The notes beneath the pieces were generated by a model. It was given only the letters and a program-made list of their open reading frames with translations, ran no database searches and had not been told where the DNA came from. This document shows, piece after piece, positions 1 through 64,000 of a stretch of 64,000 nt of DNA. Within the stretch, counting starts at the first letter, position 1, and every line of letters begins with the position of its first letter. The stretch is from Methanosarcina mazei S-6. GTDB lineage: Archaea; Halobacteriota; Methanosarcinia; Methanosarcinales; Methanosarcinaceae. The position numbers and the translations under genes were made by a program. The stretch covers positions 2,604,001-2,668,000 of the forward strand of contig NZ_CP009512.1 of NCBI RefSeq assembly GCF_000970205.1. The letters run 5' to 3'.

Positions 1-145
1 GGTCCAGTATATCAGGGTTTTCCGTATCCACCGATGCTATGGACACGGATACTCCATAAAAATCATCGAAGCACGGTATAAACTTCCTTCTCTGTTCATC
101 ATACTTTCCTGAAACAGCATCAAACTTTCTCTTAATTTCGCTCAT
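1..145 (-). CDS. SAM-dependent methyltransferase, amino end only
   Basis: Reading on the minus strand from an ATG at 145-143 gives about 48 residues that run off the window edge. They begin MSEIKRKFDAVSGKYDEQRR and continue FIPCFDDFYG. A start of this kind, with an 'FD..S.KYD..R..FIPCFDDFY' pattern, is typical of class I SAM-dependent methyltransferases annotated in methanogens and clostridia. The SAM-binding motif would lie outside the window, so the family call rests on the amino-terminal pattern only. The substrate cannot be inferred. Confidence 0.7.
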   Translation of the reverse strand, partial: MSEIKRKFDAVSGKYDEQRRKFIPCFDDFYGVSVSIASVDTENPDILD

Positions 146-338
146 TTTTTCTCCGCTTTCTCCGGGTTTTGAACTCAGGAACGAATCTTCATTTTTTCAC
201 TCATTTTTACCCATTAATACTACCGCATACAATTAATTCATTTTGACATATCAACCGTGACTGCAAATAAATTTCAGCCCCTAAAAACTGATATTTAACT
301 GATATTCGTACATCTCTGCAGGGCTCAAAAAATAATTT

Positions 339-346
339 ATTTATAT
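339..346 (+). promoter_or_regulatory. TATA-like box for the 82-residue coiled-coil protein
   Basis: TTTATATT lies about 25 bases before the ATG at 367. That is the spacing expected between an archaeal TATA box and the transcription start, so the mRNA may be leaderless or nearly so. No Shine-Dalgarno sequence precedes the ATG, which fits. Confidence 0.4.
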
Positions 347-366
347 TTTGCGGCAATGTTACAGTC

Positions 367-615
367 ATGCACTGCGAAGATAAAACGGCAGACAGTGCCG
401 ATAAGAGTAGAGAGTTTGGCGTACTGGGAAATGTCCTGATGGAACTGCAGAGAGAAGAACTTGAGGAAATTGACACATGCCTTGAGGAAACCCGGAAAGC
501 CGGCGTGACACAGAATACTGCGGAGATATTGGCAGAGATCAATGCATCATTAAAAGAGATTGCTGCGACGCAGAAGAAAATACTGGAAGAACTGCAAAAA
601 AACAGGACAGATTAA
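367..615 (+). CDS. small hypothetical coiled-coil protein (82 aa)
   Basis: The protein is charged and soluble, with no signal peptide or membrane segment. Residues about 20-80 are rich in Glu, Lys and Leu with heptad spacing and end in ILEELQKNRTD, so a helical or coiled-coil fold is likely. No family was recognised. It is supported by a TATA-like box at 339-346 and by balanced amino-acid composition. The reverse-strand reading across it lacks these features. It is a stand-alone gene between a divergent methyltransferase gene and a gap of about 410 bases. Function unknown. Confidence 0.6.
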   Translation: MHCEDKTADSADKSREFGVLGNVLMELQREELEEIDTCLEETRKAGVTQNTAEILAEINASLKEIAATQKKILEELQKNRTD

Positions 616-1027
616 GTTCCATTTCATTTTTCCCAACACTTTAATGCTGCTTTAGGTCCACAATTATATTTTGGGCATGGGTGGATTGGAATAAAACAGG
701 TACAAATTCACAAAAAACCTCTGGACAGGAGGTCAGCCCGGGGAATGATTTCCAGAGAAGTGATTCCGGGTGTGGGGGATTATGAAAGAGGTTTTGTCCA
801 ACATAGAGAGATTTTCACATACGATTGCTCCCCACAACCCATTAAATATAATGCATCAGTTGTATTTATACTTCACTTATGAAAGGAGAATCTACACGCC
901 GTTATTCAGGCCGGCCTGCTGGTCAAAGCTCAGCATAGATTATTCCTGATGGGCAGACCATCAATCAAGCCGTAAAAGATGTGGGAGGTTCAGGTCAAAG
1001 ATTTCTGCTTACTCATTTAAATTCTGA
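616..1027. other. intergenic region, 412 bases
   Basis: No convincing gene was seen. On the plus strand, an ATG at about 881 opens 19 codons followed by TAG and a further open stretch that runs antisense into the small Cys protein gene. It has no coding support and is not called. An imperfect inverted repeat (CCCGGGGAAT and ATTCCGGG) lies near 746-778 and could be a weak terminator for the upstream gene. Confidence 0.4.
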
Positions 1028-1183
1028 TTATTCTTTCAGTTTCATGGGCTCTCCGCAGCAGTCAATATCACCCTTACAGCCCATGGAGCAGTGTCCGTCT
1101 CCGCACTGATTGACCACTTCAAGTTCGAGCCCGCATTTTTCGCAGACAAGAATCTGGCCCTGTTTTAGATTGGTGCAGTTCAC
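1028..1183 (-). CDS. small Cys-rich metal-binding protein (51 aa)
   Basis: Starting at GTG 1183-1181, this encodes 51 residues with seven cysteines: C3, C14, C17, C27, C32, C36 and the CC pair at 42-43. The sequence begins VNCTNLKQGQILVCEKCG and ends CCGEPMKLKE. The CEKCG turn and the late CC resemble the metal-binding half of desulforedoxin/rubredoxin-like proteins, so it probably binds iron or zinc. That is inference. A strong Shine-Dalgarno sequence (GGAGGGG) lies five bases before GTG and fixes the start. It is transcribed in the same direction as the malic enzyme gene upstream (1293-2612), about 110 bases away. Confidence 0.75.
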   Translation of the reverse strand: MNCTNLKQGQILVCEKCGLELEVVNQCGDGHCSMGCKGDIDCCGEPMKLKE

Positions 1184-1292
1184 TATTATCCCCTCCGGAT
1201 ATTTGACAGAGAAAATATGTAATTTAGGTTAAAATCGGTTTTGAAACAATAATCCTGAAGATTGGTCCGGAGACTCAGAGGATAAGGTTGGT

Positions 1293-2612
1293 TCAGAAAG
1301 TCTCTTCGAGTCTTTTTCTTGCCGCACAGCTTTCAAGGGAAGCGGATGCAACCGCTTTTGCAACTGCAGGGACCACGTGTTTGTCAAGAGGGTCAGGGAT
1401 TATATGGTCTTCCGAAAGCTCGCCTGAAGTCACAACATTTGCAAGGGCATGGGCTGCTGCCATTTCCATTTCAGGGGTTATCTTCCTTGCACAGGTTCCG
1501 AGAGCTCCTTTAAAGATTCCAGGGAAACTCAGGCAGTTGTTCAGCTGATTTGGGAAATCCGACCTGCCTGTAGCAACAATTCTTGCCCCAGCCCTTTTTG
1601 CAGCCTCGGGCATGATCTCAGGAACAGGGTTTGCCATAGCCATCACTATTGCATCTTTAGCCATGGAGCGGACCATGCTCCCGGTTACTATCCCTCCAAC
1701 CGAGACCCCTATAAACAGGTCAGCCCCCGGAAAAACTTCTTTGAGCTCTCCTTTTAACCTCTCAGGGTTCGTAATCCTGGAGATTTCGTCCTTGATAGTG
1801 TTCATGCCCTTTTCCCTGCCTTCATACACAATTCCCTGGCTGTCGCAGGCAAGGATTTTTGCAGGATTTGCTCCCGCCCGGACAAGGAACTTTAAAATTG
1901 CAACCCCGGCAGCCCCGAGCCCTGAGATTACTATTTTTAGTTCTGCCAGATCCTTTTTTACAATTTTAAGGGCATTAAGGAGCCCGGCAAATACGACAAT
2001 GGCTGTACCGTGCTGATCGTCATGGAGAACAGGGATTTCAAGCTCTTCCCTGAGCCTTGCTTCGATTTCAAAACAGCGGGGGGCACTGATGTCTTCAAGA
2101 TTGATCCCTCCAAATGCCGGAGCCATGTTTTTTACAGCTTTTATAACCTCTTCTGTGTCCTGAGTGCCCAGGCAGATAGGAAAAGCGTCTATTCCGGCAA
2201 ATTCTTTAAAGATTATAGCTTTTCCTTCCATAATAGGTAGAGCCGCATAAGGGCCAATGTTCCCAAGCCCGAGTACAGCTGACCCGTCAGTCACCACAGC
2301 AACTGTATTTTTCTTGAGGGTATAAAGGTAAGCAAGGTCCCGGTTTTCCCTGATTTTCCGGCAGGGTTCGGCAACTCCGGGAGTATAAGCAACGCCGAGG
2401 TCATGAATTGTACGGAGGCGGACTTTGCTTGCAACTTCAAGTACACCTCCAAGTCTCCTGTGCATTGCAAGCGATTCCTGATAAAGTGAAGCATGTGTGC
2501 CATCATCTGGTTCAATATCCTTTTCAGTTCCCTGCCCGGAGGCTTTTTGTGAATTATATTCAGAGTTTTTCTCAGTCTTTTCATTCAGACCTCCATCAGG
2601 GTCTGAAACCAA
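1293..2612 (-). CDS. malic enzyme (oxaloacetate-decarboxylating malate dehydrogenase)
   Basis: Converts malate to pyruvate and CO2 with NAD(P), linking C4 acids to pyruvate in the cytosol. Visible hallmarks are AYTPGVAEPC early in the malic amino-terminal domain (about residues 45-180), GLGNIGPYAALPIMEGKA, the LHDDQHGTA motif, a Rossmann GLGAAG turn at about residues 233-238, and ANPVPEIMPEAA in the NAD domain. The length of 439 residues suits the short prokaryotic form without the phosphotransacetylase domain. The start is TTG at 2612 and gives a polar extension of about 45 residues (Glu, Lys, Ser and Gln rich) before the conserved domain. No ATG lies in frame until Met50. Cofactor preference cannot be read by eye. 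Confidence 0.93.
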   Translation of the reverse strand: MVSDPDGGLNEKTEKNSEYNSQKASGQGTEKDIEPDDGTHASLYQESLAMHRRLGGVLEVASKVRLRTIHDLGVAYTPGVAEPCRKIRENRDLAYLYTLKKNTVAVVTDGSAVLGLGNIGPYAALPIMEGKAIIFKEFAGIDAFPICLGTQDTEEVIKAVKNMAPAFGGINLEDISAPRCFEIEARLREELEIPVLHDDQHGTAIVVFAGLLNALKIVKKDLAELKIVISGLGAAGVAILKFLVRAGANPAKILACDSQGIVYEGREKGMNTIKDEISRITNPERLKGELKEVFPGADLFIGVSVGGIVTGSMVRSMAKDAIVMAMANPVPEIMPEAAKRAGARIVATGRSDFPNQLNNCLSFPGIFKGALGTCARKITPEMEMAAAHALANVVTSGELSEDHIIPDPLDKHVVPAVAKAVASASLESCAARKRLEETF

Positions 2613-2816
2613 ACGAATATCTCTAATTTTAATAACCCCCTGCAGATATAACAGACTTCATTCAGGACTTTTAGACTCCGAAACCTGATTTTAAAACCTG
2701 ATTTTAATACATGATTTTAATACATGATATAAAAATATGGTTTTGAAACCTGATTTTAAACATGATTTGACAGATATCTTTCTGTGTAATAATCTATACA
2801 GACAATAATAAATCCA

Positions 2817-3281
2817 GTGGTAAGAATTCAGAAGCTTAATTTCTTTCCAGAAAAAGATATACCTTTGAAGGAGAAATTAACCTGCATGCAGGTAAAAGGA
2901 ATTGCCCGTGATACCCTTGATTTTATCCTTGAAGCCAGCAGGTCAATGGCTCCCGAAGAGTTTGCCGGACTTTTGCAGGAAAAGGACGGAATAATTACCG
3001 AGGTGCTTATCCTTCCCGGAACTGAATCAAGTGATACAAGCGCAGTTCTAAGGCTTTACATGATGCCAAACATGAAAGCAACAGGTTCTGTCCACAGCCA
3101 TCCCGGGCACAACAGGAGTCCCTCTGAAGCCGACCTTCATCTCTTTTCGAAAACAGGAAACTGCCATATCATAGTGGGCAAACCTTACAGCAGGCAAAGC
3201 TGGACCTGCTATGACAGGAAAGGAAAGATAAGAGATCTTCCTGTCCTTAATATAGAGTTTGAAGAGGACGAGGAGATTTGA
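2817..3281 (+). CDS. JAMM/MPN-domain metalloprotease-like protein (Mov34/PAD-1 family)
   Basis: Carries the JAMM zinc-protease signature HSHPGHNRSPSEAD (HxHP, seven residues, S..D) and an upstream Glu in PEEFAGLL that matches the catalytic Glu. The family removes ubiquitin-like or small archaeal modifier (SAMP) proteins or processes sulfur-carrier proteins. A desampylase-like role is inference. The longest reading starts at GTG 2817 (154 aa). An ATG at 2886 with AAGGAG about 12 bases upstream gives 131 aa and begins just before the domain, so it may be the true start. No sulfur-carrier or SAMP gene lies beside it. A long purine-rich repeat tract follows the stop codon. Confidence 0.85.
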   Translation: MVRIQKLNFFPEKDIPLKEKLTCMQVKGIARDTLDFILEASRSMAPEEFAGLLQEKDGIITEVLILPGTESSDTSAVLRLYMMPNMKATGSVHSHPGHNRSPSEADLHLFSKTGNCHIIVGKPYSRQSWTCYDRKGKIRDLPVLNIEFEEDEEI

Positions 3282-3460
3282 GGGTAAAAGAGTTGAGATA
3301 AGAAAATTGAGATAAAAATTGAAGTAAGAGAGTTGAAGAAAAAATAGAGGAAAAAATTTGAGGTAAAAAATTTGAGATAAGAAAATTGAGGTGAGAAGTT
3401 GAGGGAAAACATTCGAGGTAAGAGAGTTGAAGTAAAAAATTGAGGCAGCAATTTGAGGTA
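3282..3460. repeat. degenerate purine-rich tandem repeat
   Basis: About 180 bases made of imperfect copies of a 10-16 base unit such as GAGATAAGAAAATT or GAGGTAAGAGAGTT. The plus strand is nearly pure purine plus T. It has no plausible coding content: the opposite reading gives only Phe/Leu/Ser-rich low complexity. It starts directly after the JAMM gene stop codon. Confidence 0.8.
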
Positions 3461-3671
3461 AAATGTCTATCACCGAAACAGTATTAAACATTTCTTTTGT
3501 GAAAATTCCCGAAAGCAGCATTTTTTCCAGAAAATGTCTTTAACCCGCCGCCTGTCTGCTTTATTGCCTACCAAAAACATTTTATTCACATATACACATT
3601 ATTTATGGGATACATCCTTCACCTTTGTTCAAAGGCAGATATTTTAACTTAAAGGTTGTATCCGGAAAATA

Positions 3672-3714
3672 TATCTGGAGTTCAAGATCCAGATAGCCTT
3701 CACATATCTGGAGG
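3672..3714 (+). promoter_or_regulatory. competing hairpins over a ribosome binding site
   Basis: TATCTGGA occurs at 3672-3679 and again at 3705-3712. The complement TCCAGATA lies between them at 3688-3695 and can pair with either copy. The second copy overlaps the Shine-Dalgarno GGAGG (3710-3714) of the gene starting at 3726. Pairing with the first copy leaves the site open, and pairing with the second hides it. This has the geometry of a translational switch. Function is inference. Confidence 0.5.
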
Positions 3715-3725
3715 TAGTAATCCTA

Positions 3726-3899
3726 ATGCCTACATGCCAAGACTGCAGATTTTATACGGCTATTGATGAGATAAAAGGCGAATGTTTCAGCCTTGGATTT
3801 GAAGTACGCGGGAAAACCGATTCCAAGAAGTGCCCGGAGCGGGCTTTCAGGCCAAATAAAGGTCCCAAATCGAAAAAAGCCGGAGCGGCAAGGTATTAA
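3726..3899 (+). CDS. small four-Cys protein, possibly FeS-binding (57 aa)
   Basis: Encodes 57 residues beginning MPTCQDCRFY with cysteines at 4, 7, 20 and 36 and a basic tail (NKGPKSKKAG). The CxxCRFY...G.C...CPERAF pattern resembles the small HiPIP-like subunits found with glycyl-radical enzymes such as benzylsuccinate synthase and hydroxyphenylacetate decarboxylase, so a 4Fe-4S or zinc site is likely. No glycyl-radical enzyme gene is in the window, so the role is open. GGAGG lies 11 bases before the ATG inside the competing hairpins described at 3672-3714. Confident as a gene, not as to function. Confidence 0.75.
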   Translation: MPTCQDCRFYTAIDEIKGECFSLGFEVRGKTDSKKCPERAFRPNKGPKSKKAGAARY

Positions 3900-4095
3900 A
3901 ATGAATAGCGAATTGGGGACGAAAAAAGCTCGGTTAAATGAGGTAGAAAGTGTAAAAGTACATTGATCGAGCTTCTACTGGAAAAATACCGGAAAGCGCA
4001 AAAACCTTTTTTCTGCTTGCCGGAATCAAACGAAACTCAGGTTAAACCCTGTTCAATATTTTTCTTTTTCGCTCTGTTTTTACTTTTAATTTTAT

Positions 4096-6915
4096 TTAGA
4101 TGTGGTTTTCTGCGGAAACCGTAATATATTCAGGTATGGTCTTTGTGTTGCTGCTGTTTTCATTTGTTACTGTAAGGCTTACGTCATACTTTCCGGGTTT
4201 GGTAAACGTGTGAGTTGCATTCAGGGCGTGTCTGGAATAAATACCGTCTCCGAAATCCCATAACCAGTAAACAGGTTCTCCCGTACTTCTGTCGGCGAAT
4301 AATACTTTTAAGGGCGAGTTTCCTGAAGTGGTATTTGCAGAAAAGTCAGCAACAGGTGCTTTCAGTGAAGGTTCCGCTTCTGAAACTGTACACATGTAAA
4401 TGTCCTTATTTGTTACATATAAATGATCATTCTGTTTGTATTCGTTGCGACAATCCGTCCAGACTATCCTATCGCCATAAATTGCAGGGTTTAATTGCGC
4501 TGAGTTGTTTGAAGTAATCCGGGTTTCCACATGAGTGGAAAGATCATATATGTAAATATCAGGATTATTATTCCGGCTATCGACCCATGCTATTTTATCA
4601 CCATAGATGGCAGGATACTCCTGGGACCCTTTGTCAATTGTGATTCGAGTTTCCCTGGAAGTTGAAATATTGTACATATAAATATCCCAGCCTCTATTGC
4701 GCCAATCTGCCCACACAATTCTGTCTCCGTATATATCAGGAGAATACTGATCCGAATCATCATCAGTGATCTGGATTTCCCTGGAAGTAGAGAGATCGTA
4801 CATGTATATATCGGTAGGGTTATGGCCATCTCCATTGCGAGAATCCTGCCACACTACTTTATCTCCATAGATGGAAGGATCACCCTGATAAGATTCGTTT
4901 GTGGTTATCCGGGTTTCTTTTGATGTGGAAAGATCATATATGTAAATATCTGCTTTTCCGTTGCGAATATCTGTCCAGACTATCCTGTCTCCGTAAATAT
5001 CAGGACAGAAAGCCTGTCCGCTGTCAGTAATCTGAATTTCTGTTGACGTGGAAAGATTATACATGTGTATATCGGCTTTATCCCAGACACCGGGAATGGT
5101 ACTCCTATATTCCTGCCACACTACCCTATCGCCATAGATTGCAGGTCCAGTAGCTGTATTATAGTAGGTATCATTAAAAGTAATCTGAGATTCCCTGGAA
5201 GTAGAGAGATTGTATACGTAAATATTATAATGCCCACCCAGGTCATCAAAAAATACTATATTATCCCCGTAAATGGCAGGGCTCGTCTGATTGGATTTGT
5301 TTGCTGTGATCTGAGCCTCCGTGAGAGTATATTGAGGCCTATCGGATGCTGTGATTGGATATAGTTTCGAGGAAGTCCCGTTTGCGTTGTTTACGGTCAG
5401 ATTGACAGTATAGGCACCGGATACCGGGTATACATAAACAGCGGTTTTATCCGTGGAGTCAATGACTCCGTCATTATCGAAATCCCAGACCCCGGATGTT
5501 GAATTTTGTGAGTCGTCCGTAAACAGGACAGAAAAAGGTACGTAACCGTCAGTTGCATTGGAACTGAAATCTGCAACAGGGAATACTGGTTGATCCTGCT
5601 CGGATATGGAGACAAGAGGAAGATAATCAATATCATACGCATTGACCGTGTATACGGAGTCACCGATTCCATCCCCGTTCCAGTCGTTACAGTTTTGAGA
5701 AAAACCGGTTCCATCAGGCTTTGCCCAGAAATTGCCGCCAAGGCAATGTCTACCTAAAATATTAGGATCCGTGGTTTTTGTGGTATTCAGTTCAATAAAA
5801 TTTGCTCTGACTCCATTATTTACTGGTATTACAGCATAATAGTTGTCTGTATAGTTGCCTGTATCGTTAAAGAAACAGATATCATTATTAAATATATTAT
5901 TATAAATCTGGAGGGTTCCATTATATGGCTCTTCATGGACCCCATAGGGAATCAGTTTTACATAGATTCCATATTGCCTATTTAGCTCGATTCTGTTACC
6001 GGTTATCAGATTATCGGAAGGATGACCTTCGAATGATATTCCTATATTGTTTTTTGAAATTGTATTATTTGAAAATACATTACCCCCTGACTCTCCAGCA
6101 TAGATTCCGTAGCCATTGGAAGTCAGGGTATTATTGTAAAATTCGTTATTTCCCGTGAGCCAGCCCAGAAAGATGCCATAAGTGCAATTTACAATAGTAT
6201 TATTTTCAACCTCATTGGAAGATTCTGTAAAGACAATTCCATAACCACTAAGAGTTCCATTTGAAATATAATTGTTGAGAATATTACATCCGTAGCATTC
6301 AGACACTCCTATACCACCATTCAGGAGTGAATTATTTAATAAAATACAATTAGAATATACATGAGAAGCAGTGATATCTCCATTAACGACCAGATTGTCA
6401 GAGATTAAAAAATCAGAAGGTTCATCAATATCATACACATGGATACCTGAATTTAAAATCACATTTTTTTCAATACTGGAGTTGTAACACCTTCCACTTC
6501 CAGCTACAATTCCCGATTCCAGGATGTTATTCTTAACGGTACAATTTGCAATATTATCATACCAGAAGTCACTTTTATGACCCCGTAATCTTAACTGTTC
6601 ACTTATCCTGAGTCCGTTAACAGTAGTGTTATTTGCGCTTATGTTAAAAGCCCTTACAGTAGTATCTTCCGGATGTTCAGATTCAGAAAGGACACTTATA
6701 TTATCTATCAATATATCCAAACTCTCATTATAGAAACCCGGATAAACAATAATTGTGTCTCCTGAAGATGAACTATTTACTGCTTCCTGAATTAATATGT
6801 AATCCGCTGAACCATTATCATCTACCGTAATTTCCCTGCCGGATGCAGGAATACAAAACACAATCGTAAGAAAGGTAATAGCCACTAAGAAGATAGATAA
6901 TTTATTTACCCACAC
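4096..6915 (-). CDS. secreted beta-helix / PKD / beta-propeller surface protein (939 aa)
   Basis: A signal peptide (MWVNKLSIFLVAITF, hydrophobic to about residue 25) leads to these domains. Residues about 28-430 are a NosD/CASH-type parallel beta-helix, with recurrent 'NNTI..N.YGI' turns. About 445-530 is a PKD domain (WDFDNDG). About 535-845 is a TolB-like beta-propeller whose blades repeat 'YGD(R/K)IVW.D.RN...DIY(M/I)Y(D/N)LSTS.E..IT' seven or eight times. About 855-935 is a second PKD domain (WLWDFGDG). Such multi-domain proteins form the envelope or adhesion surface of Methanosarcina cells. No carboxyl-terminal membrane anchor is visible, so attachment is unclear. The amino end is paralogous to the disrupted gene at 62145. 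The gene is monocistronic, with 24-bp tandem repeats just upstream. Confidence 0.9.
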   Translation of the reverse strand: MWVNKLSIFLVAITFLTIVFCIPASGREITVDDNGSADYILIQEAVNSSSSGDTIIVYPGFYNESLDILIDNISVLSESEHPEDTTVRAFNISANNTTVNGLRISEQLRLRGHKSDFWYDNIANCTVKNNILESGIVAGSGRCYNSSIEKNVILNSGIHVYDIDEPSDFLISDNLVVNGDITASHVYSNCILLNNSLLNGGIGVSECYGCNILNNYISNGTLSGYGIVFTESSNEVENNTIVNCTYGIFLGWLTGNNEFYNNTLTSNGYGIYAGESGGNVFSNNTISKNNIGISFEGHPSDNLITGNRIELNRQYGIYVKLIPYGVHEEPYNGTLQIYNNIFNNDICFFNDTGNYTDNYYAVIPVNNGVRANFIELNTTKTTDPNILGRHCLGGNFWAKPDGTGFSQNCNDWNGDGIGDSVYTVNAYDIDYLPLVSISEQDQPVFPVADFSSNATDGYVPFSVLFTDDSQNSTSGVWDFDNDGVIDSTDKTAVYVYPVSGAYTVNLTVNNANGTSSKLYPITASDRPQYTLTEAQITANKSNQTSPAIYGDNIVFFDDLGGHYNIYVYNLSTSRESQITFNDTYYNTATGPAIYGDRVVWQEYRSTIPGVWDKADIHMYNLSTSTEIQITDSGQAFCPDIYGDRIVWTDIRNGKADIYIYDLSTSKETRITTNESYQGDPSIYGDKVVWQDSRNGDGHNPTDIYMYDLSTSREIQITDDDSDQYSPDIYGDRIVWADWRNRGWDIYMYNISTSRETRITIDKGSQEYPAIYGDKIAWVDSRNNNPDIYIYDLSTHVETRITSNNSAQLNPAIYGDRIVWTDCRNEYKQNDHLYVTNKDIYMCTVSEAEPSLKAPVADFSANTTSGNSPLKVLFADRSTGEPVYWLWDFGDGIYSRHALNATHTFTKPGKYDVSLTVTNENSSNTKTIPEYITVSAENHI

Positions 6916-6980
6916 CTGTTACTTCCCCCTGAACCGGAAATATAAAAAATAAATCGTATAGAATTCTGAAATTTAGATAT

Positions 6981-7052
6981 TTAAGAACTAATAGAACTTA
7001 TTTTTTAAGGACTAATAGAACTTATTTTTTAAGGACTAATAGAACTTATTTT
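6981..7052. repeat. 24-bp tandem repeat, three copies
   Basis: Three 24-bp copies of TTAAGRACTAATAGAACTTA plus TTTT at 6981-7004, 7005-7028 and 7029-7052. They differ by a single base in the first copy. They lie about 65-135 bases upstream of the 939-residue surface protein start (minus strand), in its likely promoter or 5' untranslated region. Confidence 0.9.
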
Positions 7053-7207
7053 CTGGAATTATATAATACTAATCTTTTATTCTGGAAAATTGTAGCAGGT
7101 TAAAAAGTTATATTATATTTAAATCATTAAAAGGCATTATTTCGAGTTTTACTGATTTGTGTCCCTATTTTTGCATTATATAAGGGTCCTGAATGCTAAA
7201 AACGTAA

Positions 7208-7240
7208 TTTTTAAATATATTTTTACAATATATTTAAAAA
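7208..7240. repeat. 14-bp perfect AT-only inverted repeat
   Basis: TTTTTAAATATATT (7208-7221) and its exact complement (7227-7240) are separated by five bases. Each arm contains a TATA-like stretch. It lies between the histidine kinase 3' end and the surface protein promoter region. It could be a terminator-like hairpin or an operator. No function is assigned. Confidence 0.6.
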
Positions 7241-7389
7241 TATTATCCTCTGCCAGACGCATCCGGTAACATTTCGACTCCTTAAATACTATTTTGTCCT
7301 TTAAACGTGCAGGGAACCATTGATAAGATCCAGTGGCATAAGTAAAAATTAATTATCCGTTTTGTTTTTTCTTATCTGACCCTGCCTTC

Positions 7390-9636
7390 TTAGTCTTTTT
7401 TATTACCATCAATAGGAATAGCAAATGCAAAGGTACTTCCCTCGCCTGGTTTGCTCCTGAACCAGACATAACCGCCATGCAGGTTTACTATCTGCTTAAC
7501 TAAAGAAAGGCCAAGTCCCGTACCCTGGAATTTCTTTGAGGAAAAAGCAGCAACCTGGCTGAAGGGCTGGAAAAGCTTATGCTGGTCTTCGGGTTTTATC
7601 CCGATTCCAATGTCCGTCACTGTTGTTTCTAAGAACTCTCCTTTTCTTCTCGCCTCAATCCTTACAGGATTATTTTCAAAAGAGAACTTTATGGCGTTAT
7701 CCACAAGATTATACATAATCTGGACAAAACGTGCTTCATCGGCACAGATAGTTGTAAGGTCCTTATTCACATTGATTTCAATTTTTATATTTTTGCGGGC
7801 TGCAATAGGGGAAAGAAGGCTTTTTACCGAATTCAGCCTGTCGGCGAGCTCAAACTCCCTGTAATCAAGTTCCATCTTTCCGGCTTCTACCTTGGAAAGG
7901 TCAAGAATGTCATTTATCAGGTTGAGAAGATGTTTTCCGCTCTTTGAGATATTGTTTGTATACTTTAGCTGCTTTTCATTCAATTTCCCGTAAATCTGGT
8001 CACATAAAAGGTCCGAGAATCCTATAATCGAGTTAAGTGGAGTCCTCAGTTCGTGGCTCATATTTGCCAGAAACTCGCTTTTGGTACGGTTCGCAATTTC
8101 TGCTACCTGTTTTTCCTGGAGAAGTTTTTCGATTGCCTTTCTTTCAGTAATGTCCCTGAAAGTGCCCAGAATGCCTATGATCTTTCCACTGTCGTCGGTT
8201 ACCGGAATAGCCTGAACAAACCAGTAAGTTCCGTTCTCCAGGGAAAACTCCCCTGACTCTTTATTCCCTGAATTAAAAATCTTTTCAAGCTGCATATGCC
8301 CGAAAAGGGATCCATTTATATCCGGGGTAGTTTTAACGCACATTCCTTTTGCTTTTTCAAGGTCAATTTTCATGTGTTCCAGGGCAGCTTTGTTTGCCCA
8401 GATAATTTTAAAATCGGGGTCCACAAAAATAGCCAGTTCATTTAAAGAATCCAGAAGGACTTTCTTTTCCCTCTCCTGTGATTTTAACTCCTGTTCTGCA
8501 AGCTCTATTTCACTTAACATCCCATTTATTTCCCTGGAGAGGCGGTACAGCTCATCATTGCCTTCGAGAGGCAGCCTTCTGGAAAGGTCTTTCTCCGATC
8601 TGACTTTTGTAACAAAATTATCAATATCAATCAGTCTTGAAACGAAGAAATTATCAAGAGCAAACTTAACCCCCACCCCTGTAACAAGCCCGGTTAGCAA
8701 AAGGAAAAAATACATGTAATTCAGAGTATTTTCGTTGTTCAGGTACAGGATCCTTGGGAAATCAGTTCTGATAATAACAGCGGATTTACCCGAGATATCC
8801 ATTAGCCCAAAATAGCCTGCTATAACCTCCTTACTGAGGGGTTCTACAATGGTGCTGTCCGGGGCCTCTGTAAATTGTTGAAATTTTCCTTGAAAATCAG
8901 GAGGCAAATCCTCATCAACCCTTAAAATCGAAATAGAGGAGTCAGTATTTTCTTCGGAACTGAGAACGTCATCGTCGAAATACTTCCCGAAGACCAGCGT
9001 ACCTTTAACAGGTCCTTCATATTTTGTTGTAAGGATCGGATGGCAGGAAATAAACATTGGGGCTTCATCAAGCAAAACATAACCGCGGATAACATCATCC
9101 TCTGATTTTATTGAAAGCTGTCCGCTTTCGACAAGTTTGAGCAGCTCTTCAGGTACCGGTTTCTCTTCCACCGTGCTGAAGTTTATCGATTTTGCGTATA
9201 CAAGCGAACCTGTCTCATTAATAAAAAGCATGATATTTACTTTGACTCCGGCAAGCGTCTCGTTCTGAAGGTTCACGTTTATATATTCCTGATTCCTGTC
9301 CTCAATGAAACGGTAGGTATCGTCCCAGCATGCCCAGTCCTGAACCATGTTGTCGAGATACCCCTGTTGGGTGTAAATTGCGTTCTGTAACCTTTCAACA
9401 TCATTTAATGTATCTGCCTCTTCAAGAGTTAAAAAATTTGAAAGTTGCATATTGTAAGTAAGCGCAAATGATGTAATCAGAACGGCAAAAATTAAAAGTG
9501 TTATTATGAAAATTTTTTTACTAATATTTATTCCAAACACCCCGGACTGCAGATAAATAAACGTGAAAACAATATTTAATAACATTAAAAAGGACTCAGT
9601 TCCAAAATCTAGTGATAAAAGTAAATGTAACATCAC
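7390..9636 (-). CDS. membrane histidine kinase (CHASE4-like sensor, HAMP, PAS, HisKA, HATPase)
   Basis: A sensor kinase that autophosphorylates on His. The first transmembrane segment is at about residues 40-62 (FIITLLIFAVLITSFALTY). An extracytoplasmic region of about 240 residues contains 'QDWACWDDTYRFI', typical of CHASE4. The second membrane segment is at about 308-330, followed by HAMP, a PAS domain at about 395-505 (ending in GTFRDITERK), and the phospho-acceptor H-box SHELRTPLNSIIGF with His528. HATPase boxes follow (NLVDNAIKFS, DIGIGI, GTGLGLSL). No receiver domain or adjacent response regulator gene is visible. The longest reading starts at GTG 9636, inside a palindrome at the edge of a mobile element. 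The biological start may be a later Met such as the one at about residue 18. Confidence 0.92.
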   Translation of the reverse strand: MMLHLLLSLDFGTESFLMLLNIVFTFIYLQSGVFGINISKKIFIITLLIFAVLITSFALTYNMQLSNFLTLEEADTLNDVERLQNAIYTQQGYLDNMVQDWACWDDTYRFIEDRNQEYINVNLQNETLAGVKVNIMLFINETGSLVYAKSINFSTVEEKPVPEELLKLVESGQLSIKSEDDVIRGYVLLDEAPMFISCHPILTTKYEGPVKGTLVFGKYFDDDVLSSEENTDSSISILRVDEDLPPDFQGKFQQFTEAPDSTIVEPLSKEVIAGYFGLMDISGKSAVIIRTDFPRILYLNNENTLNYMYFFLLLTGLVTGVGVKFALDNFFVSRLIDIDNFVTKVRSEKDLSRRLPLEGNDELYRLSREINGMLSEIELAEQELKSQEREKKVLLDSLNELAIFVDPDFKIIWANKAALEHMKIDLEKAKGMCVKTTPDINGSLFGHMQLEKIFNSGNKESGEFSLENGTYWFVQAIPVTDDSGKIIGILGTFRDITERKAIEKLLQEKQVAEIANRTKSEFLANMSHELRTPLNSIIGFSDLLCDQIYGKLNEKQLKYTNNISKSGKHLLNLINDILDLSKVEAGKMELDYREFELADRLNSVKSLLSPIAARKNIKIEINVNKDLTTICADEARFVQIMYNLVDNAIKFSFENNPVRIEARRKGEFLETTVTDIGIGIKPEDQHKLFQPFSQVAAFSSKKFQGTGLGLSLVKQIVNLHGGYVWFRSKPGEGSTFAFAIPIDGNKKD

Positions 9637-9676
9637 TACACAAAATTATAATTCTATAATTATGTAATGATGTTAC
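9627..9676. repeat. 50-bp imperfect palindrome at the element/kinase junction
   Basis: The outer arms GTAACATCA (9627-9635) and TGATGTTAC (9668-9676) are perfect complements. The inner arms (CTACACAAAATTATA against TATAATTATGTAA) match with a few changes. The palindrome lies between the kinase start and the transposase start, so it is probably the left end or subterminal hairpin of the transposable element. That assignment is inference. Confidence 0.6.
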
Positions 9677-11027
9677 GGCACAAATAATGGTAACTATAAA
9701 CCTTACTCTTAATAACTTTTCGGAGCTCCCTGCTCTTTTAGACGTTTTTGGTTGTTTTGGAAACGATTACGAATACACTACACAAGGAATTTTTCGTAGA
9801 AAAATTCCTCCAGCCTGTTCTATTTGTAGTACTCCAATGGTTCATAATGGCTATAATCCCCATACCAAACAAGGTCTTGGAGAAATCATCATTGGTCGAT
9901 ATAAATGCTCAAATTGTGGTAGTACACACGAAGAAGATCATAGCTTTTGGGAAGATCTGAAAGCTTTACTTTATGATTCATTCAATGATTTCTTCAAGTT
10001 ACTCAGATACCATAACGTTTCATATGAAGGAATCTCTGATATAATGGACTTCATCTATCCAAGATCAAGAAGCACTATTTTAAGAGCATTCTACAAAGAA
10101 ATGGAACAGGAAACTGTTCCATTTTCAGAAAATATACATATGGTACACTATGACGAACAACATCCAAAAGAAGGACGCTGTCAGAAATACCGTTTAACCT
10201 TACTGGACGCAAAAACTCAAACAACAATAGCAGATGACCTTTTTGATGATAAGAGTCCAGAAACAATCAAGGAATTTCTACGGAAAAATCTTGATGCATC
10301 AGAACCTGTGTTTATCGTTACGGATTTTGATAAGAGATACCCTGATATATTAAAGGAAATTTTTGGAGATAAGTTAGTGCATCAATATTGTTTGATGCAC
10401 TTAAACAAGCTTATAGTTAGTGATTTTCCAAAAAATACAACCATTGAACAGGAACTATTGAAGTACAGGTTATTGAATATATTTTACAATCGAGAGAATG
10501 AAATTAAATTTTTGGAAGAACTTCAATCTGAAGAACTCAACGTAATTAATAATGAAGAAAAACATCAAGAATGGAGTAAAAAAGCAAAAAAGGAATTTAA
10601 CCAGTTTAGACGTAAATTAAAGCTTGAAAGAAGACGAAAAAAGGAAAATCTTCCACTTAATAGTCTTGAAAAAGCAAAACATAACTTCGATAAATTAATG
10701 GAAAATATAAGAACATACGATCAAACGATTCAAAAACGATTATGGATGATCAATAAACACTGGTTAAATCTTACTTTGTTCCATTATCTTCCAGGAGCGC
10801 CAGCGACAAATAACCCTATCGAAAGCTATTATTCTAAAAGTCTAAAAACTGATAACAAGAAGCAGTTCAGGACTGATAAAGGAATTGGGAACCAGATTAA
10901 ACTTACTCAAATGAGAAGATTAAATTTGCTCAAGAAACCACAAAAGTCATTTCTGGAATTGTTCAGATTATTTAATCCATTTAAGCTTTAGTAATCTATT
11001 TTGGGATAGGAGTTAAGGATTATGTAG
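9635..11027 (+). mobile_element. insertion sequence around the 434-aa transposase, ends tentative
   Basis: The left end is taken at the CTACACAAAATTATAATTC stretch. The right end is taken at GGAGTTAAGGATTATGTAG, whose complement begins CTACATAATCC and matches the left end at about 14 of 22 positions. No direct flanking repeat was seen, so the boundaries are uncertain. The element abuts the 5' end of the histidine kinase gene and may have replaced its promoter. Confidence 0.45.
9687..10991 (+). CDS. DDE-type transposase with amino-terminal zinc finger (434 aa)
   Basis: The amino end has a zinc-finger pair (CSIC...CSNCGS, about residues 42-78). Candidate catalytic acids are seen in MVHYDEQHP, FIVTDFDKRYPD and NNPIESYYS, consistent with a DDE nuclease of the kind grouped under ISNCY or MULE-like transposases in methanogens. 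The exact family was not fixed. The middle is a Lys/Glu-rich helical insertion. The reading frame is intact and ends TAG TAA. Weak terminal repeats are possible: CTACA-AA at about 9635 on the left, and its complement near 11026 on the right. No clear target duplication was found. AT-rich codon use differs from the neighbouring housekeeping genes, as expected for a mobile gene. Confidence 0.85.
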   Translation: MVTINLTLNNFSELPALLDVFGCFGNDYEYTTQGIFRRKIPPACSICSTPMVHNGYNPHTKQGLGEIIIGRYKCSNCGSTHEEDHSFWEDLKALLYDSFNDFFKLLRYHNVSYEGISDIMDFIYPRSRSTILRAFYKEMEQETVPFSENIHMVHYDEQHPKEGRCQKYRLTLLDAKTQTTIADDLFDDKSPETIKEFLRKNLDASEPVFIVTDFDKRYPDILKEIFGDKLVHQYCLMHLNKLIVSDFPKNTTIEQELLKYRLLNIFYNRENEIKFLEELQSEELNVINNEEKHQEWSKKAKKEFNQFRRKLKLERRRKKENLPLNSLEKAKHNFDKLMENIRTYDQTIQKRLWMINKHWLNLTLFHYLPGAPATNNPIESYYSKSLKTDNKKQFRTDKGIGNQIKLTQMRRLNLLKKPQKSFLELFRLFNPFKL

Positions 11028-11415
11028 CGGAGCGTATCGATTTTAGGCAAAAAATAAAGTGAAAAATTAAAGGAATAAAAGAATTCTTTGGCATTCATGC
11101 CAAAGAAATTGTTTCTCAAGGATTATTACAGTTTATTTGGCCAGTTAGCAGAGAAAAGTGAAGATTTAAGGAAGGAAAAAATGAGAAATCACTAAATTAT
11201 GAAATTGTGTCTTAAAAAGGAAATATAAGTATATAATATTACGTTGACATTATGAAGAAATTATAGAAAAGTTAATATTTATTCTGTAATTTAAGACTTA
11301 TTATATTATAAAATTTTAAAAATAGACTTAAATATTCTTTAATAAAAATTTAATAATATTCTGGATTTTATTCTCAAGAACTTAATCTGCCAGCGTGGAG
11401 GCATTGTAAAAACAC
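11028..11415. other. AT-rich intergenic region with a strong hairpin
   Basis: No gene is seen. A perfect 10-bp stem with a four-base loop (TTCTTTGGCA, TTCA, TGCCAAAGAA) lies at 11084-11107. The rest is very AT rich. The hairpin may mark the end of the transposase transcript or be a remnant of the mobile element. Confidence 0.5.
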
Positions 11416-11664
11416 TCACCGGGCTTCAGATGTGACCTCAAGGACTTCCTGAGCAATCTGGATAAGCCTGAACCATGTGTTGAGGGCGGAGCGAAGGGAG
11501 ACCGTATCTTCGGCTTTAACAGTAAGTACAAGTTTGTTTGAGTCTTCAAGGGTCAGCCCTATTTTTGACCTTTCAGAGAAACTTTCATTAAGTTCCGGAA
11601 GGACGGCCTGATAGATCTGTTCGGCAGTATCGGTTTCAAATGTAAACTCTGCGGAAAGTTTCAT
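11416..11664 (-). CDS. KEOPS complex subunit Pcc1
   Basis: 82 residues starting MKLSAEFTFETD with the CTAG/Pcc1 fold pattern: a first beta strand, 'A..IY.AV.PE', then 'V.AEDTVSLRSALNTWFRLI.I..EV'. Pcc1 is the dimerising subunit of KEOPS, which with Kae1, Bud32 and Cgi121 makes the t6A37 modification on ANN-decoding tRNAs. Length and pattern fit archaeal Pcc1 well. It is the last gene of the minus-strand information-processing block, about 110 bases after the Brix protein gene. The other KEOPS genes are not in the window. Confidence 0.88.
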   Translation of the reverse strand: MKLSAEFTFETDTAEQIYQAVLPELNESFSERSKIGLTLEDSNKLVLTVKAEDTVSLRSALNTWFRLIQIAQEVLEVTSEAR

Positions 11665-11774
11665 AAAATTTCTCCTGGAAAGAAGCTAAATAAAAAATCC
11701 TGATTTTTAAACTATTAATCCACGGTTCTTAAAATGGCTCTGCTTATAACTTAAGGGTTGAAAAAATTATTCTC

Positions 11775-12248
11775 TCAGTACTTTTTGAAACCTTTAATGT
11801 TAAATTTAAAAAGGGACTTTCCGCTGCCCATAAAATCAATCTCCTTATCTCCTATTGCCATCACAAGAGAATTTTGAGGAAGCTGAACGACCCTGTCACT
11901 TTCGACCCTCTCAAAATGGAAAAAAGACTCAAGAGCTTCAGCAATCTCTCCTTCGCCAGTGAGCACCGGAAGAACATCCGGAAACCAGTAAGAATCGATT
12001 TCCTCAGAATACCGGTCCGAAAACCTGATGGAAAAAAGAAGCTTTCCTTCATTGTCGTGAAAACTGAGCTCCCCCGGATTTCCGTGGTACTCCCCAACGA
12101 CTATGAAGGTATTTCCTTCTGTAAAATCCAGAAGTTCCTGCATGCCCATTTTTCCCCGGGAAATGCATCTGCTGGCAGTAAAGCGTGAAAGAAGCTTGCA
12201 AAGCGTCCGGCTTTTTGCAGAAGGTTTGCGAGAAGTAGTAACTAGCAT
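11775..12248 (-). CDS. Brix-domain ribosome biogenesis protein
   Basis: An archaeal single-domain Brix/Imp4-like protein. The start [20 protein letters not shown] is the family signature (TTSR.P). The later part has an RNA-binding half-barrel pattern ending in [11 protein letters not shown]. It acts in large-subunit rRNA processing, by analogy with Imp4, Rpf1 and Brx1. An upstream reading to 12281 exists, but the ATG at 12248, with AAGGGG just before it, places the conserved motif at the very start and is preferred (157 aa). It lies between RNA polymerase subunit P (770 bases upstream) and pcc1, in the usual archaeal neighbourhood. Confidence 0.88.
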
Positions 12249-13051
12249 ATTCCCCTTGATGAAACCGGGAGTATTTTGCACTTTCGCTCCACCTGAAAAT
12301 CATCCGGACCGGAAGCACATGCTACAGGAAGGAGAATATAAAAAGGATTATAAAGAAAAATCACAGTTCAGTAGAAACTCTGTAGCTTTTTTTCCGACAT
12401 CTAAAATCAGTTTCGTAAGGAGAGACATATTCCATTATTTTCTGGCAAAATCCGTAGGATCTGTTATACTTTTCACATTCTCCACACGTTAATGGCGTCT
12501 TGTCCGTTATTTCGCCCCCTTACATTACTTCAACTCATAACTTTTTTAATCATTTTGGGGATATTTACCGTTTAGGGATATTCACCGTTTAGGGATATTC
12601 ACCGGGTTTTCCGTGCTGTCAAATTCTTTGAAATAAGTTTTACGTAACACATTATTATTTTTAAATTTCTCCGTTTTTATCCAGATATGCTGTTATCCTG
12701 TAAGAGACGACATCTTACTTTAAGTATTATTTTTTATAGTTATATACTTATCTATAATGTTTCTCATAGAGCCGACCTCGAAACTAATATTACATGAGAG
12801 CTGGTCCTAAAACTTAAAAATTGCTTATTCAGAAAACCTTAATTTCTTCCGAGATACGACATGGATTAATGAATTAACGTCTGACAGATTGACAAAAATA
12901 GTAAATTCAGAACAAAAAAGTCAAAATAGAAGTAGGTATGTACTGTCCGGACAGGAAACATCTGTTTTTGTCCGTCCAAGTACTTAAAAATTGTTTTTTA
13001 TCCAGACAACCAATTTGCGTCTTATCCGGCAAGAGGAGTAACTAATACTCC
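12249..13051. other. intergenic region inside the information-processing block
   Basis: About 800 bases separate the Brix gene from RNA polymerase subunit P. The region holds a 17-bp tandem repeat (GGGATATTCACCGTTTA, three copies, 12558-12606) and a perfect 12-bp palindrome CTGTCCGGACAG (12943-12954). No gene is convincing. The Brix-pcc1 pair is therefore likely to have its own promoter here. Confidence 0.55.
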
Positions 13052-13189
13052 TTATTCTGCCTTTATGCGTTTGATAGTTGTAGGACGCTCTTTTACCAGG
13101 ATTCTGTGTCCGCAGTACGGGCACCTTATACCTGTGTACTCGTAGTCAATTTCCACTTTCTGTTTACATCGAGTGCACTTATATCCCAT
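13052..13189 (-). CDS. rpoP: DNA-directed RNA polymerase subunit P (Rpc10/Rpb12)
   Basis: 45 residues beginning [18 protein letters not shown], with the zinc ribbon C5-x2-C8 ... C23-x2-C26 ([10 protein letters not shown]) and a basic tail ([13 protein letters not shown]). It is the universal small zinc-binding subunit P/K of archaeal and eukaryotic RNA polymerases, which joins the Rpo3/Rpo10/Rpo11 assembly platform. The full length fits. It directly follows the L37Ae gene with 29 bases between, the classical archaeal order L37Ae-RpoP. Confidence 0.95.
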
Positions 13190-13218
13190 ACAACCTCACG
13201 TACCTGAAAAGTGTCTGT

Positions 13219-13527
<309 letters not shown>

Positions 13528-13666
13528 TTAAGTCAGAAGGGATAGAACCGGGTCTCTCCGAGGGCAGGTCAGCCCTGAGATATGGGGTTCTTTTATCACC
13601 TTATAGACGTGCACTTAGACCGTAATACAGGCATTTAATATTTATATTTAATTAATCCTGCCTGAT

Positions 13667-14458
13667 TTATTCACTTTTTGCGAGCCCTTCAAGGTAGAGC
13701 CCGCGGATTTCGGCTGCCTTTTCAATTGCCATATCTATAGCTTCGAAGAGCTCTGCCTCTGTAAGGGGGACAGGACCCATTTTCTGCATGCCTGCAACAG
13801 ACCCGTCAGAACTTGAAACTATTGTCAGTTTCGTTTCGCAGACTGCTTCCTCATCAAGCGAGGGGTCAACCATAAGTTTTGAGCCGATCTTGGCAAGTGT
13901 TATGCCGACAGGCATCTCTTTCATAGCAAGGGGCACGTTCTCGCCAAGTCCCTGCTGCTCGTTCGGGACCATGGTGGTCATGAGGGCTGCAATTGCAGCG
14001 AGACAGGATGCATCAATGATATTTCCGTCGTTATTCAGGATATGGACGTCTATAAAGACAATCCAGACGGATTCTCCAACCGTTATGCAGAGCTTCTTTA
14101 TATCAATTGCGCCTGATTCCCTGATCCCCCTGTCAACGACCCTTGCCATTTCGATTGCATCTTCTCTCGGTGGCCCGGGCTCAAACTCAGGAGAAGCTAT
14201 GGGGTTAAGCTCAAGGTTGGTAATGATCACGCCTTCGTCCTGGGAATCCGGGAACGGGGTTCCAGTCTGAAGTTTCACACCTACAAGCACCTGAGTGTTT
14301 CCGAGGGTGACCTTTGCAGAACCTTCTGCTTTGGAGATAACATTTGTTTCGAGTTTGAGTTCCCTGAAATCTTTAAAGCCGCGACCGTCCTGGCGCTTAT
14401 CTTTGATCATCAGGTTGTAAATATAATCCTTCTTAAGTGTGGCTATGATTTCACTCAT
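13667..14458 (-). CDS. rrp42: exosome complex component Rrp42
   Basis: The inactive RNase PH-type subunit of the archaeal exosome hexamer (three Rrp41/Rrp42 dimers) that degrades and tails RNA 3' ends. The text DGRGFKDFRELKLETNVISK opens the RNase PH domain, and GVKLQTGTPFPDSQDEG and ECELELNP-like stretches follow. It is about 263 residues, as usual. A GTG at 14467 gives three more residues. The ATG at 14458 is preferred because GAGGTG stands just before it and the ATG overlaps the rrp41 stop by eight bases, implying translational coupling. It lies immediately after rrp41 in the operon. Confidence 0.96.
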   Translation of the reverse strand: MSEIIATLKKDYIYNLMIKDKRQDGRGFKDFRELKLETNVISKAEGSAKVTLGNTQVLVGVKLQTGTPFPDSQDEGVIITNLELNPIASPEFEPGPPREDAIEMARVVDRGIRESGAIDIKKLCITVGESVWIVFIDVHILNNDGNIIDASCLAAIAALMTTMVPNEQQGLGENVPLAMKEMPVGITLAKIGSKLMVDPSLDEEAVCETKLTIVSSSDGSVAGMQKMGPVPLTEAELFEAIDMAIEKAAEIRGLYLEGLAKSE

Positions 14459-15932
14459 CTTTTTCACCTCTGGTTCCGGCTTCAGAGGGATCTTTTACTA
14501 CCTTCCAGGGACCTTCGGATTTTTCCTCCTCAGGCTCTTCTTCAGCTTCTTCAGCCTCAGTGGAAATTTCCTCTGCCTCAACCTCAGGTTCGGCCTCTTC
14601 TTCAGCTTCTGCTTCAGCCTCAATATTTTCTTCTTCTGATGCAGCAGTTTCCTCAATTTCGGCTTCTTCTTCCAGCCCTTCTTCGGTAGCTTCCTCAGCT
14701 TCAGGCTCAATTTCCTCTTCTGCTTCTATGGAAGCATCTTCTTTTTCGAGCCTTGCTTCAATTTCGTCAAACTCTTTGAGTTCAGGTGCACATTCTAAGG
14801 AGGCTTCGAGTTCAGTCTCTTCTTCAAGAGCTTCCTCTTCAAATTCCTCTTCTTCAAGCTCCTCTTCTTCTTCCTCGAGCTCCTCCCCCAGATCTTCCTC
14901 CAGGTCTTCTTCCAGGTCTTCTTCAGGTTCAGCTTCTTCCTCTAAAGCTTCCTCTTCAAATTCCTCTTCTTCGGTTTCGAGATCTTCCTCAGATTCTTCA
15001 AGTTCCTCTTCGATCTCTTCTTCGAGCTCGTCTTCAAAGTCGGGAATTACCTCACTGGCAAGGATTTCAGCTTCAACTTCTTCTGAAATCTCTACTTCAG
15101 GTTCTTCTGCTTCTTCAGGAGTTTCTTCAACAATTGCAGCTACAGGGGAAGGTTCCAGCACTTCTTTTTCGGCTCCCTTTTCAGGGGCTGTTTCTTCAGA
15201 AACTTCTTCAACAGGGGTTTCAAACTTCTTTCTCAGGACTGCCTGCTGGATTTCGAGGATTTCCTTACAGCCTTTCTTCACGAGTTCCAGGCCCTGCTTT
15301 ATTTCATCAGGAGTAAGGTTCCCATCCATCTGGATCAGAGTAATCTCTCCGTCCTGTGTCATTGCTACAGGGAAGTCAGCCTCTCCGTAGTTGTCCTCTT
15401 CCTTATTAAGGTCAAGAACAATCTTTCCGTCAACTTTCCCGAAAGCGCACGAGGTAATAAGTCCTTTCATAGGAATTCCGGCGTCTGCAAGGGCTATGCT
15501 TGAAGCATTGATTGCTGCTGTCCTTGTCCCTGCATCTGCCTGGAGAACTTCAACAAAAATATCAATTGCTGTTTTCGGAAACAGCTCAGCCATTATCACA
15601 GGCTCGAAAGCTTCCCTGGAAACCTTTGATATCTCGATGCTCCGCCTGCTTGGCCCCGGACGAGCACGGTCTTCTACAGAGAATGAAGCCATATTATATC
15701 TGTAACGGATAACTGCCGAATCCGCACGCTGGCTACGGCGGGGATGAGCCTCCCTGGGGCCAAACACGCCTACAAGGATCTTATTCCTGCCCCATTCAAG
15801 ATAACATGAACCATCAGCTCGCGAAAGTACACCGACTTCAATTTTCATGGGCCTTATCTCATCCGCACGTCTCCCGTCAAGGCGCAGCCCATCGTCGGTG
15901 ATTAATGTTAGGTTTTCAGGTTTATTACTCAT
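14451..15932 (-). CDS. rrp41: exosome complex exonuclease Rrp41 with long acidic tail
   Basis: The catalytic RNase PH-type subunit of the exosome (phosphorolytic 3'-5' RNA degradation). Residues about 1-232 form the complete RNase PH domain: LRLDGRRADEIRPMKIEVGV, RRSQRADSAVIRYRYNMA, an Arg-rich phosphate site (RPGPSRRS) and ALADAGIPMKGLITSC. A normal Rrp41 ends near residue 245. Here about 260 further residues follow, overwhelmingly Glu with Ala, Leu and Ser. They include an internally repeated segment EEEFEEEALEEE and close with a short mixed end (GPWKVVKDPSEAGTRG). The tail is in frame, has no stops, and overlaps the rrp42 start, so it is a real part of the gene. It is expected to be disordered or helical and strongly negative. 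Confidence 0.95.
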   Translation of the reverse strand: MSNKPENLTLITDDGLRLDGRRADEIRPMKIEVGVLSRADGSCYLEWGRNKILVGVFGPREAHPRRSQRADSAVIRYRYNMASFSVEDRARPGPSRRSIEISKVSREAFEPVIMAELFPKTAIDIFVEVLQADAGTRTAAINASSIALADAGIPMKGLITSCAFGKVDGKIVLDLNKEEDNYGEADFPVAMTQDGEITLIQMDGNLTPDEIKQGLELVKKGCKEILEIQQAVLRKKFETPVEEVSEETAPEKGAEKEVLEPSPVAAIVEETPEEAEEPEVEISEEVEAEILASEVIPDFEDELEEEIEEELEESEEDLETEEEEFEEEALEEEAEPEEDLEEDLEEDLGEELEEEEEELEEEEFEEEALEEETELEASLECAPELKEFDEIEARLEKEDASIEAEEEIEPEAEEATEEGLEEEAEIEETAASEEENIEAEAEAEEEAEPEVEAEEISTEAEEAEEEPEEEKSEGPWKVVKDPSEAGTRGEKDE

Positions 15933-16010
15933 ACTTTAATCTCCAAACAACTCCTAAACCAAAATACTCTAGAGAAGCTTACCTAAAATTCTCCTGACTC
16001 TATCCGGAAA

Positions 16011-16793
16011 TCAATTCTTGGGGTCCAGCAGTACATCGATCTTCCGGTATATATCCTCGGAATGATCTTCCTTTGCCACACTCACATCCGTCTTTTCATT
16101 TTTTAAAAATTCAACGGGCTTGGACTCTTTCTCTTTCATCCGTTCATTTTTCAAAAAATTGTAGATCCGGTCTGTCAACCCGGAACGCTGGGCTTCAGCT
16201 TCGATTTTCCGGAGAGCCTTACTCAAAAGCTCTATATCCTCGTCCTTCCCATCAATCCATATCCTGCCGTTCTGACCTACGAAAATGCTGCAGTTTGTCT
16301 CTTTCTTCAGCATTGAGATCATGGAACCGCCGTGTCCTATTACACGGGGAACTTTCACAGGCTCAACCTCAACAATCTGGCCTGTCCTAAGTTTATGAAG
16401 GTTCGGGTCTCTCAGGGCAAGCTCGATTTTCATGGAGCTGTCCACATCTCTCACCCTGAGAATAACAGAGTCGCCTACGTCCAGAATTTCAGGCATTTCC
16501 CGGGATTCGACTCGTCTCGGATACTCGGACACATGAAGCAAACCGTCATAAGGAGCTGCAATATCCAGTATCCAGTTGGATGGAGTAACCACAATAACGA
16601 CCCCTATCACCACATCGTTCACCGAGGGGATATACGCTCCCGCAAGTGGGATCACTCCAACTTTATCCTCTTTGAGGCTTTCAATGCCGCAAAGCGAAGA
16701 ATAGATTTTGTCGTTCTTGACATACGTCCCGTATCCGGATTTTTTTACATCATCGGATAACAGGTCACCAGGGATCACTATTTTTTTATCCAT
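16011..16793 (-). CDS. rrp4: exosome complex RNA-binding cap protein Rrp4
   Basis: The cap subunit of the archaeal exosome. It binds RNA and feeds it to the Rrp41/Rrp42 ring. The amino-terminal domain (VIPGDLL...GYGTY) is followed by an S1 domain (about residues 60-130, ending in VRDVDSSMKIELALRD) and a KH domain (about 135-200, PRVIGHGGSMISMLKKETNCSI) with the GHGGS loop in place of GxxG. The tail from about 205 is charged and variable. It is 260 residues, as usual. It lies between SBDS (11 bases upstream) and rrp41 (78 bases downstream). Confidence 0.96.
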   Translation of the reverse strand: MDKKIVIPGDLLSDDVKKSGYGTYVKNDKIYSSLCGIESLKEDKVGVIPLAGAYIPSVNDVVIGVVIVVTPSNWILDIAAPYDGLLHVSEYPRRVESREMPEILDVGDSVILRVRDVDSSMKIELALRDPNLHKLRTGQIVEVEPVKVPRVIGHGGSMISMLKKETNCSIFVGQNGRIWIDGKDEDIELLSKALRKIEAEAQRSGLTDRIYNFLKNERMKEKESKPVEFLKNEKTDVSVAKEDHSEDIYRKIDVLLDPKN

Positions 16794-16804
16794 CCAACAT
16801 CCTC

Positions 16805-17497
16805 TTATAAAAGTTTAGTCTGAGCCTCTCCCTTTGTGAGATGATTTATAAGAGCGTAAAAATCAGTCTGGACTCCCGCAGGAATCCTTACCACTGCAAT
16901 CCATGAGCCGTCACGCTGCCATTCTTCCTTTGTGATGGTTCCGGCTTTGGAAATGTCTCCGTATGCCTTTGGGGCATATTCGGGAGGGATTTTTACAGCA
17001 ATACTAATTTCTTCAAAACGTATAGGGATGAGCGGGCGAATGGCTTTCATCGTAATTGCTACCAGCTGATCCACGCTTTTTAAAGGGTCTATGTGCACCT
17101 TTGCCTCCTCCATCGCTCTCTCTATCCTTGCGGGAGGGTGAGGTGCTCTAGTTTGAGGGTTTATAGCATTTCTGGAAATGGTATAGATAACCTTTTTCTT
17201 TTTCTCTTCAAGCATTCGTTTTCTCTGCTCAGCGGTAAGCTGGAGCTCTCCGCTCTTCAGGATAACGGCAGCAATCTCAAAGGGATCGGTTGTTTCAAAG
17301 GAATTGATTATATCGGACTCCGCTGCCCGATCTCCTCTGTTTGCATCTTCGAAGATAGTTTCAACTGCCAGAATGTCTTCGAGGTTTACTTCTTCGCCTC
17401 GTTTATAGGCCAGAGCCCCTTCGGGCTCGACCAGGACTTCGAAATGTTTACTGCCTCTTTTAAGTCGAGCAGTCACTGCCTCGTCCAGGGACACCAT
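16805..17497 (-). CDS. ribosome maturation protein SBDS (Sdo1)
   Basis: The archaeal homologue of Shwachman-Bodian-Diamond protein, which acts with an elongation-factor-like GTPase to release the anti-association factor aIF6 from the large subunit. The text [20 protein letters not shown] matches the FYSH domain start. '[18 protein letters not shown]' in the middle helical domain is a family signature, and a ferredoxin-like third domain follows. The length of 230 residues is normal. It lies between psmA and rrp4 in the standard archaeal exosome-proteasome gene order. Confidence 0.96.
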
Positions 17498-17575
17498 TTT
17501 CGAATACCTTCTCTAAAATGCAGGGTTTGAGAATCAGAGTTTTCTGATTACTCATTCTCTAAATATTTATAGGTT

Positions 17576-18325
17576 TTATTCTTTGTTCTCATTTCCTTTG
17601 TGTTTCTCAAGGATCTGATGAACATAGTTCTCAACTTCTTCAGGACCTAATTTCCTGAATTTCTTATCCTCAAGGGACACAACACCCACTTCAAGAGTTC
17701 CGGCATCGAACTTGCCTTCAGCAGCTTTATAAAGAGCATCCATCCCGAGAAGGATAGCAGCATCAATGTTCATATCTTCCCTGTAGTCTGCCTCAAAGAC
17801 CTCGACGACTGCATTTCTGCCTGCGCCTATGGCTGTTGCCTTGTACTCAAGGAGAGCGCCGCTCGGGTCAGTCTCAAAAAGCCTTGGCTTGTTGTCGTCC
17901 ACGCCTGCAATCAGGAGTGCGGTTCCGTAAGGGCGAACCCCTCCGTACTGGGTGTATGTCTGCTTGTGGTCACAGATTTTCTTGGAGATAACCTCCACAC
18001 CAATGAGTTCGTCATATGAAACCCTGTTTACCTGGGCTTCTACACGGGCCCTGTCAACAAGAGAGCGGGCATCTGCCACAAGCCCTGAGGTTGCGGCTCC
18101 TATGTGGTCGTCAATCTGGAATATTTTTTCGATTGATTCGGCTTCCACAAGCCTGCTTGTTATTCGCTTGTCAACCAGCAGCACTACCCCATCGGCTGCC
18201 TTGATTCCTACGGCTGTTGTTCCCCTTTTGACCGCTTCGCGGGCATATTCTACCTGGAAAAGTCTTCCGTCAGGGCTGAAAACCGTAATTGCCCTGTCAT
18301 AACCCATCTGTGGTGCCATCTGCAT
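17576..18325 (-). CDS. psmA: proteasome subunit alpha
   Basis: Forms the outer rings of the 20S proteasome and gates substrate entry. The amino end has the gating and H0 helix signature [20 protein letters not shown], followed by KRGTTAVGI and '[16 protein letters not shown]'. It is 249 residues, as expected. There is no catalytic Thr, as usual for alpha subunits. The start ATG at 18325 is preceded by AAGGAGAT. Met3 is a close alternative. It is the first gene of the psmA-SBDS-rrp4-rrp41-rrp42 run. The 1.4 kb upstream has no gene. Confidence 0.97.
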
Positions 18326-19766
18326 ATTCCGTATCTCCTTGCCTTAATTTATATTCCATATTGTTTCAATTTTTCCCGGCCAGAAACCGGTTATTTTTCC
18401 TCAGGGATCTTAAATCCGCAGAACCGTGCGCTAAACCACCGCATGCCCAAAAAAGGCTTTGGTCAGTAAGCATTATATCTGTACGGATATCCTGAAAGTT
18501 CAGGAGAGAAAGTCCCGGACCCAGTGTTCAGGTAAGGAAACAGATTTTTGATTCCCTATAACGTATTTCTCCCTTATTAGAGTTTTTAGCATATTATGCG
18601 GGACTTTTTATCCTGAACCGATTTTTTGGACGAAGCCAGCGGAAAATACCCCGAATACAGGGATTTTAAAGGCACTTTTACCCTGTAAAGCACGTTTTCC
18701 TGGTATAGCCCGGATTACGCACTTAGGTTAGTTTTTTATGATTTATTACAGAGTCTGAAGGTTCATTCCAATGTTAACTATATCCGTAAATAAAGTGTAT
18801 TTACTCAGTTATAACGCTTATGAGAGTCAGGGACTTTTCTGGCGCCTAATGCCAGATTTGAAACGTATAAGGAAGAATATCCCCCTGCAGCCACCCTGAA
18901 CCCGGATAATGGAACGCCCTTAATCCAGACTCCCGGATTACCTGCGCACAAACTACTGAAAGTCTCTGTACAGCTGTTCTTCTGTCAATCAGTCCTGCCA
19001 ATCAGTATTATACTTTGTTACACTAATAATCATTCATTGTAGTATATATTAGACTGATTATATTCCAGCCCCGGACTTTTCAGCCCCCGGGGATTTATCC
19101 TTAATTCATTTGCTGGTAATTAAACTGGCTGACTCGTTTATGTAATTAAATTTATGTAATTAATTAGACAATTGATCAACACAGGTTTATATTGCTCAAT
19201 ACTGGTTTTAACACTGATTTATAATACCGGTTCTAACACTGGTTTTAATCTGGTTTTAATAATGGTTTATAATACTGTTTATCAGTATCTCAGAATTCTG
19301 TTCACTGATTTAAGGCGGTTATCAGTCTTATTTCATATAAACAGGACCGGATATAAGCAATACAGAATATAAACCCTATGAGCCATTTTGTGTCCATCGT
19401 ATGTAAAGATGCATATAATACTAATTTTGAATTAATATTCAAGCAGGATAAGACATGCTGATCTTCTTAATAAATGTTATTATGTATGTATAAATATTCT
19501 TATCAAAATCTTCCGCACACGTCACAAAGGTTGCAGGAGATAATCCAGTGCAGTATCAAGGGTTTAGACTCCAGTATTCAAAAGTAATCACAGAAGATGA
19601 ATACTAACATAAGAATGAATAATAACACAAATAAGATCAGTAAAGCAAACTGAAAACCCTGAAGACCAGCGCCCGGGAACTGATTTCCCAGGATTTCAGG
19701 TAAAGCTCCTAGGTCTTGGTTTATTCAGAGACCTGAACCAGCTCCACTGATACCTGTTACCAGGCT
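18326..19766. other. 1.4-kb gap between RNase P and proteasome genes
   Basis: No protein gene is convincing in any frame. AT-rich stretches alternate with moderately GC-rich ones, notably 18400-18560 and 18860-19100. A degenerate tandem repeat of TGGTTTTAA-AC-like units lies at about 19195-19275. The region must contain the psmA promoter (minus strand). The GC-richer parts could hide a non-coding RNA, but no known RNA signature was verified. Confidence 0.5.
19195..19280. repeat. degenerate ACTGGTTTTAA repeat
   Basis: Five or six imperfect copies of a unit like ACTGGTTTTAA or ACCGGTTCTAA, spaced 10-20 bases apart. There is no coding potential. It lies in the gap upstream of psmA. Confidence 0.6.
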
Positions 19767-20117
19767 TCAGGAGCTGAATACACCTTCATCCTGCAGAAAC
19801 TTTTCCGTAGCCCTTTTAACAGTACCGGAAACTCCCAGGACGTGCAGAGTTGCCCTTTTACCGTTGATCCGGGTAAGAGCAGCCAGAGAGGCTCTCGTTT
19901 GCTTAACTTTTGTGTGAGAGCACTGGATAATGCCCTTTCCGTTTTCGAACCCCAGCACCCTTATGTCGCAGTCGCTGGTTGTAACGTCTCCGAGCAGTGA
20001 AGACGCGGAAGACATAACCTCTTTAACAATATCGCTTCTGCTAGCTGGCTCTTCCGAGATCAGCTCAAAAGCAAGATAGCGCTTTTTAGCGCGGAGTGAA
20101 GGGAGCAGGCGTTTCAA
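19767..20117 (-). CDS. rnp2: ribonuclease P protein component 2 (Pop5/Rpp14 family)
   Basis: A protein subunit of archaeal RNase P, which removes the 5' leader from pre-tRNA together with the RNA subunit. The text MKRLLPSLRAKKRYLAFEL is the typical Pop5 opening, with 'S..LLGD..TS..D..VLGFENGKGIIQCSH' and a closing TLHVLGVSGTVKRA. It is 116 residues, as usual. Its start overlaps the stop of the p30 gene by four bases (ATGA type), so the two are translationally coupled. Pop5 and p30 work as a pair, which matches the coupling. Confidence 0.95.
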   Translation of the reverse strand: MKRLLPSLRAKKRYLAFELISEEPASRSDIVKEVMSSASSLLGDVTTSDCDIRVLGFENGKGIIQCSHTKVKQTRASLAALTRINGKRATLHVLGVSGTVKRATEKFLQDEGVFSS

Positions 20118-20825
20118 AAGATATCCTCTCCTTCAAGAACTTCGATCCCTTCCCTTACATATCCCGGGCCAGGGCGGTTCTTTTTTATAATTTTTTTCGG
20201 AACGGTGCTTAAAGCATCAAGCGCTTCATCCTCTTCAAGCCCGCAGACCTCAGCAAAAGCAAGAGTCTCCATGGGGGAGCGAAGATCATAGCAGGACATG
20301 GCATCACTGCACAGCACAAGGGGGACATCGTATTTTCTGGCAAGCTCAAGGTTTGCCTTAAGGTCAGAGAGCATACGGATGCGCCTTGAACCCCGGGAAT
20401 GTAAAAGAGGCCTTAACGTAATGCCTATTGCAACTCCATTTTCTGCGGCTGCTTTTGCCAGTACCTGATTTAACCCGCTGCTTTTGTCGAATGCAGGATG
20501 GTTAAGGATATCCACTCTGGGGTTTTCAAGTGCAGCCCTGTTGACTGCTTCGGATCCCCCGTGCACGATCAGGACATCCATTGAGCTCCTGAATTTTCCT
20601 ACTAAACCGTGAAGTTTCGAAGGGTTTTCTTCCACAAGCTCAATTCCCCTGAAAACTTCAAATCCTTCAATCGAAGGCAGTACCGGTTTTTTACTCGGGA
20701 GTTTGTCAGAATGGTTGGCAAGGGCAATCCCGCTGTATCCCAAATGCCGGGAAAGGGAAGACAGTTCCTCTACAGCATTAGCCCCGTCCGGGACAGCATG
20801 AACACAAAAATCGTAAAATTCAGGT

Positions 20826-20833
<8 letters not shown>
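20114..20833 (-). CDS. rnp3: ribonuclease P protein component 3 (Rpp30/p30, PHP-like fold)
   Basis: An RNase P subunit with a TIM/PHP-type barrel. The text FYDFCVHAVPDGANAVEEL at the start, GIALANHSDK, VHGGSEAVNRAALENPRVDILNHP and VPLVLCSDAMSCYDLRSP match the family. It is 239 residues, as usual. It pairs with Pop5 (rnp2), whose gene overlaps its end. The start overlaps the end of the COG1325 gene by eight bases, so L15e-COG1325-p30-Pop5 form one tight operon. Confidence 0.94.
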
Positions 20834-21871
<1,038 letters not shown>

Positions 21872-22087
21872 TCACTTATGTTTCACGGTTCAGCCCTGCC
21901 AGCAGGACCACATCCCAACGGGACCTAATCCCGAAAATGAAACATGCGATACAACTGAATCATTTGATTTAAAGCTTTGCCCCCTTCAAAGCTTTCAGGA
22001 AGAATCAGTCAATAAGTCAGTCAATAAGTCAATCAATCAAATTTCCAGAAATATATCTCCGGGATTTTCCTGTAAAGATTAACATAC

Positions 22088-22095
22088 AATTATCT
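22088..22095. repeat. left target-site duplication of the IS1-type element
   Basis: AATTATCT, repeated exactly at 23295-23302. Eight bases suits the IS1 family. Confidence 0.9.
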
Positions 22096-23294
22096 GGTCG
22101 TGTCCTCAAATCATTGACTTAGTTTTATATAATCTTGAATCTATTATTATTTGGGGGCATCTTAATCACTTCTGAAATCGATTTTTCACAATTTTTTTGC
22201 TGGAACAAAGACTGCACTGATTATGGAATTAAAAATCAAGGGAATATAGTCCTTAAAGAAAGATATGGTAAAAATAACCATGCTCTTTTTAAATGTAAAA
22301 CTTGTAAAAAATGTTTTAGTGAAACCAAAGGTACAATATTTTTCGAATTAAACACTCCAGATGAAGAAGTTCTAAGGACAATAGCTATGCTTCCTGAAAA
22401 AGGCAGTATTCGTGGAGTTGCAAGAGCTACTGGACATAGTAAAGACACTATTTGTAGATGGCTTGAGATTGCAGGAACCCATGCAGAAGAAGTTACAACT
22501 TATTTCCTCAAAAATCTTAATCTTACGAGAGTAGAGGTTGATGAGATCTGGTCATATATAAAAAAAAGCAAAAAAATGTGACTGACGAGGATTCTGAAGA
22601 GTGTGGGGATGTGTATTCACTTACAGCAATCAAAAGTGACACAAGATTGCTCCTTTCTCATCATGAAGGAAAACGTAGTGCTGAGGATGCTATAGAGTTA
22701 TTTAAAGAAGTTGAGAAGATGCGTTCCACATCTTCTCCTATTCCTGTATTTACCTCAGATGATTGGGATGCCTTTGAAGAAGCACTTATAAACGTTTATG
22801 GTAAAATCGAGTTGCCACAATACAAAGGTATCGGAAGAAAACCGCTACCTAAACTGGTTCCACCTGACGATTTAAAATATGTCAAAGTATTGAAGAAAAA
22901 GGTAAAAAATTATGTAGTTGAAACAGTTCAACGTATCATCTTTGGAGATCCTGATGAGATATTCGAAATGCTTGGAGCTGATGCGGATAGTTATATTGGA
23001 ACTTCTTATGCAGAAAGGATTAACCTTACGATAAGGACATCTCTTGCAAGATTTATAAGAAAAGGAATGAATTTCAGTAAAACCAAAAGGATGCATCAGA
23101 AAGCTATTGATTTATTCCAGGCATGGTATAACTTTATAAAACCTCATAAGTCTCTAAGGCTAAAAATAGATTCTGGAAACAGAAAATGGTTTCAAAGGAC
23201 TCCAGCTATGGCAGAAGGAATAACTGATCACATATGGAGTTTAAAGGAACTATTAACATTTAGAGTTCCTGTTCAATAATATGAGGACACGACC
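22096..23294 (+). mobile_element. complete IS1-family insertion sequence (1199 bp)
   Basis: Terminal inverted repeats start GGTCGTGTCCTCA and match at 20 of the outer 22 positions. An exact 8-bp duplication AATTATCT flanks the element. It contains two overlapping reading frames that make one transposase by a -1 frameshift. The element is complete and, judging from its perfect target duplication, was inserted recently. It lies between the L15e promoter and a DUF2207 gene and disrupts no recognised gene. Confidence 0.93.
22135..23279 (+). CDS. IS1-family transposase made by -1 frameshift (about 381 aa)
   Basis: The first frame (22135-22581) has a zinc finger (FKCKTCKKCFSE), a helix-turn-helix (GSIRGVARATGHSKDTICRWL) and the first catalytic Asp in VEVDEIWSY, then stops at TGA 22579-22581. 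The second frame (22578-23279) holds the second Asp (FTSDDWDAFEEAL) and the catalytic Glu in YAERINLTIRT. A run of seven A at 22570-22576, with zero-frame codons AAA AAA ATG, allows a -1 slip to AAA AAA AAT GTG. This joins the halves as ...KKNVTDED. Programmed -1 slippage on A-runs is the established IS1 mechanism. TTG at 22135 is the longest start and the real one may be a little later. Confidence 0.85.
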
Positions 23295-23302
23295 AATTAT
23301 CT
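23295..23302. repeat. right target-site duplication of the IS1-type element
   Basis: AATTATCT, an exact copy of 22088-22095. Confidence 0.9.
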
Positions 23303-23455
23303 TTCAGCACAGAAATTCCCGTTAAACAGCCTGGGAATCTCCAGAGATTAATTTTTTCCCGTTGTCATATATTAAAAAAACCGGGTTCTGGAAATAAGTA
23401 TTAAGAAGACTCCAGGGAATTAAAGCATATAACGGGGGATCTGGAGGAAAATCTA

Positions 23456-25582
23456 TTGAGGCTCTCGAATGGTTCTTTTGAACCTGCCAGAGGATCAAAT
23501 GTCGCCAGAGGATCAAATGTCGCCAGAGGATCAGGTGTCAATTCAATAGCACTGAAAATATTTCTTCTTTTGCTGATTGTTCCTTTTCTGTCACCTCAGA
23601 CAAGTGCAAGAGATTACACCCTGGAAGAAGCGACAGCGAATATTACTATTTACCCGGAAGGCGCAGTTCACGTTGAAGAATCGGTTTCCTACACTTTTGA
23701 TGGAGATTACAACTATGTTTACAGAATGATCAGGACATCAACAGAAGAATCCATTCGGAATATTAAGGGTTACTGTTCTGACGATGCATGCAAATTCAGA
23801 GTTGAAAGGATTTCTGAAGGATACAGGTTAATAGGCGATCTTCCGGAACATACTCCGGAAAATTTGACCTTTTATGTATCTTATGACCATTACGGAGCGG
23901 TCAAAGTCCACGATGACGTTTCCGAATTTCGCAGACAATGGGGCGAAGAATGGGAGAAGCCGCTTGGAAACCTGAAAGTAAACATTACCTTTCCGCTAAA
24001 AAACGACAGTGAAATCCTTTACTGGACTCACCCTGCCGGCTATACGCAGGAAGAGAACTTAAATCATAATGTCCTCAATTTAAAGACAGAAGAGATCCCC
24101 TCTTCTTACGATTATAAAGTCAGAGTGGTTTTTCCGAAAATAGAATCACCAGATTCCAGCTCTGTCCAGATAGATAACGAGAAAAATCTTGAAAAAATAC
24201 TGGCTGAGGAAAAAGAATATCGACAGAAAGAGTTGAAGTTAGAAGGGCTTTATGACATAACCCTTTACTTCCTGTTCTTCGTCCTTGTGATTCCTGTCTT
24301 TATATACCTGATATACGGGAGAGAACTGAAAACAGGTTTAGAAGAGAAAACAGGTTACGAAGGGGAAACAAACTCTGAGGAGAAAACAAACTCTGAGGGG
24401 AAAACAAACCCTGAAGAGAAAACAGATCACGAAATGGAAACAAACTCTGAAGAGGGGGCAGGTCACGAAAAGGAAACAGGTCATGAAGACAGATCAGATC
24501 ACGAAAGTAAAACAGATTACAAGAGGAAAATACGTTTAATAGAAATATATAAACGAAAGCCAGACGAGGATTTCAGACCTGCCGTTGTCAACGCTATTAT
24601 GAAAGGGAGACTGGGAATCCCCACAATTGACGGATTTACTGCCACATTCATGGACCTTGCTAATCGTGGTTATATTTCTCTGAGGAATTCAGGACCCGAA
24701 GAGGCAGACTCATCAAACATTTCAGGGTCAGAGCCAGAAGACTTCATGATAGAACTCAACCATGAAATGTGTCCCGAAATTAAAGGAAAGTATTATGAAA
24801 TTGAAGGAAAACATCCCGAAGTTAGAGGAAGCAAATCCGAACTGAAAGAATCCGAGCTGATAGACTTTGAAAAAGATATACTCAAGCTGTTAAATGATCA
24901 CTCTTCCGAAAGAAAAATCTCCTGGAGAGAATTCAGAAAGGAGCTCGAAGGTACAGAGGAGTTTTATAAGTTTATAATGTCATGGGGGAAAAAAGTTCGG
25001 AAACATAGTGAAATTGACAGGTTTTTCCAGTCAACAGGAAGTACATATATGAACCTGTTTTCCCGGGCTATTCTTGCATCTGCGATTGTTTATTATATTG
25101 CGCTTTCAGGATATTTTCCTTCAAGCGAGTTTCCGGGAGTGTCAAAGGTTAATACGCTGACCGCTTTGATAGGGATCTGGGGATTTATTATGACAAAAAA
25201 CTCAGAGATATTTGTAAAGGTATTCGGGCGCTGGACATCTGAAGGGAAGCTCTACTATGAACTCTGGGGCAATTTTAGAGAATATATCACGGACCAGTCT
25301 GCTCTCAAAAATTGTCCTCCTGAATCCGTGAAAATATGGGATTCGTATCTGGTGTATGCAGCTTCCCTGGGAGTTGCAAAGCAGGCTTTTAGAAATATGT
25401 CCCTTATTGTTCCTTTTGAAAAGCTTGAAGAGAGCAGTTTCCGCCCTATAAGCTACCATTATTATGATCATTCCGTGCACGGATTTGAAAATGCCTGTTC
25501 TTCACCCAATCAGGGCGTGGATGGAACAGAAAGAAGCAGTAAGAGCAGCAGTTTTAAGGAGAGGGGCGACGGGCCTGAATAA
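23456..25582 (+). CDS. DUF2207 membrane protein with acidic linker (708 aa)
   Basis: A predicted membrane protein. A signal segment (about residues 34-52, LKIFLLLLIVPFLSP) is followed by an extracytoplasmic DUF2207 domain (about 55-260: ITIYPEGAVHVEESVSYTF, a CSDDACKF Cys pair, VSYDHYGAVKVH). A membrane helix is at about 265-287. Then comes a low-complexity linker of about 65 residues made of repeated (G/S)(H/S)E.(E/K)T units, and a cytoplasmic domain ending near two more membrane segments (about 535-590). Start TTG at 23456 has GGAGG upstream. The first 30 residues include three copies of ARGSNV encoded by an 18-bp tandem repeat. Paralogous to the next gene. DUF2207 proteins often accompany LemA, as here. 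Function unknown. Confidence 0.88.
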   Translation: MRLSNGSFEPARGSNVARGSNVARGSGVNSIALKIFLLLLIVPFLSPQTSARDYTLEEATANITIYPEGAVHVEESVSYTFDGDYNYVYRMIRTSTEESIRNIKGYCSDDACKFRVERISEGYRLIGDLPEHTPENLTFYVSYDHYGAVKVHDDVSEFRRQWGEEWEKPLGNLKVNITFPLKNDSEILYWTHPAGYTQEENLNHNVLNLKTEEIPSSYDYKVRVVFPKIESPDSSSVQIDNEKNLEKILAEEKEYRQKELKLEGLYDITLYFLFFVLVIPVFIYLIYGRELKTGLEEKTGYEGETNSEEKTNSEGKTNPEEKTDHEMETNSEEGAGHEKETGHEDRSDHESKTDYKRKIRLIEIYKRKPDEDFRPAVVNAIMKGRLGIPTIDGFTATFMDLANRGYISLRNSGPEEADSSNISGSEPEDFMIELNHEMCPEIKGKYYEIEGKHPEVRGSKSELKESELIDFEKDILKLLNDHSSERKISWREFRKELEGTEEFYKFIMSWGKKVRKHSEIDRFFQSTGSTYMNLFSRAILASAIVYYIALSGYFPSSEFPGVSKVNTLTALIGIWGFIMTKNSEIFVKVFGRWTSEGKLYYELWGNFREYITDQSALKNCPPESVKIWDSYLVYAASLGVAKQAFRNMSLIVPFEKLEESSFRPISYHYYDHSVHGFENACSSPNQGVDGTERSSKSSSFKERGDGPE
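23486..23539 (+). repeat. 18-bp in-frame tandem repeat, three copies
   Basis: GCCAGAGGATCAAATGTC at 23486, 23504 and 23522, the third with two changes. It encodes ARGSNV, ARGSNV, ARGSGV ahead of the signal segment of the DUF2207 protein. The paralogue at 25839 lacks it. Confidence 0.95.
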
Positions 25583-25602
25583 GTTACTTCAGTACCTTAA
25601 TA

Positions 25603-25641
25603 AGTACTCTGTAATAGTACTCTGTAATAGTACTCTGTAAT
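25603..25641. repeat. 13-bp tandem repeat, three copies
   Basis: AGTACTCTGTAAT three times in succession, about 20 bases after the first DUF2207 stop codon. No coding role. Confidence 0.9.
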
Positions 25642-25838
25642 AATAGAGACCACTGTAAAACTGAGAAAACAAATTGAAAGAACTCAAATTGAAAGAACTG
25701 CCAGCTTTTAAAGATTTTATGTTTCCAAATTACAAACTGTCTCTTTTGGTCTCTTTTTTATTTTCGTTCTGTTTATTTACATAAAACTCCAATAAAATAT
25801 TAATATCCAAAAGATAATATAGAGTTGGAGGATTCCGG

Positions 25839-27692
25839 TTGAGATTTTCGAAAGGCTCTGCTGAACCTGTCAGAGAAGTAAATACTAATTCTGCGGTCTT
25901 AAAAATAGCTATAACAACTGTTATTCTGCTTGTCTTTCTCTGTCTGGTGCCTTCAGCCAGTGCTAGAGACTATGCTCTGGAAGAAGCAGGAACGAATATA
26001 ACTATAGATTCCAGAGGCCTGGTCCATGTTGAAGAATCGATTTCATACGCATTTGACGGAGATTACAGTGAAGTATTTAGAATCCTGGAAGTGCCGTCCG
26101 GGGAATCAATCCAGAATATTACAGGACATTGTTCAGATGAGGCTTGCAGGTTCAGAGTAGAAGAGACTTCCAGAGGCTATGAGCTGATAGGCGAACTTCC
26201 TTCCCCCACTCCACAAAAAGTGACTTTTTTTATTTCTTATGACCATTACGGCGCAGTCAAGGTCCACAGCGATATTTCGGAATTCCATTATAAGCTCTGG
26301 GGTGAAGAATGGGAAAAGCCCCTCGGAAACCTGAGAGGAAACATTACGCTCCCTGTGGAAAGCGAGAATGAGCTTCAGTACTGGATCCATCCGACCGGCT
26401 ATACCCGGAATATCGATGTGGAAAAAAATGTGGTAAATTTAAGGACAAAAGAAATTCCTTCATATCAATGGTATGAAATCAGGGTTGTTTTTCCAAGGAT
26501 AGAGTCTCCCGATTCCAGCTTTGTCAAGATAGACGATGCAGAGGGCCTTGAAGAAATTCTTGCTATTGAAAATGAATATCAGCAAAAAGGCTCGATTTTA
26601 AAAGGCCTTTACGGGCTGATAATTTTATCCACTCTCATTGCCCTTGCACTGCCACTTTTCATTTATTTGAGGTACGGGAGAGAACCGGAAATTGGTTACG
26701 AAGCAATATATGAAAGAGAGCCGCCTACGGCATCCAGACCAGCAGTTGTCAATGCCATTATGCGGGGAAAAATAGGCACCCCCACGATGGACGGGTTTAC
26801 TGCTACGGTAATGAACCTTGCTAACCTTGGTTACATTTCTCTCAGGACTGTAAAATCTGAAGAACGAAGGGCACTGAGCCTTTTCAAATCCGAGGATGAA
26901 GACATTTTAATTGAAATTGCCAGCCCGGTGTCGTATTCAGGAGCTAGGGGAGACCTCCCGAAACTGGAAGACTTCGAGAAAGACGTGCTCAACTTATTGA
27001 AAAAACATTCTTCAGGAAACAAAATTTCATGGGCCAGGTTGAAAAAAGAACTTGGAAAAGGAACCGGCTTCTATGAATTTATCACTGCATGGAATAAGAA
27101 GGTTGAAAAGCATGTCGTGATTGAGAAACTCTTCCGGTCAACAGGAAATAAATACATGGTTATTTTCAGCATTGCAATTCTGATCGTAGCAATTGCTTAT
27201 TTTATCATACTATCCAATTATTTCCCTTCAGATGCATTTCCCCTTGCATCCAGTGCCAATTTGCTGGTGGCTTTTATAACAGTCTTTTCAGTAATCATGA
27301 TAATTTTCTCCAGCGCGTTTGAAAAAGTCCTCGGGCGCTGGACTCCTGAAGGAAGGCTCTATTATAAAAAATGGGCTAACTTCAAAAAATACCTCACAGA
27401 TTTTTCCGCGCTCAAGGAACATCCCCCGGAATCAATCGAACTCTGGGACTCATATCTTGTTTATGCAACCGCCCTTGGAGTCGCAGAAGAAGTCCTTAAA
27501 AATATGTCCTTAGTCGTTCCTGCTGAACAGCTTAAAGCAAGCCACTTTTACTATGTGCACCACAGCTATGGCCAGTTCGGTTCCGGGTTTGGGAATGCTT
27601 ACACATCATCTGCCCCATCTTCGAGCGGAAGCGGAGGCGGAGTGGGCGGTGTTGGAGGCGGCTCGGGCGGTGGAGGAGGAGGAGCCCGATAA
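25839..27692 (+). CDS. DUF2207 membrane protein with Gly-rich end (617 aa)
   Basis: A close paralogue of the preceding gene without the acidic linker. A signal segment lies at about residues 22-44. The DUF2207 domain reads ITIDSRGLVHVEESISYAF, CSDEACRF and ISYDHYGAVKVH. A membrane helix is at about 255-278, then a cytoplasmic region (RPAVVNAIMRGKIGTPTMDGFTA), two further membrane helices (about 430-480) and a Gly/Ser carboxyl end (GSGGGVGGVGGGSGGGGGG). That tail is typical of full-length DUF2207 proteins and is missing from the first copy. Start TTG at 25839 with GGAGG nine bases upstream. LemA follows about 110 bases downstream and is probably co-transcribed. Confidence 0.9.
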   Translation: MRFSKGSAEPVREVNTNSAVLKIAITTVILLVFLCLVPSASARDYALEEAGTNITIDSRGLVHVEESISYAFDGDYSEVFRILEVPSGESIQNITGHCSDEACRFRVEETSRGYELIGELPSPTPQKVTFFISYDHYGAVKVHSDISEFHYKLWGEEWEKPLGNLRGNITLPVESENELQYWIHPTGYTRNIDVEKNVVNLRTKEIPSYQWYEIRVVFPRIESPDSSFVKIDDAEGLEEILAIENEYQQKGSILKGLYGLIILSTLIALALPLFIYLRYGREPEIGYEAIYEREPPTASRPAVVNAIMRGKIGTPTMDGFTATVMNLANLGYISLRTVKSEERRALSLFKSEDEDILIEIASPVSYSGARGDLPKLEDFEKDVLNLLKKHSSGNKISWARLKKELGKGTGFYEFITAWNKKVEKHVVIEKLFRSTGNKYMVIFSIAILIVAIAYFIILSNYFPSDAFPLASSANLLVAFITVFSVIMIIFSSAFEKVLGRWTPEGRLYYKKWANFKKYLTDFSALKEHPPESIELWDSYLVYATALGVAEEVLKNMSLVVPAEQLKASHFYYVHHSYGQFGSGFGNAYTSSAPSSSGSGGGVGGVGGGSGGGGGGAR

Positions 27693-27800
27693 AATACTTT
27701 TGAAGAAAACCGTGGTCAAAGTAACTGAAGAAAGAAGGAAAACGTGACAGGAGAAACAGTGATGGAAGGAAGCAGTTAACGAAGGAGAAGGTGATCTATA

Positions 27801-28349
27801 ATGATAACAGAAATTCTAATAATAGCAGTAATAATTCTCGGTTTGCTCTTCGTTATAATTTATAATGACCTTATAAAACAGAGAAACAGGGTAGAAAACG
27901 CCTGGGCCCAGATAGAGGTACAGCTTAAAAGGCGTTATGACCTTATCCCTAACCTTGTAGAGACCGTAAAAGGGTATGCAGGGCACGAAAAGACCCTTTT
28001 GGAAAATGTTACAAAAGCCAGGGCTGCTGTAATGTCTGCAAACGGTGTCAATGAAACAGCAGAAGCATCAAATTACCTGTCCTCAACCCTCAGGTCTCTG
28101 TTTGCAGTTGCGGAAAATTATCCCGACCTTAAAGCTAACCAGAACTTTTTGCAGCTCCAGAAAGACCTCATGGATACCGAAAACAAAATAGCCTATGCAA
28201 GGCAGTTTTATAATGATACTGTTATGAAGTACAATATCAGCATCCAGACGATCCCCAAAAACATCGTCGCATCTCTCTCGGGATTCGGAAAGAAAGACTT
28301 ATTCGAAACCCCGCAGGCAGAAAGGGAAACTCCGAAAGTTGAATTCTGA
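27801..28349 (+). CDS. lemA: LemA family protein
   Basis: 182 residues. An amino-terminal membrane helix ([19 protein letters not shown]) is followed by the LemA helical-bundle signature [24 protein letters not shown], and later '[15 protein letters not shown]...E..IA.AR..YND.V..YN', ending near FGKKDLFE. LemA proteins are small membrane proteins of unknown biochemical role, often found next to DUF2207 or TPM-domain genes. An AGGAG sequence stands before the ATG. It closes the DUF2207-DUF2207-LemA cluster, so the three probably work in one envelope process. That is inference from order. Confidence 0.95.
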
Positions 28350-28869
28350 TTGTTTGTATACCGGAAAACGATACGTGCAGAATTGGACTTATATATGCCA
28401 GTTCTCTTTTTTTGAATTTTGGGAAGGGCTACTCTCCTGCATCGAGCGGGACAGGACTGATCTGGCATGGAGAACGATGATGGACGGGTTAGAGGAACTT
28501 ATATACTGTTCTCTTGAATGTAGCTCGGCAGCAAAATTCATCGAATATCCATACTGAACTGGCTCACAGGCAATCAATAGATTAATATTACTCCGTGGCA
28601 AGCCTGTATCTTTTATCCCGTCCGCGCCGTTCCTGCTGATAGAGCTGGCGGACCCGGATCAGGTAAAAGCATAACATTTATCCATGCCTGAAAATTAAAA
28701 TAAATACTGCTCCGGAAAATTAGCTCCTGTCCGAATTTGCAGAGCATGACATAATGAAAGTGAAATGAAAGTGAAATGAAAGTGAAATGAAAGTGAAACA
28801 AAAGTGAAATGAAAGTGAAACAAAAGTGAAATGAAAGTGAAACAAAAGTAGAAAACGTGGAGTAGAAAA
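28350..28869. other. intergenic region with dispersed and tandem repeats
   Basis: No gene is seen. At about 28429-28480 lies a member of a dispersed repeat (CTCTCCTGCATCGAGCGGGA) also present near 37.5 and 39.7 kb. At 28754-28848 an 11-bp unit (ATGAAAGTGAA, with AACAAAAGTGA variants) is repeated about eight to nine times just before the helicase gene. Confidence 0.7.
28754..28848. repeat. 11-bp tandem repeat, eight to nine copies
   Basis: The unit is ATGAAAGTGAA, with some copies having ACAAAAGTGAA. It ends about 20 bases before the helicase ATG, so it is probably within the 5' untranslated region or promoter. Frames through it read Phe/Ser/His low complexity on the minus strand and are not genes. 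Confidence 0.9.
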
Positions 28870-31608
28870 ATGGAAATTTCCTGCCTGCTGAATGAAATAA
28901 AAGCTTCCATCCGCTATGAAAACCAGATAGTCCATATTGAAGAAACACCAGCAAGGGATGCATGTTATGCGCCTCTTGAACTGGAAGTACGGATAAAAGC
29001 TGCACTTTCAGGCACAGGAATTGAAGCCCTTTATTCCCATCAGGCTGAAGCTATAGAAAAGGTAAGGGAAGGAAAAGACCTGGTGCTCTGTACAAGCACG
29101 GCAAGCGGAAAATCCCTTACTTACATGATACCTGTTTTTGAAGCTGTCCTGAAGGACCCTGAGGCTACTTCCCTTTATATTTCTCCCCTGAACGCCCTTG
29201 TAAATGACCAGCTAAAAGCTTTCCTCGAATTTGAAGGTGCATTAAATTCCGGTGCAGGCATAGCCCGCTATACAGGTGCTCTGAGCGCGGACCAGAAGAG
29301 AAAAATCAGGGATGGAAAGACGAATATTGTGTTTACGAACCCTGAGATGGTGCACATGAGTTTTCTTGCCTGGCACCACCTGTGGAGGCGCTTTTTTTCA
29401 AACCTCAGGTTTATTGTTGTTGATGAGAGCCATTACTACAGGGGAGTTATAGGGAGCAATATGGCAAACGTGCTGAGAAGGCTCCTCAGGGTTGCGGAAT
29501 ATTACGGGGCTTCCCCGCAGTTTATCTGCTGCTCGGCGACTATAGGGAACCCTGAAGACCACACTGAAACCCTTCTGGGAAGGGAAGCCGTGGTGGTTGA
29601 AAATAACGGGTCTTTACAGGGGCCCCAGAAGTTTGTGTTCTGGAACCCGCCTCTTTACATGAACGGGAGAGGATGCACAGTAAGGAGAAGCAGCTTTTCC
29701 GAAGCCTCTGCCCTTTTCACGCGAGCAGTCCAGGCAGGACTCCAGACACTGGCTTTTACCCGGTCAAGGCAGGGTGTGGAGAGGATGTACAGGACCTGCA
29801 TGGAACTTTTAAGGGACCGGGAGCTTCCCTCTGCAATCTGCCCTTACAGGAGCGGATATTTTGACCGGGAAAGAGAAGAAATCGAAAGGAAAATGAATTC
29901 GGGAGAGCTCAGAGGCGTTATTTCCACAAATGCCCTCGAACTCGGGATAGATATAGGGGGGCTTGATGTCTGCATCCTTGACGGCTATCCGGGAACGGTA
30001 ATGAGTGCAAGGCAGCAGGCAGGAAGGGCGGGCCGGAGCGGGAATGAAAGCCTTGTCCTGATGGTAGCCGGGACAAATGCCCTCGACCAGTACTATATGC
30101 GAAACCCGGCTGACTTTTTTGCAAGAAGCAGTGAAAACGCCGTTCTTAACCCCAAAAATCCCTACATCCTTGCAGGGCACCTGCTCTGCGCAGCAAAAGA
30201 AATACCTCTCAGGGAATCGGATGAAAAGTATTTTGGCGGCGGATACTCAAGAGTTGTTGAACTCCTGGAAGCGGAAGGGCTGCTTGCTGGTAGTGACATG
30301 AAATATTCTACCGATCCTTTCCCTTATAAACAGGTCTCCCTGAGGGGAATAGATAATAATACTTACTCTCTGCTCGCCTTTGAGGGGGAAAGGAGCTTTC
30401 CGATAGAAAAAGACATTGAAGAGACCCTGGCTTTCCGGGAGTGCCATCCGGGTGCAGTCTACATTCACAGGGGAGAATCCTTTTACATAAACAGGATAGA
30501 CCATGAGAAAAGGGAAATTCACGCTATAAAGACGCACGACAGCTATTATACAAAACCGATGATAGACTCGTCAGTCGTGGTCCAGGAGACTTATGCAGCA
30601 AAACCTCTTCTGCACGCCCCTGAGGTGGAGGTAGGGCTTGGGGAAGTTGAGGTAACGGACAGGATAGCAGGTTACAGGAAAATAAGGACCCACAGCGACG
30701 AGACGATGAGCGCTCATGAAATTGAAATGCCTCCCATTACCCTCCAGACTGTCGCGCTCTGGCTCAAACTGCCCGACAGGCTGCAGGAAATGATAGGAGA
30801 CCATAAACTTGATTTTGCAGGAGGGATCCATGCTGTTGAACATGCAATAATTTCCATGTACCCCCTGCACCTGCTTGTGGACAGGAGCGATGTAGGAGGG
30901 GTTTCAACTCCTTCTCATCCTGACCTTGGGAGTAAAAGCGGGATCTTCATATATGACGGACACAGGGGAGGAGTCGGGTATGCCGAAAAAGGTTATGACC
31001 TGATTGAAGAGGTACTGGAAGGCACCTTAAAAGCCATTGAAAGCTGCCCCTGTGAAAGTGGCTGCCCTGGCTGTATACAGTCCCCCAAATGTGGGAACAA
31101 TAATGAACCTCTAGATAAACACGCGGCAATAATGCTCCTGCACGAGCTCCTTGGAAAAGCCCCCTATATCCCACCCGAGAAAAAAGAAAAGCACCTTTCT
31201 GAAGCCAGAGCCCGGAAAACAATCCCGCAGGAAAGAAAAAGTTCAGGAGATGCCCTTGACAGGGTAAGAAGGCAGCTCAGGAGGGAGAATATAAATCAGG
31301 AGCCTCAGGCAGGGAAGGAAAAAAAGGAAAAGACTTTCATTGCCACGGATGAAAATGGGGGAATGATCGGAGTTGTTTCAGCCCCTACCCCGGAAAAAGC
31401 CGCAGCAAAAACATTTCATAAGAAACTCGCAGGGCAACAGGGAGCCACAAAAGAAAAGCCTTTAGAGATAAGGATCAGAGACCTTGGAGCAGGCAGTGAT
31501 TATCATTTCAGGGCATGGACCGAGCTTTTTGAAGCCGCAGAAAACGGGGATCCTGAAAGTAAAGAGAAAAAAGCAGTCAAAAAATTGTTTATTCGAAAAA
31601 TGAGCTGA
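28870..31608 (+). CDS. DEAD/DEAH-box helicase with DUF1998 zinc-binding domain (MrfA/YprA-like)
   Basis: A superfamily 2 DNA helicase. Walker A is STASGKSLTYMIPV (about residue 80), motif II is VVDESHYYRG (about 183-187), motif III is CCSATIGN. The second RecA fold has STNALELGIDIGGLDVCILDGYPG and QQAGRAGRSG. The DUF1998 region holds four cysteines in CPCESGCPGCIQSPKCGN (about 720-735), as in Bacillus MrfA, which repairs mitomycin C damage. By family, a role in DNA repair is expected. The last 150 residues are a Lys/Glu-rich linker plus a small domain (FIATDENGGMIGVVSAPTPE) not seen in bacterial MrfA. Single gene, no operon partner. Confidence 0.93.
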   Translation: MEISCLLNEIKASIRYENQIVHIEETPARDACYAPLELEVRIKAALSGTGIEALYSHQAEAIEKVREGKDLVLCTSTASGKSLTYMIPVFEAVLKDPEATSLYISPLNALVNDQLKAFLEFEGALNSGAGIARYTGALSADQKRKIRDGKTNIVFTNPEMVHMSFLAWHHLWRRFFSNLRFIVVDESHYYRGVIGSNMANVLRRLLRVAEYYGASPQFICCSATIGNPEDHTETLLGREAVVVENNGSLQGPQKFVFWNPPLYMNGRGCTVRRSSFSEASALFTRAVQAGLQTLAFTRSRQGVERMYRTCMELLRDRELPSAICPYRSGYFDREREEIERKMNSGELRGVISTNALELGIDIGGLDVCILDGYPGTVMSARQQAGRAGRSGNESLVLMVAGTNALDQYYMRNPADFFARSSENAVLNPKNPYILAGHLLCAAKEIPLRESDEKYFGGGYSRVVELLEAEGLLAGSDMKYSTDPFPYKQVSLRGIDNNTYSLLAFEGERSFPIEKDIEETLAFRECHPGAVYIHRGESFYINRIDHEKREIHAIKTHDSYYTKPMIDSSVVVQETYAAKPLLHAPEVEVGLGEVEVTDRIAGYRKIRTHSDETMSAHEIEMPPITLQTVALWLKLPDRLQEMIGDHKLDFAGGIHAVEHAIISMYPLHLLVDRSDVGGVSTPSHPDLGSKSGIFIYDGHRGGVGYAEKGYDLIEEVLEGTLKAIESCPCESGCPGCIQSPKCGNNNEPLDKHAAIMLLHELLGKAPYIPPEKKEKHLSEARARKTIPQERKSSGDALDRVRRQLRRENINQEPQAGKEKKEKTFIATDENGGMIGVVSAPTPEKAAAKTFHKKLAGQQGATKEKPLEIRIRDLGAGSDYHFRAWTELFEAAENGDPESKEKKAVKKLFIRKMS

Positions 31609-31650
31609 AGAAGATTTTTCCAAAGTATTTTCGTTTTTCTGAGTTTTTTC

Positions 31651-31692
31651 AACTTTTCTTTTCGAACTTTTCTTTTCGAACTTTTCTTTTCT
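31651..31692. repeat. 14-bp tandem repeat, three copies
   Basis: AACTTTTCTTTTCG repeated at 31651, 31665 and 31679, the last ending CT. It lies about 40 bases after the helicase stop codon. The T-rich tract could end transcription. Confidence 0.9.
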
Positions 31693-31815
31693 GGCAAGGA
31701 TATAACTTTAAATAAATATTAAAATTGATTGGTGAAAGTTTTTTATACTGAAACCTCCATATATGTTAATTAGTGGGAAAGATAATGAATAAAGTGGGAA
31801 TAGGAGGAAGGTTAT

Positions 31816-31893
31816 TTGCAAAAGTTGTTTTTCATACTGATGTATACCTGCCTATTTATGGGCGTTATGCTTGCAATTTCTTTCATTCAGTAA
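31816..31893 (+). CDS. possible 25-residue membrane peptide
   Basis: A TTG at 31816, with GGAGGAAGG eight bases upstream, opens a 25-residue frame LQKLFFILMYTCLFMGVMLAIS + FIQ. It is almost wholly hydrophobic and would form one membrane helix. The strong ribosome binding site and composition are the only evidence. A competing ATG at 31784 gives a 43-residue polar frame with less support. Low confidence. Confidence 0.3.
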   Translation: MQKLFFILMYTCLFMGVMLAISFIQ

Positions 31894-32329
31894 CAGGTCA
31901 ATCAGGTAATTGATCCGCAAACTGAGGACTGAAATAAATGTGAATATAAACAGAGATCTCAGTAACAGAGATTTCAGTTAAACAAGTCCCTGATTGTTGA
32001 GATTTCAGGTTAATATCTAAACTGAAAGAAGTAGCTGTTAGATAAATAGCTGTTAGATAAGCAGCTTTTAAAAAAGTAGCCTGTGGAATTTCACAGGCAT
32101 ACTTCACATTCGGGGACAGATATTAGATTTATTGCTGATTTTTGCCAGTAAGACCCTGTACAGCGGCTGTGGGTGCGGCATAAGGAAGATGTAAATAAGA
32201 ATCAGGGATATATTTATTTGCGGAAATAATGTGAAGTTCGCTGCATTTTATGAAAAAGTTTTTATTGATAAGATTAAGGAAATTAATAAGTTTTTCTGAT
32301 GTTTAATCAAAAACTAGGGGGAGTTGCCC
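31894..32329. other. intergenic region before the FAD dehydrogenase
   Basis: No gene is seen. Short direct repeats AGCTGTTAGATAA occur at about 32033-32062. The GGGGGAG ribosome binding site of the FAD dehydrogenase ends the region. Confidence 0.5.
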
Positions 32330-33787
32330 ATGAGTAACGAAGGTCGGGCTGTTGAGAAAGAAAAGATAAAATCTGCATATGATGTCGTGATTATAGGAGC
32401 AGGACCTGCAGGGATGTTTGCGGCTTACGAACTTGCAGCCGGAAAGATGGAAATTCTTGTTATTGATATGGGCAGGGACATTGATAAGCGCTCCTGCCCT
32501 ATGAAAGCCCTTAGCTACTGCAAGCACTGTGCCCCGTGCGAGATAATGTGCGGGGTTGGAGGCTGCGGGACATTTTCTGACGGGACACTTAACCTTCGGC
32601 CTGACATAGGAGGTGACCTGGCAGCCCTTACCGGAGACCAGACTGAAGCCTGGGAGCTGGTTGACAGGGTCGATAAGGTTTTCCTTAAATTCGGTGCACC
32701 CCAGACTGCCCTTCTTACAGAAGGCCCGGAAGTAGAGGAATTAAAACGCAGGGCTGCTTCTGTCGGAGCCCGGTTTATAGAGATCAAACAGAGGCATATA
32801 GGCTCGGACAATGCACCTGCACTCATCGGGCGCTTCAAACAGGATCTTGTTGATAAAGGAGTGGATTTCCTGATTGAAACCGAAGTCCATGACCTTTTGA
32901 TAGAAGGAAAGGAATGCAAAGGAGTTATACTCTCAGGCGGGAGGGTTATCCGCGCAAACTATGTGCTCCTGTCTCCAGGAAGAAGGGGCTGCAACTGGGT
33001 TTCGGAAATGATAGAAAAACATGACCTGAAAGCCCGTTACGGCGGAATTGACATAGGGGTCAGAGTCGAAGTCCCTGCTATTATTATGGACCCTGTTACT
33101 AAAATCAACCGTGACCCTAAATTCCATATCCAGAGCCGCCGATATGACGACTTTGTAAGGACATTCTGCACCAACAGGCGCGGTTTTGTCGTGAAAGAAG
33201 AATACGAGGACTTTATTGCAACAAACGGGCATTCCATGGCAAATAAGGAGTCAGAAAATACCAACTTTGCATTCCTTGTCCGTATAGAACTTACAGAACC
33301 CATGGAAAACACTACAAAATACGCCCGCTCAATTGCGAAACTCGCGACAACGATCGGAGGAGGAAAACCAGTCCTGCAGCGCATGGGAGACCTGAGGCGC
33401 GGACGGCGGTCAACAAAAGAGCGCCTTGCCAGAAACCTGGTCATAAATACATTAAAAGACGTGACACCTGGCGATATCTCAATGGCTCTTCCTCACAGGA
33501 TAGTCATGGACATAATTGAAGGCCTTGAGACCTTAAACGAGATTATCCCCGGCGTTGCTTCGGACTCGACCCTGCTTTACGCTCCTGAAGTCAAGTTCTA
33601 TGCCATGCACCTGGACGTGGACCGCCATATGGAAACCAGCATCAAAAACCTCTTTGCAGCAGGAGACGGTGCAGGCCTCTCAAGGGATATAGTAAATGCC
33701 GCTGCAACCGGAATTATGGCTGCAGAAGGGATTATGAAAAAAGCCGGAAAGGGTCAGGATATCCAGGAAGAAGAAAACAGATTTTGA
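32330..33787 (+). CDS. FAD-dependent dehydrogenase (COG2509 family)
   Basis: 486 residues. A dinucleotide-binding motif at the start (YDVVIIGAGPAGMFAAYELA) is followed by a Cys-rich segment (YCKHCAPCEIMCGVGGCGTFSDG, about residues 63-85). Further FAD-contact motifs follow, including LSPGRRGCNWV and a closing LFAAGDGAGLSRDIVNAAATGIMAAEGI. This family of predicted NAD(P)/FAD oxidoreductases is widespread in anaerobes and its substrate is not known. The ATG at 32330 has GGGGGAG six bases upstream and is preferred to the TTG six bases earlier. It is flanked by large non-coding regions, so it is probably monocistronic. Confidence 0.92.
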   Translation: MSNEGRAVEKEKIKSAYDVVIIGAGPAGMFAAYELAAGKMEILVIDMGRDIDKRSCPMKALSYCKHCAPCEIMCGVGGCGTFSDGTLNLRPDIGGDLAALTGDQTEAWELVDRVDKVFLKFGAPQTALLTEGPEVEELKRRAASVGARFIEIKQRHIGSDNAPALIGRFKQDLVDKGVDFLIETEVHDLLIEGKECKGVILSGGRVIRANYVLLSPGRRGCNWVSEMIEKHDLKARYGGIDIGVRVEVPAIIMDPVTKINRDPKFHIQSRRYDDFVRTFCTNRRGFVVKEEYEDFIATNGHSMANKESENTNFAFLVRIELTEPMENTTKYARSIAKLATTIGGGKPVLQRMGDLRRGRRSTKERLARNLVINTLKDVTPGDISMALPHRIVMDIIEGLETLNEIIPGVASDSTLLYAPEVKFYAMHLDVDRHMETSIKNLFAAGDGAGLSRDIVNAAATGIMAAEGIMKKAGKGQDIQEEENRF

Positions 33788-33864
33788 AGCTCTGAGAATA
33801 GAAAAATTATGCTGCTGTTTTATTTAATTTTGTTAAAAAAGTTATTTAGCTTTGTTAGAAAAGG

Positions 33865-34102
33865 TTGCGTTCCCATCTGAAATACCTGGAGTTTCCGAAA
33901 GGCGTCTAAAAGATTTAACTTTTTGAATTTTTGGTTTGGGAAGAGGTTTGAGGTATTTGACTTGTGGGTTGAGAGTTTTTCAATATTCAGTTATTTTGTG
34001 GGTAGATCTTTTGGAGTAGGTGTTGTTTGCTGGTTGGTGTTCATTTGATGAGAACGCAAGTTATACTATGCACCTGGAGTATATATTATTTTTAACGAAT
34101 AA
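33865..34102. repeat. long non-coding repeat, copy 1 (238 bp)
   Basis: Begins TTGCGTTCCCATCT and ends TTTTTAACGAATAA. It is about 88% identical by eye to copy 2 at 34361-34597, in direct orientation with starts 496 bases apart. Well-conserved blocks include GACTTGTGGGTTGAGAGTTT, TAGATCTTTTGGAGTAGGTG and GATGAGAACGCAAGTTATAC. No conserved reading frame. On the minus strand the copy is preceded by a TATA-like AAATAATATATA, so a minus-strand RNA is possible. Confidence 0.75.
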
Positions 34103-34172
34103 TCGTAATGAGGAGATATAATCATAATAGAACCGGAATAACATTAGTTTAATGATCTAAGATTATATCAGC

Positions 34173-34222
34173 AATATAATAAGTTTGTAATTACAGAAAT
34201 ATAATAAGTTTATAATTACAGA
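34173..34222. repeat. 25-bp tandem repeat, two copies
   Basis: AATATAATAAGTTTGTAATTACAGA-like unit (first 20 bases AATATAATAAGTTTGTAATT) at 34173 and again at 34198 with one change. It lies between the two long repeats. Confidence 0.85.
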
Positions 34223-34360
34223 AATTTTAAAAATTGTGTGATGTTGAAATATTGAAACTTAATGAAACAGTTTGACTTAGGGAATTTCAAAATTGTTAAT
34301 TTAACGTGGAAAATTCAGTGCAGGAAATTTCAGATAATTTTAGGTTAATTTTAAAAGAGT

Positions 34361-34597
34361 TTGCGTTCCCATCTAAATACCTGGAAGTTCCGAAAGGCAT
34401 CTAAAAGATTTAACTTTCTAAGTCTTTAGTTTGGGAAGAGGTTGGAGTTATTTGACTTGTGGGTTGAGAGTTTTTCGTTTTTTAATACTTTAGTGGGGTA
34501 GATCTTTTGGAGTAGGTGTTGTTTGCTGTGGGTGTTCAATTGATGAGAACGCAAGTTATACTACGCATTTGGGGTATATATTATTTTTAACGAATAA
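34361..34597. repeat. long non-coding repeat, copy 2 (237 bp)
   Basis: The second copy of the element at 33865. The ends are conserved exactly (TTGCGTTCCCATCT; GTATATATTATTTTTAACGA), while changes cluster in an AT-rich middle block at about 34478-34498. Conservation of separated blocks with a drifting spacer suggests selection on structure or on binding sites rather than on protein. Confidence 0.75.
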
Positions 34598-34831
34598 CTT
34601 CGACGCATGCGTATAATCAATATCTTAATAAAATAATTAAGTATTAAATCGTATAATATTATATTAACAGTATAACACTTTGTAAGGAAATACAAAAATA
34701 GGCGGAGCATGCTGAAAAATAATTAAGCCGGCAGGAATTCAAAAACACAAGAAATTTAAAAGTATAAGTAGTGACTGCACTTATATTAATTACCGTCTAG
34801 AGTGTTAGTAAATTCCGCTGGATGACTGTAA

Positions 34832-35950
34832 ATGGAAGAGGTAAATAAAAAAGAACTGAGTGAGCGGGATATTTGCTCAAAGTTTATCACGCCTGCGATC
34901 AAAAGGGCTAACTGGGAAGAAAAACAGATCCGGGAAGAAGTAAACCTTACCAGGGGAAGGATTATTGTTAAAGGTTCATCTGCGAGCAGAGGAAAACCAA
35001 AGAGAGCTGACTATATTCTTTCCTATAAACCCAACCTTCCTCTTGCAGTTGTGGAAGCAAAGAGGAATATTTACACGGTTGGAGAGGGCATGCAGCAGGC
35101 GCTCATGTATGCTGAGATGCTGGACATTCCTTTTGCATTCAGCTCGAATGGGGATGCCTTTTTGCTCCACGACAGGACAGGCACTCTTGGAAAGGTAGAA
35201 GAGGAAATTTCTCTGGACAAATTTCCTTCCCCTGAATTTCTCTGGCGGAAATACTGCGAATGGAAGGGGCTTGACGAAGACAGGCAGAGGATCGTAACCC
35301 AGGACTATTTTTCCGATCGGCAGAAATCCCTGCGATATTATCAGCGTATAGCAATTAACCGGACAATAGAGGCAATTGCAAAAGGGCAGGACAGAATCCT
35401 GCTGGTTATGGCAACAGGTACGGGAAAGACTCTCACGGCATTTCAGATCATCTGGCGCCTCTGGAAGGCAGGGGTGAAAAAAAGAATCCTTTTCCTGGCA
35501 GACAGAAACATCCTTGTTGACCAGACAAAAATTAACGATTTCAAGCATTTCGGGAAGGCAATGACAAAAATCAAGAACCGGGAGGCTGAAAAATCCTACG
35601 AAATTTACCTGTCCCTCTATCAGGCTGTTTCAGGCACAGAAGAAGAGAAAAACATCTACAAACAGTTTTCCCCTGACTTTTTTGACCTTGTGATTGTGGA
35701 CGAATGCCACAGGGGAAGCGCGGCTGAAGATTCCGCATGGAGGGAAATACTCGAATATTTCTCTTCGGCAACGCAGATCGGGCTGACAGCTACCCCGAAA
35801 GAGACAAAAGACGTTTCCAATATCCATTACTTCGGAGAGCCCATCTACACATATTCCCTGATATCCATTAAAAAATCTACGGAATCCCTTTCCTCGGCCT
35901 TCATAGAGCTTCAACCTCATTCAGGATGCGCTTTCCTATATTGGGTTTGA
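34832..35950 (+). pseudogene. hsdR: type I restriction enzyme subunit R (HsdR), truncated
   Basis: Only the amino-terminal third of HsdR remains. The nuclease motif ([20 protein letters not shown], about residues 58-77, PD-(D/E)xK type), Walker [12 protein letters not shown] (about 193), motif II VDECHRG (about 290) and GLTATP are intact. After GEPIYTYSL (about 35861) similarity stops. The last 30 codons are unrelated and run antisense into a nucleotidyltransferase gene. A complete HsdR is about 800-1000 residues and needs the second RecA domain, so this product cannot translocate DNA. HsdM is absent. An HsdS carboxyl-terminal fragment survives at 36324. The break therefore removed most of the locus. 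Confidence 0.88.
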
Positions 35951-36209
35951 GTGCGCTCTTCATTACCAGGTCAACCTTTATTCCTAAAAGGTCGCTCAAA
36001 TAATTTTCCAGCTCAATATATTTCAGCAGTCCTGGTTTCTTATCAAACTGAACCAGAACATCAAGGTCACTATCTTCTGTCTGCTCCCCCCGAATATAAG
36101 AGCCAAAAACTCCAAGGTAGTTTACACTATATTTATCTCTTAACTCAGGCATATGTTGCCTTAATATTTTCATATAATATTCTGCGTCTTTTAGCTCTTG
36201 GGAAGGCAT
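35901..36209 (-). CDS. MNT-domain nucleotidyltransferase (MntA-like), orphan
   Basis: 102 codons, with the minimal nucleotidyltransferase signature [21 protein letters not shown]36-S37 and the metal-binding pair D48/D50 counted from the ATG at 36209. Such proteins AMPylate a HEPN toxin partner or act as its antitoxin. No HEPN gene lies on the minus strand beside it, since its downstream side faces the truncated hsdR. It is therefore an orphan unless it acts on the HepT at 36972. A longer reading to 36245 exists, but the ATG at 36209 aligns with the usual start. It sits between two fragments of a type I restriction locus. Confidence 0.85.
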
Positions 36210-36323
36210 TATTCTGAGATCCTCCACGAAGTCTCGATGAAGCACGATTAAAATCTGAATTTATGCTAACAAGTATGTGTATCATATATATTTGTTATTT
36301 TCTCAAGTTTGGTTTTTTAACAG

Positions 36324-36479
36324 GTGCCTTTACAGAAAAAAATCATTGAAAAAATCGAGCAGTTCATGAGATTATGTGATGAACTCGAATCGAAACTAAG
36401 GAAGTCTCGGGAAGACAGCGAGAAACTTATGGAAGCGGTTGTGAAGGAATTGTTAGAGTGGGCTGCTGCCGAAATATAA
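36324..36479 (+). pseudogene. hsdS: type I specificity subunit (HsdS), carboxyl-terminal remnant
   Basis: 51 codons from 36324: VPLQKKIIEKIEQFMRLCDE, then LESKLRKSREDSEKLMEAVV and KELLEWAAAEI. This is the conserved distal coiled coil and end of archaeal and bacterial HsdS ('Q..I..KV..LM.LCD.LE..L.....' ending in 'LMEAVVKELL'). The target recognition domains are missing, and a stop lies just upstream in frame. It is on the same strand as hsdR, as in an ancestral hsdR/M/S operon. The material between was replaced by the nucleotidyltransferase gene on the opposite strand. Confidence 0.8.
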
Positions 36480-36512
36480 TAAATATGTTGTGAAAATCTC
36501 TCTCAAAAAATC

Positions 36513-36539
36513 AGTCCTCTTGAGCGTAGCGAAAAGGAC
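36513..36539 (+). repeat. 27-bp palindromic dispersed repeat, copy A
   Basis: Starts AGTCCTCTTGAGCG and ends AGCGAAAAGGAC. GTCCT and AGGAC with flanking TT/AA can form a stem. Identical except for one C/T position to copies at 39819, 39868 and 60859. Confidence 0.9.
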
Positions 36540-36548
36540 ACCGCCCTC

Positions 36549-36630
36549 CCGAGGCGGGACTCGGGAAGGACAGCGGACTTCCGAGGCGGGACTCGGGAAG
36601 GACAGCGGACTTCCGAGGCGGGACTCGGGT
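36549..36630 (+). repeat. 32-bp tandem repeat, two and a half copies
   Basis: The unit starts CCGAGGCGGGACTCGGGAAG and ends GACAGCGGACTT (36549, 36581, and a partial copy at 36613). Each contains CCGAG...CTCGG, able to form a hairpin. It lies downstream of the 27-bp dispersed repeat, the same association seen at 39.9 and 60.9 kb. GC content is far above the surroundings. Confidence 0.9.
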
Positions 36631-36678
36631 GGCAAAACTCGGGGAAAGTTTAAATTGAAAATAAAGAAATATATCAAC

Positions 36679-36975
36679 ATGCAAACCGCAGAAGAAAGGG
36701 AAGAGCTGTTTCGCAAAATTTCCTCTTTTCTAAAAAAATACGGGGCAACCAGAGTATCCATTTTCGGATCTTATGTTAGGGGTGAAGAGAAACCGGAAAG
36801 CGATATAGATGTTCTGGTCGAGTTTGCTGATAGAAAAAGCTTGCTGACTCTGGTTAATATCGAACTGGAACTCTCGGATTATCTGGGAATTAAGGTTGAC
36901 CTGCTGACTGAAAAATCGATAAGTCCTTACCTGATAGATGGAATAAAAAAAGAGGCTAAAGTGATATCTGAATGA
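36679..36975 (+). CDS. mntA: MntA-type nucleotidyltransferase antitoxin
   Basis: 98 residues from the ATG at 36679. The signature [20 protein letters not shown] has G30-S31 and catalytic D42/D44. In the studied MntA/HepT systems the MNT protein adds AMP to a Tyr of the HEPN toxin and silences it. The carboxyl end ([19 protein letters not shown]) is usual. The stop overlaps the start of the HepT gene by four bases (ATGA), so both are made together. An upstream reading to 36490 passes through GC-rich repeats and is not used. Related to the orphan copy at 35901, but clearly diverged. Confidence 0.93.
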
Positions 36976-37322
36976 AAAGGGATGATAGGGTATATCTTAG
37001 CCACATCCTCTTATCTACTTCCTTAATTGAAAAATACACAGCGAATTTAACTGAAGAAGAGTTTCTGTCAAATAGTCTTGTTCAGGATGGTACCATCAGG
37101 CAAATTCAGATAATCGGCGAAGCTACTAAAAATCTATCAAAGCCTTTGAGAGAGAAATATCCGCAAATCCACTGGAGAGGAATAGCAGGTATGAGAGATA
37201 AACTGGTTCACGATTATTTTGGTGTGGATATTGATGCTGTATGGGATACCGTAAAAGAGGATATCCCGACTCTCAAAAAGGTAGTTTTAAAAATTGTTCA
37301 GGATCTAAATGAAAAAGCTTAA
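36972..37322 (+). CDS. hepT: HepT-type HEPN ribonuclease toxin (DUF86)
   Basis: 116 residues of HEPN fold. The active-site motif R75-x4-H80-x-Y82 in [15 protein letters not shown] is complete, and Tyr82 is the residue that MntA partners AMPylate in studied systems. 'IGEATKNLS' and '[13 protein letters not shown]' are typical of the family. It acts as an RNase toxin held in check by MntA. It overlaps the upstream mntA by four bases and lies among other stress and defence genes (restriction remnant, Fic, RelE). Confidence is high, because both partners and all key residues are present. Confidence 0.94.
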
Positions 37323-37734
37323 TCTTTTTTGCTTTAAGTTAGAAGGGATCTTTTTATCGAGCGCTAGTTAGGGCAGCCCTAAAATGAAAAAGAAAAAAGA
37401 GGTATAGCACACAGAGTTCTTGAGTATTTAACTTTAAAAAGTTGAATAATTACCATTTTCTTTTCTTCATTTTGGTACTTTCCGCTCTCCTGCGTCGAGC
37501 GTGACAAGACAGATTTGGTAAAGAGAATAAAGTTATACTGGTCGAAGTAATCTGTAATTATGGCTTTTATTAACAGGCAAATAATCTAAAAGGTAATGTA
37601 CATAAATAATTTACGTAAATGATATATTTAACAAATGGTTTTTGAATAGCTTTTGAATAGCTTTTGAATAGCTTTTGAATAGCTTTTGAATAGCTTTTGA
37701 ATAGCTTTTGAATAGCTTTTGAATAGCCCAAAAT
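37323..37734. other. intergenic region with dispersed repeat and 11-bp array
   Basis: No gene is seen. About 37485-37530 contains a member of the CTCTCCTGCGTCGAGCG-type dispersed repeat. The 11-bp array at 37640-37727 ends ten bases before the Fic gene's stop codon. Confidence 0.6.
37640..37727. repeat. 11-bp tandem repeat, eight perfect copies
   Basis: TTTTGAATAGC repeated eight times without error, at the 3' end of the Fic gene (minus strand). Perfect copies indicate recent expansion. Such an array should vary in number between strains. Confidence 0.97.
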
Positions 37735-38775
37735 TTAGAAATTAAGCACGTAAATTATTTGCTGGCTTTTTTTGCCTTTTTGCTGGAGGACATTTTTATC
37801 CACCATATCCTGAAGATCCCGGTTTGCTGTTGGCTGGCTAACGTCACAAAGTTCCTGGTACTCTTTATTTGTAATTCGGCCTTTTTCTTTGAGGTATCCA
37901 ACAGCTTTTATCTGACGGTTGCTCAACCCGATCTGCCCAAATTTTTCTTTCATTGAACGATCACTGCTCAGCTTTTTGACCGTATTTTCTACTCTTGAGG
38001 TTTCTACCGCAATGCCGAAGAGGAAATATTCAAGCCATCCCGTAAGCTCCCCTCCTTTTGCATCGGCATCGGCAAGCGCTGAATAGTAAGCCTGGCGGTC
38101 TTCGTTGTAATATTCCTCAAGGGCGAAAAATTTCTTTGTATCAAAGCCTCTTTTTGTCAGAATAAGCGTGGAAAGGGCTCTTGCAGTCCTGCCGTTGCCG
38201 TCAAGGAAGGGATGGATTCGAGCAATTTCATAATGTGCTATTCCGGCCTGTATAGCAGGCATAAGGTCTAAAGCTTCTGCACTGTTCAACCACTCAAGAA
38301 GGGACCTGGTGAGCAGAGGAACTTCCTCAGGTTCCGGTGGGACATAGGTGATTTTACCGGTTTTCGGGTTTCCGACTACCACCCTGACTTTCCGATAATT
38401 TCCGGCAGAAGCAGCTGGCAGGATATCTTTTACCGTGAGCCTGTGGATTTCGAGGAAAATCTTCTCGGTAATAGAAGTGCTTTCTTCCAGACTGTCTATA
38501 TATTCAAGCACATCAACGTAATTTTTAACTTCATTTTTGTCCTTTTCACCTGCAGGAATATCTTTGCCTTCAATAAGAAGGCTTACTTCTTCAAGAGTAA
38601 GCTGATTCCCTTCTATACTTGTTGTGTGGTGAGTCTGTTTTATAAGAGCTTCTCGCTGGAGTTCTCTCTCCCATGCAGGAATAAGAGGGCTAATCAGAAT
38701 GATCTCACGGGCAGCCTGAATTCGCGCAAGCAGACGCACGATTTTGTTTGTATACTTAAAATTAGGCTGAAACAT
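37735..38775 (-). CDS. Fic family protein (predicted AMP-transferase) with winged helix
   Basis: The catalytic Fic motif HPFLDGNGRTAR (about residues 189-200 from the preferred start) is complete. An amino-terminal inhibitory helix motif (TTSIEGN, matching (S/T)xxxEG) lies near residue 50, so activity is probably auto-inhibited (class II type). A winged-helix DNA-binding domain closes the protein (NRQIKAVGYLKEKGRITNKEY, then CDVSQPTANRDLQDM). This architecture is common in stand-alone Fic proteins of bacteria and archaea whose targets are unknown. The ATG at 38775 (MFQPNFKYTNKI) is the likely start. The reading continues to 38823. It lies in a cluster of toxin-antitoxin genes. Confidence 0.92.
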   Translation of the reverse strand: MFQPNFKYTNKIVRLLARIQAAREIILISPLIPAWERELQREALIKQTHHTTSIEGNQLTLEEVSLLIEGKDIPAGEKDKNEVKNYVDVLEYIDSLEESTSITEKIFLEIHRLTVKDILPAASAGNYRKVRVVVGNPKTGKITYVPPEPEEVPLLTRSLLEWLNSAEALDLMPAIQAGIAHYEIARIHPFLDGNGRTARALSTLILTKRGFDTKKFFALEEYYNEDRQAYYSALADADAKGGELTGWLEYFLFGIAVETSRVENTVKKLSSDRSMKEKFGQIGLSNRQIKAVGYLKEKGRITNKEYQELCDVSQPTANRDLQDMVDKNVLQQKGKKSQQIIYVLNF

Positions 38776-38951
38776 GCTAATTTTCCGATTTTTTGTCCCT
38801 ATAAAAAGAGTCATTCCTTTCATTATTAACTTAACGATGTTTATTTTGAAATTTAAGGAAAAATCCCAGGTCTATTAGAATAGGGGATTGTCAAAAGTAA
38901 ATATGAAGCGGCGGTCTTTACAAAAATTGATCCCGAAGAGAAATTCGGGCT

Positions 38952-39230
38952 TCAAAGCCAATCATATCCTCTTTCTCGTGGAATAATTTCAAGAATGAAA
39001 ATTGTATTTTCTTCCACTGAATAGATCATTCTATAATCGCCAATTCTTAAACGGTACAGGTCATTTCTTTTTTTCGTTCCTTTCAATTTTTTGATGTCAG
39101 CATGGGGTCTGCTTTTAAAAGGGTCCATTTCCAGATTTTTAATTCCTGATTTTAGTCTTTCTTTTGTCTCTGGATTTAAGCTTACCAGAAATTTCACTGC
39201 ATCAGGGTGAAGTTTTACATCGAAACTCAT
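38952..39230 (-). CDS. RelE/ParE-type toxin
   Basis: 92 residues beginning MSFDVKLHPDAVKFLVSLNP, with 'GTKKRNDLYRLRIGDYRMIYSVEENTIFILEI.PRERGYDWL', the usual RelE barrel pattern. The family cleaves ribosome-bound mRNA or inhibits gyrase. Arg and Tyr residues of the RelE type are present in RLRIGDYRMIY. The start shares one base with the antitoxin stop (TAATG), typical of coupled antitoxin-toxin pairs with the antitoxin first. Which of the two activities applies is not decided. Confidence 0.9.
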   Translation of the reverse strand: MSFDVKLHPDAVKFLVSLNPETKERLKSGIKNLEMDPFKSRPHADIKKLKGTKKRNDLYRLRIGDYRMIYSVEENTIFILEIIPRERGYDWL

Positions 39231-39421
39231 TAAAGTTCATCCAGGCTCACAAATTTATCTTTCTCTTCAAGCTTTTTGTACTGGCGTTCCATAAATGTCT
39301 CATAATCAACCTCATCCATCAGGCGCTTGAGAATATCGTTATAGGTTTCTCCTTTCATACCATATTTTTTTAATCTGTCTCTTATATCTTTTGTCACTGG
39401 AATTGTAGTAGCTTCACTCAT
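39230..39421 (-). CDS. antitoxin of the RelE-type pair
   Basis: 63 residues, MSEATTIPVTKDIRDRLKKY followed by GMKGETYNDILKRLMDEVDY. The amino end looks like a ribbon-helix-helix DNA-binding strand and helix common in archaeal antitoxins that repress their own promoter. The acidic, Lys-rich carboxyl end would wrap the toxin. It immediately precedes the RelE toxin with a one-base overlap. The family is assigned from context and pattern. Confidence 0.85.
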   Translation of the reverse strand: MSEATTIPVTKDIRDRLKKYGMKGETYNDILKRLMDEVDYETFMERQYKKLEEKDKFVSLDEL

Positions 39422-39803
39422 AACGATCTATCTAACTATTAAAGTTATAAGGACTTATAAGTTACTATTAATTGCTTATAATTAGCAGCCTTAAACCAGG
39501 TAATTATTGAATAAAAACCTACAGAAAAAATATACTCTGATTCACAACAGATCTTTTAGCCTGAAACTGGCCCGGGCAAATCCTAAAATGCAAGAAAAAC
39601 AAAAATAAAAGATTTCTTAGAAACAGGGCTCAGTAAATATTTCAACTCTTAAAAACATGACAAGCCTAAATTTTTAACTTAATTTTGGGACTTTCCGCTC
39701 TCCTCCATTGAACGGGACAAGACAGAATAGGTAAAGCGAATGACGTTGCACGGGTCAGAGACTTTATAACTTAATTTTTGTTCTCATTGTTGAAGTCCAC
39801 TAT

Positions 39804-39901
39804 TGTAACTTCTAAATTAGTCCTCTTGAGCGCAGCGAAAAGGACCTCGTGCTGTAACTTCTAAATTAGTCCTCTTGAGCGCAGCGAAAAGGACCTCGTG
39901 C
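39804..39901 (+). repeat. 49-bp tandem duplication carrying palindromic repeat copies B and C
   Basis: Two perfect 49-bp copies (39804-39852 and 39853-39901), starting TGTAACTTCTAAATTAGTCC. Each contains the 27-bp palindromic element, at 39819-39845 and 39868-39894. It is followed by three CGAAACTCGGGAAG units. Confidence 0.95.
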
Positions 39902-40302
39902 TCCCGAAGCGAAACTCGGGAAGCGAAACTCGGGAAGCGAAACTCGGGAAGGACGGTGCACTGTAGAGACGCAACTCTGCCGGGACAGGAAAGGTTCTGT
40001 ATTGTGGATGATGTTGCAAGGATCAGAGATTTTATAACTTAATTTTTTGGCCTTAATAAAGCTCATTATTGTAACTTCCAAATAAGGTTTGAATACTACA
40101 TTTATAGTTAACAGGTATGTGTATGATATTTCTCATATTCTCCAGTCTTCGGAGCAAATGACCCTGTAGAAAGATAACATTTTAATGAAATTCATCTAAT
40201 GAGTTTGTGCTATAAACTTAAATTAGAGCCTGAAATTTTTATGATTATGACTGTCAATGCAAAACTGCACTTATAAAAAGTAACATATTATCAATCTAAA
40301 AA

Positions 40303-40310
40303 TTTATATA
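40303..40310 (+). promoter_or_regulatory. TATA box of the tRNA gene
   Basis: TTTATATA lies about 35 bases before the tRNA 5' end at 40341. With the usual spacing of about 25 bases, transcription would begin near 40331 and give a short leader for RNase P. Confidence 0.55.
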
Positions 40311-40340
40311 TTTTGAAGACTTTGTTATATTATACAGGCT

Positions 40341-40412
40341 GCCAAGGTGGCGGAGCGGTCACGCAATCGCCAGCAGAGCGATTCAGTCCTGGTTCAAATC
40401 CGGACCTTGGCT
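40341..40412 (+). tRNA. tRNA-Cys (GCA), structurally unusual
   Basis: The seven-bp acceptor stem GCCAAGG/CCTTGGC is perfect and the discriminator is T, as in tRNA-Cys. The anticodon arm AATCGC-CAGCAGA-GCGATT is perfect, with anticodon GCA and G37. The T loop TTCAAAT is canonical. Two oddities: the base before the anticodon is A, where U33 is nearly universal, and the T stem reads CCTGG/CCGGA, as if one T had been inserted in TCCGG, leaving a bulge or C-A mismatch. CCA is not encoded. The D stem has three clear pairs. It may be a divergent isoacceptor or a decaying copy. Confidence 0.8.
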
Positions 40413-40731
40413 TCTTTAAATTTTTAAAGAGTTTTTTCCCATTTCTTTTGAATAAGTTTTTAACCATCTGATTTTTGGGTATCATTTGATATTTTGAGAT
40501 ATAACTTGACTTTTTGAGATCTAATTTGGCTTTTTAAGATAATTTCTCGAACCAGTTTATCCCTGAGCCGTGGTGAATAATGTAAAATACTCAGAAAAAA
40601 TACTGCAGAAATAATTTTGCGCAAGATAAAGGACTTCTGCAGAACCGGTGGTTCTATAAATAAAATTTAAAAAAAAAGACTTATCATGTCCTGTTATATA
40701 TTTAGATATAATTCTGGAAAAAGGCTAATAA
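40413..40731. other. intergenic region after the tRNA
   Basis: No gene is seen. About 40484-40548 holds three degenerate copies of a 21-22 base unit (TTGACTTTTTGAGATCTAAT). The T-run TTTTTAAAGAGTTTTTT just after the tRNA could end its transcription. Confidence 0.5.
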
Positions 40732-41481
40732 TTGGAACTGGTCATTGATACTTTGAGCAAAGATATCAGATACGTGGAATTCCCCGTAGGTATAAACAGG
40801 ACCTATCTGGATAACGTTTGTTACGAACTGGATAGAGAAACAGATACGTTGACGATATGTTCGGAAGGAAATTTTTATAGTTCCCTTAAAAAACGAGCTC
40901 CTGACCTGATTAACCGGTTTGGTTTAAGAAAAATTAATATTTTAAAGAAATTGTCGCTTTTTTTATCCGTTGTACTCTTCGTCACGTTAATTTTAAAAAT
41001 AGTTTCAGGAGATCCCGCCTCGCTTTTACCACTTGTATCGATCTCCGGGAGCCTGATGTTTTTTGTTCTTGCCTCATATCTTTCTGAAATAGAGAACTAT
41101 TGCAATATATTCAGATGTAAAAATTGTGGTCGGGACTTTGCTTACGAAGAAATTAAAAGACCCTTTGTCAAAATAGTAAGCACTTACAACAAATATGAAA
41201 AAACAATAACAAGCTACCTGAAGTGCAGGTACTGCCATGATGAATACATCAGGACTGAAATAGCCCGCCAAAATTCGAAATCCAGGTCAAAGAAGACAGA
41301 TAAGAATAGAAAAACCTGCAAAGGTTGCGGGAAGGATTATAGCCTTGTAGAATACAGATATCCGGATGCCCATCTGGAATACCATAATATTTTCAGGACA
41401 ATCCGGCACTATAAATGTGTACACTGCGGATACGTGGAAGTCCGCATAAAAGATGACCATATTGCCATAAATAGAGTATAA
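40732..41481 (+). CDS. membrane protein with two zinc ribbons (249 aa), paralogue 1
   Basis: The amino-terminal 70 residues are soluble. Two hydrophobic segments follow (about 74-92 and 97-116), then two zinc-ribbon units: CKNCGRDF ... LKCRYCHDE (about 126-165) and CKGCGKDY ... YKCVHCGYVEV (about 197-240). In each unit the second CxxC follows about 35-40 residues later, after a stretch containing 'RP...' or 'YPD'. No family was recognised. The topology suggests a membrane-anchored cytoplasmic or external metal- or nucleic-acid-binding domain. The start is TTG at 40732, with only a weak ribosome binding site. Paralogous to 42284-43021. Confidence 0.75.
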   Translation: MELVIDTLSKDIRYVEFPVGINRTYLDNVCYELDRETDTLTICSEGNFYSSLKKRAPDLINRFGLRKINILKKLSLFLSVVLFVTLILKIVSGDPASLLPLVSISGSLMFFVLASYLSEIENYCNIFRCKNCGRDFAYEEIKRPFVKIVSTYNKYEKTITSYLKCRYCHDEYIRTEIARQNSKSRSKKTDKNRKTCKGCGKDYSLVEYRYPDAHLEYHNIFRTIRHYKCVHCGYVEVRIKDDHIAINRV

Positions 41482-41590
41482 AAAAGCAAAACCCATCTGA
41501 AAGCTATGAAAAGGATTTTATTTAGCAGGAGAAACTGCCTGAAAGCAAAAAATTAAAAAGAAAATATAAAAAATTTTTACTATTCACATA

Positions 41591-41897
41591 ATGGAATACG
41601 CTGTAAACCTTATATGGGAAATGGGTAGCTGGGGACGGAGTTGCTAACAGAAGGTACAGGATTTCAGGCGGCTACCACATAAGTCTCTGGGAACTTCCGG
41701 GCGGGGATGTCGTATCAAATGCCCACCATGACGACAGCGTTCTAATTATCCAGGAGCATCAGGTAGACGGGTATGAAAATGCAGAAGCAAAAGTTGCCGG
41801 ATTCTTCGGAACCGCACATTGTGCATACTGGCTGGACAATAAACACTGCAATAGCGAATATAACGCCTATAACGATGGGCCTGTAATAATTGTTTGA
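41591..41897 (+). pseudogene. remnant of an unidentified protein gene
   Basis: From ATG 41591 a short frame (MEYAVNLIWEMGSWGRSC) ends at TAA. A second frame, open from about 41607 to TGA 41895-41897 without a start codon, reads ANRRYRISGGYHISLWELPG, then GYENAEAKVAGFFGTAHCAY and ends GPVIIV. The balanced composition and mid-frame beginning point to the distal part of a broken gene joined by a frameshift to its start. It lies between the two zinc-ribbon paralogues. The family was not recognised. A translated search with all frames joined would settle it. Confidence 0.45.
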
Positions 41898-42283
41898 AAT
41901 TTGTGAGAAGTAACGGGCTGAAAAATGTCCGAATACTGAAAAACCTGCCCTGTTTCTTTTTATCCTGTTTCTTTTTACAGAACCGACGATCCTGTTTTCT
42001 GTTCAGGAACAGGTTTATTTAGATTAACAGAGGAACAAAAGTATAAATTATCAAGATCAGGCTTGATTTTATAAACGCCTTTTTCTTCATCAGTAAAAAA
42101 TCGTTTCTATAAAATTTTTCCGAAATCGTTTTGTTTTTTCATAAATTCAGCGAATATTTTCAGACAGTTAGCGATTTCCGATTAAAATCGTAACTTTTTT
42201 AACAATTGAAAAAGTATTGTCGAGTAAATATGCAGTATATATAAAAACGGAAAAAGGATAAAAATGAAAGAAGGGCTTTTGAA

Positions 42284-43021
42284 TTGTATAACCAGTCTGA
42301 GTTTGGCAACCTTGAAAATTATCTCCTTGAAAAGAAATTATGTAAAAAGACCAGCTGCGAACAGGTCCTCAATACTTATATTTTTACTGGCGCAGTTGAA
42401 TATAAAAAACATAGGTTCAAAAAAGTTTCTCTCTTTCTGATAAATATTTTTGATGAAAAAGCCCTTGAAATAATGAGTAAAATGTTTTTCCTTTTCTGTG
42501 TAATTATATCTCTTATTACAATAGTAAATATTCTGAGCAACGGCTATGGAGACTGGTTTTATATTACTGGCATAGTATTTTCCGTGATTTCCCTCATCAT
42601 TTCTCTTTTCATACAGAATGTCCTGGAATATTATCATGACACTTTCTGCAAAAAATGTGGAAAAAAGCTTGCCTGTGAAGAAACAGGCGAACCGGTTATG
42701 AAAGAAACAAGCAGTTATGGAGAATACACCCTTATAGTGACAAGGCACTGGAAATGCAGATACTGCGGAAATGCGGATATAAGAGAGAGTCAGGAAAATA
42801 TCTTTGCAGAACAGGGAGAAATGCTTCCTGAAGTTTCCCTGAAAAATATTGAATGCAATAAATGCAGCGAAACAGGCACACTTGTAGAAATCAAAAAACC
42901 TGATATAAAAGAGATAGGGAGGCAGAGGTTGACCAGAAGATATTATAAATGTACAGTGTGCGGTCATGAGGAAATCAATGAAAGTGAAGAAATAATAAAC
43001 CGGAGAAAACATATCGGCTGA
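42284..43021 (+). CDS. membrane protein with two zinc ribbons (245 aa), paralogue 2
   Basis: Same plan as the protein at 40732: a soluble amino end, two membrane segments (about residues 64-85 and 88-112), then CKKCGKKLACEE ... WKCRYCGNADI (about 124-165) and CNKCSETGTLVEIKKPD ... YKCTVCGHEEI (about 191-230). Sequence identity to the paralogue is low outside the Cys motifs, so the duplication is old. Start TTG at 42284, with AAGAAGGG upstream. No recognised family. The pair suggests a conserved local function, perhaps in sensing or assembly at the membrane. That is inference. Confidence 0.75.
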   Translation: MYNQSEFGNLENYLLEKKLCKKTSCEQVLNTYIFTGAVEYKKHRFKKVSLFLINIFDEKALEIMSKMFFLFCVIISLITIVNILSNGYGDWFYITGIVFSVISLIISLFIQNVLEYYHDTFCKKCGKKLACEETGEPVMKETSSYGEYTLIVTRHWKCRYCGNADIRESQENIFAEQGEMLPEVSLKNIECNKCSETGTLVEIKKPDIKEIGRQRLTRRYYKCTVCGHEEINESEEIINRRKHIG

Positions 43022-43061
43022 ACAAAAGGCGCAGGTTAAGGCTAAAAAGAAGGGAAAAAGA

Positions 43062-43110
43062 AGAAAATATTTTAAGAACAAAATATTTTAAGAACAAAAT
43101 ATTTTAAGAA
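43062..43110. repeat. 16-bp tandem repeat, three copies
   Basis: AAAATATTTTAAGAAC repeated about three times directly after the second zinc-ribbon gene. Each unit contains the palindrome AAAATATTTT. Confidence 0.85.
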
Positions 43111-43140
43111 CTTTTCTTCACCCACAGTCATGCGCAAATT

Positions 43141-43320
43141 TCATTTTTCGGCCTTATCCGGGTCTCCTGTGTTATCCAGGATAAACCCGGAAATCAGAAA
43201 AATAAAACCCATAACAAACTGGTAGATCTGCCCCGTAAAAAGCCCGTAAATAAATAGCAAAAATCCTGACATCATAAATAGTATGGTCAGAAGATATATT
43301 GACAATTCTTCCACTCCCAT
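43141..43320 (-). CDS. small two-helix membrane protein (59 aa)
   Basis: From ATG 43320 the frame reads MGVEELSIYLLTILFMMSGF, then LLFIYGLFTGQIYQFVMGFI and FLISGFILDNTGDPDKAEK. Two hydrophobic helices (about 7-28 and 33-50) are joined by a short polar turn, with a charged end. Composition and codon use look genuine. No strong ribosome binding site precedes the ATG. The sequence GGGAGTGGAAG inside codons 1-5 could instead serve a TTG at codon 6. Function unknown. Convergent with the second zinc-ribbon gene. Confidence 0.55.
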   Translation of the reverse strand: MGVEELSIYLLTILFMMSGFLLFIYGLFTGQIYQFVMGFIFLISGFILDNTGDPDKAEK

Positions 43321-43667
43321 ATTTGAAATTTCAGAGAATATATTGCAGGTATTGCGGACATTTTTCTCTGCATAGGGAGTGTTAAAGTTTGAAACAGGAT
43401 TTTCAGCACCGTTACTGCATAAATAATCAGAATTATTTCCCCTGAAAAAACCCCCATTAAAGTGTTTTATTAGTTTATTTCGGTTATTGACCTCAGTTTA
43501 GTAATATATCTATACGAATAAATAATTAATGTCCAGGATGTCCTTGGTAAAATTAAAAACCATAATGCAGATTTTAAAAAAGATATACAGGTGAGTCAAA
43601 AAAGTTTCAGAGTGAAATTACTCCGGAGAATTGAAAAAGTTACAGAACAAGATAATTCAGGGCAACC

Positions 43668-43750
43668 ATCTGGATATTTCTGCATAAACAACGGATATTT
43701 CTGCATAAAATCTGGATATGTCTGCATAAAATCTGGATATGTCTGCATAA
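43668..43750. repeat. 21-bp tandem repeat, four copies
   Basis: ATCTGGATATTTCTGCATAA-type unit (21 bp) at 43668, 43689, 43710 and 43731. The plus-strand frame would read repeated SGY(F/V)CIK, but it has no other coding support. It ends about 30 bases before the metallopeptidase stop codon on the other strand. Confidence 0.92.
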
Positions 43751-43778
43751 CCCGGATTCGCATAATTTCGGTTCAGTT

Positions 43779-44516
43779 TTAAAGCACATACCTCCAGCCA
43801 TCTTTTTTCAGGCTTTTCCTGTGCACCTGATAGCCTGGCATGAGTTCACCGACAAGGTCCCAGAACTTTACAGAATGATTCTTTTCCTTTACATGACAGA
43901 TCTCATGCACAACAACATATTCAAGCTGTTCCGGCGGTGCCATCATAAGCTGGAAATTAATCCTCAGGACATTGTCTGCAGAGCAGCTCCCCCAGCGCTT
44001 TTTCTGGTGCTTTACCTTAAAAGCTGGAATGTCTATATTCAAGATTTCCGCATAGGTTTTCAGGAACTTTTCGACTTCTTTCTCGGCACACTCACTGTAA
44101 AAGTTCCATACAGCTTTTTTTACCAGGGACGGTTTCAACTCCTCAGGCGCTGATTTTGGAAGAAGGACTGTGATTTCAGACCCACTGAAAGAAGCAAAAG
44201 CTTTCTTAATTCCTTCAACAGGAAGGACCGTCAGGGGATATTCTTTACCGAGATAGAGGAATTTTTCCCCGTCAGTATATTCTTTTTCCTGACAGGGCAG
44301 CCTGTTTACTTCAAACCAGTCCAGTTTTTCCTGCACCCAGGCAGCTTTCTTCTGTACCATCTCCCTGATAGCCTCACGGCTGAGCCCATGAGGGGCACGA
44401 AATTCCACTGAAAGGTCCGGGCGGACCACTATCGCTGCTTTTTTCCTCTTTTTGCTGTATACGATTTCGTAATTTATCGTCCTGCCGCAAGCTTTAATGC
44501 TGTCGTTTTTTCTCAT
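43779..44516 (-). CDS. YgjP/SprT-like zinc metallopeptidase (COG1451, DUF45)
   Basis: 245 residues. The zinc-binding motif HEICHVKEKNHS (HExxH plus distal His) is preceded by 'KKRWGSCSADNVLRINFQLMMAPPEQLEYVVVHE', the hallmark of the DUF45/YgjP family. The amino end (IVYSKKRKKAAIVVRPDLSV) and VQEKLDWFE are also typical. Family members are often encoded near restriction systems, but their substrate is not established. Full length. ATG 44516 begins MRKNDSIKACGRT. Single gene. Confidence 0.93.
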   Translation of the reverse strand: MRKNDSIKACGRTINYEIVYSKKRKKAAIVVRPDLSVEFRAPHGLSREAIREMVQKKAAWVQEKLDWFEVNRLPCQEKEYTDGEKFLYLGKEYPLTVLPVEGIKKAFASFSGSEITVLLPKSAPEELKPSLVKKAVWNFYSECAEKEVEKFLKTYAEILNIDIPAFKVKHQKKRWGSCSADNVLRINFQLMMAPPEQLEYVVVHEICHVKEKNHSVKFWDLVGELMPGYQVHRKSLKKDGWRYVL

Positions 44517-44797
44517 ATTTTTCCCTGCCTGAGTTCGGGTTTCACCAGGTTTTATAACTAACTCTGCTTAAACATGTCTCTTTGTTCAGGATTTACGGTT
44601 TTCGATGAAACTGGCTTCCCAAAAACAGCTTATCTTGAAATTTATCATAAGTTTACAGGAAGAAAAGAAAAATAGAGTTATAAAGCATCTGGCACCACCT
44701 CAAATAAATCGGGAAAAAACGATAAAGGTCATGGAGAAATAAGTCGGAAAAACCTTAATGGCTACTGGTTAAAGCCCTGAAAAGCTCTGAAAACAGC
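44517..44797. other. intergenic region after the metallopeptidase start
   Basis: About 280 bases with no recognisable gene. It contains the presumed promoter of the metallopeptidase (minus strand). Confidence 0.4.
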
Positions 44798-44877
44798 CAC
44801 AAGGTACAGGCCACAAGGTACAGGTCACAAGGTACAGGTCGCCAAGTACAGATCATAAAGTACAGGTCATAAAGTAC
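44798..44877. repeat. 14-bp tandem repeat, nearly six copies
   Basis: CACAAGGTACAGGT units at 44798, 44812 and 44826, then diverged copies (CGCCAAGTACAGAT, CATAAAGTACAGGT) to 44877. It ends just before the second RelE-type toxin's stop codon. Confidence 0.92.
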
Positions 44878-44881
44878 TATT

Positions 44882-45163
44882 TCAGGTATAAGCCGTATTC
44901 ATATCATACGCCCTGGTATAGTGTTCAAAAACCAGGAGAGTAAGAATATTGCTGGCGCTGTCAAAGGTATAAACCAGCACAAACGGTCCTATATGGATTC
45001 TCCATTTTCCCTGAAACTCCTCTCCCAGAGGAGAGCCTATTTCAGGCTTATAAACCAGGAGGGTCAGACGCCTTTTAACATAATCGTACACAGGGCGGTC
45101 AAGGGTGTACAGCTTTTTCAGGTTTCTTCTGACCGACGGGTGAACTGCCACTTTATATGTCAT
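44882..45163 (-). CDS. RelE/ParE-type toxin, second pair
   Basis: 93 residues, MTYKVAVHPSVRRNLKKLYT with 'DRPVYDYVKRRL..L...PEIGSPLGEEFQGKWRIHIGPFVLVYTFD', a clear RelE/ParE fold. It is closer to RelE-like mRNA interferases by the WRIHIGPFVLVY strand. The start overlaps the stop of the upstream antitoxin gene by four bases (ATGA). Only distantly related to the toxin at 38952. Confidence 0.9.
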   Translation of the reverse strand: MTYKVAVHPSVRRNLKKLYTLDRPVYDYVKRRLTLLVYKPEIGSPLGEEFQGKWRIHIGPFVLVYTFDSASNILTLLVFEHYTRAYDMNTAYT

Positions 45164-45348
45164 TGTTCTACCTTTTCGAGGAAGTCATCAACATCAATTG
45201 CAGGCAAATCGTGCTGCAGGCAATCCTTTTCAGCCTTTCGGATTTTAAAAGAAAAAGAAGGTAAAAAGGCATTTTCAGGCGGGTAACTGACCTCATTGAA
45301 TTTGGTTTCGAGTTCCTTTAGCTGATTAAAAATCTCTGCAAATGTCAT
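45160..45348 (-). CDS. antitoxin of the second RelE-type pair
   Basis: 62 residues from the ATG at 45348, MTFAEIFNQLKELETKFNEV and an acidic end DVDDFLEKVEQ. A reading two codons longer (45354) exists. The sequence is helical and lacks an obvious DNA-binding motif. The call rests on its position: it overlaps the toxin start by four bases. Confidence 0.8.
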   Translation of the reverse strand: MTFAEIFNQLKELETKFNEVSYPPENAFLPSFSFKIRKAEKDCLQHDLPAIDVDDFLEKVEQ

Positions 45349-45354
45349 ATACAC

Positions 45355-46070
45355 ATCCCATTCAGTATATAAGGACCATTAAAGAGCATATTTCAGGCTT
45401 AAAGGCATATTTTGATTCATTCCTGAGAAGCTGTTTAATAAAAAGTTATGTAGCCGATTATCTGAACTACGCCCAGCTGACGCAAGGGGCTTATTGCTTC
45501 ATAGATGACCATCGGCATCTCCAACAAGCTTTAATTCCGGTAGTCCCGTCCGTACTGAGTTCTGTCCATTCGTCCGTTACGGCTTTACATGAAAATGAAC
45601 TTGTAACAGTGTATCTATTCAAGACCTGCTGAGCCCGATGGTTAACTCATGGAAAAAGCTTACTTGATTTTCGCAAACTTAATCTTAATATTATATTATT
45701 GAATGGTCTATATGAAGGCAATGGATAACAAAAAGTTGCTTAACGAAGTTGACGCTTTCATCCTCTCCCTGTCGCTTCGCTCCGAGGAAAGGATCTTTCC
45801 GCTTCGTAAGATAAACCTTGACCATTTGATAAAAGAATTCTAATTGAAACAAAACTTAAAAATAATTGCGTCGAAGTTGCGAACTACCGAGCATGAAAAT
45901 TTAAAATCCGGTCTTAAAATTGGGAAGATTATTATTTTTAACTAACTATTATATATTTTTAGGCGTTATTTTATACAGGATATTTTACGGCGTTATTTTA
46001 TATCTGGCAAATTAATCGAGAAACAATTTTATGAACCCCATTCATAAAAAAACCAAAAGGAGATACGCAA
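45355..46070. other. intergenic region before the hydantoinase-family pair
   Basis: Mostly AT rich. A plus-strand frame at 45342-45632 has no recognisable features and is not called. A better but still weak small frame is listed at 45712. The last 120 bases hold repeats of GGCGTTATTTTATA at about 45963-46002, then AAAGGAG before the ATG at 46071. Confidence 0.4.
45712..45843 (+). CDS. possible 43-residue protein or gene remnant
   Basis: ATG at 45712 opens MKAMDNKKLLNEVDAFILSL, then SLRSEERIFPLRKINLDHLI and KEF. Composition is protein-like, but there is no strong ribosome binding site. CGCTTCGCTCCGAGGAAAGG inside it resembles the GC-rich dispersed repeats of the region, so it may be a remnant overlaid by a repeat. 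Low confidence. Confidence 0.25.
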   Translation: MKAMDNKKLLNEVDAFILSLSLRSEERIFPLRKINLDHLIKEF

Positions 46071-47990
46071 ATGCAATACAGCATGGGCATTGACGCGGGA
46101 GGGACATACACCGATTCGATCATCATCCGGGATTCCGATGGCAAGGTGATGGACTCGAATAAAGCCCTTACAACTTATCCTGACCTTCTTGCAGGAATTA
46201 AAAATTCTATTGACGGGCTGGACGAGCAATATTTAAAAGATGTGAAAATGGTATCGGTTTCGACAACTCTTGCTACAAACACAATCCTTGAAAAAAATGG
46301 CTATCCTGTAGGTTTGATCCTTGTAGGGGATTACGAAGTCCCGGAAAGGATGCAGGCTGAATATTATACCGTGGTAAAAGGAGGGCACGACCATCATGGA
46401 GCTGAGCTTACTTCCCTTGATATGGAAGCAGTTGAGGCTTTTGTGAATAAAGTAAAAGACAGGGTATCAGCTTTTGCAGTATCTTCATACTTCAGCATAA
46501 GGAACCCTGCCCATGAGCTGGCAATCAAAGCCCGCCTCAAGGAACTGGGATTTTCTGTTGTCTGCGGACACGAGCTCTCGCTTGACCTTGGAGCTTATGA
46601 AAGGGGAATTACAGCTTATCTCAACGCCCAGCTTATCCCTATTGCAAGCCAGTTTATCCTTTCTATCAGGGAAGAGATCAGGCGCAGGGGAATGGATGCC
46701 AGGCTGCTCATGCTCAAATGCGACGGCTCTGTTGTGGGCATCAACGAAGCCCTGGAAAAACCAATAGAATCTATCTTTTCAGGCCCTGCTGCAAGCCTTG
46801 TAGGCGCATCCCACCTTTCCGGGCTTGAGACCTGTGCAGTAATAGATGTGGGCGGGACCAGCACTGATGTCTCCATGCTCGAAAATGGGCTTCCTGAGCT
46901 CTGCTCTGAAGGGGCAGTTGTGGGGGGCTGGCAGACCAAGGTCAAAGCTATCCGCATGGAAACCTCTGCAATGGGTGGGGACAGCCACGTCTGGGTTAAA
47001 AATATGAAAATTAACATAGGCCCCCGCAGGGTTATTCCACTCTGCGTTGCTGCTGTCAAATATCCCGGTTTTCTTGAAATCCTTAAAAAAGGAAGAATTC
47101 CAGGAACCATGCACCTTGAAGAGAATATACAGCCCACAAAGTTTTTCATAAGGACAGGTCTGGAGGCTTCAAACCTTGGGAGTTATGAAAAAGAACTTTT
47201 TGACAGGATAGGAGATACCCCAGCCTCCCTTAACGATATCTTCTGGGAAACTCAGAAAACCCTGTCTCCCGGACTTCTCGACTCCCTTCTAAGAAAACGA
47301 CTTATCCAGGCAATTGGCTTTACCCCAACTGATGCCCTTCATGTCCTCGGGGAATACAGGGGCTGGAATACGGAAGCGTCTATTGCCGGGGCAAAGCTTC
47401 TGGAACGCTATACTCATAAGGACTATATTGAGCTCTGCAAGAGCATAAAAAAAGACGTTGCAAGGAACATGGCGCTGAACCTGATGTCCTTTGTCTTGAA
47501 AGATGTACCTTCACAGGAAATTGAAAAAATCATCGTTTCTGACAGGTTTGCACAGTTCAAAATGAAAATCCCTGTGGTGCTTATAGGAGGCCCTGTAGTT
47601 GCCTATACAGAGGAATTGAACCGGATCCTTGATGCCGATATTATAGTCCCCGAATATTCGGATGTTGGAAATGCCGTGGGAGCTGTCGTAGGAAAAGGCA
47701 TAAAGAGGGTTGAAATCCTCATCAAATCCGCCTATACTAAAGACAAAAAAAGGCTTGTCCTTCTCTTTTCCCCTCAGGGCAGGGAGACTTTCGGGAGTTA
47801 TCCGGAAGCCCTGGAATATGCAGAGTCCCTGGGAAGAAGACTGGTAATGGAGTACATGACAGAAGCCGGGCTTGACAAAGGGCGGGTTCAGATAGAAATG
47901 AGCAAAAAGGACATCGCTTTGAGTGAAGCAGGCACTATACCGGTAGAATCAAAACTCATTTTTGTCGGGATCGGGACGCCAAAAGTCTGA
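46071..47990 (+). CDS. hydantoinase/oxoprolinase family protein (HyuA-like), copy 1
   Basis: 639 residues with an ASKHA ATPase fold. Phosphate-1 motif GIDAGGTYTDSI (residues 6-17), then SVSTTLATNTILEK. The second phosphate loop is ETCAVIDVGGTSTDVSML (about residues 256-273), and 'SGPAASLVGAS' precedes it. The end has GGPVVAYTEELNRILDADII. HyuA-type subunits use ATP to open hydantoins, 5-oxoproline or related rings, or to activate carboxylation, usually with a HyuB partner. No HyuB gene is present. AAAGGAG precedes the ATG. A paralogue follows at once. The substrate is not known. Confidence 0.9.
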   Translation: MQYSMGIDAGGTYTDSIIIRDSDGKVMDSNKALTTYPDLLAGIKNSIDGLDEQYLKDVKMVSVSTTLATNTILEKNGYPVGLILVGDYEVPERMQAEYYTVVKGGHDHHGAELTSLDMEAVEAFVNKVKDRVSAFAVSSYFSIRNPAHELAIKARLKELGFSVVCGHELSLDLGAYERGITAYLNAQLIPIASQFILSIREEIRRRGMDARLLMLKCDGSVVGINEALEKPIESIFSGPAASLVGASHLSGLETCAVIDVGGTSTDVSMLENGLPELCSEGAVVGGWQTKVKAIRMETSAMGGDSHVWVKNMKINIGPRRVIPLCVAAVKYPGFLEILKKGRIPGTMHLEENIQPTKFFIRTGLEASNLGSYEKELFDRIGDTPASLNDIFWETQKTLSPGLLDSLLRKRLIQAIGFTPTDALHVLGEYRGWNTEASIAGAKLLERYTHKDYIELCKSIKKDVARNMALNLMSFVLKDVPSQEIEKIIVSDRFAQFKMKIPVVLIGGPVVAYTEELNRILDADIIVPEYSDVGNAVGAVVGKGIKRVEILIKSAYTKDKKRLVLLFSPQGRETFGSYPEALEYAESLGRRLVMEYMTEAGLDKGRVQIEMSKKDIALSEAGTIPVESKLIFVGIGTPKV

Positions 47991-48154
47991 TTGCATACAG
48001 CAGCCGGAACTTTTATATTTTTTCCCTCAATAGTGCAAATAATATAAAATGGCCTACTCATAGGTTGCCAGTTATTTAACATGACAAAAATGGAACCCCA
48101 TATGGCAATTATGAGTACCCTGAATACATAAAAACAAAATAAGGAAGCAAAAAA

Positions 48155-50152
48155 ATGGCATACAGTCTTGGCATTGACGCAGGCGGGACCTATACTGATT
48201 CTATATTAATCCGTAATTCGGATGGAGAGGTTATTGGTTCTAACAAGTCACTCACGACATATCCAGACCTTCTGGAAGGAATAATGAAATCAATTGACGG
48301 GCTTAACCAGGAAAAACTGAAACTTGTGACCCTGGTTTCGGTTTCCACAACTCTTGCAACCAATACTATCCTTGAAAAAACAGGATATCCCGTGGGACTG
48401 ATCCTTGTAGGCAACTACGAAATCCCTGAGGACTCGGAGATTGAAAATTGCATAATGGTGCAGGGTGGGCACGATAGCCGCGGAGATGAAGTGGCACCCC
48501 TTGACCTTTCCGCAGTTGAGAGCTTTGTTCTGGGGCTGAAGGGCAGGGTCTCGGCATTTGCAGTTTCTTCATACTTCAGTGTCCGCAACCCTGAACATGA
48601 ACTGCAGATAAAAGCCCTGATTCAGGAACTTACAGGACTTCCTGTAGTCTGCGGGCATGAACTTGCTCAGGCACTGGGAGCATATGAAAGAGGGGTTACG
48701 GCTTACCTTAACGCCCAGCTTCTTCCGGTAGCAGAGGGTTTTCTGAAAACCGTTGTCTGTGAGATAGAGAGAAGAGGGCTTGAGCCCAGAATTGCGATGC
48801 TCCGCTGCGACGGGTCTGTTGTCAGCATGCACGAAGCGATGAGAAAGCCCATAGAATCGGTCTTTTCCGGGCCTGCCGCAAGCCTGCTCGGGGCTTCATA
48901 TCTGTCAGGATACGAGACCTGTGCAGTTATCGATGTAGGAGGGACAAGTACGGATGTGTCCCTGATCCACAGAGGGCTTCCTTACCTCAGTGAAACCGGG
49001 GCAGTTGTGGGAGGCTGGCAGACAAAGGTAAGGGCACTCAGGATGGAGACTTCGGCAATGGGAGGAGACAGCCATATCTGGGTCCAGGCCAGTAAAACAA
49101 ACATCGGACCGCGCAGGGTTATTCCTCTCTGCAGGGCTGCCGTACTTTACCCTTCATTTCTGAGTTCTCTGAAAAAACGCTGGATTCCCGACAAGCTCAA
49201 ATTAAATGAACATATTCAGGCAACAAAGTTTTTTGTAAGAACAAAGCAGGAGCCTGTTAACCTGACAAGGGAAGAAAAGGAGCTCCTTGCCCTCATAAAA
49301 AATGAGCCTCTTTCTCTCAAAGACATTTACTGGGACAGAAACATCCTGCCTTCTAAAAAAGTGATGGACTCTCTTATCCAGAAAAGGCTTGTTCAGGCTA
49401 TTGGCTTTACCCCAACAGACGCCCTTCATGTGCTGGGAGAATATACCGAATGGAACTCCGAAGCCTCGGAAATAGGGGCTACACTGCTTGCAAACTTTTT
49501 AGGGACTGAAAAGCAGGAATTCTGCTTAAATGTAAAGCGGCTTTTCGCCCGGAATATGGCAAAAGATCTCGTTTCCTTCCTCATGGAAGGGGTTGACAGG
49601 AACGAAATTGAAAAAATGCTCGAATGCAGCTTATTCTCCCGCTTTAAGGTAGATATCCCGGTTGTACTTCTTGGAGGACCGGTCAGGGCTTATATCGATG
49701 ACCTGAAAAAAGTGATCGATGCCGAAATAATTGTCCCGGAATACTGTAAAGTAGGAAATGCCGTGGGAGCCCTTGTGGGAAAAGGGACGAAACGTGTGGA
49801 AATCACAGTCCGTACAACTTACAGCGAGTCAAGGTACGACATGAGGACAAAAGGGGTTTTTGTCTACACCCCTCTCGGAAGAAGACATTTCGTCCTGAGG
49901 AGCGAAGCCCTAGAGTTTGCTGAGGAATTCGGAAGAAAGCTTGTCCTTGATTATATGGCTGAATCCGGGCTTTCTCCGGACCAGGTGACGGTCAGTATGG
50001 AAAAGAAAGACATAATGGTCCAGACAGGGGACGTTCCCCTCGAAACCAGGTTTATCTTCGAAGGAATCTCAAACTCGGACGTATATGAAAAAGCAGTATC
50101 AGGGCATAAAGACCTTTGCATAAATCCTGATGGAATTGAAGAACTGACCTGA
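48155..50152 (+). CDS. hydantoinase/oxoprolinase family protein (HyuA-like), copy 2
   Basis: 665 residues, a tandem paralogue of the gene at 46071 and highly similar throughout: GIDAGGTYTDSI, VSVSTTLATNTILEK, ETCAVIDVGGTSTDVSLI, ETSAMGGDSHIWV and GFTPTDALHVLGEY are shared. It has about 26 more residues at the carboxyl end. The 164-base spacer contains no gene, and AAGGAAG lies before the ATG, so the two are probably co-transcribed. Keeping two intact copies suggests a heteromeric enzyme or two related substrates. Arginine decarboxylase follows 268 bases downstream. Confidence 0.9.
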   Translation: MAYSLGIDAGGTYTDSILIRNSDGEVIGSNKSLTTYPDLLEGIMKSIDGLNQEKLKLVTLVSVSTTLATNTILEKTGYPVGLILVGNYEIPEDSEIENCIMVQGGHDSRGDEVAPLDLSAVESFVLGLKGRVSAFAVSSYFSVRNPEHELQIKALIQELTGLPVVCGHELAQALGAYERGVTAYLNAQLLPVAEGFLKTVVCEIERRGLEPRIAMLRCDGSVVSMHEAMRKPIESVFSGPAASLLGASYLSGYETCAVIDVGGTSTDVSLIHRGLPYLSETGAVVGGWQTKVRALRMETSAMGGDSHIWVQASKTNIGPRRVIPLCRAAVLYPSFLSSLKKRWIPDKLKLNEHIQATKFFVRTKQEPVNLTREEKELLALIKNEPLSLKDIYWDRNILPSKKVMDSLIQKRLVQAIGFTPTDALHVLGEYTEWNSEASEIGATLLANFLGTEKQEFCLNVKRLFARNMAKDLVSFLMEGVDRNEIEKMLECSLFSRFKVDIPVVLLGGPVRAYIDDLKKVIDAEIIVPEYCKVGNAVGALVGKGTKRVEITVRTTYSESRYDMRTKGVFVYTPLGRRHFVLRSEALEFAEEFGRKLVLDYMAESGLSPDQVTVSMEKKDIMVQTGDVPLETRFIFEGISNSDVYEKAVSGHKDLCINPDGIEELT

Positions 50153-50420
50153 CACGGAAAATGGAATTTTCCATGTGGGCCCCGGGTTTAAATTGATGGT
50201 GAAAAAGGGTAAAGTTCATAACTCTCAGGTACATTTGGAACATGAAATATTCATTGGTACACGAAATGCTGATTTAAGCTGACCGGCTCATTCAAAAAGT
50301 TCTCTTGAAAATGCAGTAAAATCTTAAATCAGTGATATGTCATTTATCTGTGTAATGGTTGCCCAGACAGTGGAAAAGCGCACAGCAGACATAAGAAGTA
50401 CAAGAAAATAAGGAGTAAAT

Positions 50421-50972
50421 ATGATCCCTAGAAAAGCATTTTTAACAAAAGGTACCGGGGTCCATAAGGACAGATTGGCATCCTTTGAACTCGCACTGAG
50501 GGATGCTAAAATTGAGAAATACAACCTTGTGAGCGTATCAAGTATTCTGCCTCCCAATTGCAAACTTGTGCCCAGGGAGGAAGGCCTTGCAGAACTTAAA
50601 CCAGGTGCGATTGTCCATTGTGTTCTTGCGAGAAACGATACTAACGAGCCTCACCGCCTCATGGCATCAGCCATAGGTACTGCTGTGCCTGTGAATGAGG
50701 AAAATTACGGCTACATTTCAGAACACCACTCCTTTGGGGAGGAAGAAATAATCGCCGGAGAGTACGCTGAAGACCTTGCTGCAACGATGCTGGCAACAAC
50801 TCTCGGTATAGAGTTTGATGCCGAAATGGCCTGGCATGAAAGAGAACAGGTGTACAAGGCAAGCGGACATATATTTGATACTTTTCATATGTGCCAGACA
50901 GCAAAAGGCGACAAGGACGGAAAATGGACCACGACAGTAGCTGCCATGGTCTTTGTTACAAGTAAATGCTAA
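50421..50972 (+). CDS. pdaD: pyruvoyl-dependent arginine decarboxylase
   Basis: Makes agmatine from arginine, the first step of polyamine synthesis in methanogens (agmatine also modifies archaeal tRNA-Ile). 183 residues starting MIPRKAFLTKGTGVHKDRLA. The proenzyme is expected to cleave between Ser40 and Ser41 in NLVSVSSILPPNC to give the pyruvoyl group on the alpha chain. GYISEHHSFGEEE and the 'ATTLGIEFD' stretch are typical. The length matches other archaeal PdaD. AAGGAG lies eight bases before the ATG. A hairpin terminator follows. Confidence 0.96.
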   Translation: MIPRKAFLTKGTGVHKDRLASFELALRDAKIEKYNLVSVSSILPPNCKLVPREEGLAELKPGAIVHCVLARNDTNEPHRLMASAIGTAVPVNEENYGYISEHHSFGEEEIIAGEYAEDLAATMLATTLGIEFDAEMAWHEREQVYKASGHIFDTFHMCQTAKGDKDGKWTTTVAAMVFVTSKC

Positions 50973-50994
50973 GGGGCTTTACCCCCTCCTTTAG

Positions 50995-51027
50995 ATCCCG
51001 CTTTTCATCAGCGGGTCTTTAATTTTC
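50995..51027 (+). terminator. terminator hairpin after pdaD
   Basis: GATCCCGC and GCGGGTC form a six-to-seven bp GC stem with a loop of about nine bases, followed by TTTAATTTT. Placed about 25 bases after the pdaD stop codon. Confidence 0.6.
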
Positions 51028-51131
51028 TATTTTTAACTACTCCATAAACAGTATGGTATACTGCTATTGAACCTCCAATCCTGAGCCCGAAACAATTAAT
51101 TTTCAAATGTAAGTTAACCAGAAACCTGGAA

Positions 51132-52292
51132 TTAATAAGGAACCGGTGAAGAGCCCGGGGATACAGCCTTAATATATTGCTCCTTTGCTTCCTCAAAACG
51201 CTCAAGCTTGAAGAGGAACAGGCTGTAACTGTAGCGGGTTTTAATGTCTTCGGGGTCCAGTTTCAGGGCTTCCCTGTACATGGATTCAGCCTGTCGAAAC
51301 ATACCCAGACGCTTCAGGAGATTTCCGTAATTGCACAGCGTCGGGACGTGGCACGGGTCTATTGCAAGGGTCTTTTTGTACTGGACTTCGGCTTCTTGAT
51401 ACCTTCCCAGCTCAAAAAGGAGCTGCCCGTAATTAGCCCTGGAATCTGTATCTTCTGGTTTCAAACTGAGGATAAGCCTGTACTGCACTGCCGCCTCCTC
51501 AGTACGACCGGATTCAGAGAGCAGGTTGCCGTAGTTACAGAGAGCGCTTATGTGCCCGGGACTTATTTTCAAAGCTTCCTTATAATGAATTGCAGCTTCC
51601 TCAACCTTTCCCTCTTCTTTGAGGAAATTGGCATAATTGTAGTTGGCTGACACATGTTCCGGGACCTGTTCAAGCACATATATGAACTGTTCTTCAGCCT
51701 CTTTTCTTCGCCCTAATTCGACAAGGAGACTGGCATAGTTGCAGCGGGTATTTGCATTTTCAGGGTCCAGCTCAAGAACTGCCCTGAACTCGCGTTCTGC
51801 CTCATGGAGTTTACCGAGTTCAAAAAATAGGTTCCCATAGTTACAGTGGGTGCTGACATGTCCCGGATCAAGTGCAAGAGCCCGCAGGTATCGGTTTTCT
51901 GCCTGAGATTTTCGCCCAAGCTCAGAAAGGACAACCCCCTGGTTACAGAGGGAGTTGACATGTCCCGGATCAAGCTTCAGGGCTTCATCGAATTCCTGAA
52001 TGGCGGTTTCCTTCCTCCCCATAAAATAAGCGAGAACGCCAGAAAGGAAAAAAGCCTCAATCCTCTGCTCTCCCTCTGCCAGAAGGGCACAGGCTTTCAT
52101 GAACACGTATTCTTCCCTGAACATCCCTTTTGAGTCGCATATTTTTGCGATTTTCAGGAGAAAATCCGGAGGAATCCTGTTTTTCCCTGAATACCGGACT
52201 GCAAACTCAACCCCTTCATCGGTTTCGCCCTCATTTCTCCTGACCGATTCCGCAACGTCAAAAGCAAGTTTATTGATTATGTCCAGGTCCAT
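51132..52292 (-). CDS. tetratricopeptide repeat (TPR) protein
   Basis: 386 residues. An amino-terminal helical region of about 80 residues is followed by about nine TPR units of 34 residues (pattern 'C.YG..L.ELGR..EAE..Y..AL.LDP.H'). A Cys-Asn pair recurs in most units (LCNQG, HCNYG, RCNYA, LCNYG). TPR arrays mediate protein-protein contact and no partner is evident. The ATG at 52292 is chosen over a TTG six codons earlier. It is soluble, with no signal peptide. TPR proteins are abundant in Methanosarcina. Confidence 0.93.
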   Translation of the reverse strand: MDLDIINKLAFDVAESVRRNEGETDEGVEFAVRYSGKNRIPPDFLLKIAKICDSKGMFREEYVFMKACALLAEGEQRIEAFFLSGVLAYFMGRKETAIQEFDEALKLDPGHVNSLCNQGVVLSELGRKSQAENRYLRALALDPGHVSTHCNYGNLFFELGKLHEAEREFRAVLELDPENANTRCNYASLLVELGRRKEAEEQFIYVLEQVPEHVSANYNYANFLKEEGKVEEAAIHYKEALKISPGHISALCNYGNLLSESGRTEEAAVQYRLILSLKPEDTDSRANYGQLLFELGRYQEAEVQYKKTLAIDPCHVPTLCNYGNLLKRLGMFRQAESMYREALKLDPEDIKTRYSYSLFLFKLERFEEAKEQYIKAVSPGSSPVPY

Positions 52293-52472
52293 AAAAATCA
52301 ATTCCCTCAAAAATTATTCCCGGGAAAAAGCTTCAGCTTCCTCCTTATTTATCCACCGGCTCCAGCCGATAAATACTTTATTATATAATTCGGGTTCTAA
52401 AAAATAGAATCAAAAAAACATTAAAAAAGAAGTAAGAAAAGACCTTATTTTAAAAGAATTGAGGGAAGTAGA

Positions 52473-53447
52473 TCAGAGTTTCCCTGGCCTGAGCGGCATA
52501 TAAGGCTGGAAAAACCTTGCCCACACATCCCTGAAATACTTTTCTGGAATCCCCTGCTGGATCGAGGTACTGCTCCCAATAAGTGCTGCTCCTGCAAGGA
52601 TCAAAAGGCAGCCTCCGACCGTATTCGACTGCAGAGGCTCTCCAAGGAGAATGCAGCAGAAACAGATACTGCTTACAGGCTCGATCAGGGAGAGAACAGC
52701 TGCGGTTTGAGCTTTTATACGGGCAAGCCCTCTAAAATACAGAAGAGATGCCAGAGCCGAAGCTATGACTCCTAAAGGTATCAGCAGCTTCAGGTTTCCA
52801 AGTAAAACCGGCCCGGTTACGGACAGTCCGAAAGGAAGGAGCAGGACAAGGCTCACTGCTGTTGACCAGAACATCTCCTCCACAGGAGGATAACTCTCTT
52901 TCAGGTAGTTCATGGTCATGATAGAGCAGCCGTATGAAAGGCCTGAGACCAGTCCTAAAAGGACTCCTGTGATGTAGTTTCCATCTTCAGGTGTTGCGCT
53001 GCCCAAAGCACTTAGAGGGTTAATTGCAAGCAGTATGCCCGAGATAGAAAGGGTGAGTGCAAGCATATCCAGTAAAGTTATGCGCTCTTTGAGGAGCAAA
53101 GGGGAGAGCAGGGTAACATATATAGGCGCTGTATACAGGAGAAGAACAGCTACAGGGATGCCCATATGCCTGATTGCTGAGAAGTACGCAAACATCGTAA
53201 CGGTATTAAGGACACCAAGCAAAAGCATAAAGGATTTTTTTTGCTTCAGATGGACTTTCTTTATTCTCCCGGATACCGCAAGGTACCCCAGAATTACCAC
53301 AAACCCGAAAAGTAACCGGTAGAAAAGAATGGAACCTGCTTCCATACCTTCTATTTCTTTTACAAATATGCCTATCATCCCGAACAGGACGCAGGAAGTG
53401 ATAACTGCCGTAAATGATTGTGTATTTCCTTTAAATGTTGTGGACAT
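52473..53447 (-). CDS. EamA/DMT family transporter
   Basis: About 324 residues from the ATG at 53447 (a longer reading to 53504 has no merit), with ten predicted membrane helices in two EamA repeats of about 140 residues each. 'GSILFYRLLFGF' and 'AYFSAIRHMGIPVAVLLLYTAPI' mark the first repeat. 'VLSLIEPVSSICFCCILLGEPL' marks the second. The family exports or imports small metabolites such as amino acids, and the substrate is not predictable. A truncated paralogue lies at 60947. Confidence 0.92.
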   Translation of the reverse strand: MSTTFKGNTQSFTAVITSCVLFGMIGIFVKEIEGMEAGSILFYRLLFGFVVILGYLAVSGRIKKVHLKQKKSFMLLLGVLNTVTMFAYFSAIRHMGIPVAVLLLYTAPIYVTLLSPLLLKERITLLDMLALTLSISGILLAINPLSALGSATPEDGNYITGVLLGLVSGLSYGCSIMTMNYLKESYPPVEEMFWSTAVSLVLLLPFGLSVTGPVLLGNLKLLIPLGVIASALASLLYFRGLARIKAQTAAVLSLIEPVSSICFCCILLGEPLQSNTVGGCLLILAGAALIGSSTSIQQGIPEKYFRDVWARFFQPYMPLRPGKL

Positions 53448-53666
53448 AAGTGCAGGAGAGATATCAGATCCGGAATATAAAACTATTTGAAAATTATCAA
53501 TCATTACAGATTTTTAAAAATAATAATGTAATACTTAATATTCAGGTAAGCTGACCATATAAATAAAGTTGCATAAATAAAAACAAAAAAGCTATAAGAA
53601 GAGTAAGAAAAGAGAAGAAACGAATTCGATTAAAAACAGTAAAAATAAATTAACCTTCATTTCCAT

Positions 53667-56600
53667 TTACTCTACAAAATAAATCATTTCATTTGGAGTG
53701 CGTGTCAGTTCATTGCTTTCTATTCCGGACTGAATAAGTTTCTCTATCCTGTCCCAGGTATTTTTGCGGGTTGTTTTAATCCCGAGCACCCTTGAAGTCT
53801 GAATAATAAGGTCGTCCATAGGTGTTGAATACTGGCTTGTAAGGACGAAGCGGACAGCCTCTTTTATTTCTTCGTCGCAGATCCATTCAATCCTCGCATA
53901 TGATTCGGTGTCCCGCCTGCGCAGAAGGTCAGAAGGTCCATAGAGAGGCCAGCAAAATTCTCCTCTTACCTGGATTTTTCCCGAGCTTTCGGCAGATGCT
54001 ATGGAGTCAAGTATTCTCTGCCTGATTTTGCCGAGCATTCGGGGAAGTCCTGTATGAGACCTTACCCTCTGGAGTATCTCCTCAGAATGAATGGGACCCT
54101 CGAATTCCACAATATTTACAATCGCGTCTTCGAGCTGTGCATCAGAAATTTCAGAAAGGTCTGATGACTGCGGAAGTCCGGAGGAAAGGCATACCCTGTA
54201 GGAAGGCACAGGAGCTTCAAGAGAATTCCCTTTTACGGACAGCTTTTCATCCTCGTTTTTCGCATTCCCGGAAGGATCATGTTCGATTAATTCCGGGTTG
54301 TCAGCTTCATGTATTGAGCCGGGCCCGGGTTTCTGTCCTTTCTGTGGATTACTGCCTGATACAGTTATTTCCATTTCATTTTCAATAGCAGAACCGTTTC
54401 TGGCTTTAACCCCTTCCCCGCTTACAGCCACTTTTCCGGTCTCAGGTGTTATTTCAGGCCCCTGATCCCAGTCCATATCTGGATACTCATCCTCATCAGG
54501 GTCTTCAGGTTCAAAGTAGCCTCCGGAGCCGTAAATGTAAGCAAATTCGTTAATTTTTTTACTTTTTCGCTTCTTTTCCGGACCTGCACTGAAATCTATC
54601 TCAGGGTAAGCCTGGAAAAAGTTTATTTTTTCAGGTTCAGGCTCAGGAATAAGGATGGATTCATCCGTATCTGTTTCGAAATCCGAGCGCGGGTCAGCAC
54701 TGAATTTAAGAAGCTTTGATTTCTTTGTCCTTCTTGCAGGTCTGTTTCTGGAGTTATCATCGGCCAGGTTAGCCATTGATTCGGCTTTTAAAGTCATTTC
54801 CGGAAGGAAGTCTCCCCCTGAAGAAGCCAAAAGCACGTTGTCAAGCCCGAAAACATCCTGATAGGACTCTTCATCTCCTGCTTCGTCTCCGTATTCCCCG
54901 CTTTCTTCAGGTTCCTCTTCATATGCTTCTTCTTCCCCCTCTTCGCCTGCATTTTCAGAAGGAGTTTTTGAGATGCCTTTCTTTTTAGGTGAAAATTCTA
55001 CCTGAACTTTCCTGACGAAAGGTGAATTTTCCAGAATGTTTTCGGAATAAATATCCGTCCCGGAGGAATTTTGTGCCAGAGGCACAGCCCCGAAGGTATT
55101 CACTTCCGATTCTTCAGAGACGCCGCCTTCCGGAGGTAAAATATGGCTGGCAGCAGGACCTGCATTTATCTCATAAGCTTTTGCGGTTTTTAACCAGGCT
55201 GCGGGCTCATTTATTTTTATAGCTTCAGATTCAGGATCGGATTTTGCCTTTAGCTTTGCCCGCTTAACAGCTTCTTTTACAGCCTCAAGCAATTTTTCCC
55301 TGCACTCTTTTGGGTGGAGGTACCAGTCCGTAGACCAGACCCTGTAGATCTTCCAGCCCAGACCTTCGAGGACCTGCTGGCGAAGGCGGTCGCGGTCCCT
55401 TGCAACAGGAGAGGAGTGGTAGTCTGCCCCGTCGCATTCTATCCCGAGCACATACCTGCCGGGGTGCAGGGGGTCAGGGACTGCAAGGTCGAGCCTGTAT
55501 CCTGCACACCCGATCTGCCTGTGGACTTCACACCCGTTTTCAGCAAGAAAATCCGAGACCGCTTCTTCGAAAGGAGAATCCAGTTCCTGCCTGCCGCACG
55601 AAGGAGCTGGAAGTGCGCCGCTCTCGGCAAATTCAAGGAAGACTTTGAGGGCTTTCAGCCCGAAAGGTGAATTTTCGTCGAGGGGCAGGTCTCTTGAAGT
55701 GAAGTTTGAAAACACAACGCATTTTTCCCTTGCCCTCGTTATAAGCACATTAAGGCGCCGTTCTCCTCCTTCACGGTTGAGAGGGCCGAAGTTGAGGGAA
55801 AGTTTTCTGTTGCTGTCAAAGCCGTAACCAATACTCAGCAGGATTACATCCCTTTCATCACCCTGGATGGTTTCGAGGTTTTTTACGAAGAAGTGTTCAC
55901 CCCTATCGTTTCCAGAGTTAAGGTCAACTCCGGGGTTTGCTTTCTGCAGGGCTTCTATCTCTTCCAGGATAGCTTCCTGCTGCTTAATATTGAAAGTCCC
56001 TACCCCGAGACTCTTTCCGGGGTACTTCTGGAAATGCTCGAACACTGCCCTGGCAACAGCTCTTGCTTCTATCCTGTTTGCCCCGCTCCTGCCCCTGTCA
56101 TAGGCTGCGTCCGGAAGGTGAACGAATTTCAGCCCCAGGCTTTCATCCTTCTGCATGGGGGAGGGATAAACGTAAAGGCGGTTATCATAAAATTCCTGGT
56201 TCGAGATTGCAATCAGGGACTCGTGCCTGCTCCTGTAATGCCAGCGCAGAGTCTTTACCGGGAAGCTGCGCTTGCAGACGTTCAGTACGCTTTCCATATC
56301 GCCTGCTGGTGTATAATCCTCAGGGTCATTTTCGTGAGAATCGACAACAGTATCAAAGAAGTCAGTTGGAGGAAGCTGCTTTGAGTCGCCCATTATCACT
56401 GCCTGTTTTCCGCGCAGGAGAGCACCGACAGCATCCTCGGGCCTGACCTGGCTTGCCTCGTCAAAAATGATGACATCGAACCTTGTGCTTCTGGGGTCAA
56501 GGTACTGTGCAATTGAAAGCGGGCTCATGAGGAAGCAGGGCTTTATTTTCTGTATAAGGCTTCCTGCCTTTTTCATGAGGGTACGGATAGGCATATGCCC

Positions 56601-59363
56601 GCGTTTGCGGTTGAATTCGTTAAGCAGAATTCCAGCTTCTGAAGCCCTGGACGCTCCTGAAGTCAGCCTTGGAGCGTCTTCATAAGCAGTGCAGACAATC
56701 CTCCTCCTGTTTTCAAGCAGGACTTTTTTGTCAAGATCTATGAACTTACTTATCTTGCCTTCATGCAGTTCACGGATAAAAGCAGCAAGTTCAGGTCTCT
56801 CCCTGAAAGCCCTGTGGAGCATGCTTTCGGCATAGTTGCCTTCAAAAGCAGGGATCATATCTTCAGGCTCTATTTTTCCTGCTTCTATGTCATCGATCAT
56901 GGGAGAAGCAAGCGTTTCAAGGCATGCCTGCCTGTATCCCAGGTACTGGCTCCAGAAAACAAGGGAAGAAGTTTCGTCTTTCCATTTAGTCACACGGGTC
57001 TTTAATTGGCTGAGTTTTACAGCCTCGAGGTCGCCAAACATTTTTTCAAAATTTGCACCAATGAATGTCCCTATTTTTTCAAGGGAAAGTATAAAACCCT
57101 CCTTTGCTGCCAGGACCTCGTTTACTGCATATTCTATGGATGCAGCGTCAACTCCGCCCCCTACAAGCCTGACTGACCTGTCGGTAAGAATGCCGTCTTT
57201 GATATGTCTTCGGAAAGGAACCATCCACTTACAGTAGTCTTCCAGAAGGGCAGGGTCGCTCTCAAAGCCCTTCCAGTAATCCGAAAAGAATTTCTTTCCG
57301 CTTATTTCAGCTCCTTCAAGCTCAGCCCTGTGTGCCCTGCACTCGGAAACACAGGCAAGGTCGAGAAGGATTCTGCTGTCTTTTGAGGGTGCCCCTGAGA
57401 CATAGCAGGCTGAAATCTCCTTTTTCAGCTTCCTGTACCTGGAGCTGAAAACACTGAGCAGTTTGCCGGAAAGTTCCTTAAATTCGGATGTATCAAGCTC
57501 GAAAATAGAGGGATGAAAAGTTTTGTCCACAAAGGTTTTCAGTTCCCTGTACTGCCTGACCTTTGAGACCAGCGCTTCGGCTTCGGAGATAAAAGCCCCG
57601 GAGTCCCATTCCGAGTTCTGGAGCAACTTTTCAGGCAGGGGTTTTGATTTGCCGATAAGCTTTGCAGCTTCGGTTATGCCGGAAATATCCCTGAGAGCCT
57701 GAGGCTTTGAGGTTGCGGAAAGGTCATTGAGGGTCTTTATTGCCGTTTCAAGGTTTTCAAAAGCAAAAGCGCATTCATCTGCAACAGCCCCGATCTCCCC
57801 AAGGTCAGAAGGCAGCACAAGCCCGGGCTCACACCCATACCAGGTATTTTTCCTTACCGGACCCAGGGCCGGGAGAACCTGCCCCATTTTTTCCAGAATA
57901 GACTCGGCTTCTGCCCACGCTGAACTTTCCCATGTATCAGGGTCCTGAAACTTAAAGCGGGGCATTTTCATCCCTTTTGACTCAAAGTAAATCCTGTTCT
58001 TCTCCTTTACACCGTAAAGAGAGTACAGGCTTGGATAGATTTTCCCTGCAGGCTCCCTGAGAATTTCTGCATACCTGTTGAGTTCCTGTTTAAGTTTTTC
58101 AAGCTCGTTAAGATCTCTTTCAGCACTGATAGCAGGAGGCGCTTCCCTTTTAAGGGCTTTTTCCAGCTCCTCCAGAACGGCTTTTTTCCTTGTCTGGTGG
58201 CTGTGGACCTCAAGGCAGAGCTCTCCAAGACCTGCATTATCGAGCCTGCTCTTTACTACCTGAAGTGCAGCCATCTTTTCACTCACAAAGAGTACACTTT
58301 TACCCTGAGCAAGCAGTTCTGCAATCGTGTTTGCAATTGTCTGCGACTTTCCCGTACCCGGAGGTCCCTCAACAACAAGATCTTTTCCGGCTTTAACATC
58401 CTCAACGACTGCTATCTGGGAAGAGTCGGCATCCATTATATTGTAGGTATCTTTTGCCGAAAGTTTAAGGTCAACTTCCTCTTCTCGAAAGCCCTGGACC
58501 TCACATTCGGGTTCCTGGGGATTGAAGACTTTTTGAATAAGAGAGTGCTCTGCAGGGGACATGTCCTCAGGCCAGGTCGCAGGGTCAAGATCCTTATACA
58601 TGACGAATTTTCTGAAGTTAAAAAGGTCAAGGCAGACTTCCGGAAGTACCTTCCATTCAGGTTTTTCGCGGATTGCTGCAAGCGCCGTACTGAAGTACTC
58701 CCGTATCCCTGAAGCGTCTTCAGGCATCTCGAATTCAGGGATCTCTATCCCGAACTCTTTCATCCTGGCCTGAAGGGTAATCGATGTGAAAACCTCATCC
58801 CCTGTCCACTGAATACTGAAATTCCTGCCTTTTCCTATCCTTTTGAGTTCAACAGGGACAAGGACAAGGGGAGCCATCAGGCACTTTGCTGAAGACCTGG
58901 TTTCGCTCCACTGCAAAAATCCCATTGCAAGGTAAAGCACAGGATAGCCCTGTTCTTCAAAAATGGAATTTGCCTGGTTGTAGACGTAAAAAAGCTTCCT
59001 GTCAAGGGTCTCACTGTCATCCGGGGTTTCAAGGAACGGTTCAAAACGGGAGTTTGGAGTTTTATTTTTCTCTTCGGAAGTAAGGATTTTTCCTATTGTT
59101 TTCAGAAGCCTGTTTTCATTTTCTTCAGTGTCTTCTTCCCCGTTTCCAGATTTTTTGCCGCCTCTTCTGGGCCTGGATTTTGTTGCCCGGAATTTCATCG
59201 ACTTTTCCTGAAGGACAAAAAGGTCATAGACCTCTTCCGGAGTTCTTCCCGTAATTGAAATTGTCCGCCTCGAGGAATGTCGGTAATTGAGAAGGTTATT
59301 CCGAAGGGATAAATCAAGTAAATTCTGCCTTAGTGTTTCCAGTTCCTTAACTACGTCTACCAT
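53667..59363 (-). CDS. giant DUF4011 / SF1 helicase / VSR-like nuclease / DUF3320 protein (1898 aa)
   Basis: Domains in order. DUF4011-type amino end: LRQNLLDLSLRNNLLNYRHS, about residues 5-250. SF1 helicase: Walker A EGPPGTGKSQTIAN at about 330-343, motif II DVIIFDEASQVRPEDA at about 960-975, motif III GDSKQLPPTDF, then WHYRSRHESLIA, and motif VI LNVLITRAREKCVVFSNFTS. VSR/DUF559-like endonuclease at about 1260-1375: DSPFEEAV, VLGIECDGADYHSS, RVWSTDWYLHP. A disordered acidic insert of about 350 residues. A carboxyl-terminal DUF3320-like domain at about 1770-1890. Large proteins of this type are suspected anti-phage or DNA-processing enzymes. Activity is inferred from intact motifs. The frame is intact. 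No partner genes are nearby. Confidence 0.93.
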   Translation of the reverse strand: MVDVVKELETLRQNLLDLSLRNNLLNYRHSSRRTISITGRTPEEVYDLFVLQEKSMKFRATKSRPRRGGKKSGNGEEDTEENENRLLKTIGKILTSEEKNKTPNSRFEPFLETPDDSETLDRKLFYVYNQANSIFEEQGYPVLYLAMGFLQWSETRSSAKCLMAPLVLVPVELKRIGKGRNFSIQWTGDEVFTSITLQARMKEFGIEIPEFEMPEDASGIREYFSTALAAIREKPEWKVLPEVCLDLFNFRKFVMYKDLDPATWPEDMSPAEHSLIQKVFNPQEPECEVQGFREEEVDLKLSAKDTYNIMDADSSQIAVVEDVKAGKDLVVEGPPGTGKSQTIANTIAELLAQGKSVLFVSEKMAALQVVKSRLDNAGLGELCLEVHSHQTRKKAVLEELEKALKREAPPAISAERDLNELEKLKQELNRYAEILREPAGKIYPSLYSLYGVKEKNRIYFESKGMKMPRFKFQDPDTWESSAWAEAESILEKMGQVLPALGPVRKNTWYGCEPGLVLPSDLGEIGAVADECAFAFENLETAIKTLNDLSATSKPQALRDISGITEAAKLIGKSKPLPEKLLQNSEWDSGAFISEAEALVSKVRQYRELKTFVDKTFHPSIFELDTSEFKELSGKLLSVFSSRYRKLKKEISACYVSGAPSKDSRILLDLACVSECRAHRAELEGAEISGKKFFSDYWKGFESDPALLEDYCKWMVPFRRHIKDGILTDRSVRLVGGGVDAASIEYAVNEVLAAKEGFILSLEKIGTFIGANFEKMFGDLEAVKLSQLKTRVTKWKDETSSLVFWSQYLGYRQACLETLASPMIDDIEAGKIEPEDMIPAFEGNYAESMLHRAFRERPELAAFIRELHEGKISKFIDLDKKVLLENRRRIVCTAYEDAPRLTSGASRASEAGILLNEFNRKRGHMPIRTLMKKAGSLIQKIKPCFLMSPLSIAQYLDPRSTRFDVIIFDEASQVRPEDAVGALLRGKQAVIMGDSKQLPPTDFFDTVVDSHENDPEDYTPAGDMESVLNVCKRSFPVKTLRWHYRSRHESLIAISNQEFYDNRLYVYPSPMQKDESLGLKFVHLPDAAYDRGRSGANRIEARAVARAVFEHFQKYPGKSLGVGTFNIKQQEAILEEIEALQKANPGVDLNSGNDRGEHFFVKNLETIQGDERDVILLSIGYGFDSNRKLSLNFGPLNREGGERRLNVLITRAREKCVVFSNFTSRDLPLDENSPFGLKALKVFLEFAESGALPAPSCGRQELDSPFEEAVSDFLAENGCEVHRQIGCAGYRLDLAVPDPLHPGRYVLGIECDGADYHSSPVARDRDRLRQQVLEGLGWKIYRVWSTDWYLHPKECREKLLEAVKEAVKRAKLKAKSDPESEAIKINEPAAWLKTAKAYEINAGPAASHILPPEGGVSEESEVNTFGAVPLAQNSSGTDIYSENILENSPFVRKVQVEFSPKKKGISKTPSENAGEEGEEEAYEEEPEESGEYGDEAGDEESYQDVFGLDNVLLASSGGDFLPEMTLKAESMANLADDNSRNRPARRTKKSKLLKFSADPRSDFETDTDESILIPEPEPEKINFFQAYPEIDFSAGPEKKRKSKKINEFAYIYGSGGYFEPEDPDEDEYPDMDWDQGPEITPETGKVAVSGEGVKARNGSAIENEMEITVSGSNPQKGQKPGPGSIHEADNPELIEHDPSGNAKNEDEKLSVKGNSLEAPVPSYRVCLSSGLPQSSDLSEISDAQLEDAIVNIVEFEGPIHSEEILQRVRSHTGLPRMLGKIRQRILDSIASAESSGKIQVRGEFCWPLYGPSDLLRRRDTESYARIEWICDEEIKEAVRFVLTSQYSTPMDDLIIQTSRVLGIKTTRKNTWDRIEKLIQSGIESNELTRTPNEMIYFVE

Positions 59364-60033
59364 AAAATACCAGGCCCGGTTCCAATAATCAATAAAATAT
59401 AATTAGGATACAGATAAGAATACAGGACAAATACTAATAAATTTTGCCATGTTCTGCCGGAAATAAAGCTTCAAATCTGGCAGAAAGGTATTCTGAAAGG
59501 CAAATAAAGTTCTCCGGAAGACTCTTTAAATTCAGAAAGAATCTTCTTTTTCAAGTATATTATTGCATATAACTGTAGAATATTGATGTAAGAGTATAAA
59601 ATATTTTACCAGACATTTTAAATTTTAAAGTTACTTTGGTTTAATTCTGCTCATATATTTTTGTATATTCCTCTGAAAAAGAATTACGTAAGTAGTGTGT
59701 AACTGGGTATATATTAGCTATTTGGAATTATTTAAGATTACATATACAAGCACTGAAATACATCTGAAATTATTTATCTGCTATGAGAATTTACTGGCAG
59801 CTCCTGATTTAATCAGTGGATATTATTCAATAAGCTCCGAAAACAAAACATCAAGAAAACAAAAATAGCAAGGAGCAACAGCAAAAAATGTAAAATGGGG
59901 TTTTTAAATACAATTCAGTTCCATTTTCGTTCTGGAAAGCTTACTGATGAAAACCAGAAGAATCTCCGGATAGGATCTCCTGATAAATACATATTAGAAA
60001 AATATATAGAATCTGAATAGAACCAGGGTACTA
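59364..60033. other. AT-rich intergenic region, nothing recognised
   Basis: About 670 bases upstream of the giant helicase gene, with no reading frame or structured element that could be supported. It must hold the promoter of the helicase gene (minus strand). Confidence 0.5.
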
Positions 60034-60159
60034 TTATTCTCTTTCGATCTCTTATTTTCTTTCGATCTCTTATTTTCTTTCGATCTCTTATTTTCCTTCG
60101 ATTTCTTATTTTCCTTCGATCTCTTATTTCCTTTCGATCTCTTATTTCCTTTCGATTTC
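60034..60159 (-). repeat. 18-bp tandem repeat, seven copies, each ending in an in-frame stop
   Basis: The unit, read on the minus strand, is GAGATCGAAAGGAAATAA or close variants (seven copies, 60034-60159). The copy at 60142-60159 is the end of the small membrane protein gene and encodes EIERK-stop. The six copies beyond it would each encode EIERK, EIEGK or EIERE followed by TAA in the same frame. Confidence 0.95.
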
Positions 60160-60342
60160 TTTCTGATCCCTCTGATTTCGCCTTTTTCCTATTAGATTCA
60201 TTCCTATAACAAATCCAATTCCAATGAAAATTCCAGTTTGTATTCCATTCATTAAATCATGAGACAGGTATCCCAACAGTGCGCATACAATAACAGCTGT
60301 AATGAAATGCAGAAGCTGCTCCTTTACTGGAGGTCTTTCCAT
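60142..60342 (-). CDS. small membrane protein (66 aa)
   Basis: From the ATG at 60342 (MERPPVKEQLLHFITAVIVC) the protein has two hydrophobic segments (about 10-27 and 34-52, GIFIGIGFVIGMNLI) and a strongly charged end (GKRRNQRDQKEIERK). An ATG three codons earlier (60351) also exists. GAGG lies nine bases before the preferred ATG and directly against the earlier one, favouring 60342. Its last five codons and stop are the first unit of an 18-bp tandem repeat. Function unknown. Confidence 0.65.
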   Translation of the reverse strand: MERPPVKEQLLHFITAVIVCALLGYLSHDLMNGIQTGIFIGIGFVIGMNLIGKRRNQRDQKEIERK

Positions 60343-60351
60343 GTTTATCAT

Positions 60352-60946
60352 CCTCTGCCTTTACCTTTCTTTTACCCTTATAGATTATTTTCAACTACTT
60401 TCATTTTCGGGCATTATCTTTAGTTTCCCTCTTTTTTTAGGGGCAGGATGTTTTATTTCATCGAGCGTAAAAAGAATAATTTGACATAGAGAATGAAGTT
60501 ACAGAATTAAAAAATATCCTCTTATTTCTAAAAAGTGCTTTTAAATTCACATTGTATCGAAAACCTCGCCAGTTTGTCTGGCTTTCCTGCACAAAAAGAA
60601 AAGCTAGAAGGAAGAACTAAAAAAGAGAATTAAACAGGCCTTTTTAAGGCAGAATAACTCTATTCATTCGTTTTGACGATATTTTTCGGCTAGTTTATGA
60701 TGGTTTTTGTTGATTTTCTTTAGCATGAAAGTACTTCCAGATACTTTCATTTTTTAGGCATGTTATTCAAAGAATATCATGTGAGTTTTTCTACTTTGTT
60801 GTCATTTTGAGAAAACCGCTCTCCTTCGTCTATCAATTTTTTGCATCGTTATTAAGTTAGTCCTCTTGAGCGTAGCGAAAAGGACGGCGGGCTCCCGAAT
60901 CGCAACTCGGGCGGGATAGCGAATGAAGTTTCACTGCATAAAAGTT
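60352..60946. other. intergenic region with dispersed repeats
   Basis: No gene is seen. A dispersed repeat of the TTCATCGAGCGTAAAAAGAA kind lies at about 60453-60500. A CTCTCCTTCGTC stretch lies at about 60820. Copy D of the 27-bp palindromic repeat is at 60859-60885, followed by GCTCCCGAATCGCAACTCGG. Confidence 0.6.
60859..60885 (+). repeat. 27-bp palindromic dispersed repeat, copy D
   Basis: Identical to copy A (36513) over all 27 bases, and followed by a CCCGA...TCGGG hairpin as in the other copies. It is about 24 kb away from copies A-C. Confidence 0.92.
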
Positions 60947-61354
60947 TCAGTTTTTACTCCCTTCCTCAAAGCTCATAAGAAGAGAGCTTGCAAGAATAAG
61001 GACGCAGCCGATCAGAGTACTCGTAGAAACAGGATCATGTAAAATCAGGTAGGCAAAAAAGATGGCACTTACAGGCTCAAGCAGGGAGATTATGCTCGCA
61101 TTCTGGGCTTTTACATGCTTAAGTCCTGTGAAATAGAGAATTGAGCCGATAGAGGTTATCATTACCCCCAGAAAGAGTAGGACAGGCAGGTTTTCAAGCA
61201 GGGATGAGTAAGATACCTGCAACATGAAGGGAAGAAGAATTACGAGAGTTACGCCTGTTGAGAGAAAAAGCTGTTCAAGCCCTGAGTATTCATTCCTGAG
61301 ATAGCGTGAGGTCATGATTATGCAGGCATAGAAAAAGCCGGAAAGAAGCCCCAT
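60947..61354 (-). pseudogene. truncated EamA transporter, second half only
   Basis: 135 residues matching the second EamA repeat (VKAQNASIISLLEPVSAIFFA, then LILHDPVSTSTLIGCVLIL) with five membrane helices. Alignment by eye with the intact paralogue at 52473 begins at 'VL(M/L)GL(L/V)SG'. Six codons upstream there is an in-frame TAG, and the first repeat of five helices is missing. Half-size EamA proteins do exist as dimers, so activity is not excluded, but the sharp loss of similarity suggests a deletion. Confidence 0.75.
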
Positions 61355-61469
61355 CAGAACTCTGAATAACTATACTTATCATTTTTACTTGTTTTCTCTT
61401 AATTTAAATTATTAATATAAGCTCGAATGATTGCGAAATATTTATATATCTTAACGTAGTTTTATTCAA

Positions 61470-61557
61470 GGGTAAATCAATTTTACTTGATTTACCCACC
61501 GTTCTTCCTGAAGACATACTATTCAGAGAGTATTTGCCTCTTCAACTCTCTGAATAG
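61470..61557. repeat. two adjacent strong hairpins
   Basis: Hairpin 1: GGGTAAATCAA (61470-61480), a six-base loop, TTGATTTACCC (61487-61497), perfect 11 bp. Hairpin 2: CTATTCAGAGAG (61519-61530), a 15-base loop, CTCTCTGAATAG (61546-61557), perfect 12 bp. They resemble the subterminal hairpins of IS200/IS605 elements or a structured RNA. No TnpA or TnpB gene is near. Confidence 0.75.
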
Positions 61558-61579
61558 GGAGTTGGGGGTTTAACCTCCA

Positions 61580-61699
61580 TTAATTTTCCTCTTCCCTTTC
61601 TTTTTCTCTATTTTTTTCAATATTGTATTCTCTCAAACAAAAGATACCGTTAAGCAGTGCATTCAAGTAAAAATCATAGCCCTTTCTTAACTTTTTCAC
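61580..61699 (-). CDS. possible 39-residue basic/acidic small protein
   Basis: GTG at 61699 opens VKKLRKGYDFYLNALLNGIF, then CLREYNIEKNREKEREEEN. Its start overlaps the stop codon of the 63-residue frame upstream by three bases, as in coupled gene pairs. Composition is protein-like with a charged end. The two hairpins at 61470-61557 follow the stop codon and could be a terminator. Low confidence. Confidence 0.35.
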   Translation of the reverse strand: MKKLRKGYDFYLNALLNGIFCLREYNIEKNREKEREEEN

Positions 61700-61887
61700 T
61701 CATAAAAGGCTTTTAATTCCTTCCTTCCATTAATCCCGTAATTTACAGTTACCCCTATTAAAAATACAGCTAAAAAGCAGTATTTTTGGATATAGCTCCC
61801 TGTATATCTGTGCAAATTCTCCATAGAGTATGCTTTCTTTGCCAATTTGAATACATCTTCGTTTAGTGGTATAAGCGGAGCTTTCAT
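61696..61887 (-). CDS. possible 63-residue protein with one membrane segment
   Basis: MKAPLIPLNEDVFKLAKKAY opens the frame. A hydrophobic stretch lies at about residues 37-48 (FLAVFLIGVTV), and the end reads NGRKELKAFYE. No recognised family. It overlaps the small frame downstream (61580-61699), suggesting a two-gene unit or the two parts of one frameshifted gene. AT-rich flanks give no clear ribosome binding site. Confidence 0.4.
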   Translation of the reverse strand: MKAPLIPLNEDVFKLAKKAYSMENLHRYTGSYIQKYCFLAVFLIGVTVNYGINGRKELKAFYE

Positions 61888-62180
61888 AATATATCACTAT
61901 ATGAGGATTTTAAACCCTCCTCAATAAAATTTACGATTTTTAAAGCCTCTAATAGATTTTAAATCCAAAAATAAGATCTACTTTTTTTGAAGAAATTATT
62001 AATTGCCTTATTTTATGAAAAAAGGGAAAATACTCATTAATTTGGTAATGAGTCAATAAGGACCTTTAGAAGTATAAAATTCATTAATAAAGTTTAGGTT
62101 AATATTCATAATTGATTATATTAGAATAAAGTGGGGGGAAAGAAATGACAAGCAGAACACTTTTTTTAATAGTTTTAGTT

Positions 62181-62188
62181 TTTATTTT
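62181..62188. repeat. left target-site duplication of the IS66-type element
   Basis: TTTATTTT, repeated exactly at 63718-63725. Eight bases is the known IS66 duplication length. Confidence 0.9.
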
Positions 62189-63717
62189 GTAACTATTCAG
62201 GTAGCCTTAACGAGGCTACACATTTTTCCTCGTTCCGAGGAAAAATTGGATATAAAATGATTCCTTTTTAGCTTTATGAAACGTGATGAGATTCTTTCTT
62301 ACTGTGCTTCAAATCCTGAAATTATTGTAGCTTACATTGAGAGTTTAGAATCTCAAGTTAAAGAACTCACTGAAAGACTTGTAGCCTTAGAATCTCGTTT
62401 AAATCAAAACAGTCGTAACAGCAGTCGACCTCCTTCTACTGATTATTTTGTCAAAGAGAAACCTAATCCCAAGAGTCTGCGTAAACCAAGCGGGAAGAAA
62501 CCTGGAGGTCAGGAAGGTCATCCAGGCACGACTCTTGATATGGTTGATCATCCTGAGTAGGTAATAGAACATTCTTTGACCTGCTGCAAAGAATGCGGAT
62601 CTACCCTTGAGAATGTTGAAGTTGAAGCTTATGAGAGAAGACAGGTCTTTGACATTCCTCCCGTAAATCTAATTGTTACAGAACATAAAAGTCAGATTAA
62701 AACCTGTCCTTGTTGTGGAAAGTTGAATAAAGCCGTTTTTCCCGAATCAGTGAAATATCCGGTTCAGTATGGCCCTAATATTTTAGCTTCAGCTATTTAC
62801 TGTAAAAATTACCAGTTTGTTCCTTATGATAGAATTTCTGAGTTATTTGAAGACATTATGGGAATAAAAATCTGTCCTGCTACGATAATTAGAGCAGAAA
62901 GAGAATGTTTCCAGAATTTAGAGGAATTTGAAAACGTTATTAGAGAGAAGTTATTAGCCTCGCCTGTAATCAATTTTGATGAAACTGGTATGAAGATTGA
63001 AGGAAAAAGACACTGGCTTCATGTAGCTTCTAATGAAAAATACACATGTTATTTTGCTCATACAAAAAGAGGAGCAGAAGCAATAGATGCTATGGGAATT
63101 CTTCCGAAGTTTAAGGGAGTAGCAGTTCATGATGGATGGAAACCTTACAACGTTTATGATTGTGATCATGCTCTGTGTAACGCTCATTTACAGAGAGAAC
63201 TTACAGGAATTGAAGAGAACTATAAACAGACATGGGCTAAAGAGATGAATGAACTGCTCACTGAGATGAAGAAATACACTGATGAGTGTAAAGAGCAATT
63301 AAGAGAACCTGATTTTGAGCAAATTAAAGCATTGGAAGAAAGGTTTGATGCAATTATCATTAGAGCGCTTGAAGAAAATCCGCATTCTCTAAATCCTGAA
63401 AAACAGGGAAAACGCGGTAAAAATCCAAAAACAAAATCAAGGAATCTGCTGGATAGGTTTATAGAACACAAAGAAAAGATTCTGAGATTCCTGACAGATT
63501 TGAAAGTTCCATTTGATAATAATCAGGCAGAAAGAGATATCAGGATGATGAAACTACAGCAGAAAATATCGGGAACTTTCAGAAAAGCAATGGGAGCGCA
63601 AGCTTTCTGCAGAATTAGGGCGTACATTTCTACAGGAAAAAAGAACGGTTTACCTGTTTTAGAGGGTATTCGTGCGGCGCTCATAGGAGCGCCGTTAACT
63701 ATACTCTGAGCAGTTAC
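62189..63717 (+). mobile_element. complete IS66-family insertion sequence (1529 bp)
   Basis: The left end is GTAACTATTCAGG. The right end, reversed, is GTAACTGCTCAGAG, so the terminal repeats share GTAACT..TCAG. An 8-bp direct repeat TTTATTTT flanks the element. It contains one transposase frame broken only by a TAG codon. It disrupts the signal peptide of a surface protein gene. Confidence 0.93.
62276..63709 (+). CDS. IS66-family transposase with in-frame TAG at codon 95
   Basis: One frame of 478 codons is interrupted once, by TAG at 62558-62560 between DMVDHPE and VIEHSLTCC. The amino part has a leucine-zipper helix (SLESQVKELTERLVALESRL) and NQNSRNSSRPPSTD, typical of IS66. After the TAG come a zinc finger (CCKECGS ... 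CPCCGK) and the DDE core: first Asp in VINFDETGMKIEGK, second in VHDGWKPYNVYDC, Glu in NNQAERDIRMMK. Methanosarcina can decode UAG as pyrrolysine, so the product may be a 477-residue protein with Pyl95. Otherwise it is a 94-residue fragment with separate initiation downstream. Everything else in the element looks intact. Confidence 0.88.
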
Positions 63718-63725
63718 TTTATTTT
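63718..63725. repeat. right target-site duplication of the IS66-type element
   Basis: TTTATTTT, an exact copy of 62181-62188. Confidence 0.9.
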
Positions 63726-64000
63726 TATAATAACTATTTCAGATATGGCATCAGCAAAGGAAATTATAGTAGATGATGACTATGGAGCTGATTTCATATC
63801 AATTCAGGAAGCTGTGAATAATTCTGTAACAGGGGACATAATAATAGTAAGATCTGGCACTTATACTGAAAATGTTCTTGTTGATGTAACAGGGATAACT
63901 ATCAGGTCAGAATCAAACAATGGATCTGTGCAGGTAAAACCGCTGAATGAAAGTACAGGTACCCTTTTGATAACAGCTGATAATATAACGGTCAGCGGTT

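Follow-up and report, generated by a model that had tools for sequence, protein, structure and literature searches.

To our knowledge, few of the regulatory RNAs of archaea are understood beyond single examples. The sponge RNAs CsrB/CsrC and RsmX/Y/Z occur in several sibling copies and carry repeated GGA protein-binding motifs in hairpin loops, and LhrC and the csRNAs of Firmicutes are multicopy, C-rich sRNAs that pair with Shine-Dalgarno regions. For Methanosarcina mazei, a review has counted 242 small RNAs (PMC5867862). Those Methanosarcina sRNAs that have been characterised, namely sRNA154, sRNA162 and sRNA41 of M. mazei, are known to act by an antisense mode (PMC3510493; PMC5867862), and many M. 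mazei sRNAs code for small proteins (PMC11456600). The gene of sRNA162 adjoins that of an ArsR regulator and is present as one copy each in M. acetivorans and M. barkeri, and its RNA is comprised of three stem-loops with a 39-nt linker (PMC3510493).

Here we analysed a pair of repeats in a window of M. mazei S-6 DNA, the window being the whole stretch of 64,000 nucleotides. From the comparative evidence we consider it likely that these repeats represent a tandem pair of genes for stand-alone noncoding RNAs, which form a multicopy family in Methanosarcina and in one related genus, and that each is encoded on the minus strand, with its own BRE/TATA promoter, and runs from the start of a stem to a T-rich tail. 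Such RNAs would resemble sRNA162 and sRNA171 of M. mazei, which are intergenic, have their own promoter, a length of 191 nt, paralogues duplicated within the genus and a long single-stranded segment (PMC3510493). They differ from sRNA162/171 in lying at other loci, in having several copies in almost all genomes and in possessing a terminal stem, a distinction made by description and not by sequence. No ArsR-family regulator gene was found beside the copies of the M. mazei S-6 genome, whose neighbours are FAD oxidoreductase/HsdR, AI-2E transporter/vWA protein and radical SAM/HTH_45/CobW genes. With CsrB/CsrC and RsmX/Y/Z they share the organisation of multicopy siblings with repeated short motifs, and the CUAYUCC boxes repeated within one RNA may be protein-binding sites as well; however, the motif is a pyrimidine one (CUAYUCC/CUCUUCC), the host is an archaeon, a CsrA-like partner would be hypothetical, and no GGA hairpin array was found in the G-poor interior. 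The several sibling copies and the C-rich unpaired boxes also recall LhrC and the csRNAs, but the loops of the present RNAs are not complementary to ribosome-binding sites beyond base composition (449 genes).

In Rfam 15, the repeats had no match at the gathering score and none above chance at E values up to 5, and none was obtained for 11 related loci, which bears out, for this database, the remark in the sequence-only reading that no known RNA family could be recognised. Elsewhere in the window, Rfam matches were observed to PYLIS_5 (62558-62657) and to the eL15 euryarchaeal ribosomal leader (21882-21933). No published description of the family was found in the literature searched, and individual M. 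mazei members may be among the sRNAs already listed without annotation.

The two copies span about 33850-34102 and 34346-34597 of the window in direct orientation. When copy 1 was aligned by BLAST against its own genome, copy 2 was matched over 247-248 bp with 88% identity and an E value of 3.3e-83, therefore the similarity is far above chance, and a repeat search of the window placed the starts of the copies 495 or 496 bp apart, depending on the segment. These values agree with the sequence-only reading, which had described two direct copies, about 88% identical, with conserved ends and blocks; the blocks are 18-33 bases long. Its observations that both copies terminate, on the plus strand, in GTATATATTATTTTTAACG and that they share no reading frame also held, the longest ATG-initiated ORF in the RNA sense having a median length of 4.5 aa over 124 copies. 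Absent from that reading were the complementarity of the ends within each copy, the three further copies that this genome contains and the genus-wide spread of the family.

The further copies of the M. mazei S-6 genome are a pair at 2,550,889 and 2,549,769 and a single copy at 3,776,947. Matches in a BLAST search of 60 relatives were confined to the genus, in which 30 of 31 genomes were hit. A covariance model (R1) was built from alignment A1 of 55 copies, and by using this model about 130 copies were found in all, distributed over 31 of 31 Methanosarcina genomes (1-8 each) and all four genomes of a second Methanosarcinaceae genus, g21 (3-5 each); no copies were detected in any other genus of the family, and sampling 150 genomes from the order yielded no more. 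The search of Methanosarcina genomes, which had been proposed together with the repeats, thus disposed of the objection that there might be no other genomic copies. Among named records, the promoter-stem pattern was found in Methanosarcina, in MAGs labelled only Euryarchaeota archaeon and in one Paenibacillus; the Paenibacillus match to this 21-base pattern (L169) was taken as chance. The pattern was not found in viral contigs, and plasmid and phage records gave no blastn match at E 1e-5.

The synteny comparison showed that three loci recur across species. The locus of the window lies beside a FAD oxidoreductase gene, the second is between the genes for a vWA-domain protein and an AI-2E transporter, and the third, which is found in g21 too, is between a radical SAM gene and HTH_45/CobW genes. 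Because of these three syntenic loci, the family does not appear to be a mobile element, and the comparison indicates that it is inherited vertically, with local tandem duplication; the tree of class 8A, the class of the window copies, resolves orthology among tandem copies poorly. One genome, G010 (L075-L081), harbours 8 family matches, mostly in new contexts, which amounts to a lineage-specific expansion.

The window pair is adjoined by a truncated type I restriction gene, HsdR, at 34832-35950 (372 aa with a ResIII domain; the counterpart in L038 has 772 aa), which is a neighbour in several genomes and is absent at the other loci. The degraded restriction locus to which attention had been drawn is therefore adjacent as claimed, but of no evident relevance, the constant neighbour being the FAD oxidoreductase gene and the other copies lying elsewhere. 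Two other features were recorded in passing: adjacent ORFs of 161 and 116 aa at 36490-37322 of the window, resembling a nucleotidyltransferase/HEPN toxin-antitoxin pair, and an array of TTACATTATGTATTA with an 18-bp period at G000:C1:3931234-3931428 of the same genome.

All the features of the predicted RNA genes given below are on the minus strand. The covariance model matched copy 1 at 33859-34059 (169 bits) and copy 2 at 34355-34554 (182 bits), and the putative genes were assigned to 33850-34059 and 34346-34554, respectively, with RNAs of about 195 nt (median 197). Read in the RNA sense, the order is a BRE/TATA element (GTTAAAAATAWTATATA), 20 nt, TTGCGTTCTCATC, a G-poor interior of about 170 nt, GRTGRGAACGCAA and the T-rich tail. 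The candidate promoter element, which is conserved across copies, is located at 34079-34097 in copy 1 (CGTTAAAAATAATATATAC) and at 34574-34592 in copy 2, and its TATA distance is fixed, the 3' end of the TATA-like element lying 20 nt ahead of the start of the RNA match in most copies. Archaeal promoters have a usual spacing between TATA box and start site, and for this reason the start was placed at the first bases of the stem; copy 1 is thus predicted to yield an RNA that reads from 34057-34059, and copy 2 one that reads from 34552-34554, each down into the T-rich tail. The tails, presumed to be terminators, are at 33850-33864 and 34346-34360, and TTTT occurs within 16 nt past the stem in 85% of the copies against 25% in the background. 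In classes 8A and 8B, which bear most closely on the window, conservation is about 0.9 in the promoter and RNA and 0.5-0.8 outside. The fixed TATA-stem distance, the tail and this drop in conservation, together with pairing on the minus strand only, support the earlier suggestion of two related minus-strand RNAs behind a TATA box.

The two ends of the RNA are joined by a terminal stem, P1 (GCGUUCUCAU/AUGRGAACGC), of 10-13 bp, which was the only helix predicted by RNAalifold on the 55-copy set. Based on pair counts over 124-126 copies, its 5' strand is at 34047-34059 in copy 1 and 34542-34554 in copy 2, and its 3' strand at 33865-33877 (GATGGGAACGCAA) and 34361-34373, respectively. In the model alignment of 126 distinct copies, 99.4% of 1249 cells are paired, and in controls with the partner slid the pairing falls to 27-52%. 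Four pairs are changed on both sides, a number equalled in 0 of 500 shuffles, although the 5' strand is almost invariant, so that the covariation rests on few double changes among copies related by descent; besides these, 14 further pair types occur. Examples of such changed pairings are GCATTC/GAATGC in L096, GCGTCCCC/GGGGACG in L100 and TTACGTTC/GAACGTAA in L041 and L080. No pair reached significance when 123 copies were aligned globally by sequence and tested for covariation in a tree-aware manner, P1 varying too little and the interior being hard to align, and the pairs were counted on the model alignment instead. The check for covariation that had been recommended was thus positive for P1 as regards compensatory changes and gave nothing significant in the tree-aware form on the full alignment.

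When 12 pairs were scored in each of 124 copies, 43 cells were unpaired in the minus-strand RNA versus 174 in the plus-strand reading, and 142 cells were G-U in the minus-strand RNA. No other result argues so clearly for an RNA, or for the strand on which it is read, as this contrast does. The folding of the window copies was only modestly better than that of shuffles (z -1.5 and -2.4). A promoter of its own at a fixed distance from the RNA 5' end, a structure on one strand with compensatory changes (as seen in the P1 counts and the slid controls) and the absence of a conserved reading frame, all of them marks of a stand-alone noncoding RNA gene, were found here, and from this strong comparative evidence we infer the identity, strand and ends of the RNAs.

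Inside P1, the copies vary in structure. In the classes tested, 43 of 56 copies have P2 (AUCYCUUU/AAAGRGAU), in which double changes from C-G to U-A occur, and P4, an ACUCRC/GUGAGU hairpin, is found in classes other than 8A; class 8A has lost P2 and P4 and kept P1 and the boxes described below. Interior AGGGA repeats complementary to UCCCU near the 5' end were seen in L087, L090, L095, L096 and L082-L085, and alternative pairings are possible in these variants.

The interior contains about 12% G. Three sequences, CUAYUCC, CUCUUCC and AACUUCCAGG, are common to paralogues at different loci, all in unpaired sequence. CUAYUCC is present 1 to 4 times per RNA when one-mismatch forms are counted, and both CUAYUCC and CUCUUCC are enriched over dinucleotide shuffles: box 1 reaches up to 3.5 per RNA versus 0.5 in shuffles, with enrichment in nearly all classes, and box 2 about 0.9 versus 0.0 in most classes. 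In the window, box 1 (CTACTCC) is located at 34013-34019 in copy 1 and 34509-34515 in copy 2, and two conserved blocks form the box 2 region, at 33938-33956 (ATACCTCAAACCTCTTCCC) and 34433-34451, and the box 3 region, at 33885-33902 (CCTTTCGGAAACTCCAGG) and 34380-34397 (CCTTTCGGAACTTCCAGG), respectively. A copy of 265 nt, L041:2832-3096, has its box-2 region duplicated. From these conserved single-stranded boxes it would seem that one partner, most likely a protein, is bound multivalently; as the identical repeated sites outlast the inner helices, a common, probably protein, partner is favoured over many mRNA targets.

Upstream of many copies is an inverted repeat, TAACA/TGTTA (TAACATTATGTGTTA), which is present with at most 3 mismatches in 71 of 124 copies versus a background of 0.003 per 100 nt. 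In the copies bearing it, the palindrome is mostly at exactly -60 (three classes) or at -48, touching the BRE (most others), as counted from the RNA 5' end; it was seen upstream of copies in L036, L108, L087, L082, L092, L025 and others. In class 8A, that of the window, it is degenerate or absent, with any match in only 2 of 17 copies, and the sole exact instance in the M. mazei S-6 genome is at the single copy. The palindrome suggests co-regulation by a shared transcription regulator, the window pair not being covered. A wider palindrome regulon in this genome was rejected, the matches with 1-2 mismatches outside the family looking like chance.

The main rival to a common protein partner is that the RNAs are trans-acting antisense sRNAs, which would base-pair through their open C/A-rich loop with a small number of particular mRNAs, masking ribosome-binding sites or stabilising the targets. 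We regard this as possible, at clearly less than an even chance. It is the mode known from the characterised Methanosarcina sRNAs (PMC3510493; PMC5867862), and the unpaired, G-poor interior with ACCUC-like strings in its boxes would suit it. Against it, the complementarity of the loops to 449 translation-initiation regions of the genome was no higher than that of shuffled loops, a test that, with gene starts called crudely, may have overlooked a few true targets; outside the family, the genome contains complements of boxes 2 and 3 at control frequency only, and the complement of the loop-1 block is absent. A generic anti-Shine-Dalgarno action was rejected on the k-mer complementarity to the 449 translation starts compared with coding interiors and shuffles, and long antisense targets were rejected on the box and loop-1 complements.

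Readings in which the repeats are not noncoding RNA genes fare worse. The tandem direct repeats and the palindrome upstream of many copies would be in keeping with cis-acting DNA elements, either the paired protein-binding arrays offered as the alternative in the sequence-only reading or origin/segregation iterons. However, the substituted arms still pair only as minus-strand RNA, with G-U allowed, and would give A-C mismatches on the other strand, a strand specificity that binding arrays leave unexplained; moreover, the unit is bounded by a promoter and a T-rich tail and its copies lie at three unlinked loci, so that we think this reading improbable. Still less credible is a small MITE-like mobile element with inverted ends, in spite of the multiple copies per genome, the complementary ends and, in L037, a transposase-like gene adjoining a tandem copy. 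Across species, and in part in the sister genus, orthologous copies have the same flanking genes, dispersed non-syntenic insertion was not found, the conserved unit runs beyond the arms into promoter and tail, a genome holds 8 copies at most, and the plasmid, phage and viral-contig searches were negative. Short mRNAs for small proteins, of the spRNA type, would be familiar in M. mazei (PMC11456600), but beyond the very short ORFs mentioned above, 52 of 124 copies have no ATG-initiated ORF at all and the indels among copies do not preserve a frame, which makes this reading very improbable as well.

For the tandem noncoding RNA genes, we propose a mechanism that we hold tentatively, giving it a little less than an even chance. 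The terminal stem would close and protect the RNA and hold open an otherwise unpaired, G-poor loop, and this loop would offer the repeated pyrimidine boxes (CUAYUCC, CUCUUCC and AACUUCCAGG) to one common partner. The partner would most likely be an RNA-binding protein, which the RNA would scaffold or titrate, the sponge or scaffold step being a guess from the repetition of the boxes, and dosage would follow gene copy number and, at most loci, the window's excepted, the shared upstream palindrome. In its full form, an archaeal sponge or scaffold system in which sibling RNAs, many under one TAACATTATGTGTTA regulator, titrate or assemble a lineage-specific protein binding CUAYUCC/CUCUUCC is speculative, and we rate it as rather unlikely. 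The family occurs in all 31 Methanosarcina genomes searched, is conserved in position and is not in Rfam, and with its defined ends, its boxes and, for the most part, a candidate operator, it offers a case in which sibling small RNAs can be tested in methanogens for which genetic tools exist. If the sponge or scaffold system is true, Methanosarcina would have an RNA-based global control with a logic comparable to that of Csr/Rsm.

Follow-up and report, generated by a model that had tools for sequence, protein, structure and literature searches.

Methanosarcina mazei S-6 carries, in addition to an ordinary tandem pair, a third tRNA-Cys gene in which A33 takes the place of U33 and the T stem is altered. 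We tentatively favor the reading that this is a maintained, CysRS-chargeable isodecoder that may be partly withdrawn from ordinary elongation. As A33 is fixed in 13 genomes, the gene provides a natural test of what U33, which is held to be nearly universal, is for.

An unusual tRNA-Cys gene in M. mazei

The gene lies in a 64,000-nt stretch of DNA that was analyzed as a whole (here, the window), from a genome assembled as a single contig of 4.14 Mb. ARAGORN predicted tRNA-Cys(gca) at exactly the coordinates given in Table 1 and no other tRNA in the entire window. The predicted tRNA is 72 nt long, with an acceptor stem paired at seven of seven positions (read by eye), an anticodon stem (AUCGC/GCGAU) paired at five of five, U73, G37, the GCA anticodon, G18G19, and the T loop UUCAAAU. 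Scored against the Rfam tRNA model, the gene reached 42.8 bits (cutoff, 29) over model positions 1 to 71 of 71, with C49-A65 marked as a nonpair, while the two canonical genes of the same genome scored 55.5 and 55.6 bits. It was absent from two Rfam searches run with fast filters. The first-pass annotation of this DNA, which had described a tRNA-Cys with GCA, U73, A33, and perfect acceptor and anticodon stems, is thus confirmed by ARAGORN, by the Rfam model, and by eye.

Table 1. Features of the A33 tRNA-Cys locus (positions in the window)
Feature	Position	Strand	Basis or remark
Conserved upstream block with TTTATATA (40303-40310), archaeal TATA-box-like, ~38 nt before the gene	40292-40310	+	Alignment of 13 genomes
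tRNA-Cys(GCA) gene (A33, altered T stem, no encoded CCA)	40341-40412	+	ARAGORN, Rfam tRNA model, orthologues
Anticodon loop CAGCAGA	40371-40377	+	A33 = 40372; anticodon GCA = 40373-40375; G37 = 40376
Variable loop UCAGU	40383-40387	+	G47 here, A47 in the canonical genes of the same genome
T arm CCUGG-UUCAAAU-CCGGA	40388-40404	+	C49-A65 nonpair plus U51-G63, or UCC(U)GG bulge register with the U at 40387
ZnR-B, 249 aa; four CxxC pairs, one hydrophobic stretch	40732-41481	+	No Pfam family above cutoff; linked to the A33 tRNA
ZnR-C, paralogous neighbor, 245 aa	42284-43021	+	Comparison of locus proteins

In the standard register of the T stem, C49-A65 is unpaired and is followed by C50-G64, a U51-G63 wobble, G52-C62, and G53-C61. 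The two registers are nearly equal in calculated energy, at −23.4 kcal/mol for this mismatch register and −22.8 kcal/mol for the bulged-U register, the bulge being 0.6 kcal/mol weaker. The T stem had also been described as looking as if one T had been inserted. The stem is indeed disturbed, but there is no net insertion: the two canonical genes are likewise 72 nt long (they differ from the A33 gene at 9 and 11 positions, sharing 63 and 61 of 72), so that an inserted T would require the compensating loss of a base in the variable loop.

To see how rare these features are within the genome, we took the loci of 52 tRNA matches together with the window locus, from which ARAGORN returned 48 distinct sequences. 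Forty-seven of them have U33, and A33 occurs solely in the gene described here. A T-stem nonpair was found in two of the 47 scorable tRNAs (tRNA-Pyl was not scored), namely, the A33 tRNA-Cys and tRNA-Gln(CTG).

Distribution and conservation

When 185 genomes of the order were searched with a 33-nt pattern spanning A33 and the T arm, up to three mismatches being allowed, 14 gave a match, every one from the genus Methanosarcina. The A33 form was present at one related locus in 13 of 30 Methanosarcina genomes. In the 14th genome, G002, two copies share this T stem yet have U33, and each is situated a few hundred bases from a canonical tRNA-Cys pair. Among the matches listed by BLAST there was no near relative besides G002, and an exact scan of the genome_contigs collection returned seven records, all from Methanosarcina, a count from which near relatives of the window are possibly omitted. 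Viral contigs and plasmids gave no match to the A33 tRNA. Most genomes that have the A33 gene also have the canonical pair. G013 at first seemed to lack a canonical tRNA-Cys, which would force the A33 gene to decode, but this was rejected, as its canonical gene spans a run of N at C8. The draft assemblies G011 and G018 yielded no tRNA-Cys match at an E value of 0.001.

Across the 13 A33 genomes, the gene has a mean pairwise identity of 98.1%, with 67 of 72 positions invariant, whereas the flanks are 42.5% (150 to 61 nt upstream) and 44.9% (76 to 150 nt downstream) identical and have no invariant columns. Only positions 12, 16, 20, 26, and 46 of the gene vary; A33 and the ten T-stem bases are constant, in a class whose defining pattern itself includes A33 and the T arm, though with up to three mismatches tolerated. 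The stem CCUGG/CCGGA is found in all 13 genomes and in both G002 copies. tRNA position 47 is G in 12 of the 13 (C47 in G005), and the sole new stem break among the orthologues is A12, again in G005. In the 60 nt upstream of the gene, identity is 72% and 20 columns are invariant; this stretch contains the block with TTTATATA, to which we ascribe a putative promoter role by its resemblance to an archaeal TATA box. A scan for bacterial promoters and terminators, a type unsuited to archaea, found nothing above chance. Since the gene has stayed nearly identical while its flanks drifted, with A33 and the T stem fixed, the odd features appear to be maintained and not decaying.

Loss, origin, and neighborhood of the gene

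We mapped the A33 form on a tree built from concatenated CysRS and SepRS sequences (30 rows, 1037 columns), on which it requires at least five changes. One clade has 13 members, of which 11 carry the gene; the remaining two are G029 and G014, the latter with a contig that begins within the locus. The other large clade has it only in the window genome and G024, beside a different pair of paralogous neighbors. G029 lacks the gene, and its neighborhood from ~310 nt downstream is partly 85 to 90% identical to that of G003. The gene has been lost cleanly at least once, in G029, and this absence together with the number of changes on the tree implies that it is dispensable. Local alignment of the tRNA to 13 neighbor-gene stretches from 12 genomes lacking it revealed no remnants, as the scores fell inside the shuffled range; the best-looking candidate, a 17-nt stretch in G007, was rejected because it falls inside an open reading frame. 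We read the patchy pattern as an old locus with repeated loss, although transfer of the gene into the window genome and G024 is possible.

The atypical features, the loss in G029, and the patchy presence are also what a decaying duplicate might display, and the first-pass annotation had named absence from orthologous loci as a sign of a pseudogene. Such absence was found in one checked case, G029, where the gene was lost cleanly instead of decaying at its locus. Moreover, a pseudogene should drift at the rate of its flanks, which this gene does not; the upstream block is kept, a single orthologue has gained a stem break, and the transcript can be charged in vitro (PMC4329189). We therefore consider a pseudogene very improbable. 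The annotation had left the choice between a specialized isoacceptor and a decaying copy: the presence of the gene in 13 of 30 genomes with drifted flanks refutes decay, and specialization fits both the conservation and the literature.

As for its origin, the best explanation derives the A33 gene from a duplicate of the canonical tandem pair. The U33 copies of one genome, G002, suggest an order in which duplication near the canonical array was followed by the T-stem change (pairs 49-65 and 51-63) and only later by the change from U33 to A33 with relocation; a reversal from A33 to U33 in G002 is possible as well. These copies, with the altered T stem, lie in separate arrays on G002:C4 and G002:C11, where each is accompanied by two canonical tRNA-Cys genes; the arrays may have been duplicated, or the assembly may combine two strains. 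An origin as a mobile element or attachment site was rejected, as the window has no second copy of either tRNA end (up to three mismatches allowed) and there was no viral or plasmid match.

In all 13 A33 genomes, the tRNA is followed on the same strand by a frame for a CxxC protein of ~250 residues (278 in G024), starting 292 to 1543 nt past the tRNA start. No Pfam or NCBIfam model reached its cutoff in the CxxC neighbor proteins scanned. The neighbor is of the ZnR-A type in 11 A33 genomes and of the ZnR-B type, together with ZnR-C, in 2. ZnR-A also occurs without the A33 tRNA in G002, G011, G014, and G029 (in G014, the contig breaks at the tRNA position), and ZnR-C is kept in G001, G007, G008, G019, and G022, from which the A33 tRNA is absent. 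Given two paralogue types and a ZnR-A without the tRNA, we rejected a functional tie and take the linkage as shared ancestry of the locus.

Elsewhere in the window, a defense-like stretch precedes the tRNA (34832-39230), with the first ~340 residues of an EcoAI-type restriction subunit (in a 372-aa frame), an MntA/HepT-like pair, a Fic protein, and a ParE-like toxin. Rfam models matched PYLIS_5, the pyrrolysine insertion element of a transposase, at 62558-62657 (129.2 bits) and an eL15 ribosomal protein leader at 21882-21933 on the minus strand (46.2 bits).

Charging and the two cysteine routes

With CCA added, the A33 gene is identical at 72 of 72 nt to the 75-nt "M. mazei tRNA-Cys" transcript of Yanagisawa et al. 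2015 (PMC4329189). The gene is therefore already in print as the tRNA-Cys of this species. In vitro, M. mazei CysRS attached radioactive cysteine to that transcript, at 5 µM enzyme and 10 µM tRNA, so the A33 product is chargeable by the direct route, at least when unmodified and at high enzyme concentrations. In its available text, PMC4329189 passes over A33, the T stem, and the other two tRNA-Cys genes, and the words U33 and isoacceptor do not occur there. The available portions of the literature on A33, unusual tRNA-Cys, and expression likewise held no statement on the A33 of this gene, which the primary papers by Hauenstein may mention.

It is conceivable, if somewhat unlikely, that the isoacceptor is route specific, i.e., selected for charging by CysRS and not SepRS (or the reverse), so that direct charging is separated from tRNA-dependent cysteine synthesis. 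This is compatible with withdrawal from elongation. According to the available text of the review PMC9976931, with which PMC8762117 largely agrees in the statement citing Hauenstein and co-workers, A47 is a minor tRNA-Cys determinant. The A33 tRNA lacks it, having G47 (C47 in G005) and a changed core, which, along with the published charging by CysRS (PMC4329189), would fit a preference for one route. Yet the same review lists A47 also among the weaker CysRS determinants, and in that text it names neither A33 nor the T-stem pairs as determinants for SepRS or CysRS. Every one of the 13 A33 genomes has CysRS, as do 14 of the 17 others, an association that accords with route specificity in direction but is not significant (P = 0.24 by Fisher's test).

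SepRS was above the cutoff in 28 of 30 genomes; only the drafts G025 and G026 gave no such hit. Three genomes (G015, G016, and G018) have SepRS and no CysRS above the family cutoff, and may rely on the indirect route alone; G016 is 92% complete.

A third class of tRNA-Cys(GCA) was seen as five genes in G013 (L236, G013:C130, 5327-9398) and three in G029 (L237, 5001-9101), scattered among sulfur metabolism genes, several with a C51-A63 nonpair in the T stem. The last of these tRNA genes ends 12 nt before a gene for an N-terminally extended SepCysS, and the stretch also encodes a FemAB-like GNAT protein. The association of tRNA-Cys with clade VII SepCysS has been published (PMC5424206). By sequence hits, this linked class occurs in 13 of 30 genomes, 5 of which also have the A33 gene, and is absent from the genome of the window. 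Sister pairs hinted at mutual exclusion of the two genes, which the counts did not support: 5 genomes have both, 8 the A33 gene only, 8 the linked class only, and 9 neither (P = 0.72 by Fisher's test).

Elongation and candidate users

The anticodon loop makes its turn at U33, and with A there instead, weak use of the tRNA in elongation may be expected. The T stem points the same way, since pairs 49:65, 50:64, and 51:63 set EF-Tu affinity (PMC11231383; rules for bacteria, not for archaeal EF1A) and pairs 49-65 and 51-63 have been lost in a tRNA-Gly of Staphylococcus aureus. The U-turn of the anticodon loop is treated in PMC5485724. Together, the T-stem change and A33 would make the tRNA a poor substrate for the ordinary elongation route, and poor use there could set aside a Cys-tRNA pool for a special user or for special conditions.

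The leading candidate for such a user is the SelB-like protein aSelBL/MM1309. MM1309 binds the Cys-charged transcript of this very gene, with the half-life rising from ~80 to ~300 min (PMC4329189), and aSelBL has been described as most likely binding Cys-tRNA and as possibly acting outside standard elongation (PMC3037878). In the available text of PMC4329189, we found no comparison with MM1309 on canonical tRNA-Cys. MM1309 homologues are reported to be strictly conserved in Methanosarcina and in other genera (PMC4329189), while among 185 genomes of the order only 14, all from one genus, have the A33 tRNA or its intermediate form, which means that neither partner strictly requires the other. 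The tRNA shown to be held by the orphan SelB-like MM1309 is this one, and its host is an archaeon that makes Cys-tRNA in two ways. Should the tRNA prove to be kept out of elongation, the role of aSelBL, long open, could be tested directly.

A stronger version, which we think improbable, has the tRNA largely withdrawn from decoding: A33 would spoil the anticodon turn, the T stem would evade EF1A, and aSelBL would pass the cysteine on to a process other than normal elongation, for instance lipid or peptide cysteinylation or protected storage. To our knowledge, a tRNA withdrawn from decoding in this way would be the first in an archaeon.

The A33 tRNA may also simply decode, since the tRNA model recognizes it and G18G19, GCA, and U73 are retained. 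Its A33 and weak T stem would then be tolerated, the gene being a redundant third copy that supplements the pool of Cys-tRNA. Mutant tRNAs lacking U33 keep some activity in older suppressor studies, which counts for ordinary decoding, as do the retained G37 and stems and the presence of the canonical pair in most of the same genomes. Charging by CysRS (PMC4329189) fits as well. If decoding is normal, the published use of the transcript as a standard tRNA-Cys stands, and U33 is less essential than thought. However, neither A33 nor C49-A65 has reverted or drifted in 13 genomes whose flanks are only ~43 to 45% identical, and U33 is held by 47 of the 48 tRNA sequences of the genome; ordinary decoding therefore seems to us somewhat unlikely. 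On balance, partial withdrawal is the reading that we cautiously put first, with ordinary decoding and route-specific charging close behind.

We also considered whether the A33 tRNA is a donor for a tRNA-dependent transferase outside translation, such as lipid aminoacylation of the MprF type. Long MprF-like proteins (PF09924; frames mostly of 860 to 890 aa, e.g., G000:C1:1831358-1832218) occur in 22 of 30 Methanosarcina genomes, and broken remnants were seen in G002, G010, and G023. The long form is present in 13 of 13 A33 genomes and in 9 of the 17 others (P = 0.0044 by Fisher's test); G023, the sister of the A33 genome G024, has a short, interrupted remnant and lacks the A33 tRNA, and in G006, G017, and G028 the MprF gene lies 13 to 20 kb from the tRNA. 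These three genomes form one clade, however, and elsewhere on shared contigs the genes are far apart. When kinship is allowed for, four independent pairs are left (one or two agree, none disagree, and the rest are the same), with which significance is unreachable, so the co-occurrence is a lead only. Furthermore, the MprF enzymes covered in the available text of PMC9976931 use Lys or Ala and are proposed to recognize the aminoacyl moiety. We regard an MprF-type donor role as quite unlikely, and both MM1309 and MprF are candidates only as users of the cysteine. The lantibiotic dehydratase family PF04738 had no match in the 30 genomes, but the controls had none either, which makes this result uninformative.

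Comparison with known systems

The canonical tRNA-Cys genes of Methanosarcina share GCA, U73, G37, and near-identical acceptor and D arms with the A33 gene. In contrast, the canonical pair has U33, a perfect UCCGG/CCGGA T stem, A47, and G57, and A33 does not occur among the canonical copies listed. The transcript of PMC4329189, although of the same sequence as the A33 gene, is treated there as "the" M. mazei tRNA-Cys, its A33 passing unremarked in the available text. The tRNA-Cys at the clade VII SepCysS locus (PMC5424206) is likewise an extra tRNA-Cys in archaea with SepRS, but it has other sequences, U33, and another locus.

The bacterial selC* tRNA-Cys with SelB* (PMC7609411) offers a parallel in that it, too, is a second tRNA-Cys with an irregular T arm and a relative of SelB as the presumed partner. 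It differs in architecture: selC* combines an 8-bp acceptor stem and a 4-bp T stem with an A51a bulge (PMC7609411), whereas the A33 tRNA is of the 7/5 type, with a 7-bp acceptor stem and a five-column T stem. A bulge like that of selC* is possible in the A33 tRNA through the bulged-U register, which is 0.6 kcal/mol less stable than the mismatch register. The loci differ as well, as SelB* adjoins selC* (PMC7609411) and no SelB-type gene was recognized among the A33 neighbors scanned. The selC* criterion of an 8-bp acceptor stem and a 4-bp T stem thus does not describe the A33 tRNA.

Some of the nonproteinogenic tRNA-Gly species of S. aureus have lost G18G19. As presented in PMC9976931, this tRNA-Gly is, like the A33 tRNA, an extra isoacceptor in which pairs 49-65 and 51-63 are changed. 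The A33 tRNA departs from it in keeping G18G19 and in adding the change at U33, while the S. aureus tRNA-Gly has a known consumer, cell wall synthesis.
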